A stretch of 64,000 bases of DNA from Candidatus Falkowbacteria bacterium (GTDB taxonomy: Bacteria > Patescibacteriota > Patescibacteriia > Patescibacteriales > Patescibacteriaceae), in the NCBI GenBank assembly GCA_026396835.1, contig JAPLWA010000004.1, positions 372,001-436,000 on the forward strand, in the 5' to 3' direction. The notes beneath the pieces are model-generated. The model had not been told where the DNA came from, made no database searches, and was given only the letters and a program-made list of their open reading frames with translations. Below, piece by piece: positions 1 through 64,000 of this stretch; position 1 is the first letter of the stretch, and the number at the start of each line of letters is the position of its first letter. The position numbers were made by a program, and so were the translations under genes.

Positions 1-393
1 TGGGTGCAGTACTTGTACGCCAGAATCAACGATAGCAATAATAATAGTCTGGCTTTTGTTATTTATGTTCCAAGCGTCTGGTGCATTAATTCTTTTCAAA
101 TACCATTGGTTAGTAAAATAAGTATCAGACGGAATCATTGATGCTCTAACAATATAATTTGGCTCAGCATATTCTACGTTAGCAAGACTTGAATAATATG
201 CCAGCATTTTCTCAACAGTTTGCTTTTTTGTTAAAACAATTTCTCTAGCATTTTTTTCATTACGAAATTTAACTATTATTGAGTTAGTACTCATATCAGG
301 GTTATTTGTTGCTGCTGAAGTTTGATCAAACTTAAAAACAGGCACAACAAGCACCATGATAATTAAAGCAATAAAAAATTTATAAAATTTCAT
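1..393 (-). CDS. Subtilisin-like serine protease (S8), N-terminal part, cut by window edge
   Basis: I translated this 131-codon open frame by hand; it runs off the left edge. It begins with a hydrophobic signal segment (about residues 4-20), then a stretch like an inhibitor-I9 propeptide, then the typical subtilase entry (FTNQWYLKRINAPDAW) and the start of the catalytic Asp motif (AIVDSGVQVLHP, Asp at about residue 123). Subtilases of this layout are exported and self-processed. The His and Ser motifs would lie beyond the window. The start codon lies 5 bp after the stop of the upstream glycosyltransferase, so the two are probably co-transcribed. Family call is confident; substrate is unknown. 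Confidence 0.85.
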   Translation of the reverse strand, partial: MKFYKFFIALIIMVLVVPVFKFDQTSAATNNPDMSTNSIIVKFRNEKNAREIVLTKKQTVEKMLAYYSSLANVEYAEPNYIVRASMIPSDTYFTNQWYLKRINAPDAWNINNKSQTIIIAIVDSGVQVLHP

Positions 394-398
394 AAAAA

Positions 399-1667
399 CT
401 AAACGATGGAACTAATAAAATCCAAAGTCTCTTTCGCACATTTTGACCAACTATAGTTAGTAATTCTCTGACTACCTTTTACAATGAGATCTTTTCTTAC
501 ATTTTCATCACTCAAAACATTGGCTAAAGCATCGGCCATATCAGACGGACTAGCAGGATCAAACAAAACTGCGGCGTCGCCGACCACTTCTGGAATTGAA
601 GCAGCTCGCGAGGCAACAATCGGAACACCTGAAGCCATAGCCTGCAATAAAGGAATTCCGAAACCTTCGTAATTAGAAGGGAAAATAAAAGCAGTGGCGC
701 AATTAAAAATATATGGCAAATCATGCTCTTTAACCCAACCAGTAGTAGAAATAACATTTTGTAAACCAAAACCATGAATCGAATATTTTATATCATCAAA
801 ACCAAAACTTGCGTCACCGACTAAATATAATCGGTGTGGTAAATCAGTGTGATGAGTTTTAAGAATATGGAAAGCTTCAATCAATGTTGCGATGTTCTTC
901 TTTTTTTCTAAACGTCCAACATAAAAAATGTAAGGCTGTTTAATACCATACGAAGATAAAACTCTTTCGGCCTCAGGCTTATTACTTAATGGTTTATATA
1001 AATCGCTTGGATAACCATTATAAATAACTTTGATTTTTGTATTATCAGCTTTATATAATTCCTTAATTTCATTTTTAGTAAACTCAGAAATAGTGATAAT
1101 GGCTTTGGCGTGCTTAAGTGAAAATTCAGTTGACCAATCAAGATAATCAAAACTATTTGCTCCAAACTTACCTAAAGTTAAGCAACGAACCAAAAAATCT
1201 ATCACGGCTTGATAGGTATTTCTTTCAGCTCCAATACCGGATCTTTCGTAAAGTTTTTCTTCACGCTTAAAACCAATATCATGAATCGTAACTAATGATT
1301 TTTTAGGATGAATAATTGGTAAAGCATGAGCTGGCACAAATAGAACATCTGGTGAATTAAATAGCATTTCCAGTGACAATCTGCCCTGTGTCCAAAAAAA
1401 AGTAAAAGGCCAAGCTAAAACCTTGGCTTTAAAATTATTATGTGGACTCTTAATAACTTGAAAACCTTTCTTAAAAATCGGAGACTCGCAGTCTGTTTTT
1501 TCTGAAGACAAATCAGACAAGCCACCCAGTAGCGGTTTGTCAGTGTATAATATATATTGATTTTCTTTATCCAGCTTAGCTAACTCTCTAATAATGTAAT
1601 AGGAATACCATTCAGTTCCACTTTTATGAGAACGATTAGCTCGACTGGCATCAATGCCAATTAACAT
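399..1667 (-). CDS. Glycosyltransferase, GT4/GT-B family
   Basis: A 422-residue cytoplasmic or membrane-associated glycosyltransferase of the GT-B fold. The C-terminal donor-binding half carries the typical strings YIFYVGRLEKKKNIATLIEA and YEGFGIPLLQAMASG. In the latter the second acid of the usual E-x7-E motif is replaced by Gln, which may reflect donor or mechanism differences. The N-terminal half is the acceptor domain. It probably adds a sugar to a cell-surface glycan or lipid-linked precursor; donor and acceptor cannot be told. It is followed by the subtilase gene and separated from mreB upstream by an AT-rich repeat. No Shine-Dalgarno site is visible before the ATG. Confidence 0.88.
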   Translation of the reverse strand: MLIGIDASRANRSHKSGTEWYSYYIIRELAKLDKENQYILYTDKPLLGGLSDLSSEKTDCESPIFKKGFQVIKSPHNNFKAKVLAWPFTFFWTQGRLSLEMLFNSPDVLFVPAHALPIIHPKKSLVTIHDIGFKREEKLYERSGIGAERNTYQAVIDFLVRCLTLGKFGANSFDYLDWSTEFSLKHAKAIITISEFTKNEIKELYKADNTKIKVIYNGYPSDLYKPLSNKPEAERVLSSYGIKQPYIFYVGRLEKKKNIATLIEAFHILKTHHTDLPHRLYLVGDASFGFDDIKYSIHGFGLQNVISTTGWVKEHDLPYIFNCATAFIFPSNYEGFGIPLLQAMASGVPIVASRAASIPEVVGDAAVLFDPASPSDMADALANVLSDENVRKDLIVKGSQRITNYSWSKCAKETLDFISSIV

Positions 1668-1784
1668 AATTTTATAATTTTATAGTTCTTAATTTTATAA
1701 TTAATTTTTAATAACTAAATTTTTTAATTGAAATTAGAAAATTCAAAAATTAACTAAAAATTACAAAATTAAAAACTATAAAAT
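1668..1784. repeat. AT-rich inverted-repeat element, family B, copy 1
   Basis: Almost pure A+T spacer whose two ends are inverted copies of each other (left arm AATTTTATAGTTCTTAATTT, right arm ending in AAAACTATAAAATT). The sub-sequence TTAACTAAAAATTA recurs in the copies at 6608-6752 and 32371-32493. It sits between mreB and the glycosyltransferase gene. Confidence 0.6.
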
Positions 1785-2792
1785 TTACTTAGTAGCGAAA
1801 ATACTTCTCTTATAAGAATCCAAATTTTCTAAAGCGATGCCCGTACCCTTGGCCACGCATAAAAGTGCTTCGTCAGCTACATAAGCCGGTACATCAGTTG
1901 TACGATATAAAAGTTGATCAAGATTTCTTAGCAAAGAACTTCCGCCAGATAAGACCATGCCTTTATCCATAATATCTGACGCTAATTCTGGCGGTGTGTC
2001 TCGCAAAACATTTTTAGCAGCCGCAATAATCGCTTCTAACTCATTTTGAATTGCTTCGGTTACGTCATCAGATGAAACAATAATATTTCTTGGTAAACCA
2101 GTAATAATATCGCGACCACGAATTTCCATGGTTAGCTTGTCTTCTAAATACAAAGCGCTACCGATGCCGATTTTAATCTCTTCGGCCGTCCGTTCACCAA
2201 TAACTAAATTATATTTACGTCTAATATAATCAATAATTGAAGAATCAAATTTTGTACCACCAACACGAACTGAAGTTGAAGTTACAACTCCACCTAAAGA
2301 GATAACCGCCATTTCTGCTGTTCCGCCACCAATGTCAACAATCATATGACCGGATGGTGAACCAATCGGAATATCAGCTCCAATCGCGGCAGCGATCGGC
2401 TCTTTAATAATGTAGGCGGCTTTAGCACCAGCCGCAATTGTTGCGTCAATAACCGCACGACGTTCAGTTGAAGTAATTCCAGCTGGCACCGCGACCATAA
2501 CTTCAGGACGGAACAAACGAACGCCAGACAAGGCTTTGTTAATAAAATAACGCAGCATGGCTTCAGTTGTATGATAATCAGCAATAACTCCATCTTTCAA
2601 TGGTTTGATCGCAACAATATTTCCTGGAGTTCTACCAAGCATGTCTTTAGCTTCATTACCTACGGCAATAATTTTTTTATCGCTCATTGATATGGCGACG
2701 ACTGATGGCTCATTAATAACAATTCCGCGACGCGGAATATGTACTAGAGTATAAGTTGTTCCAAGATCGATGCCGATCCGTTTAATAAACAT
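1785..2792 (-). CDS. mreB: Rod shape-determining protein MreB
   Basis: A 335-residue actin-like ATPase of the usual MreB length. Visible motifs are phosphate-1 (GIDLGTTYTLVH, near residue 8), phosphate-2 (VDIGGGTAEMAVISLGG, near residue 150) and the adenosine motif (GMVLSGGSSLLRNLDQLL, near residue 285). MreB filaments at the inner membrane organise lateral cell-wall synthesis, fitting the mur genes and ftsI nearby. It follows the DUF4012 gene with a 2-bp gap, so the two share a transcript. The mreC, mreD and rodA partners are not adjacent. Confidence 0.96.
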   Translation of the reverse strand: MFIKRIGIDLGTTYTLVHIPRRGIVINEPSVVAISMSDKKIIAVGNEAKDMLGRTPGNIVAIKPLKDGVIADYHTTEAMLRYFINKALSGVRLFRPEVMVAVPAGITSTERRAVIDATIAAGAKAAYIIKEPIAAAIGADIPIGSPSGHMIVDIGGGTAEMAVISLGGVVTSTSVRVGGTKFDSSIIDYIRRKYNLVIGERTAEEIKIGIGSALYLEDKLTMEIRGRDIITGLPRNIIVSSDDVTEAIQNELEAIIAAAKNVLRDTPPELASDIMDKGMVLSGGSSLLRNLDQLLYRTTDVPAYVADEALLCVAKGTGIALENLDSYKRSIFATK

Positions 2793-2794
2793 AA

Positions 2795-4753
2795 TTAAAA
2801 GTTAACAAAATAACTGCGATCTATTCTTAAATCTCCGCCGGCTTTAAGCTGTTTATGGTCTTTTGTCTCAGAATAGAAATTGGCTGGACTATAGGATTTT
2901 ATCTCATTTTTGAAGACTAAGTCAACGGCCAGCTTATTAACCTGTCTTCCTGGCTGTTTTTGAATTGTTAAGCGGTAATTATTGAATTTTTTCATGTTTT
3001 CCATGACTGAGTTCGGTAGCTCATATTCGAACACTAATTGGCCAATTTGACCAGGTTCAACTGACAAGAAAGCGCCAAAATAAGTTTTACCAAATTCTTC
3101 TCCTGTCGTTACCTGATCTTTTGTAAAACCAGAAGCCGTAATTAACTTAGCACCAGCCGGAACATAGACTCGAGTATATGTTCGATAACGAGTTGTCTTC
3201 CAATCAAAACCACCACTATGAGAATAACGAATTACTAATTTAGCTTTTAGGACATTGTTTTCTTCAACAACTTTATAATCAATTTGACGATCAATCACGG
3301 CATCAGTTTTCAAAGCCGCCATGTTAGCATCAACGACCATAACAAAATCTCCCCAGTCATGTCTGATTTCGCCAGACCAACCTTGTTCAACAATAATTTT
3401 TTGTAGGTCAGGATTACGAGAATATAGTAAAACGTTTTTACGCGCCACGTTATCGGAGATCAATCTAATTAAAGCTGGCCACTGACTCAAGGGCATATCT
3501 AATAAGCGCTGTTTCATGGTTTTAGCAATTTCACCAATCACCTCTTTTCGCTGCCAGGAAGAAGTTCCTAATTGAACATAACCTTTTTCTACTTTGTATT
3601 GTAGAAGATCAACAAAATTTTGCGCTGTATAATTTTCTTTATCAACTGTCACCGGACCAGTCAAAGTCATTAAGTCTGTAATCAATTCTGGTGTAATAGC
3701 AATCACACCGTCAAAATTAGAAATTGGATCCGGCTTATCCATCTTGGAATTTTCTTGTTGGTAGAACCAAAGAATTTTTTCAGCACTTGTTGGCCAATCA
3801 GGTGACCAATTAGCATCACGCATATACCATTTATCAACGCCGAGATATTTTTTAATTGGATCTGGTGGAGTAACTGATACTTTATCTTTAGTTGGCATAT
3901 CAAGATGATAAATATCGTGCGTTTCAAAGCGTTCAAAATCTCCATCTTTAGTTTGAATAATTCCGTAAGTACCAATAAAGCCACCAGTCGGTCTTAATTC
4001 ATCACTATTTTGTAGAATCAAAAGATAATGTGCAGTATTCGGATAGCCTAATAGTGAAGGTAAGAGTCTTGTTAAAGGCGAGGCTTCTTCAATCGTGCTA
4101 CGACTCGTCTTAATCTTATCTTTCAGTTCTTCTAATCTTGTACTCAAAGGACCAAACCAAGTGAAAGAAGAAATGCTATTCAGGTTTGAAAAACTTTCTT
4201 CTAGCTTTTTATCTAGACCGCTTAAGGTTGAATCAGCATTATAAATATTAGCTAAGATTCTTTGACGCTCAGTAATCGGTAATTGAGAAAAAGAAGTCGA
4301 CCCCTTACTGGCAATAATTGCGCCTAAACTAGAGCCGTAAAGAGTGCCTTGATTCATAGCCTCGGCTAATGAGCCGCCAGCCGTAACCAAATGCTCAACA
4401 TCGGTCTTATAGGCATTGGCTAAGGGAATATAAGCCAAGGGGCCCAAGCGAATCTTTTTAACCTCAGCCAAAGCATCAGAAAAAGATTTGACGGCTAACT
4501 TCGCTTTATTATTAGCATCAGTAAATTCAGTTTTTTGCGCCAAGGTTAAAGATTCCTCTAAATAAGTTTTTCCCTGATTAACACCTGAATAAACACCTGA
4601 AATTGGTTTAAGATTAAAACCAAGTAGAATTAAAGCAATCGCTAATACAACTAAACCGATAATAAAAATTACCCACAAAAACTTAGCAATTAAGCTTAAA
4701 AAGCTAAAACGCTTGGGAGTCCTTGCAATTGGCTGGTTAAATTCATTGAGCAT
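2795..4753 (-). CDS. DUF4012 membrane-anchored protein
   Basis: A 652-residue protein with one N-terminal membrane helix (about residues 22-45) and a long extracytoplasmic part. The central block with LQNSDELRPTGGFIGTYG and the WSPDWPTSAEKILWFYQQE segment is characteristic of DUF4012, a family common in Patescibacteria and Actinobacteria often found near surface-polysaccharide genes. The function is not established. A helical segment follows the membrane helix (about 50-110). It is the first gene of an operon with mreB, which suggests a surface or shape-linked role, by inference. Confidence 0.85.
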   Translation of the reverse strand: MLNEFNQPIARTPKRFSFLSLIAKFLWVIFIIGLVVLAIALILLGFNLKPISGVYSGVNQGKTYLEESLTLAQKTEFTDANNKAKLAVKSFSDALAEVKKIRLGPLAYIPLANAYKTDVEHLVTAGGSLAEAMNQGTLYGSSLGAIIASKGSTSFSQLPITERQRILANIYNADSTLSGLDKKLEESFSNLNSISSFTWFGPLSTRLEELKDKIKTSRSTIEEASPLTRLLPSLLGYPNTAHYLLILQNSDELRPTGGFIGTYGIIQTKDGDFERFETHDIYHLDMPTKDKVSVTPPDPIKKYLGVDKWYMRDANWSPDWPTSAEKILWFYQQENSKMDKPDPISNFDGVIAITPELITDLMTLTGPVTVDKENYTAQNFVDLLQYKVEKGYVQLGTSSWQRKEVIGEIAKTMKQRLLDMPLSQWPALIRLISDNVARKNVLLYSRNPDLQKIIVEQGWSGEIRHDWGDFVMVVDANMAALKTDAVIDRQIDYKVVEENNVLKAKLVIRYSHSGGFDWKTTRYRTYTRVYVPAGAKLITASGFTKDQVTTGEEFGKTYFGAFLSVEPGQIGQLVFEYELPNSVMENMKKFNNYRLTIQKQPGRQVNKLAVDLVFKNEIKSYSPANFYSETKDHKQLKAGGDLRIDRSYFVNF

Positions 4754-4762
4754 AGTAGTCTA

Positions 4763-4792
4763 TTGACAAATTCATAATTATTATAACATAAT
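4763..4792 (+). promoter_or_regulatory. Sigma70-type promoter for the 4839 gene
   Basis: TTGACA (4763-4768), 18-nt spacer, CATAAT (4787-4792). It lies just upstream of the AGGAGA ribosome site of the following gene and faces away from the DUF4012 gene. Confidence 0.6.
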
Positions 4793-4838
4793 GAAGGAAA
4801 ATTAAATAATTTTGAAAATATATTAGGAGAACAGCACT

Positions 4839-5297
4839 TTGGAAAAAATAATTAAAAAATCTAGCGACAGACTTGTCATAGCGACGATAATATTCGGCGC
4901 TATAAGCATTATCGCAATCATAATAATGACCACAATAACTGGTTCTTATTCAGATCTACTTTATGCTGATACATTCTTAGCTAAGAACAAAATCTTGGGA
5001 TCAATTTCAGTTATTAGCATGTGCTTATTTCTGTTATGCGTATTTTGCTTCATCATTCTAAATGGAAAAAGTACCATGCTAATCATAAGACATGACTGGA
5101 GCTATAAAACAACTCTCAAGATCATGGCTGCAATATGCAGCTTACTATTGGTCGATGGATTTGCTTCTTTCTTCAACATGAAAGACAATATTATCTCTTG
5201 GTTAATACTTATTGTAAGTTATTTAATAACATATTACATTCAAATATATTATTACAAACTGAGGATCGCTGTTGTTAAACAAGCAGACGAAAAATAA
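4839..5297 (+). CDS. Orphan four-helix membrane protein
   Basis: A 152-residue protein that I do not recognise. It has four hydrophobic helices (about residues 13-35, 52-74, 92-111 and 117-138) and a basic N-terminus. The start is TTG at 4839, chosen because AGGAGA lies 8 nt upstream (4825-4830). The gene is self-contained: own promoter (4763-4792), strong ribosome site and a tight terminator directly after the stop. It is inserted between two minus-strand operons. Most neighbours start at ATG with no ribosome site, so this gene belongs to the orphan-cassette class. Confidence 0.75.
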   Translation: MEKIIKKSSDRLVIATIIFGAISIIAIIIMTTITGSYSDLLYADTFLAKNKILGSISVISMCLFLLCVFCFIILNGKSTMLIIRHDWSYKTTLKIMAAICSLLLVDGFASFFNMKDNIISWLILIVSYLITYYIQIYYYKLRIAVVKQADEK

Positions 5298-5304
5298 TTA
5301 AAAG

Positions 5305-5336
5305 GGAGACTATTTAATAGTCTCCGCTTTTTTATT
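5305..5336 (+). terminator. Rho-independent terminator
   Basis: Perfect stem GGAGACTA / TAGTCTCC with a tiny loop, followed by GCTTTTTTATTTT. It ends the 4839-5297 gene. Confidence 0.85.
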
Positions 5337-5350
5337 TTCTGAATATAAAA

Positions 5351-6607
5351 CTATTCTGAGCGTAAAGCTTCAATTGGATCTAACTTAGCTGCGGCGCGAG
5401 CTGGCGTTACTCCAAAAACAATACCAAAGAAAGCACTAAAAGATATAGCAACAACAAAAGCTCGAATTGGGATTGAAAATGCCCAAGTAATACCAAAGGC
5501 TCCGGCTGCCAAGCTTATTAAATAAGCCACAACTGAACCGAGAATACAGCCCACAACCCCGCCTAAAATAGTTAAAAGAATAGATTCAATTAAAAATTGC
5601 TGCATTATATTGCTGCTGGTTGCACCAACGGCTTTGCGTAATCCAATTTCCATGGTTCGTTCAGTGACTGATACATACATTACATTCATAATACCAACTC
5701 CACCAACCACTAAAGAAATCATTACAATTGCTAACAATAAAAATGTTAGAGCATTTGTAATTGTATTCAATGTTGCCATAGCTTCAGCCATGGTCGTAAC
5801 TCTAAAGTCATCACGCTCTGGATCGCTTATATCATGATTACGGCGCAATAAATCTTTAATATCTTCCGCTGTTACATCGGATCTAGACGTGTCGCTAACT
5901 TTACTAATAATAAAGGAAACATAATCAATGCCCATCAACTTTTTTTGTAAGGTTTTAGTTGGCATGTAAATAAAATCATCAAAGTTCATAAACATGACCG
6001 CACCCTTAGGCTTAGCAATACCAATAACCGTAAATCTTTCTTGACGTAAACGAACTGATTTGCCAATGGCGTCAGAGTTGCCAAACAACTTATCTTTAAT
6101 GCTTGATCCTAAGACTATAACTGGAGCTAAAGAATTTTCTTCAGCTGCCGTATAAAACCTGCCTTCAGCAATTTCTGTTTTATCAACATCTAAATAAGTT
6201 GAGCCAACGCCGTAAATAAAAGCTTTTCGAACTTCATTGCCGTAGCTGGCTTGTTCCTGACTTAAAACTCCGGCGTAACTTGTAATAATATTTGGCAAAC
6301 GGTTTATATCTGCCATGTCGGATAAAGTCATGGTCGTAATCTGCACACCAGTAGCTAAGGCATTGCTTGATTGACTGTCGCTCGCTTGACCTTTTTTGTT
6401 ATTCGGCACTTTTACTTCTGTGTTAATTGCATCAGTTCCAAAAGATTCTACTTGGCCCATAACTAAACCACGAATTCCTTCACCAGCTGAGAAAACAATA
6501 ATAACAGTTGTGATACCAATAATTAATCCAAGCAAAGTTAAACTAGTTCGCATTTTATTGGCGAGCATTAAACGCAGAGAATTTTTTACAGAAGAAATAA
6601 TTGTCAT
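5351..6607 (-). CDS. ABC transporter permease, MacB/FtsX type (second permease)
   Basis: A 418-residue permease with the MacB topology: one N-terminal helix (about residues 20-42), a long extracytoplasmic MacB-like core domain, and three C-terminal helices within about 285-410. The conserved ERTMEIGLRKAVGAT segment follows the second helix, and the protein ends PIEALRSE as this family usually does. It works with the ATPase at 8011-8727 and the fusion protein at 8732-10519, probably exporting peptides, lipids or drugs; the substrate is unknown. It is a paralogue of the permease at 6753-8009 and is separated from it by an AT-rich repeat. Confidence 0.88.
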   Translation of the reverse strand: MTIISSVKNSLRLMLANKMRTSLTLLGLIIGITTVIIVFSAGEGIRGLVMGQVESFGTDAINTEVKVPNNKKGQASDSQSSNALATGVQITTMTLSDMADINRLPNIITSYAGVLSQEQASYGNEVRKAFIYGVGSTYLDVDKTEIAEGRFYTAAEENSLAPVIVLGSSIKDKLFGNSDAIGKSVRLRQERFTVIGIAKPKGAVMFMNFDDFIYMPTKTLQKKLMGIDYVSFIISKVSDTSRSDVTAEDIKDLLRRNHDISDPERDDFRVTTMAEAMATLNTITNALTFLLLAIVMISLVVGGVGIMNVMYVSVTERTMEIGLRKAVGATSSNIMQQFLIESILLTILGGVVGCILGSVVAYLISLAAGAFGITWAFSIPIRAFVVAISFSAFFGIVFGVTPARAAAKLDPIEALRSE

Positions 6608-6752
6608 GTTAATAATTTTATATTTTTTAATTTTGTAATTTTATAATTAATTTTTAATGTCTTAATTTTTAGTTCTTATTTATTAATCGGCAAATAAAAA
6701 TTTAAAAATTGAAGCATTAACTAAAAATTAAAAACTACAAAATTATAAAATT
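6608..6752. repeat. AT-rich inverted-repeat element, family B, copy 2
   Basis: Spacer between the two permease genes. The left end (TTTTTTAATTTTGTAATTTT) is matched in inverse by the right end (AAAAACTACAAAATTATAAA). It shares the TTAACTAAAAATTA core with copies 1 and 3. Confidence 0.6.
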
Positions 6753-8009
6753 CTATTCATAGCGTAATGCTTCGATTGGATCTAACTTACTGGCTTTGGC
6801 AGCTGGATATAAACCAAAGATTAAACCAATTGCCATAGAAACTGACACAGCTAAAACTATCGCTAGAAAAGAGAATGAAAATGGCCAGGCATAGCCCAGC
6901 TTTTGAGCTACCAGTGCGATCAGTACTGAAAATATTTCTCCAATAGCAATACCGATTATTCCTCCTGATAAAGTAATAGCGACTGATTCAGCTAAGAACT
7001 GAGCCATAATGTCAAAACGACGAGCACCAACGGCTTGGCGTAATCCAATTTCACGCGTTCGTTCAACCACACGAATTAGCATAATATTCATAATACCAAT
7101 TCCTCCCACTAACAATGATAACGCTGCCATGGCTGCTAGAAAAAATCTTAAACCGTTAGTAATGGTAGTTAAAATATCTAACGCATCTTTAGCGCTACGA
7201 ACCGAGAAGTCATCGTTCTCACCAGTCTGATCTTTTATATTATGACGATTTCGTAAAGTTATTTCAACGTCACTAATAGTTTGATCAATATTAGCTTCTT
7301 CATCAACTTTAAGACGCAACAAACCAAGATGATGTACGCCAGCAATGACCTTTTGCATGGTAGTGATCGGCAGATATACTAAATCATCATAATTTTGAAA
7401 AGCTACTGTCCCCCGCTGTTTCATAACGCCGATGACAGTGAAAGCACTATTCTTTAAACGCACACTTTGACCTACTGGATCACTTTGTCCAAAAAGTTCA
7501 TTTTTAACAGTGTCACCCAAAACGATAACACGTGCTGTTCCATCAACTTCCTCTTTAGTAAAAAATCTGCCGCTAATCACTTCCCCGCCTTCAACATTAA
7601 TTAAATCTGCACTTGTTCCATTAAAATTAGTATCATAATTATTATTGCGCCAAGACACACTACCTGCTCCGCGCGTGAACGGCGCCACGGCAACAGCATG
7701 CGGAACATTACTTTTATTAGACAAAGCTATGGCATCGTCTAGAGTTAACGTAGTAATAGCCACGCCGAAAACACTGGCTGGCGGACCGTTCTTTTCAGAT
7801 TTACCTGGCAAAACTCCAACTAAATTAGAGCCAAAGCTTTGGACTTGAGATAGGATCAAAGATTGAGCACCAGCTCCAATAGCAATAATAACAATAACCG
7901 CGGCGACGCCAATAATAATACCAAGCATCGTCAATAGACTACGACGACGATTAGCATTTAAGGCGCGAAAAGCACCTAAAGAGACATTAAGATAATAATC
8001 TTTTCTCAT
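6753..8009 (-). CDS. ABC transporter permease, MacB/FtsX type (first permease)
   Basis: About 418 residues from the ATG at 8009. A TTG ten codons upstream at 8039 would overlap the ATPase gene. I prefer the ATG because it follows the ATPase stop with a 1-nt gap. One N-terminal helix, a large external domain and three C-terminal helices give the MacB permease topology. ERTREIGLRQAVGARRFDI and the end PIEALRYE are family signatures. With its paralogue downstream it probably forms a heterodimeric permease in the style of LolC/LolE. Transported substrate is unknown. Confidence 0.88.
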   Translation of the reverse strand: MRKDYYLNVSLGAFRALNANRRRSLLTMLGIIIGVAAVIVIIAIGAGAQSLILSQVQSFGSNLVGVLPGKSEKNGPPASVFGVAITTLTLDDAIALSNKSNVPHAVAVAPFTRGAGSVSWRNNNYDTNFNGTSADLINVEGGEVISGRFFTKEEVDGTARVIVLGDTVKNELFGQSDPVGQSVRLKNSAFTVIGVMKQRGTVAFQNYDDLVYLPITTMQKVIAGVHHLGLLRLKVDEEANIDQTISDVEITLRNRHNIKDQTGENDDFSVRSAKDALDILTTITNGLRFFLAAMAALSLLVGGIGIMNIMLIRVVERTREIGLRQAVGARRFDIMAQFLAESVAITLSGGIIGIAIGEIFSVLIALVAQKLGYAWPFSFSFLAIVLAVSVSMAIGLIFGLYPAAKASKLDPIEALRYE

Positions 8010-8010
8010 G

Positions 8011-8727
8011 CTATTTAAGTATTGAATCCTCTTTGGCAAAGCGACGATGAGCTACTGGATTATCGCTTATAATATTTCCATCACGCATGACAATTATTCT
8101 TTTGGCATGCTCTGAGGTATAGGTTTCATGAGTAACTAAAATAATCGTATGCCCTTCTTCGTTAAGTTTTTGCAAAATTGCCATAACCTGAATACCAGAT
8201 TTAGAATCTAGGTTACCGGTTGGCTCATCAGCAAATATAACTGCTGGATTATTTATCAAAGCACGAGCAATCGCTACGCGCTGTTTTTCACCACCAGAAA
8301 TTTGATTTGTAAAATAATGCAAGCGGTGACCAAGCCCAACTTGTTCTAAAACTTCCTTAGCTCTTTTGCTGGCATCAATATCTTTATTATGAGAATAAAG
8401 CAAAGGTAACTTAACATTTTCAAGCACTGAGGTGCGAGGCAATAAGTTAAATGATTGAAAAATAAAACCAATTTTTTCATTACGCAAACTCGCTAATTCA
8501 TCGTCACTTAAAGAAGTAACGTCGCGGTTAACAAATTTATAGCTACCGCCAGTTGCACGGTCCAAAAAACCAAGGATGTGCATAAGAGTTGATTTACCAG
8601 AACCAGATGGGCCCATTATAGAAACAAATTCTCCTTCTGCAATAGTGAAAGAGAGGCCATGTAACACTTTAGTCACAACCTCTTCGTTTATATAATCTTT
8701 TTTTAAGTCTTTCGCTTCAATCAACAT
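8011..8727 (-). CDS. ABC transporter ATP-binding protein, MacB/LolD type
   Basis: A 238-residue nucleotide-binding subunit. Walker [11 protein letters not shown]-loop region [11 protein letters not shown], signature [15 protein letters not shown], Walker [14 protein letters not shown] and the switch His (VTHE) are all present, so it should be an active ATPase. The sequence type is that of LolD/MacB/FtsE exporters, which act by mechanotransmission. It sits between the fusion protein (4-bp gap) and the first permease (1-nt gap), a tight operon. Confidence 0.94.
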
Positions 8728-8731
8728 AAAA

Positions 8732-10519
8732 TTACTTTTTGCTACTGTCTTTTACAAAAGTAACAACTTTATCGCCTTCTTTTACTCCGGAAGTAACTTC
8801 AACCATACCATTGTCTCCAGACAAACCAACTGCAACATCAGCTTCGCGCACAACATTGTTTTCTAAAATTCTAACAATATTTTTACCATTTTTTTCAATC
8901 ACGGCACGAGCTGGCATAATCAAAATATTTTCTTTCTTATTCGTCATGATAATTGCGCTAGCGGTCATACCTGGTTTAACATCACCTTTGCCAGCTGGAT
9001 CAAAACTAACTTTAACTTTGTAGTAAGTTACACCCTGAATAATAGTAGCGGCTGGCTCAACAAAATATACTTTACCTTCAAATTTAACATCGGGGCCTAA
9101 GGCGTCTAAAGTAATTTCGGCAGTATTGTTAAGTTTAACTTTATCAATATCAGTTTCTGAAATATCAACTTCAATTTGATAATTATTTTCTGTAAGTACT
9201 GACAAGAAAGCTTTAGCAGGCGTAACCTGTTCACCAACATCATAATTTACTTTAGTAATAATTCCTTTAATTGGTGATTTCAAAACATTGTCTGAAATTT
9301 GATTAGCGACTAAAGCTAAGTTTGCGCTAGCTTGCCCAACTTGTGCGCTAGCGACACCAAGATTAGATTGAGCATTATCAATTCTAGTCTGGGCTGAGCT
9401 TAATTGCTGATCACGATTTACTTTTGAGGTATTAACCGCGTTTCGCGCCGCAATCAATGCATTATCATAAGAAGCTCTTGCCTGGCTAACACTTTGCGTG
9501 GCTGATAAAACATTAGTATCATAAGATAATTTAGCATCATCTAAAGCCTGATCAGCTGACTGTAATGCAGTAATAGAAATTGAGACAGAATTTATCTGAC
9601 CTTCAATGCTAGCTTTAAAAGCGTCTAACTGAGCCTGACTTAAAGTTGAGGAAGTAATAGTATTTTCTAAAGCACTAAAAGCTAAGTTGCAAGCTGAAAA
9701 AACATCAGCTAAGGCGGACTGGGTGGCAATATTAGCAGAGTTTAAGTTTTCTAGACTGCGACTATTTTTTTCAACTGTCAGAGCGGCATTAGCTCGAGTA
9801 ACAGACTCTTTGGCTGCTGTATAACTATTTCTAGTTTGATTTAAGACACCACTATTTTTTACGCTAAGCGTTGGCTTAAGATTATCATCGTTAAGAACGC
9901 GATAGACTGAATCAAGGGCAGTATTAGCACTCGATAATTTATTATCAATTGTTGACTGCAAAGAATCAAACTTATTATCAACTATTCTTTGATAGGTTGA
10001 CTTTGTACTGGCAAGATTCGAATCAGCGGTGCTTATAGCTTGTTCATATGTAGTAACAGTGCTTGGTCCAGTATCACTAAGGTCATGCAAAGTTTTTTCT
10101 GCTTGTTTTACATTCTCGGATAAAGAAGCTGACAACTTATCATATTCACGACGGGCAGAATCAAAAGCAGACTGAGCTTGTCTAACATTAGCATTAGACA
10201 CATTTACGCTCGCCATGGCTTCTTGTTGTCGAATAGACAGATTAGAAAAATCAACTTCACCTAAGACTTGATCCGGAACCACTTGATCACCAACTTTTAC
10301 ATTTACTTTAGCTAACTGACCTGAACTAAGAAAATTTAATTCAATTTCTTTAGCCGGAGTTATAGTTCCAGTTTCACTGACGGTTTGTAGTAAAGTTCCT
10401 TTAGTAACATCAGCGGTTGTATATTCAATTTTGGCTGTTTTTGGAGCAAAGAGATACCAAGCTCCAGCCGCTACAACAACGACGATGATAGATATAATTA
10501 TAATTTTTTTCTTTGTCAT
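8732..10519 (-). CDS. HlyD/MacA-like membrane fusion protein with long coiled coil
   Basis: A 595-residue periplasmic-adaptor-type protein: N-terminal membrane helix (about residues 4-24), a split biotinyl-lipoyl domain (SGQLAKVNVKVGDQVVPDQ near 70, SPIKGIITKVNYDVGEQV near 415), a very long Ala/Ser/Gln-rich helical hairpin (about 100-405) and C-terminal beta-barrel and membrane-proximal domains. It is well over 200 residues longer than typical MacA because of the helical hairpin. In diderms such hairpins reach towards an outer-membrane channel; a Patescibacteria cell is thought to lack an outer membrane, so the extension is curious. It is the second gene of the abrB-led operon. Confidence 0.88.
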   Translation of the reverse strand: MTKKKIIIISIIVVVVAAGAWYLFAPKTAKIEYTTADVTKGTLLQTVSETGTITPAKEIELNFLSSGQLAKVNVKVGDQVVPDQVLGEVDFSNLSIRQQEAMASVNVSNANVRQAQSAFDSARREYDKLSASLSENVKQAEKTLHDLSDTGPSTVTTYEQAISTADSNLASTKSTYQRIVDNKFDSLQSTIDNKLSSANTALDSVYRVLNDDNLKPTLSVKNSGVLNQTRNSYTAAKESVTRANAALTVEKNSRSLENLNSANIATQSALADVFSACNLAFSALENTITSSTLSQAQLDAFKASIEGQINSVSISITALQSADQALDDAKLSYDTNVLSATQSVSQARASYDNALIAARNAVNTSKVNRDQQLSSAQTRIDNAQSNLGVASAQVGQASANLALVANQISDNVLKSPIKGIITKVNYDVGEQVTPAKAFLSVLTENNYQIEVDISETDIDKVKLNNTAEITLDALGPDVKFEGKVYFVEPAATIIQGVTYYKVKVSFDPAGKGDVKPGMTASAIIMTNKKENILIMPARAVIEKNGKNIVRILENNVVREADVAVGLSGDNGMVEVTSGVKEGDKVVTFVKDSSKK

Positions 10520-10527
10520 ATTATTAT

Positions 10528-10806
10528 TTATTTACCAAGCCGTAGCTTTAGCGTAGGCTGGTTTTTTGCTTTACCAACCACCTTACGCATAACTGAAAGT
10601 TGCTCAGATAAGTGAGAGGCAAATTCTTCAAAATTTGAAAGTTTCGACAAAACAATCATTCCATCTCCGGGGCTAAAGACCATAAGCTTTTCACCTTTTC
10701 TAAGGTCCATATCAGTACGAGCCTCAGAAGGAATAACTACTTGGCCTTTTTCGCCCATAGTAGTTGTACCAAAAAACTTATGATGATGACAATATTTTTT
10801 TTGCAT
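10528..10806 (-). CDS. AbrB/MazE/SpoVT-type DNA-binding protein
   Basis: A 92-residue protein. Residues about 12-58 form a swapped-hairpin AbrB domain (TTTMGEKGQVVIPSEARTDM, then LRKGEKLMVF). The C-terminal tail is basic. It is the first gene of the export operon, directly behind a consensus promoter, so it is probably an autoregulator of that operon (inference). The N-terminal His cluster (CHHHK) is unusual. No toxin partner is adjacent, which argues against a toxin-antitoxin role. Confidence 0.88.
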   Translation of the reverse strand: MQKKYCHHHKFFGTTTMGEKGQVVIPSEARTDMDLRKGEKLMVFSPGDGMIVLSKLSNFEEFASHLSEQLSVMRKVVGKAKNQPTLKLRLGK

Positions 10807-10816
10807 ATTTATTAAT

Positions 10817-10898
10817 TAACCCCTTCCCCATCCCTTCCCCTTTTTATTAAGAAGGGGAAGGGTGCCCGAATCGTAGATGAGGGCGAGATAGGGTTATA
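10817..10898. repeat. GC-rich palindrome between murB and abrB
   Basis: A hairpin of CCCTTCCCCTT against AAGGGGAAGGG, set within outer partly complementary C-rich and G-rich arms (AACCCC...AGGGTT). It lies in the transcribed leader of abrB, downstream of its promoter. It resembles the dispersed GC palindromes elsewhere in the window but has different arm sequences. It could be a repeat element or a leader attenuator. Confidence 0.6.
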
Positions 10899-10933
10899 CA
10901 ATTCCTAAAAGTAGGAAAAGTATGTATATTCCT

Positions 10934-10962
10934 ATTATAGATTAAACCTAAGAAATTGTCAA
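10934..10962 (-). promoter_or_regulatory. Consensus promoter of the abrB-export operon
   Basis: TTGACA (10962-10957), 17-nt spacer, TATAAT (10939-10934): a full sigma70 consensus match. Downstream are two direct AGGAAT repeats (near 10930 and 10908), a possible site for the AbrB-type product. Confidence 0.85.
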
Positions 10963-11904
10963 TCAAAAACCAAGGTACTGTACCTCCTCTTTTAGCTCAA
11001 TATTAAAGGTTTTTTTAACATCCTGCTTAACTTTATTGATTATAGCTAGTACGTCATCAGCTTTAGCTCCATTCTTGTTGACTATAAAATTAGCGTGTTG
11101 CTCGCTTATGGCTGCTCCTCCGCTACTAAAACCTTTTAATTTTAGAAGCTCGATTAAGTAACCAGCTCCGACTTTACCACCTCTAACCTTATCAGCTTGT
11201 TTAATTTGTTCGGCTAATTCTTTATTAGCTATTTCAATATCGCTAATAAAAAGATTTTTAAAAATACAACCGGCGCTTGGTTCTTTAGGCTGACAATCCT
11301 GACGATACTTTCTGTAGTTATCTACGGCTTCGGTAATAACTTCTTTATTACCTGGCGTTAAAGACAAAGTGGTCTGCCAAATTATAAAATGAGGTTCTTG
11401 CTTAAAATAACTGTGACGATATTCAAAACCACATTCTTCATTTGTAAATTCTTGCCACTCATTTTTTTCAGAATCAAAAGCTCTAACTAATTTAACGATT
11501 TTATCAAAAGAACCGCCGTGGGCTCCTGCGTTACCACGAACGGCGCCGCCAATTGAACCCGGAATACCAATCGCCCATTCCATGCCAGACAAATTATTAT
11601 CAACTGCCAATTGCGCGACATCCCAAACATTGGCACTAGCACCACAAATAATATTCGTGGCATCTACTTTTACTTCTGTGTTATTCAATTTTATGACTAA
11701 ACCTTTAACTCCCTGATCAGATACTAAAATATTACTACCACCACCTAACAAGGTAACGGGCAAATTATTTTCTTTAGCCCAAAACCAAGCATCTTCGGCG
11801 TCGTTCTTTTCACTAACAGTTATAAAATATTCAGCTGCTCCACCAATCTTAAAAGTTGATAGTGGCGCTAAAGGATAATTGGTTTGTAGTTTGTCTTCTA
11901 TCAT
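10963..11904 (-). CDS. murB: UDP-N-acetylenolpyruvoylglucosamine reductase MurB
   Basis: A 313-residue FAD enzyme that reduces UDP-GlcNAc-enolpyruvate to UDP-MurNAc with NADPH in peptidoglycan precursor synthesis. FAD-domain strings LGGGSNILVSDQGVKG and GIPGSIGGAVRGNAGAHG are present. The substrate-domain motif PSAGCIFKN carries Cys where E. coli has the catalytic Ser, as in the Gram-positive-type enzyme, and a conserved C-terminal Glu lies in KEEVQYLGF. It ends the run murG-(orphan)-murC-methyltransferase-murB. No ribosome site is seen. Confidence 0.95.
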   Translation of the reverse strand: MIEDKLQTNYPLAPLSTFKIGGAAEYFITVSEKNDAEDAWFWAKENNLPVTLLGGGSNILVSDQGVKGLVIKLNNTEVKVDATNIICGASANVWDVAQLAVDNNLSGMEWAIGIPGSIGGAVRGNAGAHGGSFDKIVKLVRAFDSEKNEWQEFTNEECGFEYRHSYFKQEPHFIIWQTTLSLTPGNKEVITEAVDNYRKYRQDCQPKEPSAGCIFKNLFISDIEIANKELAEQIKQADKVRGGKVGAGYLIELLKLKGFSSGGAAISEQHANFIVNKNGAKADDVLAIINKVKQDVKKTFNIELKEEVQYLGF

Positions 11905-11917
11905 AAAATACTTAATA

Positions 11918-12664
11918 TTATTTCTTAGTGGCTAATATGATAGCCTCCATTCTTTTTCTAAAAATTGTTTTAACATTATCAAATCCCAATTCTTTAAGAA
12001 TAGCCTTTTGTTCGCCTTCCTTGATCTGTATTTTTTCATCTTCATGATAATGCTTTGTCCACTCTTCTTTTATATCAGGTCGATTAATTTTGTCATAAAT
12101 ATTAAAATCTTTAATCTGCTCTTCAAGATCTTCCTTCTGTTGGCTTTCATCATCTCTAGCGTATTTGTCGGCGTTTATAAATAAGCCGCCAGACTTAAGG
12201 ACTCTAGCTATTTCTTTAAAAAATTTCTCTCTATACCCTATTGGCAAATTATGAATAACATAAGCTGAAGCAAAAATATTTGCTGAGCCATCTTCAACTT
12301 TTTCTAAAGCAGATAATAGATCGTCTTTTATAAAGTCAATTCTATCTACTTTATCTTTCAATGCTTCTTCTGCTTGCTTTAATGTTTTTTCTTCGTTATC
12401 AATAGCAATAACCTTAATCCTTTTATCTGCGTCTAAAATCCTAATTGTAGTAATGCCTGTTCCGCAACCAGCGTCTATAGCTTTAAATTCCTTTGCTTCA
12501 TCATTCAAAGAACAATAATTGGAAATAGTTTCCTTTATTGTATTTTGAAGTTCTTCGTGCCATGGAACTGATTTTTCAAACAAATTATAATCAGACCCTA
12601 AAATACCAGAGAATCGTTCGTTATAGTCGATTTTTTCTTTTTTAAAATCTTCACTATTCAACAT
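11918..12664 (-). CDS. Class I SAM-dependent methyltransferase
   Basis: A 248-residue protein with the Rossmann-type methyltransferase fold: motif I AIDAGCGTGITTIRIL (about residues 62-77), the acidic residue ending strand 2 in VIAIDNEEKT, and ASAYVIHNLP for motif IV. The C-terminal part is rich in Lys/Glu. The substrate is unknown. It lies between murC (5-bp gap) and murB (13-bp gap), so it is co-transcribed with wall-precursor genes, but nothing visible ties it to that pathway. Confidence 0.82.
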   Translation of the reverse strand: MLNSEDFKKEKIDYNERFSGILGSDYNLFEKSVPWHEELQNTIKETISNYCSLNDEAKEFKAIDAGCGTGITTIRILDADKRIKVIAIDNEEKTLKQAEEALKDKVDRIDFIKDDLLSALEKVEDGSANIFASAYVIHNLPIGYREKFFKEIARVLKSGGLFINADKYARDDESQQKEDLEEQIKDFNIYDKINRPDIKEEWTKHYHEDEKIQIKEGEQKAILKELGFDNVKTIFRKRMEAIILATKK

Positions 12665-12669
12665 ATAGA

Positions 12670-14064
12670 TTAAGAAATTAATTTTTCTCCAATTCTAAAC
12701 ACATCCCCTGCACCCATTAAAATAATTACATCTTTCTCAGTCGCTGTATCGCGAAGATAATTTTCCGCCTCAACTAAAGAATTAACAGTCATTATTTTTT
12801 GTTTATCAGTAGAATTAGTTTTAATTGCCGCAGCGACGCCCTCGTTAGTTATAGTTCCATCTTTTTCTCGGGCTGAAGAATAAATCGGCAACACCACAAC
12901 TTCATTAGCTTTCTTAAAACTCTTAGCAAAATCAGCTAAGAAACTTTCGGTTCTTGAAAATGTATGGGGATGAAAAATTACTCGAATATTTTTATTGGGC
13001 CATTTCTGCTTAGCGGCTTGCATTGTGGCTTGAATTTCTGTTGGATGATGAGCGTAATCATCAACTAAAATTGCGCCTTTGAATTCACCTAAAATCTGTA
13101 AACGTCTAGCCGTACCGGTAAACTCTTCTAAAGCGCGTCTAATTAAATGAAGTTCAGCGCCTAGTTCAATGCTCGCTGCAATCACGGCTAAGGCGTTTAA
13201 AACACTGTGCTTGCCGGGCAGAAGCGTAGCAAAAGTACCTAAATCAGATTCGCCTTCTTCATCTTTTAATCTAACTTTAAAATATTGCTTTTGATTGTTC
13301 CAGACAATTTCTGAAGCAGAATACATGGCATCAGCTGAAGTACCATAACTAATAACCTTAGCTTGGCAATTTGTTTTAGCTAAACGCTTAACAATCTTAT
13401 CATCAAAATTAGCAATTAAAGTTCCTGACTTTGGTAATTTTTTTATAAACTCGGCAAAAGCATTTTCATAGCTTTCTTCTGTTGGATAAAAATCAGGATG
13501 ATCATAATCAATGTTATTTAACAAAATCATTCTAGGATTAAAGTACTGTAATTTATTTTGATACTCATCAGCTTCGATAACTAAATAATTTGATTTGCCG
13601 GTTAAGCCAGCGCCATTAAACTGTGGCACTTGTGCACCAACCATAACATTTGGTTCTAAACCAGTTTTTTCCAAAACAAACCCGAGCCACGCGGTAGTAG
13701 TTGTTTTGCCGTGTGAACCAGCCACGGCTATACCGTGACGCAAATTAAAAATCGCGCCCAAGGCTTCAGCAAAAGTAACTAACTTTATTTTTTTCTCTTT
13801 AGCCAATTTTAATTCTTCATTATTAGTTTCGTTATAAGCTGTTGAATAAATAATCAAATCAAAATCACGAGCTAAATGTTCAACTGAAAAACCTTGGTTA
13901 ACTTTTATTCTCGCTCGTTCGAGGACTGCGTCAGTCATAAAAGTTTCACTGGTATCAGTACCAGACACAGAAAAACCTTCGTGCGCCAAAAACTCAGCTA
14001 GCATTGTCATGCCAACTCCTTTGATGCCAATCATGTATATTTTCTTGATTTTTGAGAAATCCAT
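12670..14064 (-). CDS. murC: UDP-N-acetylmuramate--L-alanine ligase MurC
   Basis: A 464-residue Mur ligase that joins L-Ala to UDP-MurNAc using ATP. The N-terminal Rossmann domain starts IYMIGIKGVGMTMLAEFLA. The ATP loop is AVAGSHGKTTTTAW (about residue 112). The central Glu/Asn region VIEADEYQNKL and the C-terminal VDDYAHHPTEI motif are both MurC-specific. Length is normal. It follows the orphan gene, whose terminator at 14077-14115 stands just ahead of the murC start, so murC probably has a separate promoter or relies on read-through. Confidence 0.96.
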   Translation of the reverse strand: MDFSKIKKIYMIGIKGVGMTMLAEFLAHEGFSVSGTDTSETFMTDAVLERARIKVNQGFSVEHLARDFDLIIYSTAYNETNNEELKLAKEKKIKLVTFAEALGAIFNLRHGIAVAGSHGKTTTTAWLGFVLEKTGLEPNVMVGAQVPQFNGAGLTGKSNYLVIEADEYQNKLQYFNPRMILLNNIDYDHPDFYPTEESYENAFAEFIKKLPKSGTLIANFDDKIVKRLAKTNCQAKVISYGTSADAMYSASEIVWNNQKQYFKVRLKDEEGESDLGTFATLLPGKHSVLNALAVIAASIELGAELHLIRRALEEFTGTARRLQILGEFKGAILVDDYAHHPTEIQATMQAAKQKWPNKNIRVIFHPHTFSRTESFLADFAKSFKKANEVVVLPIYSSAREKDGTITNEGVAAAIKTNSTDKQKIMTVNSLVEAENYLRDTATEKDVIILMGAGDVFRIGEKLIS

Positions 14065-14076
14065 AGCTTTAGCCTA

Positions 14077-14115
14077 ACAAAAAAAGCCCTAAAACACAAA
14101 AGTGTCTCGGGGCTT
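14077..14115 (-). terminator. Rho-independent terminator of the 14130-14861 gene
   Basis: Read on the minus strand: AAGCCC...GGGCTT outer stem with an inner ACAC-type stem, then TTTTTTTG. It lies within the murG-murC interval. Confidence 0.75.
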
Positions 14116-14129
14116 AATATTATTAATAG

Positions 14130-14861
14130 CTATTTCTGATAACAAGCTATTACGTAGAAATTTTTTAGTTTAAATGCTGAAGCAGCGCCGTTAGCATAAT
14201 CTTTAAGATATAAATATTTATCATTGATCTTAGTATGCAACAATGCTACACCACTACTCTCTGAATTATCAAATACATGAGGGGCGGCAATATGTATATC
14301 ATTTGGTAGTTTATGCTTACACATAGCATACAATTGACATAAACCTTGTGGTCCAACAATCATGCTTTTTTGATTTTCTAAAAAATGAAAAATCTCATAG
14401 AAGTTTGTATATCTAGTGATTATCTTAAATAATCTAACTCTATACATTTTCCTGGGCAAAAGTTTATCAACCTTTTTGCTATAGATACTATCTGTAATAG
14501 CACTACTCTCTCCAGACTTGCTAAAAAGCTCTGGGTAAACCGACCGATAACGTCCTAGGGTATTTTCATGTTTATAAATGCCGTCAACGTAAACATCAAA
14601 CTCGTATCTCGATGCTTCAAATTTTTTATCCAGTGAAGGGATTATCGGATATGGGTTGATACCAAAAACTTTTTTAACCAACTCTATCTTTTGGTTTGTA
14701 CTTGCCTCTAACATGGCAGACAATACCACTATATCAAAAGGTTGATTGCTGCTAAATGCTTCTGAAATCTTTTCTGTCAATTTTGACGCTAAATCCAAAC
14801 TAAATCTTGGATTTATGTTGTAAGGTAATTCTCTTAATTCTTTCATTTTTAAATAACTCAC
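14130..14861 (-). CDS. Orphan protein inserted between murG and murC
   Basis: A 243-residue soluble-looking protein that I do not recognise. It has no signal peptide or membrane helix. The C-terminal third holds a hydrophobic core with Gly and Cys residues (MIVGPQGLCQLYAMCKHKLP). The start is GTG at 14861, preceded by GGAAG in a hairpin arm; an ATG five codons in is the alternative. It has its own TTGACA promoter (inside the murG end), a leader with two similar hairpins, and its own terminator, so it looks inserted into the mur operon. Function unknown. Confidence 0.65.
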   Translation of the reverse strand: MSYLKMKELRELPYNINPRFSLDLASKLTEKISEAFSSNQPFDIVVLSAMLEASTNQKIELVKKVFGINPYPIIPSLDKKFEASRYEFDVYVDGIYKHENTLGRYRSVYPELFSKSGESSAITDSIYSKKVDKLLPRKMYRVRLFKIITRYTNFYEIFHFLENQKSMIVGPQGLCQLYAMCKHKLPNDIHIAAPHVFDNSESSGVALLHTKINDKYLYLKDYANGAASAFKLKNFYVIACYQK

Positions 14862-14866
14862 TTTCT

Positions 14867-14921
14867 TCCGGTTTTGTGCCGGACCACATTTTTTTGTTTT
14901 TTCTTCCGATTACTGTCGGAC
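14867..14921 (-). promoter_or_regulatory. Two tandem leader hairpins
   Basis: On the minus strand, GGTCCGACAGTAATCGGAAG is followed 17 nt later by GGTCCGGCACAAAACCGGAAG-like sequence: two copies of one hairpin (stems TCCGA/TCGGA and TCCGG/CCGGA, with compensated change). They lie in the 5' leader of the orphan gene, and the second contains the GGAAG near its start codon. Possible translational control element. Confidence 0.55.
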
Positions 14922-14931
14922 CAGATATAAT

Positions 14932-14960
14932 AAAATATCACTATTTAAGCATTCTGTCAA
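14932..14960 (-). promoter_or_regulatory. Promoter for the 14130-14861 gene
   Basis: TTGACA (14960-14955), 17-nt spacer, TATTTT (14937-14932), lying across the last codons of murG. The same hexamer pair and spacing precede the orphan at 60202-60858. Confidence 0.65.
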
Positions 14961-16041
14961 TGATATGAACTAAGCTAGCATTGGCATTTCGCTTCATGGC
15001 TTTAGCCATAGCATTGGAAAAAGCTAGCATCAATTCTTTTTCAGCTAATAAATTACTAATTTCTTTAACCAGTTGTTTAGAGTCTAATTTTGTTTGATCG
15101 AGCACGAGGGCGGCGCCGCAATCCTTAAAATATTTAGCATTATCTTCTTGGTGTGAATTTGGAATTGGAATAATAATAGTTGGCTTTGCTAAAAATGACA
15201 GTTCAGATAAAGTTCCTAATCCAGCGCGAGTTATAACTAAATCAGCTTCACTGATTGAACGAGCAATGTGAGCCGTGCCAAGCAAATCATAAAAATAATA
15301 GTTATCTACTTTTTCTCGATTCAATAATGGCTTTTCATTATGTTTGCCAGTAACATGCACAACTTTAGCAATTTTAGTTAAATCATCAAGTGACTCAACG
15401 ATTAAATTATTAATTGATTCTGAGCCAGTTCCACCACCTAAAACTAAAACTGTTGGCAAATCACCGACTGGTTTAACCTGATTAATATTTTCATAATCTT
15501 TAAACTCTTTTCGAATCGGATTTCCAATCCAAATAGATTTCTTTTTATAATCGAGTAAGCTCTTTTCAAAAGCTACGGTAATAATTTTGGCAACTGGCGC
15601 CATTAGTTTATTAGCGAGTCCTGGTCTAATATCTTGCTGATGAACTAAAACTGGAATCTTGAAAAACCAAGCCGCATAAGCCACTGGCACAGAAACGAAA
15701 CTACCAGCAGTAATAATTATTTGCGGTCTATAAGCGGCTAGAATAAACAATGATTGAAAAAAACTAATGGTTAGGTTAAATAAATCAGTAATATTACGAA
15801 CAGAAAAATAGCGACGCCATTTAGCAGCTAAAATATTACGATATTCAAAAGGATAATTAGCAACCATGGTTCTTTCAACGCCTTGCGCAGTACCAATCCA
15901 GAGCATTGAAACATCTTGATCATAATGAGCAATTAACTCATCAGCCACAGCTAATAATGGTGTAACTGAACCACCGGTTCCACCACCACTTAAAACAATT
16001 CGATATTTATTATTTTTCCTTAACTGTTTTAGTTTTTTCAT
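14941..16041 (-). CDS. murG: UDP-GlcNAc:lipid I N-acetylglucosaminyltransferase MurG
   Basis: A 366-residue GT28 enzyme that converts lipid I to lipid II at the inner face of the membrane. The N-terminal G-loop is VLSGGGTGGSVTPLLAVA. The second glycine loop is VLVLGGGTGSESIN. The UDP-GlcNAc motif region is LVITRAGLGTLSEL, followed by IPIPNSHQEDNAKYF. Length is normal. It overlaps the end of the TagA-Nudix gene by 32 nt, so the two are translationally linked. Confidence 0.96.
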   Translation of the reverse strand: MKKLKQLRKNNKYRIVLSGGGTGGSVTPLLAVADELIAHYDQDVSMLWIGTAQGVERTMVANYPFEYRNILAAKWRRYFSVRNITDLFNLTISFFQSLFILAAYRPQIIITAGSFVSVPVAYAAWFFKIPVLVHQQDIRPGLANKLMAPVAKIITVAFEKSLLDYKKKSIWIGNPIRKEFKDYENINQVKPVGDLPTVLVLGGGTGSESINNLIVESLDDLTKIAKVVHVTGKHNEKPLLNREKVDNYYFYDLLGTAHIARSISEADLVITRAGLGTLSELSFLAKPTIIIPIPNSHQEDNAKYFKDCGAALVLDQTKLDSKQLVKEISNLLAEKELMLAFSNAMAKAMKRNANASLVHIIDRMLK

Positions 16042-17203
16042 GATTATAAATTATTTCCCAATATTTTTTTAAAAATAACTCATAGTTAGTTTTATGGATT
16101 GGACTAACCGAACGAATTAGATCTTTGATATTAACCCATTTGTAAGCTTTGTGTTCATATTTATCAAGCTTAACCGCATTGCGTTCTCCATAATACCGCA
16201 TAATAAATAAAGTCTGCCTTTGGCCTTTATAGCCTCTGTTTGTATAATGCTTTGGCCAAACGTAGGAAACAAGACTATCAAAGCGACCAATAATTTGTAA
16301 ATTTTTAAGCCCGGTTTCTTCAAAGGCTTCTCGTTCAGCTGCTTTAGCAGCTTTTTCTCCAGCGTCAATTCCGCCTTGAGGCAAACCCCAATAATCACTC
16401 TTACCTAAACGATTCAAAATTAAAACTTCATCAAATTGATTAATTATTAAGGTTACAACATTGGGACGAAATTGAAAACGACGAATCTGCCAAGCCAAAA
16501 CTGTAAAAGTAAAAACTACCACGGCGTTAAAAATCCTTTTCCAGCGCCACGGTTGCATTATTAATCGCCATAACCACTCTATGCCCAGCGCCTGAAAAAC
16601 TTTTGGTGCTCGTTTTATTTTACCTGTTATAAAATCAAAGCTACCACCAACTCCCATAGCAATGCCAAGACGAGGAATATCACGCAAAAGATGTTTGCGA
16701 ATAAAATTATCTTGCCAAGGAGCACCTAAAGTAACAAACACAACATCAGGCTTAAAAGCTCTTAAATACAAGACATCATATTTCTGATATTCACGATCAA
16801 TTGAACAAACCAAAAATTTAAGATGAGGAAACTGTTTTCTTAAAGCTTGATTAATATCTTCGTCATTCGACAAACCATCTTGTCGATTTATAACCGCCAC
16901 GCGTAAATGTTTTTGATTAGCTAGGCTTAAAAGGAACTTAACTAAATTAGAACCAGCATAACGGTGGATATTAACGCCCTTCAACCAGCCAGCAAACTTT
17001 AAGCCAATGCCGTCCGGAATAGACAAATCAGCCCGATTGAGTACGGAAAAAAATTCCTGGTTATCTTGAGCCAGGAGAAGAAATTCTGGATTAGGAGTGA
17101 CAATATGGCCGCGGCGACGATTAAGTAGTTGCAAAATCGAGCGTTTTAGCTCTGAAGAGCTTAAAATATCAATTGTGACTCCGAGAATATGGATCTTTTT
17201 CAT
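16010..17203 (-). CDS. WecG/TagA/CpsF-type glycosyltransferase fused to a Nudix hydrolase
   Basis: A 397-residue two-domain protein. Residues about 1-245 form a GT26 (WecG/TagA) domain: VTPNPEFLLLAQ, IPDGIGLKFAGW, FVTLGAPWQDNFI and MGVGGSFDFITGKIKRAP are diagnostic; such enzymes transfer ManNAc(A) or similar sugars to lipid carriers. A short hydrophobic segment (about 226-243) follows. Residues about 250-390 form a Nudix domain with a complete Nudix box at 277-299 (GG-x4-E spacing, REAFEETGL), so it should hydrolyse a nucleoside diphosphate derivative. The fusion is in one uninterrupted frame. It is the first gene of the murG operon. Confidence 0.88.
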   Translation of the reverse strand: MKKIHILGVTIDILSSSELKRSILQLLNRRRGHIVTPNPEFLLLAQDNQEFFSVLNRADLSIPDGIGLKFAGWLKGVNIHRYAGSNLVKFLLSLANQKHLRVAVINRQDGLSNDEDINQALRKQFPHLKFLVCSIDREYQKYDVLYLRAFKPDVVFVTLGAPWQDNFIRKHLLRDIPRLGIAMGVGGSFDFITGKIKRAPKVFQALGIEWLWRLIMQPWRWKRIFNAVVVFTFTVLAWQIRRFQFRPNVVTLIINQFDEVLILNRLGKSDYWGLPQGGIDAGEKAAKAAEREAFEETGLKNLQIIGRFDSLVSYVWPKHYTNRGYKGQRQTLFIMRYYGERNAVKLDKYEHKAYKWVNIKDLIRSVSPIHKTNYELFLKKYWEIIYNHEKTKTVKEK

Positions 17204-17276
17204 AACAGCCGTAGAATTAAAATCAGCGTATTATTGCTTAATTTAATTATACTTTAGGCATACTTATAAGGCAATG

Positions 17277-17306
17277 TTGACACAAAAAGGCTAGATATTG
17301 TATATT
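17277..17306 (+). promoter_or_regulatory. Promoter of the clpB-like gene
   Basis: TTGACA (17277-17282), 18-nt spacer, TATATT (17301-17306). The CIRCE-like operator starts 3 nt downstream and covers the expected transcription start. Confidence 0.8.
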
Positions 17307-17309
17307 AAA

Positions 17310-17336
17310 TTAGCAATCTAGCAGTATGACTGCTAA
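17310..17336 (+). promoter_or_regulatory. CIRCE-like operator (HrcA site)
   Basis: TTAGCAATC, 9 nt, GACTGCTAA. This is the CIRCE layout (TTAGCACTC-N9-GAGTGCTAA) with one change per half-site. Its position at the transcription start fits HrcA repression of a heat-shock chaperone gene. Confidence 0.82.
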
Positions 17337-17362
17337 GTTATTCAAAATTTACAACTATTACT

Positions 17363-19990
17363 ATGCTCGACAAATTTACACATAAATCACAAGAAGCCAT
17401 CATTAATGCTCAAGTCATTGCACAGGAATATGGCCAACAATATATAAATGCTTCACACATGCTTTTGTCTTTATTAGAACAAACTGAAGGCTTAGTTCGC
17501 CCCCTACTTGATAGTTTAAATATCAACACTGACAACCTACGCGAACGCATTGAGGTTGAAATTGAAAAATTACCAAAGATTGAAGTCACCGCCAATATCG
17601 GCATGGTTCAAGGCACAACTGAGATGGCAACGATTATTGAACGCTCTGTTAAAGAAGCTAAGCAAATGGAAGACGAATTTGTTTCAACTGAACATATTTT
17701 GCTAGCCATCTTAGAAACTAAATCAGATGTTCAAAAAATTCTTACTAGCCACGGTTTGTTAAGAAAAAATCTTTTAGAAGCTATTAAAACCTTGCGAGGC
17801 AATAAACGAGTTGATAGCCAAGAACCAGAAACTCGTTTTAGAGTTATTGAAAAATACACTACCAATTTAACAACCATGGCTCGAGAAAATAAACTTGATC
17901 CTGTTATTGGTCGTGACGAAGAAATTAAGCGTGTCATGCAAATTCTATCTCGCCGCTTAAAGAACAACCCAGTTCTTTTGGGTGAAGCCGGTACTGGTAA
18001 AACGGCTATTATTGAGGGCTTAGCTCAAAAGATTGTGGCTGGTGATGTACCAGAAAGTTTAAAAAATAGAGAATTGATTTCCTTAGATCTCGGAGCTTTA
18101 ATTGCTGGAGCTAAATTCCGTGGTGAATTCGAAGATCGTCTAAAAGCTTTAATCAAAGAAGTTGAAGCTAATGAAGGTAGATTAATCTTATTTATCGATG
18201 AGTTACATACAATTGTTGGTATGGGTTCGGCTGATGGTTCGGCTGACGCGGCGAACATGTTAAAGCCAGCTTTAGCTCGCGGCACAATGCGTGCTATTGG
18301 CGCAACCACCACTAAGGAATATCAAAAATATATTGAAAAAGATACAGCTTTAGAACGACGTTTCCAGCCAGTTTTCGTTAGCGAACCTGATGAAGATGAT
18401 GCAATTTCAATTTTGCGTGGTATTAAAAATAAGTATGAATTACATCACGGCGTTAAAATTGCTGATGAGGCGATTGTCGCCGCGGTTAAACTTTCTTCAC
18501 GCTATATCAGTGATCGATTTTTACCTGATAAAGCCATTGATTTAATGGATGAAGCAACTTCTGCTCTACGTATGTCGATTGATTCTTCACCAGAAGAGCT
18601 TGATTTATTAAACAAAGAAATCCGTCGCCTAGAGATTACTAAAGCCAATTTAATTCGTGATAAACGCAATGATGCCAAACTGAAACTAGCTAGCAAGGAT
18701 TTGTCAGATTTGAAAGAAAAAGCAGCTCAACTTGAATCACGTTGGCAAAATGAGAAAAATATTATTGGTCGTATTCGTTCCTACAAGAATAAAATAGACG
18801 AACTTAAAGCAGAGGCTGAGACGACAGAACGCCGCGGCGACGATTTAACTAAAGTGGCAGAAATTCGCTATGCTGGAATTCCTGATTTAGAAAAGAAAAT
18901 TAAAAAAGAAGAAACCGAATTAAATCGCCTTAACAACACTGGCAAAAGAATCTTAAAAGAAGAAATTGATGAAGAAGATATTGCTCGCGTTGTGGCGCGT
19001 TGGACTGGAATTCCGGTCGCTAAGATGCTTGAATCAGAAGTTAAAAAACTCGCTCGCGCTGAAGCAGATTTGAGCACTCGTGTTGTTGGTCAAAGCGATG
19101 CTATTTCAGGTGTAGCTCATGCTATTAGACGCTCACGCGTAGGAATTAATGAAGAGAAAAAACCTATGGGCTCTTTCCTTTTTGTTGGTCCGACTGGTGT
19201 TGGTAAAACTGAATTAGCTAAAGCTTTAGCTGAGTTCATGTTTAATGATGAAAATTCTTTAATTAGATTAGACATGAGCGAATATATGGAAAAGCATAGC
19301 GTCAGCAAAATGATTGGCTCCCCTCCTGGCTATGTTGGTTATGAAGAAGGCGGACAATTAACTGATCGCGTGAGACGAAAACCTTATAGCGTAATTTTAT
19401 TTGATGAAATTGAGAAAGCTCATCCAGAAGTTTTCAATGTCTTATTACAGATCTTAGATGACGGACGTTTAACTGATGCTAAAGGCCGCGTGGTTAACTT
19501 TAAGAATACAATTGTTATCATGACTTCAAATCTTGGTAATGAAGTTATTCGCCAATACTCAATTGGTTTCTCAGATCACTCAGATGCCGAAAAAGTAAAA
19601 ACTGTTCAACAAACTGAAATGAAGGAAAAGATTGATAAAATTTTGCGTCAACACTTTAAGCTAGAATTCTTAAACCGTATTGATGAAATCGTTGTCTTTA
19701 AGAGTTTATTAAAAGAAGACTTAGCTCATATTGTTGATCTTGAATTAGCTAAAGTTGAAACCAGACTAAGAAACCAAGACATTAAGATTAAAATCGCCAA
19801 AAATGTTAAGCAACTGTTGGCAGATAAAAGTTTTGATCAAACTTTTGGCGCTCGTCCTCTAAAGCGTATTATTCAGAATATGATTCTAAATGAATTAGCT
19901 TCTAAGATTGTTGGCGGACAAGTTAAGCATGGCGACAAAGTAAATATTACGCTTGATTTAAAGAATAATATTTCATTGTCGGTAAAATAA
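17363..19990 (+). CDS. clpB: ClpB-like AAA+ disaggregase with a ClpC-type ClpP-binding loop
   Basis: An 875-residue Hsp100 protein: Clp-N repeats (about 1-150), AAA+ domain 1 with Walker A GEAGTGKT at 207-214, a long coiled middle domain at about 407-535 ([20 protein letters not shown]), AAA+ domain 2 with Walker A GPTGVGKT at 609-616, and a C-terminal D2-small domain. The middle-domain length is that of ClpB, not ClpC. Yet AAA+ 2 carries YSIGFSD at about 732-738, where ClpC/ClpA have their IGF/VGF loop for docking on ClpP and ClpB has none. It may therefore both disaggregate proteins and feed ClpP. A CIRCE-like operator precedes it. Confidence 0.9.
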
Positions 19991-19991
19991 A

Positions 19992-20090
19992 GTCAGAACC
20001 ACAGATACCACAGATTTTCAGATAAAACACTGATACTTTGCAAAACTATCAGTGTTTATCTTTTTCATCAGCGCAATCTGTGGTTCAGAC
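19992..20090. repeat. Palindromic repeat, family C, copy 1
   Basis: Ends are inverted copies (GTCAGAACCACAGAT ... ATCTGTGGTTCAGAC), with a nested perfect stem AACACTGATA / TATCAGTGTT in the middle. It begins 2 nt after the clpB-like stop. A second copy lies at 49521-49617, also at the 3' end of a plus-strand gene. Confidence 0.8.
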
Positions 20091-20110
20091 AATTAGCTTA
20101 AATAAAATCA

Positions 20111-20150
20111 ACCCCACGAAAAGCTTATTGCTTTGCGCGGGGTGTTTTAT
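20111..20150. terminator. Bidirectional terminator between convergent genes
   Basis: Stem ACCCC-CG / CG-GGGGT with T-rich tracts on both sides (GTTTTATT on plus, TGATTTTATTT on minus). It serves the clpB-like gene and the minus-strand gene ending at 20150. Confidence 0.7.
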
Positions 20151-20599
20151 TACTTAAGACAATGTCTTATTCTTTCTAATGCATTGGAAAGTGCATATCT
20201 AAAATCAGAATATTTACTGAAATTAAAACTATAGAATATATTCATACCATTAATATATCGTGGTATACCTGCATTGTACTGTAACATTAAGATGATTGGA
20301 ACCTTAGCATCGTTGGCTAATTGAAGTATGGCTCCACCTTCCCATGAAAACGTAAAATCAACCGCAATCACAAGCGAAGTAGTATAACGAATTCTATCGC
20401 TTTCGTATTGATAAATTTCTTTAGACGTTAAGGCTGACTGCCAGTCTAATTGCTCATGTGGAAGATAAGCTCGTTCTCCTAGCATGGTTTTACAGATATC
20501 AGCAGCAGTAATATACAAAATTTTTGCTTCTTCTTTCTTATCTTGACTTAAGCCGTCTAATAGCCCAAGAACATAAGGTGTTTTATATCGCTTTACCAA
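20150..20599 (-). CDS. Nucleoside 2-deoxyribosyltransferase-like protein, catalytic Glu apparently lost
   Basis: A 149-residue protein with the layout of the nucleoside 2-deoxyribosyltransferase fold: an N-terminal strand and Gly-rich turn (YVLGLLDGLS), a conserved YLPHEQLDW-type segment, SLVIAVDFTFSWEGGAIL, then AKVPIILM. In the family the Gly-rich turn before the last helix carries a nucleophilic Glu; aligning SWEGGAILQLA by eye puts Ile and Gln at the Glu positions, so it may bind nucleotides without that chemistry. Start is TTG, supported by AAGGAG 5 nt upstream. It is 14 bp downstream of the 245-residue gene and probably works with it. Confidence 0.55.
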   Translation of the reverse strand: MVKRYKTPYVLGLLDGLSQDKKEEAKILYITAADICKTMLGERAYLPHEQLDWQSALTSKEIYQYESDRIRYTTSLVIAVDFTFSWEGGAILQLANDAKVPIILMLQYNAGIPRYINGMNIFYSFNFSKYSDFRYALSNALERIRHCLK

Positions 20600-20613
20600 A
20601 ACTACTCCTTAAT

Positions 20614-21351
20614 TTATTTTTCAAAAACTTTTTTAAGTAAATCCTTTCTGTTCTTTTCTCTTCCATCACCGAGCTCGAATATTTCTATTCCATCCTTTTT
20701 ACGATCACTCTTGTAACCAGGACTGGACACTATTTTTAGAATCTCCTTGTCTGTGACGTAATGATGAAAATATTCCCAAAGATTAACACCTCTGTTCATA
20801 AACAGTTTGACATAAAACCATTTCTTACCGCCTTCAGTAAAAATCTTCAGTTGCTGATCCAGTTTTTCTGAGACCTTAAATGAACTCATTTTCGTAGTAA
20901 AACTATCCTTATGATGTTTCTTAACCGGGATTCTTCTCGATGTAAAATAATCCTTGACTGCTTCTAATTCAGTAGCCCAAAAACTTTCAAGCTCTAAATC
21001 ATACTTACAAACTACTTTCATTCTTGGATTAAGAAACTTTTTATCGATGGTATCGATTGCGTGACACATACGTTCTTTACCACCTCTAAATTCATATACC
21101 AGATCAAGCTTACCGTTGTCTTTAATATGAATATAGATACTTTTGCCGGTCCGCAAACTTGAGACCGAAAATATATACAAATCTTCGCAATAATCAGCTG
21201 CGCCACACATATTTATAGTGACAAGCTTTTTATCAATGAGGTCCTTCATCGCCTTTTTTAGTTCCTCGAGGGCCTTTTTAGCAGCAAAATTAAACAGTCT
21301 TGTTAACGTATCTTTTGCTCCATTTAAGTTAATTAGTTTAACAATTTCCAT
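20614..21351 (-). CDS. Unrecognised 245-residue protein paired with the NDT-like gene
   Basis: I do not recognise this family. It is soluble, with no signal peptide, a helical Lys-rich N-terminus, a beta-rich middle, and a Lys/Arg-rich C-terminus (DGREKNRKDLLKK). It carries paired aromatic and basic patches (KKWFYVKLFMNRGVNLWEYF) that could bind nucleic acid; this is a guess. It is the first gene of a two-gene unit with the NDT-like gene. A 13-bp inverted repeat (21379-21424) stands in its leader and a TTGACA box (21491-21486) lies further up. Confidence 0.6.
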   Translation of the reverse strand: MEIVKLINLNGAKDTLTRLFNFAAKKALEELKKAMKDLIDKKLVTINMCGAADYCEDLYIFSVSSLRTGKSIYIHIKDNGKLDLVYEFRGGKERMCHAIDTIDKKFLNPRMKVVCKYDLELESFWATELEAVKDYFTSRRIPVKKHHKDSFTTKMSSFKVSEKLDQQLKIFTEGGKKWFYVKLFMNRGVNLWEYFHHYVTDKEILKIVSSPGYKSDRKKDGIEIFELGDGREKNRKDLLKKVFEK

Positions 21352-21378
21352 GACTTTAATAATATTTAATTTAAAATA

Positions 21379-21424
21379 GGTTAATTGCTAAATTCGCTTA
21401 AATAAACGTGCTTAGCAATTAGCC
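21379..21424 (-). promoter_or_regulatory. Leader hairpin before the 20614-21351 gene
   Basis: GGTTAATTGCTAA (21379-21391) and TTAGCAATTAGCC (21412-21424) form a 13-bp stem with one wobble pair and a 20-nt loop, 28 nt upstream of the start codon on the minus strand. Role unknown. Confidence 0.5.
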
Positions 21425-21524
21425 TATATAAATGATTTTTTCAAAGATCTATTAATAGCCTATTAAATCATGTTTATCGGCCATGTGTCAACACTCAGAC
21501 CATAAAATTAAATACGATGAAATA

Positions 21525-21553
21525 TTGATAAATGAACCCTTTTACTGTATACT
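21525..21553 (+). promoter_or_regulatory. Promoter of the 21589 gene
   Basis: TTGATA (21525-21530), 17-nt spacer, TATACT (21548-21553), about 28 nt of leader before the ATG. Confidence 0.8.
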
Positions 21554-21588
21554 ATTAAAACTAATATTCATAATTATATAATAGATAA

Positions 21589-22956
21589 ATGACATATTTT
21601 AAACACGCTTTTACAGGAATAATAGCTTTAACCGCCTTCTTAATCTTCTCGCCAATCGCTAGGGCTGAATTCAACCCCGGTTATATAATTGGTGACCAAG
21701 AAATTCTTGACGATCAATCAATGACTCAAGAAGAAATTCAAAACCTCCTTGTTGCCCAAGGTGGCTTTTTAGCAACTTATCCGGTTGTTAATCCTGATGG
21801 TTTAACCATGACTGCAGCGCAAGCAATTTATGATCGTGCTAGAAATAACCACGTAAATCCAAAATTCATTATCGTGCTTTTACAAAAAGAACAAAGTTTA
21901 ATTGAAGACAAATCCCCTTCTCAAGGCCAGCTTGATCGAGCAACTGGTTACGGCTGTCCTGATAGTGGCGGTTGTAATGATCGTTGGAAAGGATTCTGGA
22001 AACAAATAAATAGTGCGTCATTACAGTTTCGTGACTACATGGACAATCCTCAATATTATCATTTCGTGGCTGGACAAACTTATACAATTGCTAATACTGG
22101 GCGTGACCCAATGGTTGTCACAATTGTAAACCAAGCGACAGCAGCTTTATATAATTACACACCGCATGTTTATAATGGTAATTTTAATTTCTGGAAAATT
22201 TGGCAACGTTATTTTACTCGCGAATACTTAAACGGATCTTTACTGCAAGCCAAGGGTGATAAAAATATTTGGTTAATTCAAGATGGACAAAAAAGAGCTT
22301 TTTCTAACATTGGCGTCCTAGCGTCACGCTTCGATGTTTCTCGTATTCAAATCGTTAGCTTAGCTGACCTTGATAAATATCCAACTGGTGAAACTATAAA
22401 ATTTGCTCAATACTCTATTGTTAGAGTTCCAAATGGACGTATCTATCTATTAGTTGATAACAACAAACGAAGAATTCTTAGCCCAGATGCATTTAAGAAA
22501 CTAGGCTTTAACGCCGCTGAAATTATTCAAGCTGCCGACGCTGATTTAGCTTCCTACACAGAAAGTACACCTTTAACCGCTGCTTCTAACTATCCAACCG
22601 GCGCCTTATTGCAAGACAAAAAAACTGGTGGAATCTATTGGATTAGCGAAGGAACCAAATCTCCGCTCTGGGACGCTGTTTTGCTAAAGACTAAGTTTAA
22701 AGGCAAAAAGATTATTCGCACAACAACAGCTGAATTAGCAAACTATCAAACGATTGATCCAATCAGGTTAACAGATGGTGATATTGTTAAAACTAAAAAC
22801 TCACCCGCAATCTATATTATAGAAAATGGCTTAAAACGAGCTGTTTGGTCAGCTGAAGCATTCATTAAATTAGGTTATAAATGGACTAACGTTATCACGG
22901 TATCAGATAAATTATTATCACTACACGCTGACGGCGATCCAATTATCTTAGAATAA
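21589..22956 (+). CDS. Secreted protein with lysozyme-like domain and C-terminal repeat modules
   Basis: A 455-residue exported protein with a signal peptide ending near residue 26 (SPIARAEF). Residues about 50-215 look like a lysozyme-superfamily glucosaminidase/transglycosylase domain: AIYDRARNNHVNPKFIIVLL, then QKEQSLI with a candidate catalytic Glu, and ATGYGCPDSGGC. Residues about 220-455 hold four related modules, each a Gly-x-Leu-type start, a short Trp/Tyr strand such as NIWLIQDGQKRAF, then a helix; similar modules occur in Patescibacteria surface proteins. It probably acts on peptidoglycan outside the membrane. The LigB-fold gene follows after 1 nt. Confidence 0.72.
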   Translation: MTYFKHAFTGIIALTAFLIFSPIARAEFNPGYIIGDQEILDDQSMTQEEIQNLLVAQGGFLATYPVVNPDGLTMTAAQAIYDRARNNHVNPKFIIVLLQKEQSLIEDKSPSQGQLDRATGYGCPDSGGCNDRWKGFWKQINSASLQFRDYMDNPQYYHFVAGQTYTIANTGRDPMVVTIVNQATAALYNYTPHVYNGNFNFWKIWQRYFTREYLNGSLLQAKGDKNIWLIQDGQKRAFSNIGVLASRFDVSRIQIVSLADLDKYPTGETIKFAQYSIVRVPNGRIYLLVDNNKRRILSPDAFKKLGFNAAEIIQAADADLASYTESTPLTAASNYPTGALLQDKKTGGIYWISEGTKSPLWDAVLLKTKFKGKKIIRTTTAELANYQTIDPIRLTDGDIVKTKNSPAIYIIENGLKRAVWSAEAFIKLGYKWTNVITVSDKLLSLHADGDPIILE

Positions 22957-22957
22957 T

Positions 22958-23767
22958 ATGGCACTTGTATTTGCGGCAGTCATGCCCCATAGTCCTCTTC
23001 TAGTTCCAAATATTGGCAAAGAACACACTGCTCAATTTAAAGCTACAATTGATGCTGGTGCGGGTTTGCTCAAAGAATTAGAAGCTAACAAAGTAGACTC
23101 AGTTATTGTTATAAGTTCTAAAGGACAAGTTTTTCCCAATGGAATAAGTATTAATATTGCTCCTAACTTCAAAGCTAATCTAGAAATATTTGGTGATTTG
23201 GTTACGCGCTGGGATTTTAACGGTGATATTGCTCTAGCCGGCAGACTAAGAGAAAATTTAGAAGAAAAACATAATATCATGTTAACAACAGAAACCGGAC
23301 TTGATTATGGAACAGCGATCCCGCTTTATCTATTAAGTAATAATTTTCGTGAATCAATTGTACCTTTAACAGTTGATAATGCTATTGGCATTGAAGAAAT
23401 TATAAAAACAGGCAAAGACATGCAGGCAACGATTATTAATGATCAATCAAGAATTGCTATTATTGCTTCAGCTGATTTGTCACATCGCCTAAATAAAAAA
23501 TCGCCCACTGGCTATTCAGCCAAGGGCAAAAAATTTGATCAAAAAATAATCGAAGCTCTGAAAGAAAAAGATGAAGCAACTTTAATTGAATTATCAGCCA
23601 TTAGTGAAGAGGTTGCTTGCGAAGATTTAGCAACACTGGCTTTATTTGTTGGCTTACTTAATGACGTTGGTCTTGAACCTCGTCTTTTGTCTTATGAATT
23701 TCCTTTTGGGGTTGGTCATGCAATGATTCAGTATTCTCAGTCTGGTGACTTGTCGCCAAAGTCTTAA
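22958..23767 (+). CDS. Class III extradiol dioxygenase (LigB)-fold protein, AMMECR1/MEMO-associated type
   Basis: A 269-residue protein with the family start (AAVMPHSPLLVPNIGKEH), a central ASADLSHRL segment holding a conserved His, and the end FPFGVGHAMIQY. The fold binds Fe(II) in ring-cleaving dioxygenases; this subgroup often occurs with AMMECR1 and radical-SAM genes as AmmeMemoRadiSam protein B, whose function is not settled. Those partners are absent here. The 3' end overlaps the minus-strand gene 23658-24023 by 110 bp. Confidence 0.8.
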   Translation: MALVFAAVMPHSPLLVPNIGKEHTAQFKATIDAGAGLLKELEANKVDSVIVISSKGQVFPNGISINIAPNFKANLEIFGDLVTRWDFNGDIALAGRLRENLEEKHNIMLTTETGLDYGTAIPLYLLSNNFRESIVPLTVDNAIGIEEIIKTGKDMQATIINDQSRIAIIASADLSHRLNKKSPTGYSAKGKKFDQKIIEALKEKDEATLIELSAISEEVACEDLATLALFVGLLNDVGLEPRLLSYEFPFGVGHAMIQYSQSGDLSPKS

Positions 23768-24023
23768 AAAAATAACGCCACTGTTCTCCGCTCTTACAAA
23801 GTTCTTTAGTATCAGCTAAACAACGTTCGATTACTGAGCGCGGATAATCACGGCACGCTTTGAAAATAGAACTGCGCTTAAAAGGCGGAATGCGTAATTC
23901 TTTCTGAATGCGCAAAGCTAAATCCTGCCAAGCGTAAGCTGGTGGTTTTTTTCCGGCAGTCTTAGTTTTTAAGATGTCACCGAATGAGACTGGTTCTTCT
24001 TTTTTAACTTCATTTTCTTCCAT
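23658..24023 (-). CDS. Small conserved hypothetical protein
   Basis: A 121-residue protein. The middle (WQDLALRIQKELRIPPFKRS, then VFKACRDYP-like and DTKELCKSGEQWRYFFK) resembles small proteins I associate with Patescibacteria genomes; no function is known. The C-terminus is hydrophilic and runs 110 bp into the convergent LigB-fold gene, so the tail (after about residue 85) is poorly constrained and may be an extension. No ribosome site is visible. Confidence 0.65.
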   Translation of the reverse strand: MEENEVKKEEPVSFGDILKTKTAGKKPPAYAWQDLALRIQKELRIPPFKRSSIFKACRDYPRSVIERCLADTKELCKSGEQWRYFFKTLATSHQTENTESLHDQPQKEIHKTKDEVQDQRH

Positions 24024-24063
24024 ATAAGAGCTATTCTAGCATGTAAAAGAGTCAACCGCTAGC

Positions 24064-24092
24064 TTGATTTTTTTGGCAATTTAATGTATATT
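24064..24092 (+). promoter_or_regulatory. def-fmt promoter, implying a leaderless message
   Basis: TTGATT (24064-24069), 17-nt spacer, TATATT (24087-24092). Transcription should start near 24099, only a few bases before the ATG at 24102. An ATG at 24084 would lie in the promoter itself. Confidence 0.7.
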
Positions 24093-24101
24093 AAGGAAAA
24101 T

Positions 24102-24578
24102 ATGACAACAAACCTAGCCCTAGTTATAAATCCAGATCCGCGCCTTAGACAGCGCTCTAAAGAGATTAATCCAAGTGAAATCTCTACTTTTGTTGATTTT
24201 GCCAAAGATATGGCTGAAGCAATGCTGGTTTATGACGGAGTTGGTCTAGCTGCCGTTCAGGTAGGCAAAAACATTAGATTAATCATTGTTAATAGCGAAG
24301 ATGGCACACAAGCCATGTTCAATCCAGTTATAGAGAAGAAATCATTAATTAAAGTTTGGGGCGAAGAAGGTTGTTTGTCAGTTCCAGAAACTTTCGGGGA
24401 CCTTAAACGTTATAAGAAAATTCGCTGTTCATTTATTGATATTAGTGGAAAGAAAAGAACAATTGATGCTAGTGGTTTAATGGCACGAGTTATTCAACAT
24501 GAAATTGATCATCTAGATGGTATTCTTTTTATTGATAAAGCTAAAAATATACATAAGGTTGAAGCTGAAAACGTATGA
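24102..24578 (+). CDS. def: Peptide deformylase
   Basis: A 158-residue metallohydrolase that removes the N-formyl group from nascent proteins. All three motifs are present: GVGLAAVQVG (motif I), EEGCLSVPE (motif II with the metal Cys) and QHEIDHLDGILF (motif III, HExxH). I start at 24102 rather than at the in-frame ATG at 24084 because the latter overlaps the -10 box. Its TGA stop overlaps the fmt start by 4 nt, the usual def-fmt coupling, and shows TGA is a stop in this organism. Confidence 0.96.
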   Translation: MTTNLALVINPDPRLRQRSKEINPSEISTFVDFAKDMAEAMLVYDGVGLAAVQVGKNIRLIIVNSEDGTQAMFNPVIEKKSLIKVWGEEGCLSVPETFGDLKRYKKIRCSFIDISGKKRTIDASGLMARVIQHEIDHLDGILFIDKAKNIHKVEAENV

Positions 24579-25510
24579 GTAAATATAAACTAGCTTTTGT
24601 TGGAACTCCAAAATTTGCCGTCCCCTGTTTGACGGCTTTATTAAATGATTCACGTTTTGAAATCAAAGCGGTTATTAGCCAACCTGATATGCCATCAGGT
24701 AGAAGTATGGAATTTACACCAACACCAGTTAAAGTTGTAGCCGAGGCTAATAAAATTACAGTTTTCCAACCACAAAAAATATCACAAATTGTTGATGAGC
24801 TTCGCGCCATGGAACTTGATGCGATTGTAGTTGTAGCTTATGCGCAAATTATTCCTGAGTCAGTTTTAAGTTTACCTAAATTTGGTTGTATTAATGTGCA
24901 TGGTTCATTATTGCCAAAATACCGCGGAGCCAGTGTTTTACAAGCTCCAATTTTAAACAATGAAACAGACAGCGGCGTTACAATAATGTTAATGGATAAA
25001 ACACTTGATACTGGTCCAATTCTTAGACAAAGAAGTGTTAAGCTAAGCGCTGAAGAAACTGCCGAAACTTTGGGTGAGACACTATCGTCTTTAGGCGCCG
25101 AAATTTTACCAGATACAATTGTTAGTTATTTTAGTGGTGACATTAAAGCTGTTGAGCAAGATAATAGTTTAGCAAATTATGTTGGTCGCCTTGAGAAAAA
25201 AGATGGTATAATTGATTGGTCTCAAGACGCTAAAAAAATAGAATGTTTTACAAGAGCCATGGCACCTTGGCCTTCAGCTTGGACTTGGTTAGCTGGCAAA
25301 CAATTGAAAATCTTAAAGGTTGATGCTTTAATGATTCCAATCAATAGCCAAAAGCCTGGTAAAACATTTATTTATAACAGCAATTTAGCAGTTCAATGCG
25401 GACACGATTCTTTAATTGTTAGAAAGCTGCAGTTAGAAGGCAAAAAACCAATGGCAGCCGAAGAGTTCTTAAGAGGTTATAATGATTTTATAGGAACGGT
25501 TTTAGGTTAA
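24575..25510 (+). CDS. fmt: Methionyl-tRNA formyltransferase
   Basis: A 311-residue enzyme that formylates initiator Met-tRNA from 10-formyl-THF. The N-terminal formyltransferase domain has KLAFVGTPKFAVPCL, the catalytic block INVHGSLLPKYRGASVLQAP with Asn/His, and the distal Asp in KTLDTGPIL. The C-terminal OB-like domain follows from about residue 205. It is translationally coupled to def. Length is normal. Confidence 0.96.
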   Translation: MSKYKLAFVGTPKFAVPCLTALLNDSRFEIKAVISQPDMPSGRSMEFTPTPVKVVAEANKITVFQPQKISQIVDELRAMELDAIVVVAYAQIIPESVLSLPKFGCINVHGSLLPKYRGASVLQAPILNNETDSGVTIMLMDKTLDTGPILRQRSVKLSAEETAETLGETLSSLGAEILPDTIVSYFSGDIKAVEQDNSLANYVGRLEKKDGIIDWSQDAKKIECFTRAMAPWPSAWTWLAGKQLKILKVDALMIPINSQKPGKTFIYNSNLAVQCGHDSLIVRKLQLEGKKPMAAEEFLRGYNDFIGTVLG

Positions 25511-25518
25511 AAAATACT

Positions 25519-25609
25519 GTCATTCCAGCGCAAGCTGGAACCTAGGAGTAGTCGGTAGATTCGTGTTTTTACTTATTAACCCTGGATCCTAGCTTACGCT
25601 AGGATGACA
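25519..25609. repeat. Paired-hairpin repeat, family D
   Basis: Two hairpins in inverted order bound a 91-bp segment: TGTCATTCCAGC-GCAA-GCTGGAA at the left and its partner (TGTCATCCTAGC-GTAA-GCTAGGA on the minus strand) at the right. Stem bases differ but stay paired. It lies between fmt and tRNA-Glu and may also end the def-fmt message. Confidence 0.7.
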
Positions 25610-25619
25610 AAAATAATAC

Positions 25620-25691
25620 GGTCCCATCGTCTAACGGTTAGGACGCCAGGTTCTCATCCTGGTAATAGGGGTTCGATTCCCCTTGGGACTA
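25620..25691 (+). tRNA. tRNA-Glu (CTC anticodon)
   Basis: A full cloverleaf: acceptor GGTCCCA / TGGGACT (first pair G-U), D arm with CTAACGGTTAG, anticodon stem CCAGG/CCTGG with loop TTCTCAT (anticodon CTC, reading GAG), and T arm AGGGG-TTCGATT-CCCCT. The discriminator is A and CCA is not encoded. Confidence 0.95.
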
Positions 25692-25764
25692 CTATCAAAT
25701 AAAAGCTTTTATTTATTCTATACTCACAGGGTAATGAGTCTGAGCGGAAGCGAAGGCGAGGCGG

Positions 25765-25783
25765 AATTCCCCTTTGGAACTAC
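25765..25783 (+). repeat. Duplicated 3' fragment of the tRNA-Glu
   Basis: AATTCCCCTTTGGAACTAC repeats the last part of the tRNA (ATTCCCCTTGGGACTAC) with two small differences, 75 bp downstream. It may be a remnant of a second tRNA copy or of an integration event. Confidence 0.5.
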
Positions 25784-25789
25784 AAATAT

Positions 25790-26413
25790 ATGTTTAAAGA
25801 AAATAAATTGTCAGAAATACCAATTAATGAAGACCTGCATAATGAAGATGTACGTCAAACTATTCTTGAATCTGGATCAAAAACAGAAATTTTAAGATTA
25901 AAAAAATTTCTAGGGAAAAATGTTTCTGATGAAAAATTCAGACTTCTCGAATATTTCGCTAAATTGAGAAAAACCACCATAGATAACATGGATAAAGAAA
26001 TAGAAAATCGCAGAAAAACAAATCCAGTAGCCAATGAAAAAGAAATGAATATGGGAGCATACATCGAAAACATTGAACCTCAAGTTCGAGCAACTGTTTT
26101 AAACCTCAGACAAAAAGGTTATAACACCTATGAATCTGGTTTTGATATTGACAGACAAAAAATTAGTTTTGAAGATAAATACTCATTTCTTTCTAAAGAC
26201 TTCTTTAGTGACTTATCCATCCCTGATATAAAGATAGAAAACTCTGACCAGTCAATCACGTTCGATTGTGAAGCTGAACTGTCATTAGAAGAGTTAAAAA
26301 ATGCATGGGAAAAAATTGAGAAACATTTACCAAATCTTAATGAAACTGCGAAGCCAAGCCAATTATCTCAAGCAAGATTATTCAGAAGTAATCAAGCGGA
26401 ATTAAATAAATAA
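25790..26413 (+). CDS. Conserved hypothetical protein, 207 residues
   Basis: A soluble, mostly helical, charged protein. The segment MGAYIENIEPQVRATVLNLR followed by KGYNTYESGF resembles a family I associate with Patescibacteria genomes, of unknown role. The N-terminal 90 residues are Lys/Glu-rich. It starts at ATG 25790 with no ribosome site. Neighbours are tRNA-Glu upstream and a small membrane protein downstream. No catalytic motif can be identified. Confidence 0.65.
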   Translation: MFKENKLSEIPINEDLHNEDVRQTILESGSKTEILRLKKFLGKNVSDEKFRLLEYFAKLRKTTIDNMDKEIENRRKTNPVANEKEMNMGAYIENIEPQVRATVLNLRQKGYNTYESGFDIDRQKISFEDKYSFLSKDFFSDLSIPDIKIENSDQSITFDCEAELSLEELKNAWEKIEKHLPNLNETAKPSQLSQARLFRSNQAELNK

Positions 26414-26433
26414 CACAAATTTATTTTTAACAT

Positions 26434-26607
26434 ATGTCAAACAATCAAGGATTTTTAGGCGGGGTTTATGGCTTAGCTTTTATTGGAGCTGTTATTTACT
26501 ACATCCAACATTCAACTACTTTCTTGATGGGCGTGGTCGGCGTTCTTAAAGCAATCGTTTGGCCAGCGTTTTTAATCTACAAATTTTTAGAATATTTTAA
26601 TATGTAA
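26434..26607 (+). CDS. Small two-helix membrane protein (57 residues)
   Basis: A short reading frame translated by hand. It has two hydrophobic helices (about residues 7-24 and 29-50, with GVVGVLKAIVWPAFLIYKFL in the second), a Gly-rich start and no charged domain. The pattern matches a small protein I recall from Patescibacteria. It lies between the 207-residue gene (20-bp gap) and the pterin dehydratase gene (10-bp gap), so all three may share a message. Confidence 0.65.
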   Translation: MSNNQGFLGGVYGLAFIGAVIYYIQHSTTFLMGVVGVLKAIVWPAFLIYKFLEYFNM

Positions 26608-26617
26608 TTTAGCTACT

Positions 26618-26848
26618 ATGTGGCACGAAAAAAATAACCAACTAATCAAAGAATTTACTTTCAAGGATTTTAACGAAGCCTTTGCTTTTATGACACGTGC
26701 GGCGCTCGTCATCAACGAAGCAGATCATCACCCTGAATGGACTAACATCTATAACAAAGTCATTATAAAACTTTCCACGCATGATGCTGGAAATATCGTA
26801 ACTGACAAAGATAGAGAATTGGCGAAAAAGATTGATGAACTAGTTTAG
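26618..26848 (+). CDS. 4a-hydroxytetrahydrobiopterin dehydratase (PCD/DCoH) family
   Basis: A 76-residue protein, slightly shorter than the usual 95-105 because the N-terminal strand is reduced. The active-site string ADHHPEWTNIYNKV (two His then Pro-Glu-Trp) and the following LSTHDAGNIVTDKD are diagnostic. The enzyme dehydrates 4a-hydroxypterins; in bacteria lacking aromatic hydroxylases its role is unclear and may concern molybdopterin or pterin recycling. Confidence 0.88.
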   Translation: MWHEKNNQLIKEFTFKDFNEAFAFMTRAALVINEADHHPEWTNIYNKVIIKLSTHDAGNIVTDKDRELAKKIDELV

Positions 26849-26862
26849 GTTTTAGTCGCGAA

Positions 26863-26909
26863 CTCTACCCCCAACCCCTCCTCACGCTAACGCGTAAGGA
26901 GGGGTGACT
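26863..26909 (+). repeat. Left terminal hairpin of the DUF559 element (family A)
   Basis: CCCCTCCT / AGGAGGGG outer stem, ACGC-TAA-GCGT inner stem, plus the CTCTACCCCCAA tail outside the hairpin. The inner arm supplies AAGGAGG next to an in-frame GTG. Confidence 0.85.
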
Positions 26910-26933
26910 TTTATTATCGAATATATCATTTAC

Positions 26934-27302
26934 ATGTCCTACATAAATAAACTTATTTTAGCTCGTGAATTCAGGAATAATCCAACTCAAGCTGAAAATA
27001 AATTATGGAGATTAATAAATAGAGATAAGATATTTGGTTATAGATTTAGACGACAATACGTCATGGCTGGATATATTTTAGATTTTTATTGCCCAGCCTT
27101 GAAGTTAGGCATAGAAGTAGATGGAAAAATTCATGATTTAAGAGATAATATAAATTATGATATAAAAAGAGAGCATATTATAAAACTCTATAATATTGAT
27201 ATTATCAGACTCACTAACAAAGAGATTGAAGATGATATCTTATCTGTGCTAAAAAAATTAACAAACTATATTAAGAATATAGAGAAAAAGTATTATCTCT
27301 AG
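26934..27302 (+). CDS. DUF559 protein (Vsr-like PD-(D/E)XK nuclease superfamily)
   Basis: 122 residues from ATG 26934; an in-frame GTG at 26904 inside the terminal repeat would add ten residues. The DUF559 signature is complete: REFRNNPTQAENKLWRLI, then YRFRRQYVMAGYILDFYCP, then LGIEVDGKIHD, which holds the E-x-D-G-x-x-H pattern of Vsr-related (EDxHD-like) nucleases, and IIRLTNKEIEDDI. It is probably a metal-dependent DNA nicking or cutting enzyme. The stop codon TAG overlaps the first bases of the right terminal repeat, so the gene fills the element exactly. Confidence 0.85.
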   Translation: MSYINKLILAREFRNNPTQAENKLWRLINRDKIFGYRFRRQYVMAGYILDFYCPALKLGIEVDGKIHDLRDNINYDIKREHIIKLYNIDIIRLTNKEIEDDILSVLKKLTNYIKNIEKKYYL

Positions 27303-27346
27303 TCACCCCTCCTTGTGCTTTGCACGAGGAGGGGTTGGGGGTAGAG
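27301..27346 (-). repeat. Right terminal hairpin of the DUF559 element (family A)
   Basis: Inverted copy of the left repeat. Outer stem and tail are identical; the inner stem is GTGC-AAA-GCAC, a compensated change relative to the left copy. Confidence 0.85.
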
Positions 27347-27354
27347 TTTGTGAA

Positions 27355-27393
27355 AATAAAAAAACGTCATTCAACTGTTGGGCTGAATGACGT
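27355..27393 (-). terminator. Terminator of the 55-residue gene
   Basis: Perfect 10-bp stem ACGTCATTCA / TGAATGACGT; on the minus strand it is followed by TTTTTTTATTTT. Confidence 0.85.
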
Positions 27394-27399
27394 AATATT

Positions 27400-27567
27400 T
27401 TAAGCTATTGCGATATATAATGAACCAATCAAAAATGAAACTATACCGGCAAGCGTTCCGAATATGAAACTTTCTTTAGAAGGCCTTGTTCCTTTGAACA
27501 GAGGAACGATTAACCAATTACCAATTAGCACTCCTAATGCTAATACAAATAAAAATGATAAACTCAT
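27400..27567 (-). CDS. Small orphan membrane protein (55 residues)
   Basis: Translated by hand: two hydrophobic helices (about residues 3-23 and 36-54) joined by a basic loop (FKGTRPSKESF). I do not recognise it. It is strongly supported as a gene by its own TTGACA-N17-TATTAT promoter (27638-27610), an AAAGGA ribosome site 7 nt before the ATG and a perfect terminator after the stop. It lies between the DUF559 element and murF, and belongs to the orphan-cassette class. Confidence 0.75.
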   Translation of the reverse strand: MSLSFLFVLALGVLIGNWLIVPLFKGTRPSKESFIFGTLAGIVSFLIGSLYIAIA

Positions 27568-27609
27568 TTAAATTCCTTTCAATTTTTAATAACACTTTTT
27601 ATAGGCTTG

Positions 27610-27638
27610 ATAATAACATTATTTGATATTTTTGTCAA
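27610..27638 (-). promoter_or_regulatory. Promoter of the 55-residue gene
   Basis: TTGACA (27638-27633), 17-nt spacer, TATTAT (27615-27610). The same pair and spacing precede the orphan at 53306-53707. Confidence 0.8.
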
Positions 27639-27655
27639 CGGACCCTAAAATCACC

Positions 27656-28942
27656 CTATTTATCCCTCCACTCCTCCCCTTGTCTGGTTAACAATTCACT
27701 AGCTCTAGCCTGATCTTTCATTAAGCGTTTAACAACCTTTTCCATGCGCATTGATTGAGAACCTTTTATAAACAATAGATCACCAGCCTTAATTTCATGC
27801 TCTAAAAAGTCAGCGGCTTCTAGCGAATTATTAAAATGATAAACATCTTTCAAGCCAGCTTTTGAAGCGGAATCTAGAATGATTTTGGCTTGTTCACCAA
27901 CCGCTACTAAACTGTCAGCCTTTTTAGCTACAGCCTTACCAACATCTTCATGCCCTTTATCACTTAAAGCGCCTAATTCTTTCATATCGCCTAATACTGC
28001 CCAAACTCTTTTACGTAATTCCATAGGAATTTCTGGTATAGCAGCTAAACCTTCTAAAACTGAGTCTGGCGAAGAATTATATGTATCATCAATAATTAAG
28101 GTGCCATTTTTACCATTGATTAATTGTAGGCGACCAGCTGGCTGGCGAACATTTTTCAATGCTTCTGATATTTCTAAACCATTTAAGCCATAGCTTAAAG
28201 CCACAGCCGCGGCGGCTAAAGCTGAATAAATCGGAGGACGACCAATCACGCCAGGCAAGAAGACTGGAATATTTGAACCGTCTAATTTCATCTTAAAAGA
28301 AATACCTGCTTCAGCCTGGTTGATCATACCTTGTGAAGTAGAAATATTTTCTGCCATAACATCAGCACCTTCTGAAAATCCATAACCAAGAGACTGGCGG
28401 GGTAATGTTTTAACGATGTTTCTTAAATTTTCATCATCATAATTATAAATAATCCAACCTGTCTCAGGTAAAGCACGAGCTAATTTCATTTTCTCAGCAT
28501 GAAGTTGATCAAGAGAATTAAAAAATTCTAAATGCGCTTGACCAAGCTTGGTGATAACCGCGCGAGTCGGACGAATTATACTAAGCAAATAATCCATATC
28601 ATTTGGTCGATCGATTCCCATTTCTAAAATCAAAAACTCTGGATAGTCTAATTTAGACTCTTTGTTCATTAAGGCAAAACTACGCTTAAATATTTTGAAC
28701 CAGGCAAATATATTCTTGCCAGCTGAAACTGCACCAAGAACTGTCAATGGCAAGCCGATTTCATTATTATAATTTTTATAGGCGCCGCGAACTTGAAAGT
28801 TTTTTTCTAAAACTTTTGTGATTGCTTCTTTAGTACTGGTTTTTCCGACAGAGCCGGTTACGCCAATAATTTCTGGTTGACGAGCCAAAATTACTTTGCG
28901 AGCCAACATGGCTAATATCTTTTGTAGTAAACTTTTAAACAT
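27656..28942 (-). CDS. murF: UDP-MurNAc-tripeptide--D-Ala-D-Ala ligase MurF
   Basis: A 428-residue Mur ligase that adds D-Ala-D-Ala to the UDP-MurNAc peptide. The ATP loop is GVTGSVGKTSTKEAI (about residue 28). The central EMGIDRPNDMDYL and the substrate motif LIIDDTYNSSPDSV with VWAVLGDMKELG are MurF-type. The usual N-terminal substrate domain is almost absent: the protein begins about 27 residues before the ATP loop, whereas E. coli MurF has about 100 residues there. It closes the mraZ-rsmH-ftsL-ftsI-murF operon. Confidence 0.92.
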   Translation of the reverse strand: MFKSLLQKILAMLARKVILARQPEIIGVTGSVGKTSTKEAITKVLEKNFQVRGAYKNYNNEIGLPLTVLGAVSAGKNIFAWFKIFKRSFALMNKESKLDYPEFLILEMGIDRPNDMDYLLSIIRPTRAVITKLGQAHLEFFNSLDQLHAEKMKLARALPETGWIIYNYDDENLRNIVKTLPRQSLGYGFSEGADVMAENISTSQGMINQAEAGISFKMKLDGSNIPVFLPGVIGRPPIYSALAAAAVALSYGLNGLEISEALKNVRQPAGRLQLINGKNGTLIIDDTYNSSPDSVLEGLAAIPEIPMELRKRVWAVLGDMKELGALSDKGHEDVGKAVAKKADSLVAVGEQAKIILDSASKAGLKDVYHFNNSLEAADFLEHEIKAGDLLFIKGSQSMRMEKVVKRLMKDQARASELLTRQGEEWRDK

Positions 28943-28963
28943 ATTAAATGATTAATGATACTA

Positions 28964-31060
28964 TCATTTTTTCTTAGGAGTTTCAATAGGGCGGTCTTGT
29001 TTAATCTGCCAATGATTTATCAAAAATTTACTGATATCATGAGCCAAAGGCACAGCCGTTGATTCAGCATACATGGCGGCAGGATTATCCAGTTCGGTCA
29101 ATATAACAAACGAAGCATTATTAGCTGGCGCAAAGCCAACAAAGGTATGATCTAATTTGCCACCATATCCACCACCATTTTCTGATGCCACCTGAGCAGT
29201 ACCGGTTTTACCAGCTACATAATAGCCTGGAAACTGCATGCCTTTGGAGTGACCGTTTTCCACTACATTAACCAACATACCTGATAAAATGGCCGCTGTA
29301 CGCTCAGAAATGACCCTACGAGTGATTGAAGGCTGTGTTGTGAGGCGAGTACCATCAGGGGCAATAACTTCTTTAACGATATATGGTTTCATTAAATTTC
29401 CGCCGTTGGCAATAGCAGCGTACGACATTACCATTTGCAATGGTGTAACAGTAATACCTTGACCAAAGGATGCTGTAGCCGCAGCAATTTCTTTAGTAAA
29501 TAAACCGGTAATACTCTTAATATTGCCTGAACTCTCCCCTTCTAATTCAATGCCGGTTTTTTCACCAAAACCGAAACGTTTAACATAATCAGCAAAGTCT
29601 TGATGGCCAACTTGTTCCATGGCAAAGATAGCGCCGGTATTAAGCGATTGCTCTAACACTGTTGTCATAGTAGTTTTACCGTGCCCACCGTGTGTAGCAA
29701 AGTCAGAGTTTTTGATTGGTTTTGGCCAACCTTTAATCATTATCTGTCCGTTGTCTTGATAAGTTGTATCTGGCGTTACTTTGTCAGAATCAAGCGCCGC
29801 TGCCATAGTAATGGCTTTGAAAACTGAGCCTGGTTCATATTGAGCAAAGACCGCTGGATTATTAAAAACTTTTATATTAGCGACGTCTTGATAATTATTA
29901 GGATCAAAATCCGGCGCCGAACACATTACAAGTATAGCCCCGGTTTTCGGATCAACGACGATAACACTACCTCCAGCAGCGCGATGTTTTTTTACAGATT
30001 CATCCAACAAACGACAAGCCGTAAATTGAGCGCTACGATCAATTGTTAAGACTAAACTTGAGCCATCTTCTTTTTTATTGTACTGACGATTGTTTACAAT
30101 CATAGTTCCACCGGCGCCGCGCTCAGCCGTAACGCTACCATACTTACCAAATAACTCGTTATCAAAAAATCCTTCTAAGCCGTAACGACCATGTTGCTCA
30201 TCATCTTCATAATTTGCAAAACCTAAAATATGAGCCCCAATATTATTTTCTGGATAGAATCGATAAGGCGCCATTGAATAAGCCAGACCTGGCAAAACTA
30301 ATTCTTTGTTTTCTTCTTTCTTAATTAATATTTTTCCATCTTTAATATCTAAATCAACGTTTGTTAAATCAGTTCGGCCTGACATAAAAATATAAAAACT
30401 TTTAAGTTTTTCATCGTCAATCTTTTTTTCTAATGGAGCATAAATTGAGTCACTTCGATTTAGCGAATCTAAATATTTTTGAGTCAATTCATGTTGCTTT
30501 GATTTTATCATTTCTTCTCTCTTCTGATTTTGAGAATCAAGATAAACCGGATCGAGCATTAAGGCTGCATAAGCTGCTTCAATTTCTACTTTTTTTGCCG
30601 CTCTTTCAGCTTCTGGAACAGAATCTAAGATGGCCAACTCTTTCTTTAACCCATCTTCTTTCTCTTGTTTAAGCGCTAGATCAACTTCTTGTTTAACTTT
30701 TTCTTCCTGGAAAAATTTATATAACTTGTCAGCCGTATCTTCTGCATTTTCAATATTTTTAGGAATTGCGTAGATCAAAGCAAACTCTTTGTTAATTGCA
30801 ATTGGATAAAGGCCTGAATTATTTACTAAAGAGTTTTCCTGAATAAAAATCTTGCCGCGATCAGGCAAAAGCTCATAAGAAGTATTATGCTGCCCTTCAG
30901 CTAAGGATGAATAATGCCCATGATCGATAATTTGCAGATAAGCAAGGCGACCAATCAAAGCAAGGGCTAATAAAAAAACCAACGTAGCAACTAATGCCAC
31001 GCGGTTAGGGGAAGAAATTTCTTTGTTTTTAACTCTTGGCTGCTGGCCGAGTATCATCAT
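28964..31060 (-). CDS. ftsI: Class B penicillin-binding protein, FtsI/PBP2 type
   Basis: A 698-residue septal transpeptidase: N-terminal membrane helix (about residues 22-45), a dimerisation domain, and a transpeptidase domain with the active-site tetrad SVFK (Ser412, Lys415), SLN (Ser472) and KTG (Lys618). Between about residues 105 and 220 there is a highly charged helical insertion (Lys/Glu-rich) not usual in FtsI, making the protein longer than the typical 550-650. It cross-links peptidoglycan at division. It sits in the dcw order after the ftsL-like gene. Confidence 0.92.
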   Translation of the reverse strand: MMILGQQPRVKNKEISSPNRVALVATLVFLLALALIGRLAYLQIIDHGHYSSLAEGQHNTSYELLPDRGKIFIQENSLVNNSGLYPIAINKEFALIYAIPKNIENAEDTADKLYKFFQEEKVKQEVDLALKQEKEDGLKKELAILDSVPEAERAAKKVEIEAAYAALMLDPVYLDSQNQKREEMIKSKQHELTQKYLDSLNRSDSIYAPLEKKIDDEKLKSFYIFMSGRTDLTNVDLDIKDGKILIKKEENKELVLPGLAYSMAPYRFYPENNIGAHILGFANYEDDEQHGRYGLEGFFDNELFGKYGSVTAERGAGGTMIVNNRQYNKKEDGSSLVLTIDRSAQFTACRLLDESVKKHRAAGGSVIVVDPKTGAILVMCSAPDFDPNNYQDVANIKVFNNPAVFAQYEPGSVFKAITMAAALDSDKVTPDTTYQDNGQIMIKGWPKPIKNSDFATHGGHGKTTMTTVLEQSLNTGAIFAMEQVGHQDFADYVKRFGFGEKTGIELEGESSGNIKSITGLFTKEIAAATASFGQGITVTPLQMVMSYAAIANGGNLMKPYIVKEVIAPDGTRLTTQPSITRRVISERTAAILSGMLVNVVENGHSKGMQFPGYYVAGKTGTAQVASENGGGYGGKLDHTFVGFAPANNASFVILTELDNPAAMYAESTAVPLAHDISKFLINHWQIKQDRPIETPKKK

Positions 31061-31075
31061 ATTTTGATCGGTTCA

Positions 31076-31387
31076 TTATTTTCGGGCCACCATGTACTTA
31101 TCCCAGCTTATATAATGAATATTATCAGCCGCAACTAAGTGCATTGACTGTATTCGAGGATTAATGTTTTGATAGGAGCTAATCGATGAAATACTGGTTT
31201 CCATGCCCTGACGATCAGTTAATAGCTGGTTAGCTTTTGATTTTAAATCCTTAAAGACAAAGCCGCGGGTAGATAAATCATTAACCACTAAAAAGTGTGC
31301 TCCAGCGACAGCAATAACAGCAACTAGTAAAAAAGTATTTATTTTTGTAAGTAGAATTGACTTTTGAACCTGAGGAGCGTTGGTCAT
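31076..31387 (-). CDS. ftsL: FtsL-like division protein
   Basis: A 103-residue bitopic protein: short cytoplasmic N-terminus, membrane helix at about 15-38, then an extracytoplasmic helical part with coiled-coil character (FKDLKSKANQLLTDRQGMET). FtsL sequences are poorly conserved, so the call rests on this topology and on the position between rsmH and ftsI, the conserved place of ftsL in dcw clusters. It would form the FtsQLB subcomplex; ftsQ and ftsB are not seen here. Confidence 0.75.
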   Translation of the reverse strand: MTNAPQVQKSILLTKINTFLLVAVIAVAGAHFLVVNDLSTRGFVFKDLKSKANQLLTDRQGMETSISSISSYQNINPRIQSMHLVAADNIHYISWDKYMVARK

Positions 31388-31419
31388 ATGAGTTTATTTG
31401 TTTTTATTTTGAAAAATAA

Positions 31420-32370
31420 TTAAAGAGTAATAGCGGCTCGCAATTTAGCACTTCTTGATCTTGGGTTAGAAGAAATTTCTTCGGGTGATGCGCCAATTGC
31501 TTTCTTGGTTAAAATCTTTAGCCAAGCTTTGTGATCACAAACGCAGAGCGGAATACTTGGTGGGCAGATGCAATCACGTGATTCTGTTTTAAAAAATTGT
31601 TTAACAATTCTATCTTCAAGACTATGAAAAGAAATCGCCACGATTCGAGAACCGCTCGGCAGAATGTCTTTTAAACTATGAAGTAAAATTTTCAAACTTT
31701 CTAACTCTTCGTTCGTTGCGATTCTCAAGGCCTGAAAAGTTCTAGTGGCAAAATGCAAACGTGAGCGACGATATGAGCCTGGCACTGCTCGAGAAATTGC
31801 AGCCACTAGCTCTCCGGTAGTAGTAATTGGTTTATCGCGACGAACAAAAGCAATTGAGCGAGCAATCTGTAGAGCGAATCGCTCTTCCCCGTACTCCCTT
31901 AAAATACTAGCCAATTCTGAAACTGGTGTTGTATTAACAATCTCTTCTGTGCGACGTGAATCTATTAAAGAACCAAAAGCCATGTTTAACGGATCATCCG
32001 TCTGAAAAGAAAATCCTCTAGAGCTATCTTCGAGTTGAGCTGATGATAAACCCAAATCAAAGACAAGACCAGCCAAACGGCTGTTCGACGTTTGGCTAAA
32101 GTCTTCTTTAATAATTTTTTCAAGCTCTCGAAAATTAGCATGGTAAAACGATATATTGTCTAAGCCCAATTGGGCAGTCTTTAATTTGGCATTGTTAATA
32201 GCGGTTTCATCCAGGTCAATCGCAATCACCTGACCATTCTTCCCTACCCGCTTAGCTATCTCGCTCGTATATCCACCACCACCCAAAGTACAATCAGCAA
32301 TTAGCTCTCCTGGCTTTGGATCAAGATATTCAATCGCTTCTTCAAGTAAGACTGGGATGTGGTTGTACAT
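31420..32370 (-). CDS. rsmH: 16S rRNA (cytosine-1402-N4)-methyltransferase RsmH (MraW)
   Basis: A 316-residue SAM enzyme that methylates C1402 of 16S rRNA in the P site. Visible motifs: HIPVLLEEAIEYLDPKPGE at the N-terminus, SAM motif IADCTLGGGGYTSEIAKR, LVFDLGLSSAQLEDSSRGFS and the C-terminal SFHSLEDRIVKQFF. Length is normal. It follows mraZ, the standard dcw order, separated by an AT-rich repeat of 123 bp. Confidence 0.96.
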   Translation of the reverse strand: MYNHIPVLLEEAIEYLDPKPGELIADCTLGGGGYTSEIAKRVGKNGQVIAIDLDETAINNAKLKTAQLGLDNISFYHANFRELEKIIKEDFSQTSNSRLAGLVFDLGLSSAQLEDSSRGFSFQTDDPLNMAFGSLIDSRRTEEIVNTTPVSELASILREYGEERFALQIARSIAFVRRDKPITTTGELVAAISRAVPGSYRRSRLHFATRTFQALRIATNEELESLKILLHSLKDILPSGSRIVAISFHSLEDRIVKQFFKTESRDCICPPSIPLCVCDHKAWLKILTKKAIGASPEEISSNPRSRSAKLRAAITL

Positions 32371-32493
32371 TACTGTAATTTTATAATTTTTAATTTTGTA
32401 ATTTTATAATTAACTCTTGAATTTTTAATTTTTATATTAGAGCATTAAAAATTAACTAAAAATTAAAAAATACAAAATTATAAAATTATAAAA
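32371..32493. repeat. AT-rich inverted-repeat element, family B, copy 3
   Basis: Spacer between mraZ and rsmH. The left arm (TAATTTTATAATTTTTAATT) and right arm (AAATTATAAAATTATAAAAT) are inverted; it shares the TTAACTAAAAATTA core with the copies at 1668-1784 and 6608-6752. Confidence 0.6.
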
Positions 32494-32922
32494 TTAGTTT
32501 ATCTCTCCCAAAGCTTCAGCAATCTGGTTACTCTGTTTTTCAGTTTTAGCTTTATAAGAATTCCAAGCTGTTTCATTCCAAATTTCTAAACGATTATACA
32601 AACCAGCAATCACGGCTTTCTTGTTTAGCGAACAAAACTTTCTTAGATGTTCTGGCAAGGTAATTCTTCCTTGATTATCAAAATCAGCTTCAGAAGCTCC
32701 AGCTAAAATAAAACGGGCTAAAGATCGATCGTTAGTTTTGTTAAATGGCAAAGAAGAAATCTTATCGGCTAATTTATCCCATTCTTTTTTTGGATAAATA
32801 ACTAAACAATCATCTAGCCCTTTGGTTACAACAGATCCAGTCCGCAAAAGTTGGCGGAACTTGGCAGGAATAGCTAATCTTCCCTTGTCGTCTAAGCTAT
32901 GGTTGTATTCACCAATAAACAT
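32494..32922 (-). CDS. mraZ: Transcriptional regulator MraZ
   Basis: A 142-residue protein of two SpoVT/AbrB-like repeats, each with the D-x-x-GR motif: SLDDKGRLAIPAKFR near residue 9 and ADFDNQGRITLPEHLR near residue 80. MraZ binds direct repeats in its own promoter and controls the dcw operon. Three such repeats at 10-nt spacing lie at 32947-32971 just upstream. It is the first gene of the operon, as in most bacteria. Confidence 0.95.
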   Translation of the reverse strand: MFIGEYNHSLDDKGRLAIPAKFRQLLRTGSVVTKGLDDCLVIYPKKEWDKLADKISSLPFNKTNDRSLARFILAGASEADFDNQGRITLPEHLRKFCSLNKKAVIAGLYNRLEIWNETAWNSYKAKTEKQSNQIAEALGEIN

Positions 32923-32946
32923 TTATTTAAGCTTAATCGGGTACTT

Positions 32947-32971
32947 ATCCACAATTCCCCACTTTTCCCCT
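32947..32971 (-). promoter_or_regulatory. MraZ operator boxes
   Basis: On the minus strand AGGGG-N5-TGGGG-N5-TGGAT, three repeats with exact 10-nt period, 25-49 nt upstream of the mraZ start. This matches known MraZ sites (TGGGN repeats spaced by 5 nt). The third box overlaps a DnaA box. Confidence 0.78.
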
Positions 32972-32981
32972 TTACACTATA

Positions 32982-33010
32982 ATTTTACACCATTTTTATA
33001 CACTGGTCAA
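32982..33010 (-). promoter_or_regulatory. mraZ operon promoter
   Basis: TTGACC (33010-33005), 17-nt spacer ending in GGTG, TAAAAT (32987-32982). The MraZ boxes lie just downstream. Confidence 0.78.
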
Positions 33011-33060
33011 TCAACAAATACATAGCTTCTAACAATTAATATTTATTAAGCTTTTCTCAA

Positions 33061-33100
33061 TAAAAATAAAACATCTGGGCAATTATGCACAGATGATTTT
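33061..33100 (-). terminator. Terminator of the tsaB-like gene
   Basis: On the minus strand CATCTG / CAGATG stem with a 12-nt loop, followed by TTTTATTTTTA. One DnaA-box sequence lies in the loop. Confidence 0.6.
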
Positions 33101-33142
33101 TAGCTGTTTTGTCTAGAGCCTAAAGCTTATCCACAGTAAGTA

Positions 33143-33490
33143 TTATTTCTTCAAAGTTATGCTAGGTGGACGCTCATATTCAGGCTTCGCAAACTTCACT
33201 CTCCCCTGTTTTGGGGTTTCCAAAATAGCACCTAAAGCATAAGCCAAAGCATTGGCAGTTGTAACTCCAATTCTTAACGATGTAAAGCCTTCGCCTTTGT
33301 TTTCTACAATAATATTTTTAATATCTGACAAGCTTTTTTTCTTAGCTTTAAGCAAAGAATCGACTAATGGAATTAGCTTCTCGGCCTGGCGATGCTTAGC
33401 CTCTATTTCCTTAGAAATAATGACCTTTTTAGCTTCTCTGAGCTCGACTAAAATTACTGAGTTTTTGGCTGTGTTTAAATATAGATTCAT
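33143..33490 (-). CDS. tsaB: Short TsaB-like protein (tRNA t6A synthesis)
   Basis: A 115-residue protein covering only the first ASKHA half of TsaB: LYLNTAKNSVILVEL at the N-terminus, the helix with HRQAEKLIPLVDSLL, then GEGFTSLRIGVTTANALAYA, the equivalent of the GPGSFTGLRIG motif. Full-length TsaB is about 220 residues, so the second lobe is absent; short forms are known in reduced genomes. TsaB is the scaffold for TsaD and TsaE in adenosine-37 threonylcarbamoylation of tRNA. Confidence 0.75.
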   Translation of the reverse strand: MNLYLNTAKNSVILVELREAKKVIISKEIEAKHRQAEKLIPLVDSLLKAKKKSLSDIKNIIVENKGEGFTSLRIGVTTANALAYALGAILETPKQGRVKFAKPEYERPPSITLKK

Positions 33491-33517
33491 AAAATCAGTT
33501 TAGCATAAATCGAATGG

Positions 33518-33561
33518 ATAAAAAAACAACCCCTTACCTAATGTATATTTTAGATAAGGGG
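33518..33561 (-). terminator. Terminator of the 33604-34836 gene
   Basis: CCCCTTACCTAA / TTAGATAAGGGG stem with one internal mismatch; on the minus strand followed by GTTGTTTTTTTAT. Confidence 0.85.
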
Positions 33562-33603
33562 TGTTCTCGTATGATTACGAGATTTAGAATGTACTGATTT
33601 ACG

Positions 33604-34836
33604 CTACTTAGGCAACTTAATACTAATTGTCTTCTTTTGTCCCGGAATATATATGTTTAAGTTATCACCGATTGTCGTTGGAAGAAACTCCAACCAACTA
33701 TTGATGGGATTCCACATATATGACATTGACATGTTTGCCAGGCCATTAGAGGTACCATAACGGTAGGTAAAAGGTGTGTTTGATGGCAATGCATTAATAG
33801 AAAACTTAATATACCACCAGTCGGGATAACCAGGGGTATCATAGACAACCTGATTAGTTCCCATGCCGTGAATGTTTTCAGTGCAATAAGCGTTGTTAAC
33901 TCCAGAAGCTCTTAGCTTACAAAGATATACATATATCGTATCTCTTGTAGAATTAACCCCTACGCGTGTCGTGGCAACGCTTCCGCTATCACCAAATATG
34001 CCCGGCAACGAAGAGGGTGCTGGATTGTCCAAAGTATACGCTACGCCACCGTTAAATCTGGCGTAAAGTTTTTGACTATTACCATACATCCTAAAATATG
34101 CAGAAGTCCAAAATGGTAAATTAGGAGCTATCCAAGCGTAACAACCGTTTGAGTAGCTACCACCAAAGGTAAATGCATCAATTTCGTTGTCAGCGAATCG
34201 CTTAACAATCTTCAAATATCCATCACTCGTATCTGCCGGATTAGGGAAAGGAGTAATGTTCCAAGAATTATTTAGCGTATCTGCAAAGAATGGTATAGTC
34301 GGTGTGCATGCAACGATCGCTCTTCTTAAGAAACCAAGAGTGTAGTCTCGTAAGTTTGTGTTCGGAACTGGCACCGAAGATATCACCTTAAATACAGGTA
34401 ATAAATTACCTTGATAAGCCAAAACATAAAAAGGTTTTGGGTTAGTGTGATAGTAAACATTATTCTGATCCCAGGCCTCTAAAAGGATATTATAGATTCC
34501 TGCAGAAAGATATTTATTACCGCCAACGGCTGTAAATCCAGTTCCATTAAAGATTGTACCATTACCAAATGAAATTCTCCATGTAACTGAAGTTGCATTT
34601 GGAATGTTAATCGTACCAACTACAATCAAAACCTGACCGACATAACCCGAGTCGCCTATAAGCTGAGTGTTGGTTAGCGAATCTTTTAAGCTTAAAGAAA
34701 GATAGCTGCTGCCCTGATTCTCAATACTGGTTGGCGATAAAGGTGCGTTGTCACCACATCCATATATATTCACCAACGAAACTGTTATTATGGCTAACAG
34801 AAAAACCATTATGGAAAGATTTCTGAATCTTTTCAT
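33604..34836 (-). CDS. Orphan secreted lipoprotein
   Basis: A 410-residue protein with a lipoprotein-type signal (hydrophobic 8-24, lipobox IYGC, Cys27). Residues about 55-145 look like an Ig/PKD-type beta domain (TSVTWRISFGNGTIFNG); the rest is beta-rich, with no recognised enzyme motif. ATG is preceded by AAGGAG at good spacing and the stop by a strong terminator. Base composition seems richer in G+C than its neighbours, judged by eye. It lies between the tsaB-like gene and the exopolysaccharide genes and looks acquired. Function unknown. Confidence 0.7.
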   Translation of the reverse strand: MKRFRNLSIMVFLLAIITVSLVNIYGCGDNAPLSPTSIENQGSSYLSLSLKDSLTNTQLIGDSGYVGQVLIVVGTINIPNATSVTWRISFGNGTIFNGTGFTAVGGNKYLSAGIYNILLEAWDQNNVYYHTNPKPFYVLAYQGNLLPVFKVISSVPVPNTNLRDYTLGFLRRAIVACTPTIPFFADTLNNSWNITPFPNPADTSDGYLKIVKRFADNEIDAFTFGGSYSNGCYAWIAPNLPFWTSAYFRMYGNSQKLYARFNGGVAYTLDNPAPSSLPGIFGDSGSVATTRVGVNSTRDTIYVYLCKLRASGVNNAYCTENIHGMGTNQVVYDTPGYPDWWYIKFSINALPSNTPFTYRYGTSNGLANMSMSYMWNPINSWLEFLPTTIGDNLNIYIPGQKKTISIKLPK

Positions 34837-34970
34837 TTTATCTCCTTGTTGTTTAGTTTATAAAATTATTTTAATAAATAACTTGTTTTTCAATACATCG
34901 TTTTATGATGTAACACTGGACTTTCAATCCATTACACTGTCCCGATTTTATATCGGGGCAGAAAATAGAT

Positions 34971-36140
34971 TTAAAGTAACATGGAAAGTCTGGCAGCAAT
35001 ACTGCGGCGTTTAAAGTTCTGAGTTAAAGCAGAAGCTATAACCACGGCGTAAGTCTCCTCAGTAGCAGACACAATGTTTTCCCAATTATATTCACTAATT
35101 GCTCTTTGCTTAGCTTGTTCGCCTAGTAAGGCAACTCGAGCTGGATCAAGTAACAATTCATTAAGTCTAATAGCTAAATCAGTTGTATCTTTAGAACGAA
35201 AAGTAATACCAGCCTTAGCAATCGCCTCTTTGTTCTCAGCAATATCGCTTACTAGAGCAGTTTTGCCATAAGACATAGCTTCAAGCAAAGCAATTGATAA
35301 ACCTTCAGATTCAGATGGTTGAACAAACAAATAGGCATTAGATAATAATTCTTTCAAGACATCACCATGCTGAGCGCCAGTAAATATAATGCGATCATCA
35401 CCCTTAGCTAAAGCTTTTAATTCTTTAACATAGTCATCAGTAAAAGCGCCTTCACCAACAATAACTAATTTCTTGTCTGTTATAGTATTACGGAAAGCAT
35501 TGATTAAATAATGTAAACCCTTATGACGAACAAAACGAGAAACAGTTAAGACATAAGAATCTTTGTTTAGATTCCAAAGCTTGGTAATTTCATTAGCCTC
35601 TTTAAGATCAGCTACTGGTACTCCGTTAGGAATATAATCAGTTGTTACACCATAGGCTTTCAAAGCGTAATCTTGTAAAGATTCGGAAACAGTAATTGTC
35701 ATATCAGCTGCGTGACAAGACATCCATTCGCCAAACTTTAAATAAATACGACCAAAGAAGTTCCATTTCTGGTGATAATAATCCTGACAATGGAAAGTAG
35801 AAATAATTTTAGCGCTTGGCTTAATAATTCTAGCTAACCAAATCAAAGAAGATGGACCAATTGAATGGAAATGAATGATATCAGCTTTCTGACGGAACAA
35901 GTCTAAACAAGCTAAAAAAGTATGACTTATAGCATCAAGATTTTTTGTCTTTAAACTTGGCAGACTAACAAGCTCAACGCCTTTATAGTCAGTAAGTTTA
36001 GGGTCTGTATAATGAGGTCTGGTGTAGGCCATAACTTCATGACCACGTCCTGCTAAGCGTACAGCTAACTCTTCAACGTGTTTTTCAACGCCGCCGCTTA
36101 AAGAAGGAAGACCTTTTTGTCCAATAAATATAATTTTCAT
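34971..36140 (-). CDS. Glycosyltransferase, GT4 family
   Basis: A 389-residue GT-B enzyme. N-terminal Gly-rich loop IGQKGLPSLSGGVEKHVEEL, central YVLTVSRFVRHKGLHYLINA, and the donor motif QPSESEGLSIALLEAMSYGK with both acids of E-x7-E present. Such enzymes use nucleotide sugars to extend surface glycans. It is the last gene of the exopolysaccharide run. Acceptor and sugar are unknown. The C-terminus is basic (NFKRRSIAARL), which may help membrane contact. Confidence 0.88.
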   Translation of the reverse strand: MKIIFIGQKGLPSLSGGVEKHVEELAVRLAGRGHEVMAYTRPHYTDPKLTDYKGVELVSLPSLKTKNLDAISHTFLACLDLFRQKADIIHFHSIGPSSLIWLARIIKPSAKIISTFHCQDYYHQKWNFFGRIYLKFGEWMSCHAADMTITVSESLQDYALKAYGVTTDYIPNGVPVADLKEANEITKLWNLNKDSYVLTVSRFVRHKGLHYLINAFRNTITDKKLVIVGEGAFTDDYVKELKALAKGDDRIIFTGAQHGDVLKELLSNAYLFVQPSESEGLSIALLEAMSYGKTALVSDIAENKEAIAKAGITFRSKDTTDLAIRLNELLLDPARVALLGEQAKQRAISEYNWENIVSATEETYAVVIASALTQNFKRRSIAARLSMLL

Positions 36141-36225
36141 AATTTATATACGGTATATTGTAATCTCTTACAATACCACATATCTATTCTTCTGTCAATA
36201 GAAAGCAAATCGCTTTAATAATGGC

Positions 36226-37560
36226 TTATTCAACCCTAAAACCAATGCTATAAGTATAAGCTGTGCTCATGCCGGAAACCTTAATATCAGCAGTATTTAC
36301 ACCGGCTTTTAAAGTAGGAACTGTTAATTCTTTGGTAAAACGACCGTCTGGACCAGCATCAGCCATAAATTGAGTTCCAGCAAAATCAACCACCAATGAT
36401 TCATCTTTACCAAAACCACCACCGCGTAACATTATTTTAGAACCAGCGGCTGCTCGGTTTTTATCAACGCCCAAGAATAAGGCTTCGGTAATTTCCGGGA
36501 AAGAATCTTCAATAGTAGCAGCTACGAAAGCTACGTTACCATTAGAGTTCTTAATTGGTTTTAAGTTTGAATCCAAAACAATAATTGAAGTGCTGTTAAA
36601 GACAACAACCTTTTCTCCGTTATCAGTTTGAACAGTTTGCAATCCCATGGCCCAACCATTACCAACACCTAACTCAGTTGTATAAGTATAGGCGGCAACG
36701 CTAAGGTCACTCTTGCGCAATTTAACAATACCAATACCATCAGAGAAATATACATAACCACCATCAGCTGATGGAAGAACGTCATAACCTAAAGGACCGG
36801 TATGGCGGAAACTTTTTACAATTTCGCCATTGAAGTTAATTTTTTTTAAAGATTCATCATCAACTACGTAAACTGAGTTATCAACCTTGTCATTATAAAC
36901 TGAGCGCTTATACCAACCGCTTCCCCAATTAAAAGTTAGAGGAACAGTGGTTAAAGCAACGCGGGCTTCACGATCAAAAATATTAATTTTGTTATCAAAA
37001 ACATTGAATAGGAATTTATCTGAACCTGCTGGACTAATATTGTAATTATTTGTGCTATTGCCTTTGTTGACTACTGAGAAAGAATCAACAACAGCCAAGT
37101 TGCTATTCCAAACTTTGATGCCACGAGATCCAACTGTAGCAACTTTTCCATTAATGCTTGTTAAAGCACCAAACCAATCCCAACTAGCATCTTCAACTAC
37201 GCTAACGCGTAAAGCTTTGTTAAGATCACTAATGTCGTATTTATATAGAGAGCGTCCATCAACTGCATAAGCAAAGAGACGGCCACTTTCAACACGCAAC
37301 ATTACATCATAAAAATCCTGTTCAGTACCAAAGCGTTGGTTATAAGCTTTAAGACTGACAAATTTTTGTAGATTGCCGGATTGATTAATTTTAAATATTT
37401 CAAGCAAGCCACTGTTAGTGGTACCAACAACAACAAAATCGTTGTAGTAAGTTGCATTACCTGAACTATATGATTTAACACGACTTTGAGCTCCAGGTGT
37501 TGGAACTAAAGCGCCAGCTAACATAGCGGCTATGACTAAAGAAAAAATAATTTTTTTCAT
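36226..37560 (-). CDS. Secreted beta-propeller-like protein with C-terminal IPT/TIG-like domain
   Basis: A 444-residue exported protein: signal peptide (about 1-25, AMLAGALVPTPGAQ), a region of repeated four-stranded units with GLLEIFKI, GRLFAYAVDG, YVYFSDGIGIVKL-type strings (about 40-355) typical of a propeller, and a C-terminal beta domain (about 360-444: SKIMLRGGGFGKDESLVVDF) like IPT/TIG domains. It probably binds a surface partner or glycan; nothing enzymatic is seen. It is placed among glycosyltransferase genes. Confidence 0.7.
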   Translation of the reverse strand: MKKIIFSLVIAAMLAGALVPTPGAQSRVKSYSSGNATYYNDFVVVGTTNSGLLEIFKINQSGNLQKFVSLKAYNQRFGTEQDFYDVMLRVESGRLFAYAVDGRSLYKYDISDLNKALRVSVVEDASWDWFGALTSINGKVATVGSRGIKVWNSNLAVVDSFSVVNKGNSTNNYNISPAGSDKFLFNVFDNKINIFDREARVALTTVPLTFNWGSGWYKRSVYNDKVDNSVYVVDDESLKKINFNGEIVKSFRHTGPLGYDVLPSADGGYVYFSDGIGIVKLRKSDLSVAAYTYTTELGVGNGWAMGLQTVQTDNGEKVVVFNSTSIIVLDSNLKPIKNSNGNVAFVAATIEDSFPEITEALFLGVDKNRAAAGSKIMLRGGGFGKDESLVVDFAGTQFMADAGPDGRFTKELTVPTLKAGVNTADIKVSGMSTAYTYSIGFRVE

Positions 37561-37708
37561 ATGATTTTCAATTTTTTAAAATCAGACTGGTAGACTAAAA
37601 ATATACTGACAAAATGCATAACGACCAAGCGTTGCAAATAGTACAAATTGCTAAAAGTCTTAATGTTTTAATTAATTTAATTTACTATGTTACCATAATT
37701 ACAAAAAA

Positions 37709-37736
37709 TAGTCAAGAGCAAGCTGCTCCTGACTAT
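37709..37736 (-). terminator. Terminator of the 37760-39544 gene
   Basis: Stem AGTCA-GAGCA / TGCTC-TGACT with a small loop; on the minus strand followed by ATTTTTTG. Confidence 0.78.
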
Positions 37737-37759
37737 TCTTTATTTTACCCTTATTTTTA

Positions 37760-39544
37760 TTACTCTAAAGGCTCAACCTTACCCTTACCAGTTGCTTTGC
37801 GGTCTTGCTCAATATTTGTTGTAATATTAGCCAAATTCTTAGATATAATATCATCGGTATATAAGTCTTTGGCGCTAAATTTGATGTTTGACAGCAAAAT
37901 TGGCTCTGTTCCCAGGTCTTGACTGCGAGGCACTAGGCTAATAGCAAAGCTAACTCGATAATTGCCTCCAGTCTGTGCTATTTTGTCGGCTCGCCAGAGA
38001 ATGCGGCGACTAACCGGCGAATAAGTCACATCACCGGCTACCACGCTCTTCTGGTCCAGCCAAACAACGTTAATTGGTAAGTCAGCCGAGACTTCAAAGT
38101 CTGATAAATCATTGCCAAGATTATTGGCTTCCCAGATTACCCAATAGGTCGTAGGAATATCAACTTTAGGCGGAAGTGGACCGATGCCGAGTTGATCACC
38201 CTGTGGTCCATAATAGTAGCCCGCAGAACTCACCGAAATATTTGAATTGATTTTTAACTTGGGCATTGGCACAGAATATTTGAAGGATTTATTATCCATT
38301 GTGTATGACACAACAATATTCAAGTTAACAAAATCATTTAGGCTCGTTCCATTATGCTGAAGCTTGATCATGGCATCAAATACTTTTCTATCTCCAGCCG
38401 TGATACTGCCATTGTGGTTCAAAGTATTATTTACCGAACTGAAGCTATTACTATTTGTAGTTACATTAACGACCGACAAAGTATTGCGTTTACTTTCAAA
38501 AGCCAGAGTTAAATTACTAATGTCCGATTGACTATTATTTGTATAGCTCAAACTAGCATTAGCGGTATCACCCAACAAAGCTTTAGATGTAAAATTCGAA
38601 CTTAAATAAAGACTTGGTTCACTAATTGAAATATTTTTAGAAATCTCGACTTGTTTTAAAGTCTTATCCCCTATCAAAAATAATCCCTGAACTATAAATT
38701 GACTATTGTTTCCTTGATTGTTAATAGCTGAGAAAGTAATTTTAGTTGAAGCACCTGGATCTAAAGTAGGTATTGCAACGCGACCATTCTCTAGTGTCAT
38801 GTCATCGGGACTAACTTGCCAATCTGTGCTCGGAAAAGCAATTGCCAGACTATCTAGCTTAGCTTGACTCGTATTTTTAATTTCAACCGATCCATCAAAT
38901 GAGACATCTTTATAGGTTTCACTTGGCACCTCTAGGTTAAGCTCCATAGCTGAACCGTCAACAAAATAAACCACTGAATCAAGCAATTGTTTCCTGACCT
39001 GTCCAAATTGATAAGTTAAGTTCAAACCAATTGCTTGTCGATCCCCAACTTCTCCGCGCACTATGCCTTTTAATTGAATTTCGCCACGATAGTTTTTATT
39101 TAAATCACCAAGATTAAAAGTATTAGATTCAGCATCAAAAAAACCTTTTGGTTCAACTGATTCAAGAATAAAATTATCAGGTAAAACAAGTTTTAAACTA
39201 GTTCCACTAATAAAACCATCTTCTCCGTTTTGATAAGCAATCGTGAAATTTTCAGATTGACCGCTTAAAATGCGAGAACTAGCAAAGCTACCAGCCAAAG
39301 AAAACTCGGCTTTAGGTTGCCAAAAAACTAATAGAAAGACAATAACAACCAAGCCAAACAAAGTACTGGCTAATAGAACATCAGCCCAAAGGTGAAAACT
39401 ATTATCACGATAATGCCTTTGATGCCGCGCTTTTAAAATCTCAATAAAACGATTAGATTTTTTGATTAGAAAATTACCTTCGTTTACAATTGGCGTAACG
39501 AAAGACTCTGACTTAAAACTTTTAGACACAATTTTTCTTGGCAT
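37760..39544 (-). CDS. Membrane-anchored surface protein with repeated beta domains
   Basis: A 594-residue protein with a basic cytoplasmic N-terminus of about 50 residues, one membrane helix (about 54-76, ADVLLASTLFGLVVIVFLLV) and a large external part made of beta-sandwich units that resemble DUF11/CARDB-type repeats (NYRGEIQLKGIVRGEVGDR; LNDFVNLNIVVSYTM). The C-terminal tail is charged. It is probably a structural surface protein. It lies in the exopolysaccharide region between the propeller protein and the GHL15-like protein. Confidence 0.65.
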   Translation of the reverse strand: MPRKIVSKSFKSESFVTPIVNEGNFLIKKSNRFIEILKARHQRHYRDNSFHLWADVLLASTLFGLVVIVFLLVFWQPKAEFSLAGSFASSRILSGQSENFTIAYQNGEDGFISGTSLKLVLPDNFILESVEPKGFFDAESNTFNLGDLNKNYRGEIQLKGIVRGEVGDRQAIGLNLTYQFGQVRKQLLDSVVYFVDGSAMELNLEVPSETYKDVSFDGSVEIKNTSQAKLDSLAIAFPSTDWQVSPDDMTLENGRVAIPTLDPGASTKITFSAINNQGNNSQFIVQGLFLIGDKTLKQVEISKNISISEPSLYLSSNFTSKALLGDTANASLSYTNNSQSDISNLTLAFESKRNTLSVVNVTTNSNSFSSVNNTLNHNGSITAGDRKVFDAMIKLQHNGTSLNDFVNLNIVVSYTMDNKSFKYSVPMPKLKINSNISVSSAGYYYGPQGDQLGIGPLPPKVDIPTTYWVIWEANNLGNDLSDFEVSADLPINVVWLDQKSVVAGDVTYSPVSRRILWRADKIAQTGGNYRVSFAISLVPRSQDLGTEPILLSNIKFSAKDLYTDDIISKNLANITTNIEQDRKATGKGKVEPLE

Positions 39545-39642
39545 AGGGGTTGTTTATAGTTCCGAAGCTTTCTTTTATTATCGATGCTCTAGCATAGAAG
39601 AAGGCGTAGGACTATTTATAATTTTAGCAAATATGTAATTGA

Positions 39643-41628
39643 TTAGAAACTTGTTGTACCAGCCAGAATTTCATTTTTACCATCGCCATTAGTATCAGCA
39701 ACCATAACCGTGATACCAGTGCCCGCTGCTGGGTCATAGGCCATAAATTGGCCCCACAAACGACCTAAATCATCAAATATCCTAAGGTGTGGCCCGCCAC
39801 TAGCGGCGCCGGTCACCAAAACATTCTTTCCGTCATTATTAGCGTCGCCCAGGGCTAAATTAACACCACCGCGAAAATTCTTATCATAAGCTAAAAATGA
39901 ATTAAGCAAAGAGCCTTTATCATTTAATATTTTAACCGTTGGTGGTAAACCTTTACCTGGTGCCACAACTATTTCTCCGTTACCGTCGTTATTGATATCG
40001 CCCAAAGCAACACTAACGCCGCCACGGAAATTTTTATCAAATACAAAAAATCCAGGATTCAAAACTTTACCAGTGATAGAATAAATTTTTACATGTGGGC
40101 CACCGCCAGACATTGGCGCCACAACAATTTCTTTACTTCCGTCTTTATTAAAATCATAAGCTGCAAAGCTAAGCTTACCTTTGAAGGCTGTGCCGAAAGG
40201 GGCTATTCTTGTGATCCCTTTGCTATTAATATTAACGACTAGAGTTCCGTTCTGATCACTTAAGCGATCTCTTAAGCCATCACCATTCAAATCATCAAGC
40301 AAGACTAAAGCATTTGGGTTAACGTCGCCGCGATAAGCAAAAAAACCATTTCTTTCTTGCGCGCCTTGATTATTAAAAATACGAACAAAGCTACCATTTG
40401 AAAAAACTGAACCAACAATATCTTGCTTTATCGTACGCATGACAATACCGTCATTAGGTAATAATCTTACATAGTTAACGTTAGAACCATCATTAGTATT
40501 TCTATCTTGCGTACCAGTAATTTTTTGAAACTGTTCGCGTTTGAAAATATATAATTGTGGTTTGTCAGTTGAGTTAACAATTGAAACACCATTTTCAAAA
40601 TCGCGGCGCCATAAACCTGCGCGAACATAATCATCGGTTGGCGCTAAAAGATTATAATAAGATGATTCAGCACGACCTAAAGCAATATCATATTCGTCAT
40701 ACCACCATAATTGTTCGTGGCGTTGATCACCATAATCAAAAGAAAAATAACCATCACCCAACAAAGCACTAGTTAAACCAAAACGAACTTTTCGATAATC
40801 ATCCATGCGGCCAGTATTATTAGTGCCGCCATTAATAACATAAATATTCGGCTGACGATTTTTTCCTGGTAAGCGTCTTAAATATTGATACATTGTAGCT
40901 TGCCAAGAACCATTACCTTCCCAAGGAGTTGGAAACATTTCAAAAATACGTCCATTAACATTTGGTTGATAAATGTCATTAGACTGACCATTAATGACAA
41001 TAATTTTTGAACCAAGTCTTTGCCTGGTTTTGGCAAATAAATCAGCCATAGCGTTTTGCCACGCCGCATTATAAACAGCTGACGGCTCAGCTTGGCCATC
41101 ACCATTAATATCAATTCCATTGCGACTATAGCGATCAATCGTAGTATCAACTGTGTCATACATTATTCCATCCCAAGCACCTTGGCTCATCTTGTCTGAT
41201 ACAAAATCAAGATTCATACTTTGCCAAGCTGGTTTAGTTAGATTAACCGCATATAGACCAGACCAAATCTGTAATAGATTGCCTGACTTATCTCTTAACC
41301 ATAAATTTTCGGAATTAATTCGATTGTAAAGCGTGTGCGATAAAGTCAAAGACATGGCTGGATAAACATAGGCTAAGGCCATATTAGTCGGTCGTGCGGC
41401 CTTATAAGCTGTTAAAAAGCCGGGATTAGACATGCTTACTTCATTAGGTAAAATCAATAAATCCCACTTCATTAACTGATCATAGTCACTTTGATTTATT
41501 AACTGAAAATATTTTAAATAATAGTTAGACAATTTTGGATATGTGTCCTTAGCAAAAGAAACAGCTGGAATCAAAGCTGCCAAGATTATAAAACAATAAG
41601 TAATTAGCCTACGATTTAGACATTTCAT
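39643..41628 (-). CDS. Secreted putative glycoside hydrolase (GHL15-like) with FG-GAP repeats
   Basis: A 661-residue exported protein: signal peptide (about 1-26), a TIM-barrel-like domain (about 30-375) with WDGIMYDTVDTTIDRYSRNG, IIVINGQSNDIYQ and SALLGDGYFSFDYGD, as in the putative glycosyl hydrolase family GHL15, and a C-terminal half (about 430-661) of FG-GAP/VCBS repeats with Ca-binding DINNDGNGEIVVAPG-type loops. It may trim or remodel the polysaccharide made by this cluster (inference). It overlaps the upstream glycosyltransferase by 20 nt, so the two are co-translated. Confidence 0.78.
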   Translation of the reverse strand: MKCLNRRLITYCFIILAALIPAVSFAKDTYPKLSNYYLKYFQLINQSDYDQLMKWDLLILPNEVSMSNPGFLTAYKAARPTNMALAYVYPAMSLTLSHTLYNRINSENLWLRDKSGNLLQIWSGLYAVNLTKPAWQSMNLDFVSDKMSQGAWDGIMYDTVDTTIDRYSRNGIDINGDGQAEPSAVYNAAWQNAMADLFAKTRQRLGSKIIVINGQSNDIYQPNVNGRIFEMFPTPWEGNGSWQATMYQYLRRLPGKNRQPNIYVINGGTNNTGRMDDYRKVRFGLTSALLGDGYFSFDYGDQRHEQLWWYDEYDIALGRAESSYYNLLAPTDDYVRAGLWRRDFENGVSIVNSTDKPQLYIFKREQFQKITGTQDRNTNDGSNVNYVRLLPNDGIVMRTIKQDIVGSVFSNGSFVRIFNNQGAQERNGFFAYRGDVNPNALVLLDDLNGDGLRDRLSDQNGTLVVNINSKGITRIAPFGTAFKGKLSFAAYDFNKDGSKEIVVAPMSGGGPHVKIYSITGKVLNPGFFVFDKNFRGGVSVALGDINNDGNGEIVVAPGKGLPPTVKILNDKGSLLNSFLAYDKNFRGGVNLALGDANNDGKNVLVTGAASGGPHLRIFDDLGRLWGQFMAYDPAAGTGITVMVADTNGDGKNEILAGTTSF

Positions 41629-42823
41629 AAATTTTCAGCAGGACATCAACATGCTTATCGATTCTTAAATCTTTAACTGTTTCCATGGCCGCCTGAGAAA
41701 TCTTATCAAGATCAGCGTGCTCTAAGCTTTCTATTTTTTTAGCTAAGGAACTAATGTCATGAGCTGGATAAGAAAATCCATTGACGCCATCTTTAATTAA
41801 CTCAGCTAAACCGCCAATATTTGAAACGATCGCAACCTTACCAAAAGCTAATGATTCTAAAAGAGAAAAAGGCATATTTTCTAACCAAACTGAAGGAATA
41901 ATAATGGCTCTTGCTTTGATAATTAAATCAGAAATATCGCTGCCATTAAGATGTCCTAAAAATTCTACCTGCTTAGTTAATTTTAATTCTTTAGTTAAAG
42001 CTTTCAATTTTTCTTCATCAGGACCAGTGCCAGCAATTTTTAAAATAGTAGTTTTATCTAATCTGGCTAAAGCTCTTAATAAAACATCAATCCCCTTTTC
42101 GCCTGACAAACGACCAAAGTATAGCATATAATTTCCAGCTGTGTTTTCTAATTTAGGCGCTGCGTCAATAAAATTATACAAGACATTAATCATATCAGCC
42201 GGCACGCCAAAACGAACACAAGTATCTTTCATAAAATGGCTTGGTGCTATGTAGCGCTTTATATTTTTTTCATAAATTTTCAAAACCTTATGATGCCAAA
42301 ACATTTCTAAAGCCACTAAAAAGCTAGCAGAGTATGAATCCTTAAAACATTTTTTACTAACACACTTAAAGTAGTTTGGCGCCGCGCCATCATAACAAAC
42401 CTTATTATTTGAATAGAGCTGATAATTAGGTGAAATTAATTTATAATCATGCAAATGCATAATAACAGGAATATTATGCTTTCGTGCCACAGTTAAAATT
42501 GAAGGGGAAATATGATGATAAATATTATGAACATGAATAATATCAGGTTTAAAATCTTTAACTAATTTAGAAAATTTTCGTTTAGCTTCAAAGCTATATA
42601 AAGTTCGGCCAATGCCAATAATTTTATTCCATAAACCACCTTCATTAAAACTAACACGAGAAATAAAATACTTATCCCATGGTGAAGGAAGATTTTTTGG
42701 ATGCTTCATTGAAAAAACTGCTACGTCGTGTCCGCGGCGCCTTAACTCGTCAGTTACAGCCAAAAAGTATTTTTCGGCTCCACCCCTTAAATAATTAAAT
42801 TTATTGACTTGAATTATTTTCAT
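41609..42823 (-). CDS. Glycosyltransferase, GT4 family
   Basis: A 404-residue GT-B enzyme: N-terminal LRGGAEKYFLAVTDELRRRG, a Cys-containing middle (YFKCVSKKCFKDSYSASFL) typical of a subgroup of GT4 enzymes, YMLYFGRLSGEKGIDVLLRA and the donor motif VWLENMPFSLLESLAFGK. In the last, the E-x7-E acids are present with MPFSLLES spacing. It follows the next GT4 gene with a 2-bp gap and overlaps the GHL15-like gene. Donor and acceptor are unknown. Confidence 0.88.
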   Translation of the reverse strand: MKIIQVNKFNYLRGGAEKYFLAVTDELRRRGHDVAVFSMKHPKNLPSPWDKYFISRVSFNEGGLWNKIIGIGRTLYSFEAKRKFSKLVKDFKPDIIHVHNIYHHISPSILTVARKHNIPVIMHLHDYKLISPNYQLYSNNKVCYDGAAPNYFKCVSKKCFKDSYSASFLVALEMFWHHKVLKIYEKNIKRYIAPSHFMKDTCVRFGVPADMINVLYNFIDAAPKLENTAGNYMLYFGRLSGEKGIDVLLRALARLDKTTILKIAGTGPDEEKLKALTKELKLTKQVEFLGHLNGSDISDLIIKARAIIIPSVWLENMPFSLLESLAFGKVAIVSNIGGLAELIKDGVNGFSYPAHDISSLAKKIESLEHADLDKISQAAMETVKDLRIDKHVDVLLKIYEMSKS

Positions 42824-42825
42824 AA

Positions 42826-43917
42826 TTATTTACTGAGTAAAGATTTATATACCATTTCGTATTGTTTAACCATATCAAGCACATCAAACTGCTCATTAAC
42901 TTTTTTAGCTAAATGATGACCAAAAGTACGAGCTAAATCTTTGTTATCTAGCAAATAACTAATTTTGTCTTTTAGGTCGCGGGCGTCATTAACTTTGAAA
43001 AGTAGACCATTAACTTGATCATCAATAATTTCTGGTAAACCATCAACTTTCGAAGCAACAACTGATAAACCACTAGCACCGGCTTCTAAGGCAGCAATTC
43101 CAAGACCTTCCCACAAAGACGGCAAAACAAAAATATCTAGAGTCTGCAAAAATTCAGGAATATCATTTCTTAAACCAACCAAATGAACCTTAGAACTTAA
43201 GCCCAGCGAATTTACTTTTTCTTTAAGCGCAGTCATAAGAACACCTGCACCAACAATCGTACAATCAAATTTTTTATCTTTCATTAAGCCTAAAGCTTCA
43301 ACTAAAGTCATAAAACCTTTTTGTTCTACCAAGCGTCCGACGGCGCCAATTTTAACTGTTTCAGTTTTAAATGTTTCGACTGCTTTGAATCTTGTTAAAT
43401 CGATTCCATTATGGATTACTTTAATTTTTTCTAATTTAATTCCGTAACGAAGTTTAGCGTCATGTGCTACGGCTCTTGAAACTGCAATAACCAAAGAAAC
43501 ATAAGGCGCTGTTAAACGCTTTAAAATAGAGGTTACAAAAGATTCATCTTTATTTAAATTATGTTCCGTTGAGACAACTCTTAAGCCCGCTAAACCAGCT
43601 AAGAAACGACCATAAATATCACCGCCCAAATGAGTGTGAACAATATCTGGTTCTTCGGCTAAAATTGCTTGACGAAGTTTTACTAAATTAGAAAAATCAA
43701 ATTTACCTTTTTTGTGTAAGACAATAAGCTTAGCGCCGCTCTTAATAATTTCTTCTTCCCAAATTCCACCGCGCTTAAAACAAATAACCGTTAAAGAAAA
43801 AGTTTCTTTATCGGCGCGATTAACAATATCAAGCAAGAGACGTTCGGCGCCGCCCAAGTCTAGCGTAGGAATAACGTGGACAATTTTAATTTTTTTCTTT
43901 TCCATAAGAGGGTTCAT
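42826..43917 (-). CDS. Glycosyltransferase, GT4 family
   Basis: A 363-residue GT-B enzyme: VIPTLDLGGAERLLLDIVNR at the N-terminus, STEHNLNKDES, VKIGAVGRLVEQKGFMTLVE, and the donor motif LPSLWEGLGIAALEAGASG with both E-x7-E acids. It overlaps the end of the polymerase gene by 32 nt; a start at 43905 is equally possible. It is one of the chain-building enzymes of the exopolysaccharide cluster; sugar specificity is unknown. Confidence 0.9.
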   Translation of the reverse strand: MNPLMEKKKIKIVHVIPTLDLGGAERLLLDIVNRADKETFSLTVICFKRGGIWEEEIIKSGAKLIVLHKKGKFDFSNLVKLRQAILAEEPDIVHTHLGGDIYGRFLAGLAGLRVVSTEHNLNKDESFVTSILKRLTAPYVSLVIAVSRAVAHDAKLRYGIKLEKIKVIHNGIDLTRFKAVETFKTETVKIGAVGRLVEQKGFMTLVEALGLMKDKKFDCTIVGAGVLMTALKEKVNSLGLSSKVHLVGLRNDIPEFLQTLDIFVLPSLWEGLGIAALEAGASGLSVVASKVDGLPEIIDDQVNGLLFKVNDARDLKDKISYLLDNKDLARTFGHHLAKKVNEQFDVLDMVKQYEMVYKSLLSK

Positions 43918-45298
43918 TTTTCTTTTTGCTATAAAGATAAATTGCTGCCAAAGTTAAACCAATCGGTAGCCACATTTTGCCTTTGTAATAAGAAGTATTA
44001 AAAAACTGAAAAACAAAACCAGCTGTAGCACCAAGTGCTAATGGCAAAACTAATTTTAATTCACGTCTTGGACGAAGGAACATGATACCTTGGTGAATGC
44101 CATAAAATAAAACTAAGCAAAAAGCAGCAAAACTAATAACACCTAGTCCCCCGTTCTCAGCTAAAACTTTTTGCCAAATACCATGCGAATCAAGCGGTTC
44201 GCCATACTTAGCTCTAAAACGAATATTTTCTTCAACTAAACGATAGAAATCACCTGAACCTTTGCCAAAAAATGGTTCTTCCTTCCAGGCGCTAACCGCA
44301 ATCTGACTTAGTAATAAACGGTTTTCGGTTGAGCTAACACCAATGTCAAATTGGCTTTGTAGTCTAACCATATAGAAAGCAAAAGGAACAATAAAAATAA
44401 GGGAGAGCAGGGCTGGAATAATATAACGGCGTTTAAACTCTTTTGATTGATAAATAAAATAAAAGAAAATTCCCATGGCTAAAACTATCCAAGCGGCACG
44501 CGAGAAAGTTCCTAAGGCCACCAATGCTAAAACAATCGATAAAATAGTGATTAGCTTATTACGGATAACCTTGCCGCGCCAATATTTTAGTGCCAAAACA
44601 GAAAAGACGGCTACTACTAAGAACTCAGCAATTAAATTCTGGTTGGAACCGATAGGATAAATGCCAAATAACAAAATTGGCTGAATGCGGACAAAAGTAT
44701 TTTGCCAATCCTGAAAGAATAAAGACGCAATGCCCATCAAGGCAACAACCGAAGCAGAGGTTACTAATAAAGTTATAACGTAGCGCAAACGCTTCTCAGT
44801 GTTTATTATATTCACCGGAACCACAATATAGGCTAAGTAGAAAAATAAAATCCATCTAAAGCTGTACCAAATAGCTTCACCAGGATATTTACTAACAGCG
44901 CTAGATACTAAAGTGATAATAAAAAACACAAAGAAATACTTTGCGTAAGGTAAAATGATTTTTACTTTTTCTGTGGTTGAAAATAATTTGTCGGCCAAAG
45001 CACGGAATAAAAAAGCAAATAGTGAAATTACTGCCACGAGATCAACTGCAGGAATAATTAAACCTTTAACATAAAAGTTCCAGTTAATTAAAGGCAAGGC
45101 TAAAACTGTTAAATAAAGACCGAGCTGAGGAAATAAAGTAAAAGCCGCAAACAAACAAGCTATAGCCGATAAAAAGATTGCGCCTGGTTGACTAACAACT
45201 TGAGATAGGATTAATAAGGCAACACCAACCACAGACAAGCTAGCCACAACTACCATGCCTGGATCTATATATGATTGATTGTTTTTGACTCTTTTCAT
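43886..45298 (-). CDS. O-antigen ligase/polymerase-like membrane protein (WaaL/Wzy type)
   Basis: About 470 residues with ten or more hydrophobic helices and one large external loop near the C-terminus (RLLLSQIAVSAWKEEPFFGK followed by GSGDFYRLVEEN), the pattern of O-antigen ligases and Wzy-type polymerases. I start at ATG 45298, because an upstream in-frame start at 45352 lies inside the terminator of the preceding gene. It probably polymerises or attaches the surface glycan at the outer face of the membrane. Confidence 0.85.
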   Translation of the reverse strand: MKRVKNNQSYIDPGMVVVASLSVVGVALLILSQVVSQPGAIFLSAIACLFAAFTLFPQLGLYLTVLALPLINWNFYVKGLIIPAVDLVAVISLFAFLFRALADKLFSTTEKVKIILPYAKYFFVFFIITLVSSAVSKYPGEAIWYSFRWILFFYLAYIVVPVNIINTEKRLRYVITLLVTSASVVALMGIASLFFQDWQNTFVRIQPILLFGIYPIGSNQNLIAEFLVVAVFSVLALKYWRGKVIRNKLITILSIVLALVALGTFSRAAWIVLAMGIFFYFIYQSKEFKRRYIIPALLSLIFIVPFAFYMVRLQSQFDIGVSSTENRLLLSQIAVSAWKEEPFFGKGSGDFYRLVEENIRFRAKYGEPLDSHGIWQKVLAENGGLGVISFAAFCLVLFYGIHQGIMFLRPRRELKLVLPLALGATAGFVFQFFNTSYYKGKMWLPIGLTLAAIYLYSKKKNEPSYGKEKN

Positions 45299-45332
45299 AC
45301 TTATAATAAACCATAAAAATAGGCTAAAGTCA

Positions 45333-45380
45333 AAAAAAATAAGGGCCCGCACTGTTGTTGTTAAACAATGCGAAACCCTT
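45333..45380 (-). terminator. Terminator of the 45441-45902 gene
   Basis: On the minus strand AAGGG-CGCA-TTGTT paired with AACA-TGCG-CCCTT, followed by ATTTTTTTT. It insulates the polysaccharide genes from the orphans upstream. Confidence 0.8.
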
Positions 45381-45440
45381 AATGTTGCTTTGTCTTGACC
45401 GTAGAGCTACCCTTTCAAAACCTTAAAACCAATCCGTTGC

Positions 45441-45902
45441 TTACTCAGTAAAATTAAAGCGAATGTTATTATTAACTTTCACCTTAATGTTAAATGATTT
45501 TTCTTTACCGGTTAAACCATTATCCACCAAATCTGTTTCAGAAATTATATCGAAACTTTCTAAAGCAGCAGGCAACCAAGTTTCTTTATCAACCTGGGCA
45601 TATATAATAACGGTTTTACCAACCTTCAGGTTTCTGCTTGTTCTTAGAACATAATAACCGGGGCCGCTTGGATTATTAGGATCGCCATAAAGTTTAGCTT
45701 CCTTTAATATCCAATTAGTAGGTGAACCACCAATTAAAATGCTTTGAACAGCTACTTTAGAACAAAGATCTACGACATCTTCTCTAAAGTAAACACCCTC
45801 AGGACAAGCTCCATATAATGAATCATATGGGGTCTGAGCTATACTCACCTTTACCATGGTAAGCATAATGCAACACAGTATAAAGAACATTATCTTTCTC
45901 AC
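45441..45902 (-). CDS. Orphan secreted protein (153 residues)
   Basis: I do not recognise this protein. It has a signal peptide (about 1-22, ending KVSIAQ) and two Cys residues in the mature N-terminal part (YGACPEG, VVDLCSK) that could form a disulfide, then a beta-rich body (YYVLRTSRNLKVGKTVIIYA). Start is GTG at 45902, backed by AAGGAG 5 nt upstream. It has its own TTGACA-N17-TAGTAT promoter and a strong terminator. It is one of three secreted orphans in a row. Confidence 0.68.
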   Translation of the reverse strand: MRKIMFFILCCIMLTMVKVSIAQTPYDSLYGACPEGVYFREDVVDLCSKVAVQSILIGGSPTNWILKEAKLYGDPNNPSGPGYYVLRTSRNLKVGKTVIIYAQVDKETWLPAALESFDIISETDLVDNGLTGKEKSFNIKVKVNNNIRFNFTE

Positions 45903-45943
45903 TTTTTCTCCTTGATTTAAATTTACAATTTGTTTTATCCTTC

Positions 45944-45972
45944 ATACTACTATAAATAGCTATAATTGTCAA
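45944..45972 (-). promoter_or_regulatory. Promoter of the 45441-45902 gene
   Basis: TTGACA (45972-45967), 17-nt spacer, TAGTAT (45949-45944). Confidence 0.65.
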
Positions 45973-45983
45973 TAGGTTGCAAA

Positions 45984-46011
45984 AAAGGGAAATACTGAAG
46001 TATTTCCCTTT
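45984..46011 (-). terminator. Terminator of the 46066-46701 gene
   Basis: Perfect stem AAAGGGAAATACT / AGTATTTCCCTTT with a two-base loop; on the minus strand followed by TTTGC after the A/T stem. Confidence 0.82.
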
Positions 46012-46065
46012 ATCTATAATCATCAAATCATAGAAACTATTCATTAAAGAGCATTGAACGATGGC

Positions 46066-46701
46066 TTATTTTAACTGGGAATAGTACTGATTTCCTCCGC
46101 CATAACGGTTAGCACCATAGCCTGATAAAGCCAAGCTTTCTTTAAGATGATCTCTCCAGTAGGAATCTTGCAAATATTTATCGTTTCCTCCCCTGTCGTC
46201 ACCTAAGTATGTACACCATGCAATTATGTCGTAACTGTACCCTGCGAGAGGAACTCTTACAACATAATATTCTGCATTACCGACTTTTTCCTTATTCATT
46301 TCAACATTAACCCACTGGGTTAAGTCGCAACGCATTTGAACCGGAAATACCTTTGGATCTACACCGAATTTTGACCTATACTGGTCAACTTCTGATGCTA
46401 AATTGTAGAATGCAACATTGTCACCTTCTTTTACTGCACAGGAAATTCCTGAAACAGACTTGTCGAAAGGAGCAACTTTTTCATATGGAATACTGATTGT
46501 TTTGCCGTATGAGCCTTCTGCTATTTCCGATTTTGTTCTACCTGCACCCTGCTGGTTTGTTGATTGTGTATTTGACTGCTGAATTTTTTCAGTTGACTTA
46601 CTGTCCGTCTTGTCTTTGCCCTGATTGCAGGAAGTTAAGACCATTGCTGATGCAATCATCATGAACGCAACAACTAATATTGAGATTATTCTTGTTCTCA
46701 T
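46066..46701 (-). CDS. Orphan secreted lipoprotein (211 residues)
   Basis: Lipoprotein signal with hydrophobic core (about 5-21) and lipobox LTSC (Cys25). A low-complexity Ser/Thr/Gln/Lys linker follows (about 30-60), then a compact domain with four Cys (ISCAVKEGD, MRCDLTQW, AWCTYLGDD) and a Tyr/Gly-rich end. I do not recognise it. It is 50 bp downstream of the barrel-like gene and probably co-transcribed with it, then ended by a perfect hairpin. Confidence 0.68.
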   Translation of the reverse strand: MRTRIISILVVAFMMIASAMVLTSCNQGKDKTDSKSTEKIQQSNTQSTNQQGAGRTKSEIAEGSYGKTISIPYEKVAPFDKSVSGISCAVKEGDNVAFYNLASEVDQYRSKFGVDPKVFPVQMRCDLTQWVNVEMNKEKVGNAEYYVVRVPLAGYSYDIIAWCTYLGDDRGGNDKYLQDSYWRDHLKESLALSGYGANRYGGGNQYYSQLK

Positions 46702-46751
46702 TTTTTTCTCACTTTCTTTTTTGTGTGTTTTTAAAATTTTTGTTTAGTGAC

Positions 46752-47876
46752 TTAGAAACTTACTTTAAAGCCGAACAATGATTCTGCTAATCTTATAACA
46801 TCACCGGTAAATTTAAATTCGGTAACACTATATTTACTTGAACCACCATTAGCCCTGATGTTTTTCCCTACTACAAAATCGCAGATTTTACCGTTGGGCG
46901 AATACAATTCTACTCCGGCCCCTGGTTTATACCAATCCTGACTTCCATATACGAAATGCGTATAGTCAAAATTAAGAATAAAATGAATGCCTACATTGCC
47001 GTTGTAAATAAATTGCATTATCGTCTGTCTATAGCCTAAACCGATGGCTTCTTTTTCGTAGACTTCCGATTTTGCAGTCTGGCCATTATACAAGGCACTC
47101 CTGTCTGCAGAAATGACTTTTTTCCAATACCAACTAATGTTGCTGCGAGAAAAAAACGTATTCCTTGTTCTTGTTAGATCGGCCCATCCAGAAAAATCGA
47201 AGTATAGATTATTCTGTCTCCACTGGTATAATCCAGCGGTTCCATTTTCGATTTCTTGTGATACGCCAAAATTCATAACCAGGCCATTCCAGCCCGATCT
47301 TAAATTATTTGCCCAAGCATAGCTCAGGCCTCCACCAATTACATCGACCGTAATATCGGCTGCGGGTTTGTTATCCTCTACGGTTCCCTTATACTTACCA
47401 CCCTGAATATAACCACCAAATGTTTTCACATTTCTAGTGGCACTTGAGGTCGTGTTTGGATTCTGTCTTACGACAACCCAAAAATTCGCTCCAGAAAATT
47501 TCATGGTTAGGTTTTTTAGAGACACGTATCCGATATATCCCTCTACCTGATTGATGACCGGATAGTAATCCGACATCCTCTTGTCTTTCTTCGAGTTCTT
47601 TACTGCAACTTCTTCACCATCCTGATTTTCGTCCTGATTTTCATCAGTCGACATATCAATGGTAACAGTTTTCTTCGTCTTATTATGGAAAAGTGAGGTT
47701 TCTTTAATTACTCCGACAAAAGTCGAGTTAACTGAATCACATCCCTTTTCTGTGCTCTCTGTCTTTACGACAGTTTTGTTTTCGACTTTCTTCTTTTCTG
47801 TATAATTCTGTGCATTCACAGTGACAGAAAGAGTAAAGACAAAAAACATCACTAATAACAATGTTCTTTTACTCAA
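46752..47876 (-). CDS. Orphan exported protein resembling an outer-membrane beta-barrel
   Basis: A 374-residue protein with a clear signal peptide (ending SVTVNAQ, about residue 23), an acidic linker (about 75-95), then repeated amphipathic strands rich in Tyr/Trp/Phe and Gly (YQWRQNNLYFDFSGWADL; VGIHFILNFDYTHFVYGSQD) and a final Phe (GFKVSF), which are features of outer-membrane barrels. Patescibacteria are thought to lack an outer membrane, so this is unexpected. Start is TTG 47876, backed by AAGGAG 7 nt upstream. Own promoter at 48027-47999. The barrel is inferred by eye. Confidence 0.62.
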   Translation of the reverse strand: MSKRTLLLVMFFVFTLSVTVNAQNYTEKKKVENKTVVKTESTEKGCDSVNSTFVGVIKETSLFHNKTKKTVTIDMSTDENQDENQDGEEVAVKNSKKDKRMSDYYPVINQVEGYIGYVSLKNLTMKFSGANFWVVVRQNPNTTSSATRNVKTFGGYIQGGKYKGTVEDNKPAADITVDVIGGGLSYAWANNLRSGWNGLVMNFGVSQEIENGTAGLYQWRQNNLYFDFSGWADLTRTRNTFFSRSNISWYWKKVISADRSALYNGQTAKSEVYEKEAIGLGYRQTIMQFIYNGNVGIHFILNFDYTHFVYGSQDWYKPGAGVELYSPNGKICDFVVGKNIRANGGSSKYSVTEFKFTGDVIRLAESLFGFKVSF

Positions 47877-47998
47877 TTTTAATCTCCTTGTTTAAATTGC
47901 TGTTTTTGAATTAATTAATTATTTATTAAATGTTTAAATTTAATTTTTGTAAAATATCCTTCCGTTTCTCCCAAATATTCCAATTTCTTTAATCCACA

Positions 47999-48027
47999 AT
48001 CCTACCATGAAGTTCGATACTTGTCAA
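47999..48027 (-). promoter_or_regulatory. Promoter of the barrel-like gene
   Basis: TTGACA (48027-48022), 17-nt spacer, TAGGAT (48004-47999), followed by a leader of about 115 nt in which I see no structure. Confidence 0.6.
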
Positions 48028-48070
48028 GCTAAATGGCAGATTTGTAAACTATAGAGTGATTTATAAGCAA

Positions 48071-48101
48071 AAGCCCCGACATTTAGTCGAGACAAAGGCT
48101 T
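48071..48101 (-). terminator. Terminator of the Wzz-like gene
   Basis: On the minus strand AAGCC-TCTCGAC / GTCGGGG-type stem followed by CTTTTGCTT; moderate strength. Confidence 0.6.
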
Positions 48102-48930
48102 ACCTAAGTATATTTCTCATGCTAGCCTGTCTGGCTAATTCTTCAGCTGAAGGGATATTCTCGATTTCATCGTTATAACCGCCTTCACCAATTAGATCAT
48201 TATCGATTAATATATTGTCGAAAGCTTCGACTGGAAATTGTCCATGGCTTCTTACGCTAGCTAATTGATCAGCATGAACATGTTTTGCGTGCTCACCATA
48301 ATAATGAGCGCTAGGTAGTTTTGTTAGTGGAGTTAAATATACGTAAACTAGACCAGCAATGAACCCTAGGGCTATTGCAATGCCAAGTGTTAAGAATATA
48401 TTTGGCTTAACTGGATAACTTGAAGTGATTGGTTGGTCGATCAAACGGACCTTAACCGCATCACCGCTACCATGATAAGCCGTGTTCTGTGTCATTAAGA
48501 CATAGTTAATCGCACGATCAATCTTTTCAGCTTGATCACGATTAGGATGATAAGCAGTGATAGCAATAATACCAGAGTCGTTGATACTCTTAGCACTTAC
48601 CGTTTTCTGCCATTGTTTCATTTGGTCTTTTGGATTATCACCAAAATAACTAGCATCAATATCAAAACCTGATTCTAATACTTTAGTAAAGAAGGAGTTT
48701 GAACTCACAACGCTTGCTAAAACATTAGACAGATACTCGTTTGACTTAGAAGCAGTATAAGCATCAATATTCTGATTGTACTCTTGCACAACCAATAGCT
48801 GAGACTTAGAGCTGTACTTAAAACGTTGAACAGCGATGACGCCGATGCCTAATAAAATAAAAATGGCAACAATACCAAAGATAGTTTTTCGCTTTCGAGC
48901 GACAAGATTTATAAAATCATGTAGTTCCAT
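48100..48930 (-). CDS. Wzz/YveK-type chain-length determinant
   Basis: A 276-residue membrane protein with the Wzz pattern: membrane helix 1 (about 18-36), an extracytoplasmic helical domain, and helix 2 (about 178-200) preceded by the Pro-rich motif IDQPITSSYPVKPNIFL. A C-terminal cytoplasmic tail of about 70 residues has no kinase or Tyr cluster. Such proteins set polysaccharide chain length and feed polymerisation. It has a strong promoter (48988-48960) and faces the same way as the sugar-transferase genes. Confidence 0.88.
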   Translation of the reverse strand: MELHDFINLVARKRKTIFGIVAIFILLGIGVIAVQRFKYSSKSQLLVVQEYNQNIDAYTASKSNEYLSNVLASVVSSNSFFTKVLESGFDIDASYFGDNPKDQMKQWQKTVSAKSINDSGIIAITAYHPNRDQAEKIDRAINYVLMTQNTAYHGSGDAVKVRLIDQPITSSYPVKPNIFLTLGIAIALGFIAGLVYVYLTPLTKLPSAHYYGEHAKHVHADQLASVRSHGQFPVEAFDNILIDNDLIGEGGYNDEIENIPSAEELARQASMRNILR

Positions 48931-48959
48931 AACAGTTTGTTTTTATGAATATGAACAAT

Positions 48960-48988
48960 ACTATAGCATATAATGAAAATAATGTCAA
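48960..48988 (-). promoter_or_regulatory. Promoter of the Wzz-like gene
   Basis: TTGACA (48988-48983), 17-nt spacer, TATAGT (48965-48960), about 23 nt of leader. Confidence 0.82.
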
Positions 48989-49095
48989 TGGACTAGAAAA
49001 AACAGACTATTTGCCAGCTTTTATGACAATCTAAGATTAGACTGACAAAGCTAAAAAATGGCAAATATACGACTACTATTATATAATGTAGATCT

Positions 49096-49521
49096 ATGGA
49101 GCAAACAAATATTCAACTAAACTTAGAAGATTTATTAAATAATCTAAAAAAATCTGACACTAAACTAGATTGTTTAAAACTAGCCTATAATATCATTTCG
49201 AAGCGATACCACGGCCAAAGGTTATACACTGTTACTCACCTTTTCAATATTTTCAACAATAATATTGAGCATCTATTGCAGTCTTCTGGTACAATGCACT
49301 GCACTAATATCAATCACTTGTTAAGATTTCTACTGATAAGCAGTGGCATATTTTCTAAAGAAGATATTAAAACCCGTTGGACCTTACTATGGTTCATCTC
49401 GCCACATCAATATTTGGAAGTAAAAACTGAAGACGGTTTAGTTAAGGTTGATATCTGGGCTAGAAACTTTGGAATTGAGTTTGGTGATTATGCCCATGGC
49501 TGGCATTTGAAGACAGAATAG
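49096..49521 (+). CDS. Transglutaminase-like small protein
   Basis: A 141-residue protein whose second half resembles a papain-fold transglutaminase-like domain: a Cys before a helix (MHCTNINHLLRFLLISSG), a His in FISPHQYLEVK and an Asp in VKVDIWARNFG, a plausible Cys-His-Asp triad. It has no signal peptide or helix, so it acts in the cytosol if enzymatic. A TATAAT at 49082-49087 ends 8 nt before the ATG, suggesting a leaderless message. The stop codon runs into a family C repeat. Confidence 0.6.
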   Translation: MEQTNIQLNLEDLLNNLKKSDTKLDCLKLAYNIISKRYHGQRLYTVTHLFNIFNNNIEHLLQSSGTMHCTNINHLLRFLLISSGIFSKEDIKTRWTLLWFISPHQYLEVKTEDGLVKVDIWARNFGIEFGDYAHGWHLKTE

Positions 49522-49617
49522 TCTGAACCACAGATAGCACAGATTAAAAGATTAACACTGATAGTTTATACACTATCAGTGTTTTATCATAAAATCTGCG
49601 TAATCTGTGGTTCTGAC
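49521..49617. repeat. Palindromic repeat, family C, copy 2
   Basis: GTCTGAACCACAGAT ... ATCTGTGGTTCTGAC ends with a nested stem ACACTGATAGT / ACTATCAGTGT. The first base is the last base of the upstream stop codon. Same architecture as 19992-20090. Confidence 0.8.
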
Positions 49618-49632
49618 AAAGGAAAAAATAAA

Positions 49633-49676
49633 AAAGTCTTTGTGCGATTAGATATCAACACAAAGACTAAAAAAAT
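49633..49676 (-). terminator. Terminator of the tautomerase-like gene
   Basis: AGTCTTTGTG / CACAAAGACT perfect stem; on the minus strand followed by TTTTTTATTTTT. Confidence 0.82.
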
Positions 49677-49682
49677 TTCCCA

Positions 49683-50036
49683 CTAACTAGTGCTTAACTC
49701 GTATAGTTCGAGCCAAACTTTTACTTCCATATTGTTGAAAAATTTCTCCGTAAAATATTTTTCAAAATCTTTACGTAACTCCTCTTGTTTTTCTGCTCTC
49801 TCTTTAGATTTAGAAGCAATGATACTTATTTCAATAGGAGCTATCATAAGACCAGCTTCAATTTTTATAATTCGCAGACTGACTTCTTTGGGTAATATAT
49901 ATAAATCACTGCAACTTAATTTTTCCGCTACATATTGTTTTATATCCTAGAGAGCTTTTTTGGGATACAGGATAAAACTTCTAATATGCGGTTTGTCCAC
50001 GATACTAGGATCAAAATAGATATTAATTATCGGCAT
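49683..50036 (-). pseudogene. Tautomerase-like gene interrupted by an in-frame TAG
   Basis: From ATG 50036, with AAGGAG 7 nt upstream, the frame runs 29 codons, meets TAG at 49949-49947, then continues open for 87 codons to TAG at 49685-49683. The protein starts MPIINIYF, the Pro-after-Met start of 4-oxalocrotonate/MIF-type tautomerases. After the stop the text stays protein-like (DIKQYVAEKLSCSDLYILPK; later MEVKVWLELYELS), close to small Patescibacteria tautomerase-like proteins I recall. Promoter and terminator are intact. It may be a recent nonsense mutation, a base-call error or a read-through case. Confidence 0.7.
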
Positions 50037-50094
50037 TAATATTCTCCTTTTTTATTATTTCAACAAATATATTTTAAATAACATTCTTATGATT

Positions 50095-50123
50095 AATAAA
50101 TCAAATTGCTTGAACTTTGTCAA
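50095..50123 (-). promoter_or_regulatory. Promoter of the tautomerase-like gene
   Basis: TTGACA (50123-50118), 17-nt spacer, TTTATT (50100-50095); the -10 is weak. Confidence 0.5.
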
Positions 50124-50144
50124 TATTATATACAAGATTATACG

Positions 50145-50259
50145 ACCCCACCCCTAACCCCTCCCCATTCGCAAGCGAATAGGGAGGGGAAACTAGTTTT
50201 CATGTGAATATAAGTCACCCCTCCCTGCGCTATGCGCGGGGAGGGGTTGGGGGTAGGGC
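50145..50259. repeat. Two family A hairpins in inverted order without a gene
   Basis: Left hairpin CCCCTCCC-ATTCGC-AA-GCGAAT-GGGAGGGG, right hairpin (minus strand) CCCCTCCC-GCGC-ATA-GCGC-GGGAGGGG with tail CCCTACCCCCAA. They are about 20 bp apart. The spacer on the minus strand reads GACTTATATTCACATGAAAA, nearly identical to the start of the 53859 copy. It looks like an internally deleted DUF559 element. Confidence 0.75.
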
Positions 50260-50271
50260 AAAATCAAAAAC

Positions 50272-50871
50272 TTAACTCAACCTCATATAGCCGCGCTCAT
50301 CAATTACTACAACTTTCTTACTTTCCAAAACACTGTACAAGAAAACGTCAGTTACTTGTTGACGGTAGCGGAATTCTTCTTCAGTTAGCACGGCGTAGTT
50401 AACTTCATTGACTAATTCTTCTTCTAAATCTTTCACCAACTTAGCTACTTTGTCTTTACTAAATTCACCAACTATCAACATATCAACCGGCGCTTGTTTA
50501 TCATTTAAGAAAAGACCAGATAAAATCAAAAGTTTAATTGGGCCTAGCTTCTTGAGTTTATCAGTAAATTCTTTTTCGCAAAGAATCTGAGCTTTAATGA
50601 TTAATTCCTTAATTTCATTAAAGAGAATAAAATCTTTGTTAGCTTGAAAAAACTTTTTATCGGTTCTCCCACCAACAAATTCATCATCAGTCCCCTGGTG
50701 GCTAGATAATAAACCCATGGTTTCTAAATTTTCTAACTCACGGCGGACAGCATTAAGCTGCAAATTAAGATGACGAGACACCTGACGAATATAATAGGAA
50801 GTCTCGGGATTTAATAAGAATAATTTAAGAATTTTCACCCTGGCCATTGAGCCAAAAAGTTTAGCTAGCAT
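50272..50871 (-). CDS. Winged-helix transcriptional regulator with nucleotidyltransferase-like C-terminal domain
   Basis: A 199-residue protein. Residues about 1-70 form an ArsR/MarR-like winged helix (MARVKILKLFLLNPETSYYI, then LQLNAVRRELENLETMGLL). Residues about 105-190 resemble a reduced nucleotidyltransferase fold (LLILSGLFLNDKQAPVDMLI, then VNYAVLTEEEF) without the usual GS-x10-D-x-D catalytic pattern intact. It probably binds DNA near its own gene; the target is unknown. It is divergent from the PP2C-like gene, with which it may share the control region 50872-50961. Confidence 0.75.
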   Translation of the reverse strand: MLAKLFGSMARVKILKLFLLNPETSYYIRQVSRHLNLQLNAVRRELENLETMGLLSSHQGTDDEFVGGRTDKKFFQANKDFILFNEIKELIIKAQILCEKEFTDKLKKLGPIKLLILSGLFLNDKQAPVDMLIVGEFSKDKVAKLVKDLEEELVNEVNYAVLTEEEFRYRQQVTDVFLYSVLESKKVVVIDERGYMRLS

Positions 50872-50897
50872 ATAAATGGAGTAAAAGCTGAAGTTTT

Positions 50898-50926
50898 TTG
50901 ATTTCTAATACTTTTCATAGTATACT
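50898..50926 (+). promoter_or_regulatory. Promoter of the 50962 gene
   Basis: TTGATT (50898-50903), 17-nt spacer, TATACT (50921-50926). A second -10-like TATAAT lies at 50929-50934. Confidence 0.75.
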
Positions 50927-50961
50927 AGTATAATATAGACGTCAAACAAGAAAAGACTTTT

Positions 50962-53241
50962 ATGAGCTACAAAATAGCCCAACTAACAGTAAACCCTCAA
51001 CAGAAATCAAGTGTCCTAAGTCGTATTTTTGTAAGCCAGCCATCAGCTGAAGAAGAAATGCTTATTGGCCGGCTTTTCGTTTTATTAGAACTTGATACTG
51101 AAAAAGCAGAAGATGAAAAAATAGCTGATTTTCTAATTGCTGATGCATATCAACAATATTATGAAAATGAAGCTCTTATTTTGCGTGACCGCTTAGCGAA
51201 TCTTAAGCCTGACATAATCTTTGAAGCGGCGATTGCTAAAATAAACCGTAACTTATCAGCTTGGCTTGAACAAAGTAAATTACATCTTAAACCAGGTTCA
51301 CTTAATGCCATTATTGGTATTATCCATAATAACAAATTATTCTTTGCCCAAACCGGTGTAGGTAAGGCAATTTTATTTTATAGACCAAAAAATAAGCGCG
51401 GCGAACTTCTCCTTGATTATAGTTTAGTTGATATTACGGAAAAAACTAATGACCCAACACAAGAAATAGTTCAACCAAATAAATTCTTTACCAATGTTGT
51501 AGCTGGCGCTGTTCCAGCTCATGGTTATTTCTTTTTTGCCAACGAATCATTGTTTGAATATTTAACTAAGAAACAAGTTACTGACATTATTACAACTTTG
51601 CCACCAGCCGGAGCCGCCGAGCAAATGAAGAATCTTTTAGAACAAACACGCGCCTTTGTCCCCTTCTTTGGTTTGATTGTTAAAAATACTGCTGGCGAAC
51701 ACGACGCCTTTGCTGCACCAGCTGCCTCAGTTTCTGTCCCCGGACAAACACCGGTTGGCTATGGCCGTTCATCGGTTAATCAACTTAATCTAACCCAAGA
51801 AAAAACCGAACAAATTTTAAGCCCATCAGGCATGGTCAATTTTAAGAAGTGGATGAACAAACTAAAACCAGTTGGCTCGGGCATGAAAAATTATACTTCT
51901 AGCACAGCCAGACAAATAAGTATTACTCGAGAGAAATTAAACCTTGGTCAGCACGGCGCAGCCATTATGAGAACAACTGTCGCCTTAACTGGTGCTGTTG
52001 TTTCTTTATCAGTCAGCGCAATTAAACAAACCGGTAAAGTGATAACTGATCCTGAAACACGACAAAAATTATCTAACAATAGTCGTTTGGCTGCCCAACA
52101 CACAGCTCGCGCCGCTTTTAGCGCGGTTGATAACTTCCGTCGTTTAAGTTTACGCTACAAAATATTAGTAATAGTAATCGGCGTTTCTATTCTTGGCTTG
52201 TTAGGCAATATTGTTTATTCAACAATCAATGAAAGTCGCAAAAAGAGCGCTGAACAAATTGCTTTAGTTAATTCAAACTTTAGTCAGAAAGAAAACCAAT
52301 TAGAAGCTGCCCTACTCTACAACAACCGCGATGGTGCCAAAGAAATAATTACTCAAATGGCAGACTTGGTTAATTCCTTGCCTTCAAAAACCGACAAAGA
52401 ACAAGTAATTAAAGATGATTTCCAAAAGCGCTATGAAGACAAACTAGATAAGCTCTACAATATAACCAGACTAGCTGAAAGTTCGTTCTTACTAGAGCTA
52501 CCGAATACTGCTAAATATTTAGTGGCTGATAATGGTACAATTTTTGCTATTTCAGAAGAAGTTAAAGATATTTTCAAAATTAACGCAGATTCTAAAACTG
52601 TTGAAACAAAGAATAACGAAACTATCCCCTCACCAATGCTAGGCGCGGTGATTGACGATCCAATTCAATATTATATTGGACAAAGTAATGTCGTAAGTTA
52701 TAAATCAGACAGCGGCCAACTAGCTAGCTTCTCCATAGAAAATCCATCAGCTCAGATTGAGACAGCCGCAGTTTATAATAACCGTTTGTATGTCATTAGC
52801 GCTGGAGCTATTTCACGTTATACACTAGATCGTAAAACTAACGCCTTTACCCAAGGCCAAAGCTGGATTAAAGATAATAGTAGCTTGGGCGCGGTTCAAT
52901 CAATGGCAATTGATGGTCGTATTTATTTGATTGAAAATAACACAGTTAGTAAATTCTCCAGTGGTAAAAAGGAAGTTCTAAGCTTAGACGAAATTTCACC
53001 AAAGCTAGAAGAACCAAAAGCAGTTTATGTTTCCTTTGACAATGATTATCTCTATGTCTTAGAGCCAAAAAATAAACGCCTATTAGTCTTTACCAAAAAT
53101 GGTAAGTATTTAGCTCAATACTCCGGCGATATGTTAGATAACTTGACCGGCGCCGCAGTTGATCAGAAAAATAAATTTGTTTATTTGATGAACGGTAAAA
53201 AGATTTATCGAATTGAAGCTAAACATTTTGATTCAAAATAA
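50962..53241 (+). CDS. Membrane protein with PP2C-like N-terminus and C-terminal beta-propeller
   Basis: A 759-residue protein. The N-terminal 235 residues follow a PP2C-like pattern (SLNAIIGIIHNNKLFFAQTG, AHGYFFFANESLFEYL), but the metal-binding Asp motifs of active phosphatases are not evident. A membrane helix lies at about 402-422 (KILVIVIGVSILGLLGNIVY), followed by a coiled segment (about 425-490) and a C-terminal region with propeller-like repeats (IYLIENNTVSKFSSGKK; YLYVLEPKNKRLLVF). It may link a cytosolic sensor-like domain to an external propeller. It ends at a shared terminator. Confidence 0.68.
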   Translation: MSYKIAQLTVNPQQKSSVLSRIFVSQPSAEEEMLIGRLFVLLELDTEKAEDEKIADFLIADAYQQYYENEALILRDRLANLKPDIIFEAAIAKINRNLSAWLEQSKLHLKPGSLNAIIGIIHNNKLFFAQTGVGKAILFYRPKNKRGELLLDYSLVDITEKTNDPTQEIVQPNKFFTNVVAGAVPAHGYFFFANESLFEYLTKKQVTDIITTLPPAGAAEQMKNLLEQTRAFVPFFGLIVKNTAGEHDAFAAPAASVSVPGQTPVGYGRSSVNQLNLTQEKTEQILSPSGMVNFKKWMNKLKPVGSGMKNYTSSTARQISITREKLNLGQHGAAIMRTTVALTGAVVSLSVSAIKQTGKVITDPETRQKLSNNSRLAAQHTARAAFSAVDNFRRLSLRYKILVIVIGVSILGLLGNIVYSTINESRKKSAEQIALVNSNFSQKENQLEAALLYNNRDGAKEIITQMADLVNSLPSKTDKEQVIKDDFQKRYEDKLDKLYNITRLAESSFLLELPNTAKYLVADNGTIFAISEEVKDIFKINADSKTVETKNNETIPSPMLGAVIDDPIQYYIGQSNVVSYKSDSGQLASFSIENPSAQIETAAVYNNRLYVISAGAISRYTLDRKTNAFTQGQSWIKDNSSLGAVQSMAIDGRIYLIENNTVSKFSSGKKEVLSLDEISPKLEEPKAVYVSFDNDYLYVLEPKNKRLLVFTKNGKYLAQYSGDMLDNLTGAAVDQKNKFVYLMNGKKIYRIEAKHFDSK

Positions 53242-53253
53242 ATTTTATATATA

Positions 53254-53287
53254 AAAAAAGGGGTTGATATTTCAACCCCTTTCGTAA
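53254..53287. terminator. Bidirectional terminator
   Basis: AAAGGGGTTGA / TCAACCCCTTT stem with A-run before and T-run after, between the convergent genes ending at 53241 and 53306. Confidence 0.88.
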
Positions 53288-53305
53288 AATTTTTAGTTTG
53301 TCATT

Positions 53306-53707
53306 TTAATACCAAACTAATTTTAAATCCTTTGTTTCTAAAATAAACTCTTTTCCATCTTGAGTGATATCTACCTGCCCTTGCAGTATATACGCGTAGT
53401 AAGTTTTTACGCCAAATTTTATTTCTAATACTGCTTTTGTTACCTTAATAACCGGAACATCTTTATATAAAAGAGCTATATAAGATGTTGTTTTTTCAGT
53501 TTCTCTTAAACAAGCATCAAAGGTATATCCGCTAAAACTTCCCTGAATTATTGGGGAGCTAATTTTGTTTATTGAGATTCCGTTTCCGATTACTCTATAG
53601 CCAGCGTCGCCTTCAGTCATGCTTTTAACATTAATTTCAGTAGAAAAAACCGAAGCTGTTAAAATAACTGTTAAAACGAAAACGGCCAATACTTTAATTA
53701 AGTTCAT
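53306..53707 (-). CDS. Orphan secreted protein (133 residues)
   Basis: I do not recognise this protein. It has a signal peptide (about 1-21, VLAVFVLTVILTASVFS) and a beta-rich body with one Cys. I start at ATG 53707, since AAAGGA stands 5 nt before it and the promoter lies beyond; an upstream in-frame ATG at 53761 would fall in the -10 box. It has its own TTGACA-N17-TATTAT promoter and a shared strong terminator, fitting the orphan-cassette class. Confidence 0.68.
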   Translation of the reverse strand: MNLIKVLAVFVLTVILTASVFSTEINVKSMTEGDAGYRVIGNGISINKISSPIIQGSFSGYTFDACLRETEKTTSYIALLYKDVPVIKVTKAVLEIKFGVKTYYAYILQGQVDITQDGKEFILETKDLKLVWY

Positions 53708-53759
53708 TTTAATCCTTTCGTGGATTTTTAAGTTGCAAATTGTTTTATCTAATATCCAC

Positions 53760-53788
53760 ATAATAACACTTTTAATAAATTATGTCAA
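53760..53788 (-). promoter_or_regulatory. Promoter of the 53306-53707 gene
   Basis: TTGACA (53788-53783), 17-nt spacer, TATTAT (53765-53760). Confidence 0.75.
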
Positions 53789-53858
53789 TAGCTAATAAAA
53801 AGGCTAAAAAATAGAGATCTTCTGCTAAGGTATACATTTATTATGGTTTAATCATCTA

Positions 53859-53965
53859 CTCTACCCCCATCCCCTCCTCATCCGCCAAGTCGGCGAATAA
53901 GGAGGGGTGACTTATATTTACATGAAAACTAATATAGATAAATTATATAGATTAAGAACTATTAA
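53859..53965 (+). repeat. Family A hairpin with decayed start of a DUF559-like element
   Basis: The hairpin (53859-53912) has the CTCTACCCCCATCCCCTCCT arm, an inner CGCC/GGCG stem, and AGGAGGGGTGACTT. It is followed by TATATTTACATGAAAACTAA, matching the 50145-50259 spacer, and an ATG at 53922 opening MKTNIDKLYRLRTIK, which resembles the N-terminus of DUF559 proteins. The similarity then stops and no right-hand repeat is found. Confidence 0.6.
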
Positions 53966-53969
53966 GTTG

Positions 53970-54110
53970 TTTAACGAGTCATGGGGTTTGGGGGCTGAAT
54001 CGAGCGCCGTGATTGTTGATATAAAAGGCGAACAATGTAATAGCGAGTTGAAGCCCCCAAAGCTTTTGTTACTTTTGGCTACAAAAGTAAGCCCTAGCGG
54101 CAGCGTTAGA
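53970..54110. repeat. Stretch with two inverted repeats, no gene
   Basis: TTTGGGGGCT (near 53976) and AGCCCCCAAA (near 54053) form a 10-bp inverted repeat enclosing about 68 nt. CTTACTTTTG and CAAAAGTAAC form another hairpin near 54068-54092. A 70-codon frame crosses the region but has no protein-like character beyond its first 15 codons. Probably a mobile-palindrome remnant. Confidence 0.45.
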
Positions 54111-54151
54111 AATATATAAATATCAATTACATACTTAAGATATTTAGTAGC

Positions 54152-54186
54152 AAAAAACCCCGGGTCAATCGACCCGGGGTTTTTTA
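54152..54186 (-). terminator. rplJL terminator
   Basis: AAAAACCCCGGGTC / GACCCGGGGTTTTT, a 14-bp perfect stem with a 4-base loop. Confidence 0.93.
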
Positions 54187-54192
54187 AAACAT

Positions 54193-54606
54193 TTATTTCA
54201 ATATTACCTTTGCACCAGCTTCTTCTAACTTCTTCTTAATAGCTTCGGCGTCTTCTTTCTTAACAGCTTCCTTAATCATTTTAGGAGCACCGTCAACAAC
54301 GTCTTTAGCTTCTTTCAAGCCGAGTTCTGGAGAAACTTCGCGCATAGCTTTAATAACTGAAATCTTATTAGCACCTGAATCAGTTAATTCGATATCAAAG
54401 CTATCCTTCTCTTCAACCGCAGCGGCGGCTGGACCAGCGGCTGCCATCATCATAGCTGGAGCAGCAGCTGAAACACCAAACTTCTTTTCTAAAATTTTAA
54501 CAAGTTCGGCTAAGTCCAAAACGGACATTTTTTCAATTGATTCAACAAGAGCTGTAAACTTTGCAGGTACAACTACTTCAGAATCCTTGTTTGTTTCTTC
54601 TGACAT
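54193..54606 (-). CDS. rplL: Ribosomal protein bL12 (L7/L12)
   Basis: A 137-residue stalk protein: N-terminal dimer domain ([20 protein letters not shown]), an Ala-rich flexible hinge (about 50-66) and the C-terminal factor-binding domain with [20 protein letters not shown] and [20 protein letters not shown]. An N-terminal extension of about 15 residues makes it longer than the usual 120-125. It binds L10 and recruits translational GTPases. It lies 14 bp after rplJ and ends at a strong terminator. Confidence 0.97.
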
Positions 54607-54620
54607 AGATTTATAATTAT

Positions 54621-55142
54621 TTATTTAGTCTCTTGGATAGCTGAGAGAACATGCACTAGAGAGCGCAAGTTACCAGCTAACACATTTACAAAACCGGAAA
54701 CTGGAGCATTAATTGAACCAACCAATTGAGCGTAAAGTTGTTCTTTGGAAGGCAAAGAAGCTAAGGCAGTGATACCAGCGGCATCAATGAACTTACCTTC
54801 TAAAACTCCGCCCAAGAATTTAACTCTACCATCAAAATCTTTAACAAATTTTGAAATAATTTTGGCTGGTGCAACTTCGTCAGCATAACCAAAAGTAATA
54901 GCTACCTGACCCTCGAGGTTACGAGCATCAACTTCGATGTTAGCATCCTTAAGAGCTCGATCAAGTAATGTTTTTTTAGTAGCATAGTACTCGCTCTGTT
55001 CTTTTCCTAATTCAATACGAATAAGTTCGTTTTCTTTAACAGTTAAAGCATTGAAACTTGTAAAAACAACAGATTTAGCTTTGGCTAGACGTTCTTTTAA
55101 ATCGCGACCGATTTCCTGTTTTTGTTGCTTTGTTTTTGGCAT
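54621..55142 (-). CDS. rplJ: Ribosomal protein uL10
   Basis: A 173-residue stalk-base protein: [20 protein letters not shown] at the N-terminus, [16 protein letters not shown], and a C-terminal helix ([20 protein letters not shown]) that binds L12 dimers. Length is normal. It has a consensus promoter and an L10-type leader upstream. rplK and rplA, common neighbours elsewhere, are not in the window. Confidence 0.96.
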
Positions 55143-55283
55143 AAAACTTAATGTAATCCCCTACTAATAAAACACTAAGGGATATAAAAAAACTGCGACC
55201 TTTATAGTCCCAGATTACAATCATAGCCGAATGGCTATCGTTATTGTCTCGGTAGGTCTTAGTGATTGCCTACTGTCTAGGAC
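55143..55283 (-). promoter_or_regulatory. L10-type ribosomal protein leader
   Basis: The transcribed 5' leader of rplJ contains GACAGTAGGC paired with GACCTACCGAGA, the L10-binding hallmark, then a short hairpin (GATAGCC-ATTC-GGCTATG). The L10-L12 complex is expected to bind it and repress rplJL. Confidence 0.78.
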
Positions 55284-55289
55284 AAATAC

Positions 55290-55317
55290 ATATTAACATA
55301 TAACTCTAATTTGTCAA
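55290..55317 (-). promoter_or_regulatory. rplJL promoter
   Basis: TTGACA (55317-55312), 16-nt spacer, TAATAT (55295-55290). The leader begins just downstream. Confidence 0.82.
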
Positions 55318-55333
55318 ATACTCATTAAGACTG

Positions 55334-56425
55334 TTATTTAGAAGCATCATATATAGCTTTTGCCTCAGCTAAAGACAAGGCTCTATTATATATACGAAGA
55401 TCATCAATTAAACCTTCATAATAAGCAAAAGTATTCCCACCAATTTGCATATTAAACTGATTACCGATTGGCCCTATCCCCGATCCTAAAGAATAACTCT
55501 GCGTCCATCCAGCCGGAACAGCAGCTGCGCCGTTAGTGTAATCATAATATGTATTATCTTGCCGATTGATAACAATAACAATATGTTTCCAAACCAAGGC
55601 CGTAGCTGGATAAAATCCACCGCGCGCATCGAGAGAAGCCGTAACTCCGTCACCCAATCTTAGTCCGTATATTTGACCACTCTCTTCCCAGATATGAAAC
55701 CCATTGCCAGTCAAACTCATATCTTTATTAGCTACTATATCACCACGTGATTTAGCAGCCATATTAACCCAAAAAGAAAGCGAAAAACTTTGGTTGGCAA
55801 AATTAGCTGAATAATTTGTTTGGACAAAATCATCTATTCCATTAAATTGTCCAGCGTAAGACCCTGTTTTACCAGTAGCATAATGGACACCGGCTCCGCT
55901 CCACGTACCAGTCCTATTATTTCCACTAGAATCAATTGCTGTTGCACCAGAACCTTCATCAAACTTATACCAAGTAACCAAGCCAGGGGCGGTGTTAAGG
56001 CCAGAATTAGAAGTAGAGTTAATACCAGCTGGAGTTGAAGCAACGTTATTACCAAGACAGAAGTTAAGACTATAGTTAGCATTATCTGAAGTCGCAGCAT
56101 AAGTGTAGTTATTATTACCACAATTGTTGTCATTTCTAGGTGCAGGGTTATTAGGTATGGCTGCTATATAAATTCTAGTGCCATCCGGTGAAGTTAAAGC
56201 ATTGCCCGGCGTAATAATAGTTGGATAAGAATTATAATCTGAATAATATAACTCTAAAGCTGTGCTTATCTGCTTTATATCGGCAACTCTTTTACTATCT
56301 CTGGCTTTAGCTCTGGCATTGCCTAAGGCAATGATTGCCATAGTTGAGAGTACACCAATAATAGCTATTACGACGAGTAGTTCGATGAGGGTGAAAGCGG
56401 ATTTTAGTTTTTTATTTTGTCGCAT
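55334..56425 (-). CDS. Prepilin-like protein with LamG domain, copy 3
   Basis: A 363-residue class III-signal protein: short basic leader then FTLIELLVVIAIIGVLSTMA with Glu at mature position 5, the usual pilin helix (DIKQISTALELYYSDYNSYP), a short pilin head, then a LamG/concanavalin-like domain (about 150-363: LVTWYKFDEGSGATAIDSSG, IDDLRIYNRALSLAEAKAIY). It is exported through a type IV pilus machine, whose genes are not in the window. Its start overlaps the previous gene's end by 14 nt. The N-terminal part nearly repeats the two upstream genes. Confidence 0.88.
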   Translation of the reverse strand: MRQNKKLKSAFTLIELLVVIAIIGVLSTMAIIALGNARAKARDSKRVADIKQISTALELYYSDYNSYPTIITPGNALTSPDGTRIYIAAIPNNPAPRNDNNCGNNNYTYAATSDNANYSLNFCLGNNVASTPAGINSTSNSGLNTAPGLVTWYKFDEGSGATAIDSSGNNRTGTWSGAGVHYATGKTGSYAGQFNGIDDFVQTNYSANFANQSFSLSFWVNMAAKSRGDIVANKDMSLTGNGFHIWEESGQIYGLRLGDGVTASLDARGGFYPATALVWKHIVIVINRQDNTYYDYTNGAAAVPAGWTQSYSLGSGIGPIGNQFNMQIGGNTFAYYEGLIDDLRIYNRALSLAEAKAIYDASK

Positions 56426-57470
56426 TGTATAAAGCTAAAATTTCAGCAGCAGAGAGAGCGCGATTGTAAATTCTGACATCATCAATCACTCCGTTAAAAA
56501 AGCAACAATTAAAATAATTATATGTCCCTATAAAATTATTTCTACCAGATGGCATTAAATCACCAGTCGCCGCGGTTACCCCATCCTCTTTACCATTTAG
56601 CCAAACCTTAGCATATGACCCATCATAAGTGAAAGCAACATGATACCATTGACTGATCGATAAAGAGGTCGAGCCTATTACCGTGCCAGATGACCAACTA
56701 ACATTAGTTGTAGCGAATCTTGCAGATAACCTACTACCATTTACATCAGAAGCTATAAGTCTATAAGAATTAGAGTTATCTAAAGCTATACCGCCTAAAG
56801 TAGTAAATTTAGCCCATCCAATTATTGTAGTGCGTGTACCATTTAAGGCTATTGAGTTTCCAAAATTAACATAGTCATCGCTACCATTAAATTGCCCAGC
56901 ATAAGGACCTACTTTGCCAGCCACGTAGCGGGGGCTGCCAGTACCAGACCAAGTGCCAGTGCTATTACCGATAGAGTCAATTACAGTTGTACCGGAGCCT
57001 TCATCAAATTTCCACCAGCCAACTAAACCAGCATTACCAAGTCCAGTATCCACAGATGCTGTTTGTACACCAGCGTTTAAAGAGCTGACACTGTTACCTA
57101 AACAAAAACCAAGAGCATATTTATTAGTAGAAGTAACATAACCATAAGCATAGTTATTGTCCGGACAATTACCATCAGTTCTTGGGCTTGGATTAGATGG
57201 AATAACGCTCATATATACTTTAGTTCCGTCTGGCGAACTCAAGCTGTTACCTGGTGTGATAATAGTTGGATAAGAATTATAATCAGAATAATATAACTCC
57301 AAGGCCGTAGATATTTGTTTTATATCAGCAACTCTTTTTGCGTCTCTTGATTTAGCCCTAGCATTACCTAGAGCTATTATTGCCATGGTAGAGAGTGCAC
57401 CAATAATTGCTATTACTACGAGTAGTTCAATTAAGGTGAAACCGGATTTTAGTTTTCTATTTTGTAGCAT
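56412..57470 (-). CDS. Prepilin-like protein with LamG domain, copy 2
   Basis: A 352-residue paralogue of its neighbours. Leader MLQNRKLKSG, then FTLIELLVVIAIIGALSTMA; the pilin head has paired Cys (GNCPDNNYAY, GFCLGNSV); the LamG domain (about 145-352) includes LVGWWKFDEGSGTTVIDSIG, YHVAFTYDGSYAKVWLNGKE and IDDVRIYNRALSAAEILALY. LamG domains commonly bind glycans or surface proteins, so it may be a pilus-borne adhesin. The ATG lies inside the previous gene's last codons (14-nt overlap), which implies coupled translation. Confidence 0.88.
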   Translation of the reverse strand: MLQNRKLKSGFTLIELLVVIAIIGALSTMAIIALGNARAKSRDAKRVADIKQISTALELYYSDYNSYPTIITPGNSLSSPDGTKVYMSVIPSNPSPRTDGNCPDNNYAYGYVTSTNKYALGFCLGNSVSSLNAGVQTASVDTGLGNAGLVGWWKFDEGSGTTVIDSIGNSTGTWSGTGSPRYVAGKVGPYAGQFNGSDDYVNFGNSIALNGTRTTIIGWAKFTTLGGIALDNSNSYRLIASDVNGSRLSARFATTNVSWSSGTVIGSTSLSISQWYHVAFTYDGSYAKVWLNGKEDGVTAATGDLMPSGRNNFIGTYNYFNCCFFNGVIDDVRIYNRALSAAEILALYNATK

Positions 57471-58521
57471 TATATAAGACTAAAATTTCGGCATCTGAAA
57501 GGGAACGATTATAAAATCGCACATCATCCATATAACCATTAAACCAGCCGGGAGCATCCATCCTGCAACAATCTACAATATATCTACCAATACCAAATCT
57601 ATGTGTTATTCCATTAGGGTCGTAAGAGCCAATTCCAAAACCAACTAGAACCCCGTCCTCATATATAGCCGTTGAGTTATTTTGACTATTTCTAACCATT
57701 GAAACAAATTTCCATTGACCTGGGACGCTTGTGACTATTGATTGCGTCCAGCTAGCACCGGAGTAAGTAAAAGCAGTTAGTTTGCCGCCGCGATAGCCTA
57801 ATAGACCAGTAAACCAGCCATTTGATTCTCCTGCATTATGAATTATTGTGCCACCAACTACAGATGGATTTACCCATAGAGTTATAGTGAAGCTTGAATA
57901 ACTCTGAGCAAAATAAGTTTGTGAAGGAGGACTAACCCAATCATCTAACCCGTCAAAACTCAAACAACTCCCAATTTTACAGATATTACCAGATTGTCGA
58001 GTTGGCCCGCCTATTAAAGTGGCGTTATTACTTCCGCTCGAATCAATAGCAGTCAAACCAGATCCTTCATCAAATTTCCACCAACCAACTAATCCAGCAT
58101 TACCAAGACCAGTATCAGTTGAAGCGGTTTGTACACCGGCAGTTAAAGAACTAACGCTACTGCCTAAACAAAAACCAAGAGCATATTTATTAGTAGAAGT
58201 AACATAGCCATAGCTATAGTCTTTATTAGGGCAATCACCATCATTCATTGGTGTAGGGTTGTTCGGTATTTTGCCCATATATGTTCTAGTACCATCTGGT
58301 GAGACTAAACTATTACCAGGGGTAATAGTAGTAGGATAAGTATTATAGTCACTATAATATAGTTCTAGTGCCGTAGATATTTGTTTTATATCGGCCACTC
58401 TTTTTGCGTCTCTTGATTTAGCTCTAGCATTACCCAGGGCAATAATTGCCATAGTAGATAAAACACCGATTATCGCGATGACAACCAGTAGCTCAATTAA
58501 AGTAAAGCCTTTATTTTTCAC
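57457..58521 (-). CDS. Prepilin-like protein with LamG domain, copy 1
   Basis: A 354-residue protein, first of the tandem trio. Leader MKNKG, then FTLIELLVVIAIIGVLSTMA; pilin head with Cys in GDCPNKDYSY and GFCLGSSV; LamG domain with extra Cys (GNICKIGSCLSFDGLDDW) and DDVRFYNRSLSDAEILVLY at the end. Residues 1-140 are nearly the same as in copies 2 and 3 while the LamG parts have diverged, so one anchor is kept with varied heads. mltG lies 9 bp upstream. Confidence 0.88.
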   Translation of the reverse strand: MKNKGFTLIELLVVIAIIGVLSTMAIIALGNARAKSRDAKRVADIKQISTALELYYSDYNTYPTTITPGNSLVSPDGTRTYMGKIPNNPTPMNDGDCPNKDYSYGYVTSTNKYALGFCLGSSVSSLTAGVQTASTDTGLGNAGLVGWWKFDEGSGLTAIDSSGSNNATLIGGPTRQSGNICKIGSCLSFDGLDDWVSPPSQTYFAQSYSSFTITLWVNPSVVGGTIIHNAGESNGWFTGLLGYRGGKLTAFTYSGASWTQSIVTSVPGQWKFVSMVRNSQNNSTAIYEDGVLVGFGIGSYDPNGITHRFGIGRYIVDCCRMDAPGWFNGYMDDVRFYNRSLSDAEILVLYNATK

Positions 58522-58530
58522 AAAAAATTA

Positions 58531-59553
58531 TTACTTTAAATACTTAGCTTTAGCAGCATTATGTTCATCTAGAGTCTTACTAAAGACCGTCTCTCCTGTA
58601 TCAGGGCGGCTAAGGAAATAATTATAATCAGTTTTAATCGGCAAAATTGCGGCGCCAATCGATTTCAATCCAGGATTTGAGATTGGACCCGGCGTTAAAC
58701 CTGGATTTTTATAAGTATTATAAGTTGATTTAATTTGTGTATCTTCATAAGTATATTGAGCCTTATTAACACCTAAGACATAACCTAGAGTCGCACAAGA
58801 TTGCAGCGCTTGACCAATTTTGATTCGATCCCAAAAAATTCCTGAAGCAATTTTCATATCTTGCTCACTTCTAACTTCTTTTTCTAAAATTGACGCCATA
58901 ATAACAATATCATTTAATGATTTGCCGGAACTTGAAATAGAGTCTCTCATCTTTGAATCAACCTTATTGTCAAAATTAGCTAACATCTTTTTAATTAAAT
59001 CACTAGCTGTGAAATCTTTATAAAGTCGGTAGGTATCAGGAAACAAATAACCCTCTAAATCATTATTCTGAGGAATTAAGCCAATAAAAGAAAAATTAGT
59101 TAAATCTTTTGGTAAATTTTTTACTGGCATTTGCGCTAAAGTTAAAAAGCTATCATCTTTTAAATAACCCTTAGTTTTAAGGTATTCGTTAATCTCTTTC
59201 GCGTTGAGTCCTTCGCGAATCAAAACTGAGAATTCTTTATCGCTTACCACGCCATTCTCTAATTGAGTAATAACATCTTTAATTTTCGAATTCTTCTCAA
59301 AAATATATTCTCCGGCCTGAATGCTCTTATCACTATTAAAATAGAAGTGAATTTTGAAAGCAAGACTAGAGTTAATAATTTTTTCTTTAAACAATTGATC
59401 AGCGATATTAGACTTGCTTGAGCCAGATTCAACTATAAAAGAAACGGCCTGATTATTAGAAGACCTAGCAGATAGTTTAAAGTTATACCACCAAACGCTT
59501 ATAATGATTACTGCTATTAATAATATAATTGCAAACTTAAATATTTTTTTCAT
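58531..59553 (-). CDS. mltG: Endolytic murein transglycosylase MltG
   Basis: About 340 residues: N-terminal membrane helix (about 5-23), a LysM-like subdomain, and the YceG catalytic domain with ASILEKEVRSEQDMKIASGI (catalytic Glu), IKIGQALQSCATLGYVLG and YNTYKNPGLTPGPISNPGLK. It cleaves nascent glycan strands to set their length. I start at ATG 59553; the in-frame extension upstream to 59631 lies in a repeat. One residue differs from the usual LQSDPTV motif (here LQSCATL). Confidence 0.92.
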   Translation of the reverse strand: MKKIFKFAIILLIAVIIISVWWYNFKLSARSSNNQAVSFIVESGSSKSNIADQLFKEKIINSSLAFKIHFYFNSDKSIQAGEYIFEKNSKIKDVITQLENGVVSDKEFSVLIREGLNAKEINEYLKTKGYLKDDSFLTLAQMPVKNLPKDLTNFSFIGLIPQNNDLEGYLFPDTYRLYKDFTASDLIKKMLANFDNKVDSKMRDSISSSGKSLNDIVIMASILEKEVRSEQDMKIASGIFWDRIKIGQALQSCATLGYVLGVNKAQYTYEDTQIKSTYNTYKNPGLTPGPISNPGLKSIGAAILPIKTDYNYFLSRPDTGETVFSKTLDEHNAAKAKYLK

Positions 59554-59557
59554 AGTT

Positions 59558-59645
59558 ATTTTAATTGCTAGTTGATAGTTGTTGGTTGCTAGGGAGAAGC
59601 AAAAAAAAATCCATTCTCTAACCACTAACAACTAACAACCATCAC
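59558..59645. repeat. Imperfect palindrome, family E
   Basis: GTTGATAGTTGTTGGTTGCT at the left and ACCACTAACAACTAACAACC at the right are imperfect inverted copies around an A-run. It lies upstream of mltG. Single copy in this window. Confidence 0.55.
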
Positions 59646-59719
59646 ATTTGTCTTTTAGTTATATTATCTTTATACTAACAGTATATCATAAAACTAATCT
59701 CTAAGGATTTTAACAAAAT

Positions 59720-60157
59720 ATGTCATATTCATTCATTATTGTCATAATCGCCTCTTTTTTAGTGGCACAATTAAGTAAATTCTTCATATCGAATAATCAT
59801 CTAAAATTTACTATTGGTAATATTTTCTCCTATTCAGGCATGCCCTCAAGCCACGCTGCTGCGTCGATTGGACTAACTACGATAATAGGCTTGCGACTCG
59901 GTTTTGATTCGCCTTTCTTTGCTATTATTCTATTCTTCACTATTTTAGTTATTCGCGATGCTGTAGGCATTAGACGCTACATTGGAGCGCAAGGTGAGGT
60001 TATAAATGATTTAGTAAAAGATTTGGGGAATGATCAATATCTTAACCAATCTTATCCTAAAATGAAAGAACGCGTTGGTCACACCAAGAAACAAATCTTG
60101 GTTGGTTCTGTCATTGGCTTAATTGTTGCTATAGCGACATATTATTTAATGCCCTAA
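59720..60157 (+). CDS. Divergent PAP2-family membrane protein (DUF212)
   Basis: A 145-residue protein with four hydrophobic helices. SGMPSSHAAASIGL holds the Ser-His pair of the PAP2 phosphatase motif and VIRDAVGIRRYIGAQGEVIN the Arg/Asp motif characteristic of DUF212. It may dephosphorylate a lipid pyrophosphate such as undecaprenyl-PP, by analogy with PAP2; this is not established for the family. It is transcribed away from mltG and ends at a bidirectional terminator. Confidence 0.85.
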   Translation: MSYSFIIVIIASFLVAQLSKFFISNNHLKFTIGNIFSYSGMPSSHAAASIGLTTIIGLRLGFDSPFFAIILFFTILVIRDAVGIRRYIGAQGEVINDLVKDLGNDQYLNQSYPKMKERVGHTKKQILVGSVIGLIVAIATYYLMP

Positions 60158-60159
60158 TA

Positions 60160-60199
60160 AAAAAGCGCCTCATATATTATTACAATATAAGGCGCTCTT
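60160..60199. terminator. Bidirectional terminator
   Basis: GCGCCTCATATATT / AATATAAGGCGC stem with A-run before and T-rich sequence after, between convergent genes. Confidence 0.85.
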
Positions 60200-60201
60200 A
60201 T

Positions 60202-60858
60202 TTAGACGATAAATTTCTGTAAATCATCATTGAAAGCCAAAACATCTAAGTCTTCTCCAATTATCTGCAAATTATTTTTTAAAGGTGATATCTCTTTTAA
60301 TAATTCTTTTCCACTATTTTCATTTAACTCTGATAATTTCTTTTCCAGGCCTGCTATCTCGTCTTTAATACCTTTGATCGTAAGAGAGTTTCTTTCTACA
60401 TTTTTGCGCGTAGCCTCTTTTATTTGCTTGCGAATAATATCGTTACTTTGTTTTAACCTTTCTACTAAAGAATCGTTAATCTCAGGATATTTTATATATA
60501 TATCCTTATATATAGTTGATTTTTTAAATTCTTCAATAAATTCAATTACTGGCTTAAGTGAGTATTTTCTGAAAATCTTTTTTTCAAAAGGTGCATCATC
60601 AAAAACCAGGCCAATCCAAAATCTTGAGAGACAAATTACTATAAACCAAAAAATCATACTCTCTATCGGAGAGCCCTGGTCTTTCAGTAATAATACTCCT
60701 TCTGTGCCAATAGAAAACAAGACAGCAGAAGGAACTAGTACATACAAAATATGTCTGAACCAAAGAATTGCACGACTCAATCTCTTATAAGATAGATTGT
60801 AGGCCTCATCTCTTTTGAGTCTAAAACCGTCTAAACCATTTTTAACGAACAAGTCCAC
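60202..60858 (-). CDS. Orphan membrane protein with coiled-coil tail
   Basis: A 218-residue protein: two hydrophobic helices (about 32-52 and 67-86), then a long charged helical region (about 105-205, EIAGLEKKLSELNENSGKEL) likely to form a coiled coil in the cytosol. I do not recognise it. Start is GTG 60858, backed by AAGGAG 6 nt upstream; own TTGACA-N17-TATTTT promoter and strong terminator. A 186-codon open frame on the opposite strand is a shadow, since only the minus strand has these signals. Confidence 0.7.
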   Translation of the reverse strand: MDLFVKNGLDGFRLKRDEAYNLSYKRLSRAILWFRHILYVLVPSAVLFSIGTEGVLLLKDQGSPIESMIFWFIVICLSRFWIGLVFDDAPFEKKIFRKYSLKPVIEFIEEFKKSTIYKDIYIKYPEINDSLVERLKQSNDIIRKQIKEATRKNVERNSLTIKGIKDEIAGLEKKLSELNENSGKELLKEISPLKNNLQIIGEDLDVLAFNDDLQKFIV

Positions 60859-60915
60859 TTTTTTCTCCTTTATTGGTTTTTTAAAATTTTTTTTTATTTT
60901 ATAATTTATTTTGAT

Positions 60916-60944
60916 AAAATATCACTTTTTTTAACATTTGTCAA
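60916..60944 (-). promoter_or_regulatory. Promoter of the 60202-60858 gene
   Basis: TTGACA (60944-60939), 17-nt spacer, TATTTT (60921-60916), identical in hexamers and spacing to the promoter at 14960-14932. Confidence 0.72.
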
Positions 60945-60958
60945 GGCAAGTCAAGTAT

Positions 60959-60990
60959 TAAAATAACGCCCTATTCAGGGCGTTATTTTA
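60959..60990 (-). terminator. Terminator of the 60998-62356 gene
   Basis: AAAATAACGCCCT / AGGGCGTTATTTT perfect 13-bp stem with a 4-base loop. Confidence 0.85.
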
Positions 60991-60997
60991 TCACTAA

Positions 60998-62356
60998 TTA
61001 ATTTTGAATTGTTCCATCAGCTCTGCATTGGAAATTCTGACAAATCTGACCGTTGGCACATGATCCACAAGATCCACCGCAACCATTATCACCACAATGC
61101 TTGTTAGCACAGCTCACATTACAACTTCTACCAGTCTGACACACTGGTGTTAAAGGAGCCTTGCCGTGAACATAGCCTGACTCAAATATTGCACAAAACT
61201 TATAACTGTTATCAACTGGTTTATACTGATAATAATAAGCACGACTATTAGCTGGCAAGGTCAATGGATCAGCCGTACCAGAAAATTCTTTAGCATTTTC
61301 ATCCCAGCAACTAGTAACATCAAAGCGAGCATTATCACCTGAGTCTAGCTTACATTGACCTAATTTATTTACTGGATCATTCGGTATAGCCGAACCAATT
61401 GTTGAGCTAAAAGTAGCCGCCCAACTTGGCCAAGTCGAGATTGTGCGGTTTGTTAAATATGTACCAGTATCTAGTCTTGGATACCGATTAATAATTTTAT
61501 TATAGCTTTCTAGTTTAGCTTTAACGTTAACTAAGTCAGCTAATCTTTTAGTATCGCGAATAATAGTTGATTTTTTACTATTGCAATATTCGCCTTGGGG
61601 ACAATCACTATCAATGACACAAGTACTCTCAATTGTTTTGTTACAATAACCAGTTGAACCACAAACCTCGGGGCCATTCTCTGCCTTAGGACAATCTACA
61701 TTCTCAACACAAGTCTGCGTAACAGTTCTACTGCAATTTTTTACATCAATATTAAATTTCCAATATTGAAGTAGCTGTCCAAAAATATCAGTGGTAGAGG
61801 TTTCAGGACTCTGATTATAAGAAATAACATAAATATTGGTATAGAGCTCAGGGATTGTCGAAGTAACACATTGTCCTGCCGCCCAAGCCGTAGCCATAAA
61901 ATGTTTAGGTAAAGAAGTGTCTTCGATACTGCCAGATGTACACTGAGTATTATTCTGACAAATAATAGACGGATTATCTGAACAACGATTTACAGTTACT
62001 GTCTTAGAAGCGCTAACATAAACAGTTCTACCATCACGAACAGCCTCATAACCATCAACCAAGAGTGACTGAGGTGAGCCTTTAACTTTAATATTCTTGT
62101 AATACCATTCAATTGGAGCCAAATGTTCTGGATTTGGAACTAACCTAAGACCGATTGCATCGCGCGATACGACCTGATTATTGCCAGAAGGGCTACCAGG
62201 CGAATCTTTATTAACCGTCTGATCTTTAGCGGCAGTATCTTGAGCTGTAGCTTGAGTGCCATTAGCTTGAGTATCTAGAGTCTGAGCAAATGAAAATTTA
62301 AAAACTCCTAAGCTAAAAATTAGGACAAAAATGATAATAAAGCTCTTGTATGTCAT
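60998..62356 (-). CDS. Secreted Cys-rich protein with pilin-like middle domain
   Basis: A 452-residue exported protein with a signal peptide (about 1-25, ending KFSFAQ) and a Gln/Thr-rich linker. Cys repeats of the type CSDNPSIICQNNTQCTSG and CVIDSDCPQGEYC occur at about 125-275. A stretch at about 280-345 resembles the head-proximal part of pseudopilins (TKRLADLVNVKAKLESYNKI, then IPNDPVNKLG). A C-terminal Cys-Gly tail (CGDNGCGGSCGSC) follows. Disulfide-stabilised surface function is likely; no enzyme motif is seen. Confidence 0.68.
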   Translation of the reverse strand: MTYKSFIIIFVLIFSLGVFKFSFAQTLDTQANGTQATAQDTAAKDQTVNKDSPGSPSGNNQVVSRDAIGLRLVPNPEHLAPIEWYYKNIKVKGSPQSLLVDGYEAVRDGRTVYVSASKTVTVNRCSDNPSIICQNNTQCTSGSIEDTSLPKHFMATAWAAGQCVTSTIPELYTNIYVISYNQSPETSTTDIFGQLLQYWKFNIDVKNCSRTVTQTCVENVDCPKAENGPEVCGSTGYCNKTIESTCVIDSDCPQGEYCNSKKSTIIRDTKRLADLVNVKAKLESYNKIINRYPRLDTGTYLTNRTISTWPSWAATFSSTIGSAIPNDPVNKLGQCKLDSGDNARFDVTSCWDENAKEFSGTADPLTLPANSRAYYYQYKPVDNSYKFCAIFESGYVHGKAPLTPVCQTGRSCNVSCANKHCGDNGCGGSCGSCANGQICQNFQCRADGTIQN

Positions 62357-63087
62357 ATGATGATTTATTATCTATTATTATACTAATAAACGAAAAATTC
62401 GGCAAATAAAAACGACTACCCAAGGAGGAAGGCAGCCGTAAGAGGAGAAACCAAATTACTTAAGTAATTTGCACTAATCTATATAGTGAGAGGGAAAACA
62501 ATTGGCATGAAATGTCATTGTTGTTCGACGCTTGATTCTAATAAGAATATAAAATGCCGTTGTTTATATGGCAGCTTATTTCTTAATAGCAAGGAGCACA
62601 AAAGTTTAATTTAATAAAGAACAAGTGTTAATAAACCATGTACTCTGTATACGTCTCAATGAGCTGGGCTTATTTCTTTCGGCCTTTTGCGCTCTTTCGG
62701 TTTTTTGACATTGATGGCATACATTTTTTCCCTCTCTTGAATTTTTTTAACAAGAAGCAGAATAAGAAGAGATTTATGGTAGAGAATAGTTGTCAAATCA
62801 TTATACATATTATCTTACTAAACATAACAGTTTTACTTTGTTTTTTTAAATAAGATGGATTATTTTGCATAAGTATAGACTTACCTACTTTCTCCCTAGA
62901 AAAATGGGTTTAAATTTATAGATAATTATTTAAATTTTGAAAGTACAAATCAAAGCCAAATCTCTTCTTTCTGCTAATAGTCAGTAAAATTTCTTTTACT
63001 GACTTGGAGAATTGTATCGATGAATGTTTACTTCACTAAACAGTAATAGAAGACTACCACCTAAAAAAGATTTTGTAAATAGCGCAA
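62357..63087. other. 731-bp AT-rich stretch without a confident gene
   Basis: I find no convincing promoter, RNA gene or long frame here. Two tiny frames stand out weakly: a plus-strand 35-codon frame at 62507-62614 with five Cys (MKCHCCSTL, KCRC), and a minus-strand 16-codon very basic frame at 62720-62670 (MSKNRKSAKGRKK) with GAGAGGG upstream. A 71-codon plus frame at 62638-62853 is hydrophobic, low in complexity and has no ribosome site. None is annotated as a gene. Confidence 0.5.
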
Positions 63088-63945
63088 TTATTTCTGACAA
63101 TTTGGGCAAAAATGAGTACCCCTACCAGCTAAACGTATCTTTTTAATTAGTTCACCACAACTCTTACAAGGCTGACCAGAGCGACCGTAAACTTTTAAGA
63201 AAGCGACAAAATTACCTTTTTGACCAGCTCCATCTCGAAAATTACTAAAAGTTGTCCCCCGCTTTAGAATCGCTTTCTTTAAAATAAGAGGAATAGCTAA
63301 ATAAATTTTTTTCTTCTCAAGCAATGTCAAAGTCTTTACTAGACGTGTTGGTCTAAGGCCAGATTTGAATAAAACTTCGTCTACATAAATGTTACCTAAA
63401 CCAACAACTAGCTTCTGATCTAGCAAGGCAGCTTTAATCGAAGTTCTTAAACGACGATTTATTAAACTTACAAATTTCTCAAAAGTCAAAGCCTTGTCAA
63501 AAGGTTCATGACCATAAGCATTGTCAATCACAGAAAACTCATCAGCTTTGACTGCTTTTACCCAGCCAAATTTTCTTATGTCATTAAAATATAAAGTGCC
63601 TCCATTATTTAAAGTGAAAACTAAGCGCGTGAATTTGTTAGGTACCGTTGTACCAGTTGAAACAATCGGGTGTCCGCCAGCAATTAATTTCTTATTCGAT
63701 TGAAAAATAAGCTGACCCGTCATTTTTAGATGAACTACAAAAAAATGCTTACCAAAATCAATGATAAGCATCTTCGCCCGGCGACGGACATCAATAATTT
63801 TATTACCAAGCGCAGCGCGACGTAAACTCGGTAGACTAGAAACAAAAGTCTTTTTATCAAACGAAATAATTGATTTAATTGTTTTACCAACTAAAGCTTT
63901 ATTAAGATCTCTTGCAACAGTTTCCACTTCTGGCAATTCTGGCAT
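63088..63945 (-). CDS. mutM: Formamidopyrimidine-DNA glycosylase MutM (Fpg)
   Basis: A 285-residue base-excision enzyme that removes 8-oxoguanine and nicks the strand. It has the required MPELPEVETVAR start (catalytic Pro after Met, then Glu), LVVGLGNIYVDEVLF (H2TH region) and a C-terminal zinc finger with CKSCGELI and HFCPNCQ (four Cys). Length is normal. A stop codon of an upstream gene lies 3 nt before its ATG, so it is co-transcribed with that gene. Confidence 0.96.
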   Translation of the reverse strand: MPELPEVETVARDLNKALVGKTIKSIISFDKKTFVSSLPSLRRAALGNKIIDVRRRAKMLIIDFGKHFFVVHLKMTGQLIFQSNKKLIAGGHPIVSTGTTVPNKFTRLVFTLNNGGTLYFNDIRKFGWVKAVKADEFSVIDNAYGHEPFDKALTFEKFVSLINRRLRTSIKAALLDQKLVVGLGNIYVDEVLFKSGLRPTRLVKTLTLLEKKKIYLAIPLILKKAILKRGTTFSNFRDGAGQKGNFVAFLKVYGRSGQPCKSCGELIKKIRLAGRGTHFCPNCQK

Positions 63946-63948
63946 AAA

Positions 63949-64000
63949 TTAAAAACCAATTTTCTCTCTCGACAACAAACCATTCTGAGCGCCCAATTTA
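63949..64000 (-). CDS. C-terminal end of an unidentified protein, cut by window edge
   Basis: The last 16 codons (ending LLSREKIGF, then TAA) of a minus-strand gene that enters from the right. There is too little to identify it. The 3-nt gap to mutM shows the two are in one operon. Confidence 0.6.
   Translation of the reverse strand, partial: KLGAQNGLLSREKIGF

What the first reader, a model, noticed from the sequence alone, without database searches (positions are those of the whole stretch)
26863..27346. A DUF559 nuclease gene exactly enclosed by inverted, covarying hairpins: a candidate new minimal mobile element
Seen: the 47- and 46-bp ends are inverted copies with identical outer arms (CTCTACCCCCAACCCCTCCT ... 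AAGGAGGGGTGACT), while the inner stem changed from ACGC/GCGT to GTGC/GCAC without losing pairing. The gene's stop codon overlaps the right repeat, so the gene fills the unit. No target duplication is visible. Known: REP/RAYT units pair hairpins with a single-strand transposase; DUF559 belongs to the Vsr-like nuclease superfamily, which includes EDxHD homing enzymes. Inference: the DUF559 protein recognises the hairpin and moves it, a REP/RAYT-like system with an unrelated enzyme.
Basis: partly seen in the sequence, partly recalled or inferred. Interest (0 to 1): 0.85.

Follow-up and report, generated by a model that had tools for sequence, protein, structure and literature searches.

The report
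Hairpin-bounded DUF559 nuclease mobile element
A tiny stretch of bacterial DNA, one nuclease gene between two matching hairpins, belongs to a previously unrecognised family of jumping DNA that has left gene-bearing and gene-less copies across many bacterial phyla, including the laboratory species Sinorhizobium meliloti and, in decayed form, E. coli.

Summary
The unit is 26861-27348: two inverted hairpins around one DUF559 gene. It is one copy of a family. All five DUF559 genes of this 1.05 Mb genome sit in such units, and the genome holds 57 hairpins of this kind (control pattern 3), many as 60-170 bp inverted pairs without a gene. Across phyla, 64 of 91 freestanding DUF559 genes have inverted flanks (fused DUF559 domains 0 of 20; neighbouring ORFs 7%). 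Strict C-rich hairpins occur on both sides in 42 of 91, against 0 of 221 control ORFs. Insertions split a DUF1156 gene and a PglX-like methylase gene, and interrupt operons that lack them in relatives. One site holds the full element in one species and a gene-less double hairpin in another. Eight of 74 elements are flanked by 20-84 bp direct duplications (control 0.15%). RAYT genes of related genomes carry different hairpins. The fold matches the EDxHD homing endonuclease I-Bth0305I. Best reading: an autonomous element plus MITEs, functionally like REP/RAYT but with a Vsr/EDxHD-type nuclease. That DUF559 does the moving is inferred. I found no paper in the held library that links DUF559 to hairpins.

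The parts
26861..27348 (+). whole element (type B): inverted hairpin ends plus DUF559 gene
26861..26909 (+). left end: outward tail AACTCTACCCCCAA, lower stem CCCCTCCT/AGGAGGGG, C.A mismatch, upper stem ACGC/GCGT, inner TGACT
26934..27302 (+). DUF559 (PF04480) nuclease, 122 codons from ATG (alternative GTG start 26904); catalytic-type residues D49, E60, D62, H66 (numbered from residue 2) intact
27301..27348 (-). right end, inverted copy; upper stem GTGC/GCAC, C.A mismatch kept; overlaps the stop codon by 2 bp
50147..50258 (+). non-autonomous (MITE/REPIN-like) copy: two inverted hairpins, no gene, 112 bp
53859..54105 (+). composite copy: type-B left hairpin joined to a second repeat (GGGGTTTGGGGGCTGAATC...AGCCCTAGCGGCAGCG)

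Best explanation
The unit is the gene-bearing (autonomous) form of a mobile element family whose only protein is a freestanding DUF559 nuclease (Vsr/EDxHD-type fold). Its ends are inverted imperfect hairpins, and gene-less double-hairpin copies (MITE/REPIN-like) derive from it by internal deletion. Shown: the anatomy, the family-wide association, dispersal within genomes, insertion into genes and operons, presence/absence between relatives, and long flanking duplications in some copies. Inferred: the DUF559 protein recognises the extruded hairpin ends and nicks DNA there and at the target. The element or a copy of it is then inserted with the help of host replication and repair, which can duplicate tens of bp of target. 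The mode (excision or copying) is unknown.
For: All 5 DUF559 genes of the genome are hairpin-bounded. Inverted flanks: 64/91 freestanding, 0/20 fused, 7% of control ORFs, 18% of cross-pairs. Strict hairpins on both sides: 42/91 against 0/221. Hairpin count tracks DUF559 count in 61 relatives (rho 0.64; within-family permutation p 4e-4), also in RAYT-free genomes (rho 0.59, p 0.002). Two hairpin subtypes (A, B) in one genome go with two DUF559 subtypes; protein and end similarity correlate over 63 elements (rho 0.20, p 5e-4). MITEs keep sequence like the last codons and stop of the DUF559 gene just inside the right hairpin. Insertions split DUF1156 and PglX-like genes; Pseudanabaena galeata has a gene-less double hairpin at the PglX site where Synechocystis B12 has the full element. 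In Deinococcus, different species carry the element at different places in the hpa operon and two lack it. Long duplications in 8/74 against 0.15%. Fold: 3HRL, then homing endonuclease I-Bth0305I.
Against: No transposition or cleavage has been seen. RAYT counts also correlate with hairpin counts (rho 0.57), and some genomes have hairpins without DUF559. About a quarter of freestanding DUF559 genes show no clear inverted flanks by my test. No fixed-length target duplication exists. The protein-end correlation is weak and shared ancestry is not controlled. The window copy itself looks vertically inherited within the genus.
Confidence: 0.68

Rival explanations
1. The hairpins are REPs moved by a RAYT (Y1/HUH transposase) or an IS200/605 relative acting in trans, and DUF559 is a passenger gene caught between two hairpins.
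For: RAYT genes occur in 37 of 61 relatives and RAYT number correlates with hairpin number (rho 0.57), even in genomes without DUF559.
Against: RAYTs of related genomes are flanked by their own, different hairpins; 0 of 26 has the CCCTC..GAGGG type. The RAYT locus of this genome tested in full has none of these hairpins, and none is seen beside the contig-end RAYT fragments. In RAYT-free genomes hairpins still track DUF559. A random passenger would not be the same gene in many phyla.
Confidence: 0.1
2. A freestanding EDxHD homing endonuclease gene that spreads by cutting sites and being copied in by double-strand-break repair; the hairpins are its target or landing site and accumulate as repair scars, not as transposon ends.
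For: Closest non-DUF559 fold is homing endonuclease I-Bth0305I; elements insert into other hairpins; duplications vary in length as in repair; PMC9403480 places DUF559 in the EDxHD homing family.
Against: Copies lie at unrelated sites in one genome, without shared flanks; gene-less copies keep both ends and gene-end remnants; no intron or intein.
Confidence: 0.15
3. The hairpins are ordinary transcription terminators or insulators, or a regulatory part of a stationary DUF559 gene (defence or repair).
For: They are strong hairpins, mostly between genes, and a weak match to a type II methyl-directed restriction enzyme model hints at restriction.
Against: No T-run follows them; the only terminator-like site found lies outside at 27364-27393. 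Dozens of gene-less inverted pairs, insertions inside genes, and absence at control ORFs (0/221) do not fit.
Confidence: 0.05

Closest known systems
REP/RAYT (REPtrons, REPINs)
   Same: One small gene between inverted hairpins; many gene-less inverted hairpin pairs dispersed in the genome; mostly between genes; subtype of hairpin goes with subtype of enzyme.
   Different: Enzyme is a DUF559 PD-(D/E)XK-like nuclease, not a Y1/HUH transposase; hairpins are C-rich (CCCTC..GAGGG) with CTACCCC/CTCACCCC tails, not the GTAG families; RAYTs in related genomes carry other hairpins.
EDxHD / Vsr-like endonucleases (I-Bth0305I, Vsr, NGO0050 3HRL, Caulobacter VsrA)
   Same: Same fold and conserved acidic/His residues; the family signature DUF559 is shared.
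   Different: Those are described as homing, mismatch-repair or uncharacterised proteins; none was described with flanking hairpins or gene-less derivatives in the papers found.
IS elements and MITEs
   Same: Inverted ends, autonomous and gene-less forms, insertion into genes.
   Different: No DDE, serine, tyrosine or HUH enzyme; ends are full hairpins; no fixed-length target duplication, but rare long variable ones (20-84 bp).

Membership tests
REP/RAYT | encodes a Y1/HUH transposase (PF01797) | tested here: not met
   only DUF559 in the unit; PF01797 lies elsewhere
REP/RAYT | hairpin repeats dispersed in many copies, often as inverted pairs | tested here: met
   57 hairpins against 3 control, many inverted pairs
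REP/RAYT | GTAG (or CGTC) tetranucleotide at the hairpin foot | tested here: not met
   tails are CTACCCCC (type B) or CTCACCCC (type A); definition from PMC3733652
EDxHD homing endonuclease | fold of the catalytic domain of I-Bth0305I | tested here: met
   Foldseek E 3.4e-4, probability 1.0
EDxHD homing endonuclease | conserved E, D, H, D active-site residues | tested here: inconclusive
   E20, D49, E60, D62, H66, D75 invariant in 49 sequences, but no residue-level superposition with 3R3P was made
EDxHD homing endonuclease | sits in a conserved homing site or self-splicing element | tested here: not met
   copies at unrelated sites of one genome with no shared flanks
Vsr repair endonuclease | linked to a cytosine methylase, nicks T:G mismatches | not tested
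   no methylase in the unit; activity cannot be tested here; a conserved C.A (T.G) mismatch in the hairpins is only suggestive
Classical IS/MITE | DDE-type transposase and fixed-length target duplication | tested here: not met
   no such gene; duplications rare, 20-84 bp

The most novel reading that the evidence does not exclude
A previously unrecognised class of autonomous mobile element, spread over many bacterial phyla, that uses a lone Vsr/EDxHD-type nickase acting on hairpin ends (in this lineage with a conserved T.G/C.A mismatch) and widely spaced target nicks or repair synthesis. It would be the source of several orphan palindromic repeat families, including hairpins present about 19 times per E. 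coli genome.
Probability: 0.45. Interest if true: 0.93.

Novelty: categorically new. Interest (0 to 1): 0.87.

Why it matters
If DUF559 is the mobility enzyme, a widespread 'domain of unknown function' becomes the driver of a new chemical class of minimal transposon, and many orphan C-rich palindromic repeats of bacteria gain an owner. It would make testable how a lone PD-(D/E)XK-like nuclease can move DNA. Lab-tractable copies exist: S. meliloti Ak57 pSymB has near-identical 114-bp ends, and E. coli K-12 has ycjD with its repeated hairpin.

Tried and rejected
A clean strain-level empty site was sought in S. meliloti, Sphingomonas and E. coli plasmid/genome collections without success: S. meliloti had an adjacent IS, and E. 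coli strains without ycjD carry a different operon there (eefRABCD, PMC12817139). RAYT as owner of the hairpins: rejected, though its correlation is kept as a caveat. DUF559 as the missing enzyme of CGTC-type REPs (PMC3733652): Alphaproteobacterial DUF559 genes carry the C-rich type, not CGTC. L095/L096/L067/L128 direct repeats were excluded from the duplication count because they lie in repeat arrays. Rfam: no match. First use of E. coli search with the wrong 101-bp stretch is not used. Literature: DUF559 (14 papers), PF04480 (1), ycjD and related terms gave no description of hairpin-bounded DUF559 elements; the library lacks most subscription journals. My recollection that the E. coli hairpin is the old 'Box C' repeat near envM/fabI, and that the S. 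meliloti one is RIME1, could not be checked.

Full report
WHAT IS THERE. The unit is 26861-27348, between a pterin dehydratase-like gene and a small membrane-protein gene next to murF. Its ends are inverted copies of a hairpin whose tail points outward, and the DUF559 gene fills the inside. The inverted repeat scores 33 against a maximum of 15.5 in 1000 shuffles. The hairpin has a constant lower stem (CCCCTCCT/AGGAGGGG), a C.A mismatch, and an upper stem that changed from ACGC/GCGT to GTGC/GCAC with pairing kept.

FAMILY IN THIS GENOME. The genome (1.05 Mb, 6 contigs) holds five DUF559 genes, and each is enclosed by such hairpins. There are two subtypes. Type B (window, L004, L005) has ends CCCTACCCCC. 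Type A (L001, L002) has ends AACTCACCCC. The proteins split the same way (46-48% identity to A, 57-66% within B). The hairpin pattern CCCTCYYN{2,30}RRGAGGG occurs 57 times against 3 for the reversed control. Many are inverted pairs 60-170 bp apart without a gene: L202-L212 and window 50147-50258. Just inside the right hairpin these keep a stretch like the end of the DUF559 gene (for example TTATCTATAGTTCCCC against ATATCCATAGTTTCCCC), which points to internal deletion of gene-bearing copies. Of 28 distinct hairpins, 24 keep exactly one C.A mismatch (T.G on the other strand) while the stem above varies freely. In other genomes most hairpins are perfect, so the mismatch is a lineage feature.

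FAMILY ACROSS BACTERIA. A scan of one genome per species gave 80 DUF559 loci. With own, related and plasmid loci, 64 of 91 freestanding genes have inverted flanks at score >= 12 (50 at >= 15). The figures are 0 of 20 for DUF559 fused to large proteins, 7% for neighbouring ORFs and 18% for flanks taken from two different loci. Strict C-rich hairpins on both sides: 42 of 91 against 0 of 20 fused and 0 of 221 control ORFs. Members include Bacteroidota, Cyanobacteria, candidate-phyla bacteria, Desulfuromonadales, Deinococcus and Alphaproteobacteria. S. meliloti has 114-bp ends differing at about 4 positions. N. gonorrhoeae has hairpins in direct orientation, and E. coli ycjD keeps one downstream hairpin. 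That E. coli hairpin has a median of 19 copies per genome in 5376 genomes.

HAIRPINS TRACK THE GENE. In 61 relatives, genomes with DUF559 have a median of 23 hairpins, those without have 2; rho 0.64, within-family permutation p 4e-4. RAYT number also correlates (0.57), but in 24 genomes without RAYT the DUF559 link stays (0.59, p 0.002). RAYT genes taken from these genomes carry their own hairpins of other sequence, none of this type. This serves both as a positive control of the method and as evidence that the two systems are separate.

MOBILITY. (a) In Synechocystis B12 the element splits a DUF1156 gene that is whole in Nostoc, Planktothrix and Geminocystis. (b) In another B12 plasmid it splits a PglX-like methylase gene; Pseudanabaena galeata has at the same site a roughly 100-bp double hairpin without gene, in frame, and Planktothrix has none. 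(c) In Deinococcus the element lies between the NAD-oxidoreductase and hpaE in NW-56, between hpaB and the oxidoreductase in D. proteolyticus and D. wulumuqiensis (decayed), elsewhere in D. aetherius, and is absent in D. deserti and D. ficus. (d) In Sphingomonas it sits between sufB and sufC. (e) In congener G003 a type-B element lies inside a type-A hairpin. The window copy has a 68%-identical element at the same place in G003, while congener G001 has no DUF559 at all, so this copy is an old insertion.

DUPLICATIONS. Eight of 74 elements are flanked by direct duplications scoring >= 15, after removing four repeat arrays; 1295 control segments give 0.15% (p about 4e-13). Examples: 84 bp exact of a gene's 3' end (L058), 26 bp exact with the right copy touching the right end (L112), about 35 bp (L005), a gyrB-like 3' end (L215), 20 bp (L203). 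Lengths vary and some copies lie tens of bp from the end, so this is not a classical target duplication. Widely spaced nicks or repair synthesis could produce it (inference).

ENZYME. 49 freestanding sequences share R13, T17, E20, W24, Q40, D49, E60, D62, G63, H66 and D75. The model (pLDDT 83) matches 3HRL (NGO0050, E 1.2e-6), then the homing endonuclease I-Bth0305I (3.4e-4); Vsr is weaker. The literature calls DUF559 Vsr-like or EDxHD (PMC12907096, PMC9403480). This fits a nuclease or nickase; strand transfer is not known for the fold, so insertion would need host repair (inference).

VERDICT. The element family and its past mobility are well supported. The claim that DUF559 recognises and moves the hairpins is the simplest reading but is untested. 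It works like REP/RAYT yet is not a member, because the defining HUH enzyme is absent. I found no published description in the held library.

Noticed in passing
window 53859-54105; L013, L015, L018, L019, L021, L215, L216, L218: A second repeat (GGGGTTTGGGGGCTGAATCGAGCGCC...AAAAGTAAGCCCTAGCGGCAGCG) is joined at a constant point to a type-A or type-B left hairpin, as if a chimeric element used one DUF559-type end and a different right end.
   Followed up: partly
own-genome hairpins (L001-L022, L187-L221): 24 of 28 distinct hairpins keep one C.A mismatch (T.G on the other strand) between a constant lower stem and a freely covarying upper stem; Vsr-type enzymes act on T:G mismatches.
   Followed up: partly
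L256:1992-2040 (E. coli K-12, downstream of ycjD): The hairpin beside E. coli ycjD (DUF559) has a median of 19 similar places per E. coli genome; it may be the orphan 'Box C' repeat (from memory, unchecked).
   Followed up: partly
L237, L242, L249, L238: RAYT (Y1_Tnp) genes of related genomes are flanked by their own inverted hairpins of unrelated sequence, e.g. TGTTGGCTCCATAGTCCC..GGGCTGTGGAGCC.
   Followed up: yes
L252 (N. gonorrhoeae): The DUF559 gene, probably the one whose product was solved as 3HRL, is flanked by roughly 100-bp hairpin-containing repeats in direct, not inverted, orientation.
   Followed up: no
L213: Hybrid gene-less element with a type-A left end and a type-B right end, suggesting recombination between subfamilies.
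   Followed up: no
L023 and L024 (C1 start, C6 end): An identical Y1_Tnp fragment at two contig ends suggests a repeated RAYT-type gene breaks the assembly.
   Followed up: no
window 10817-10870: A further C-rich hairpin (AACCCCTTCCCCATCCCTTCCCC..GGGGAAGGGTGCCCG) of another subtype.
   Followed up: no
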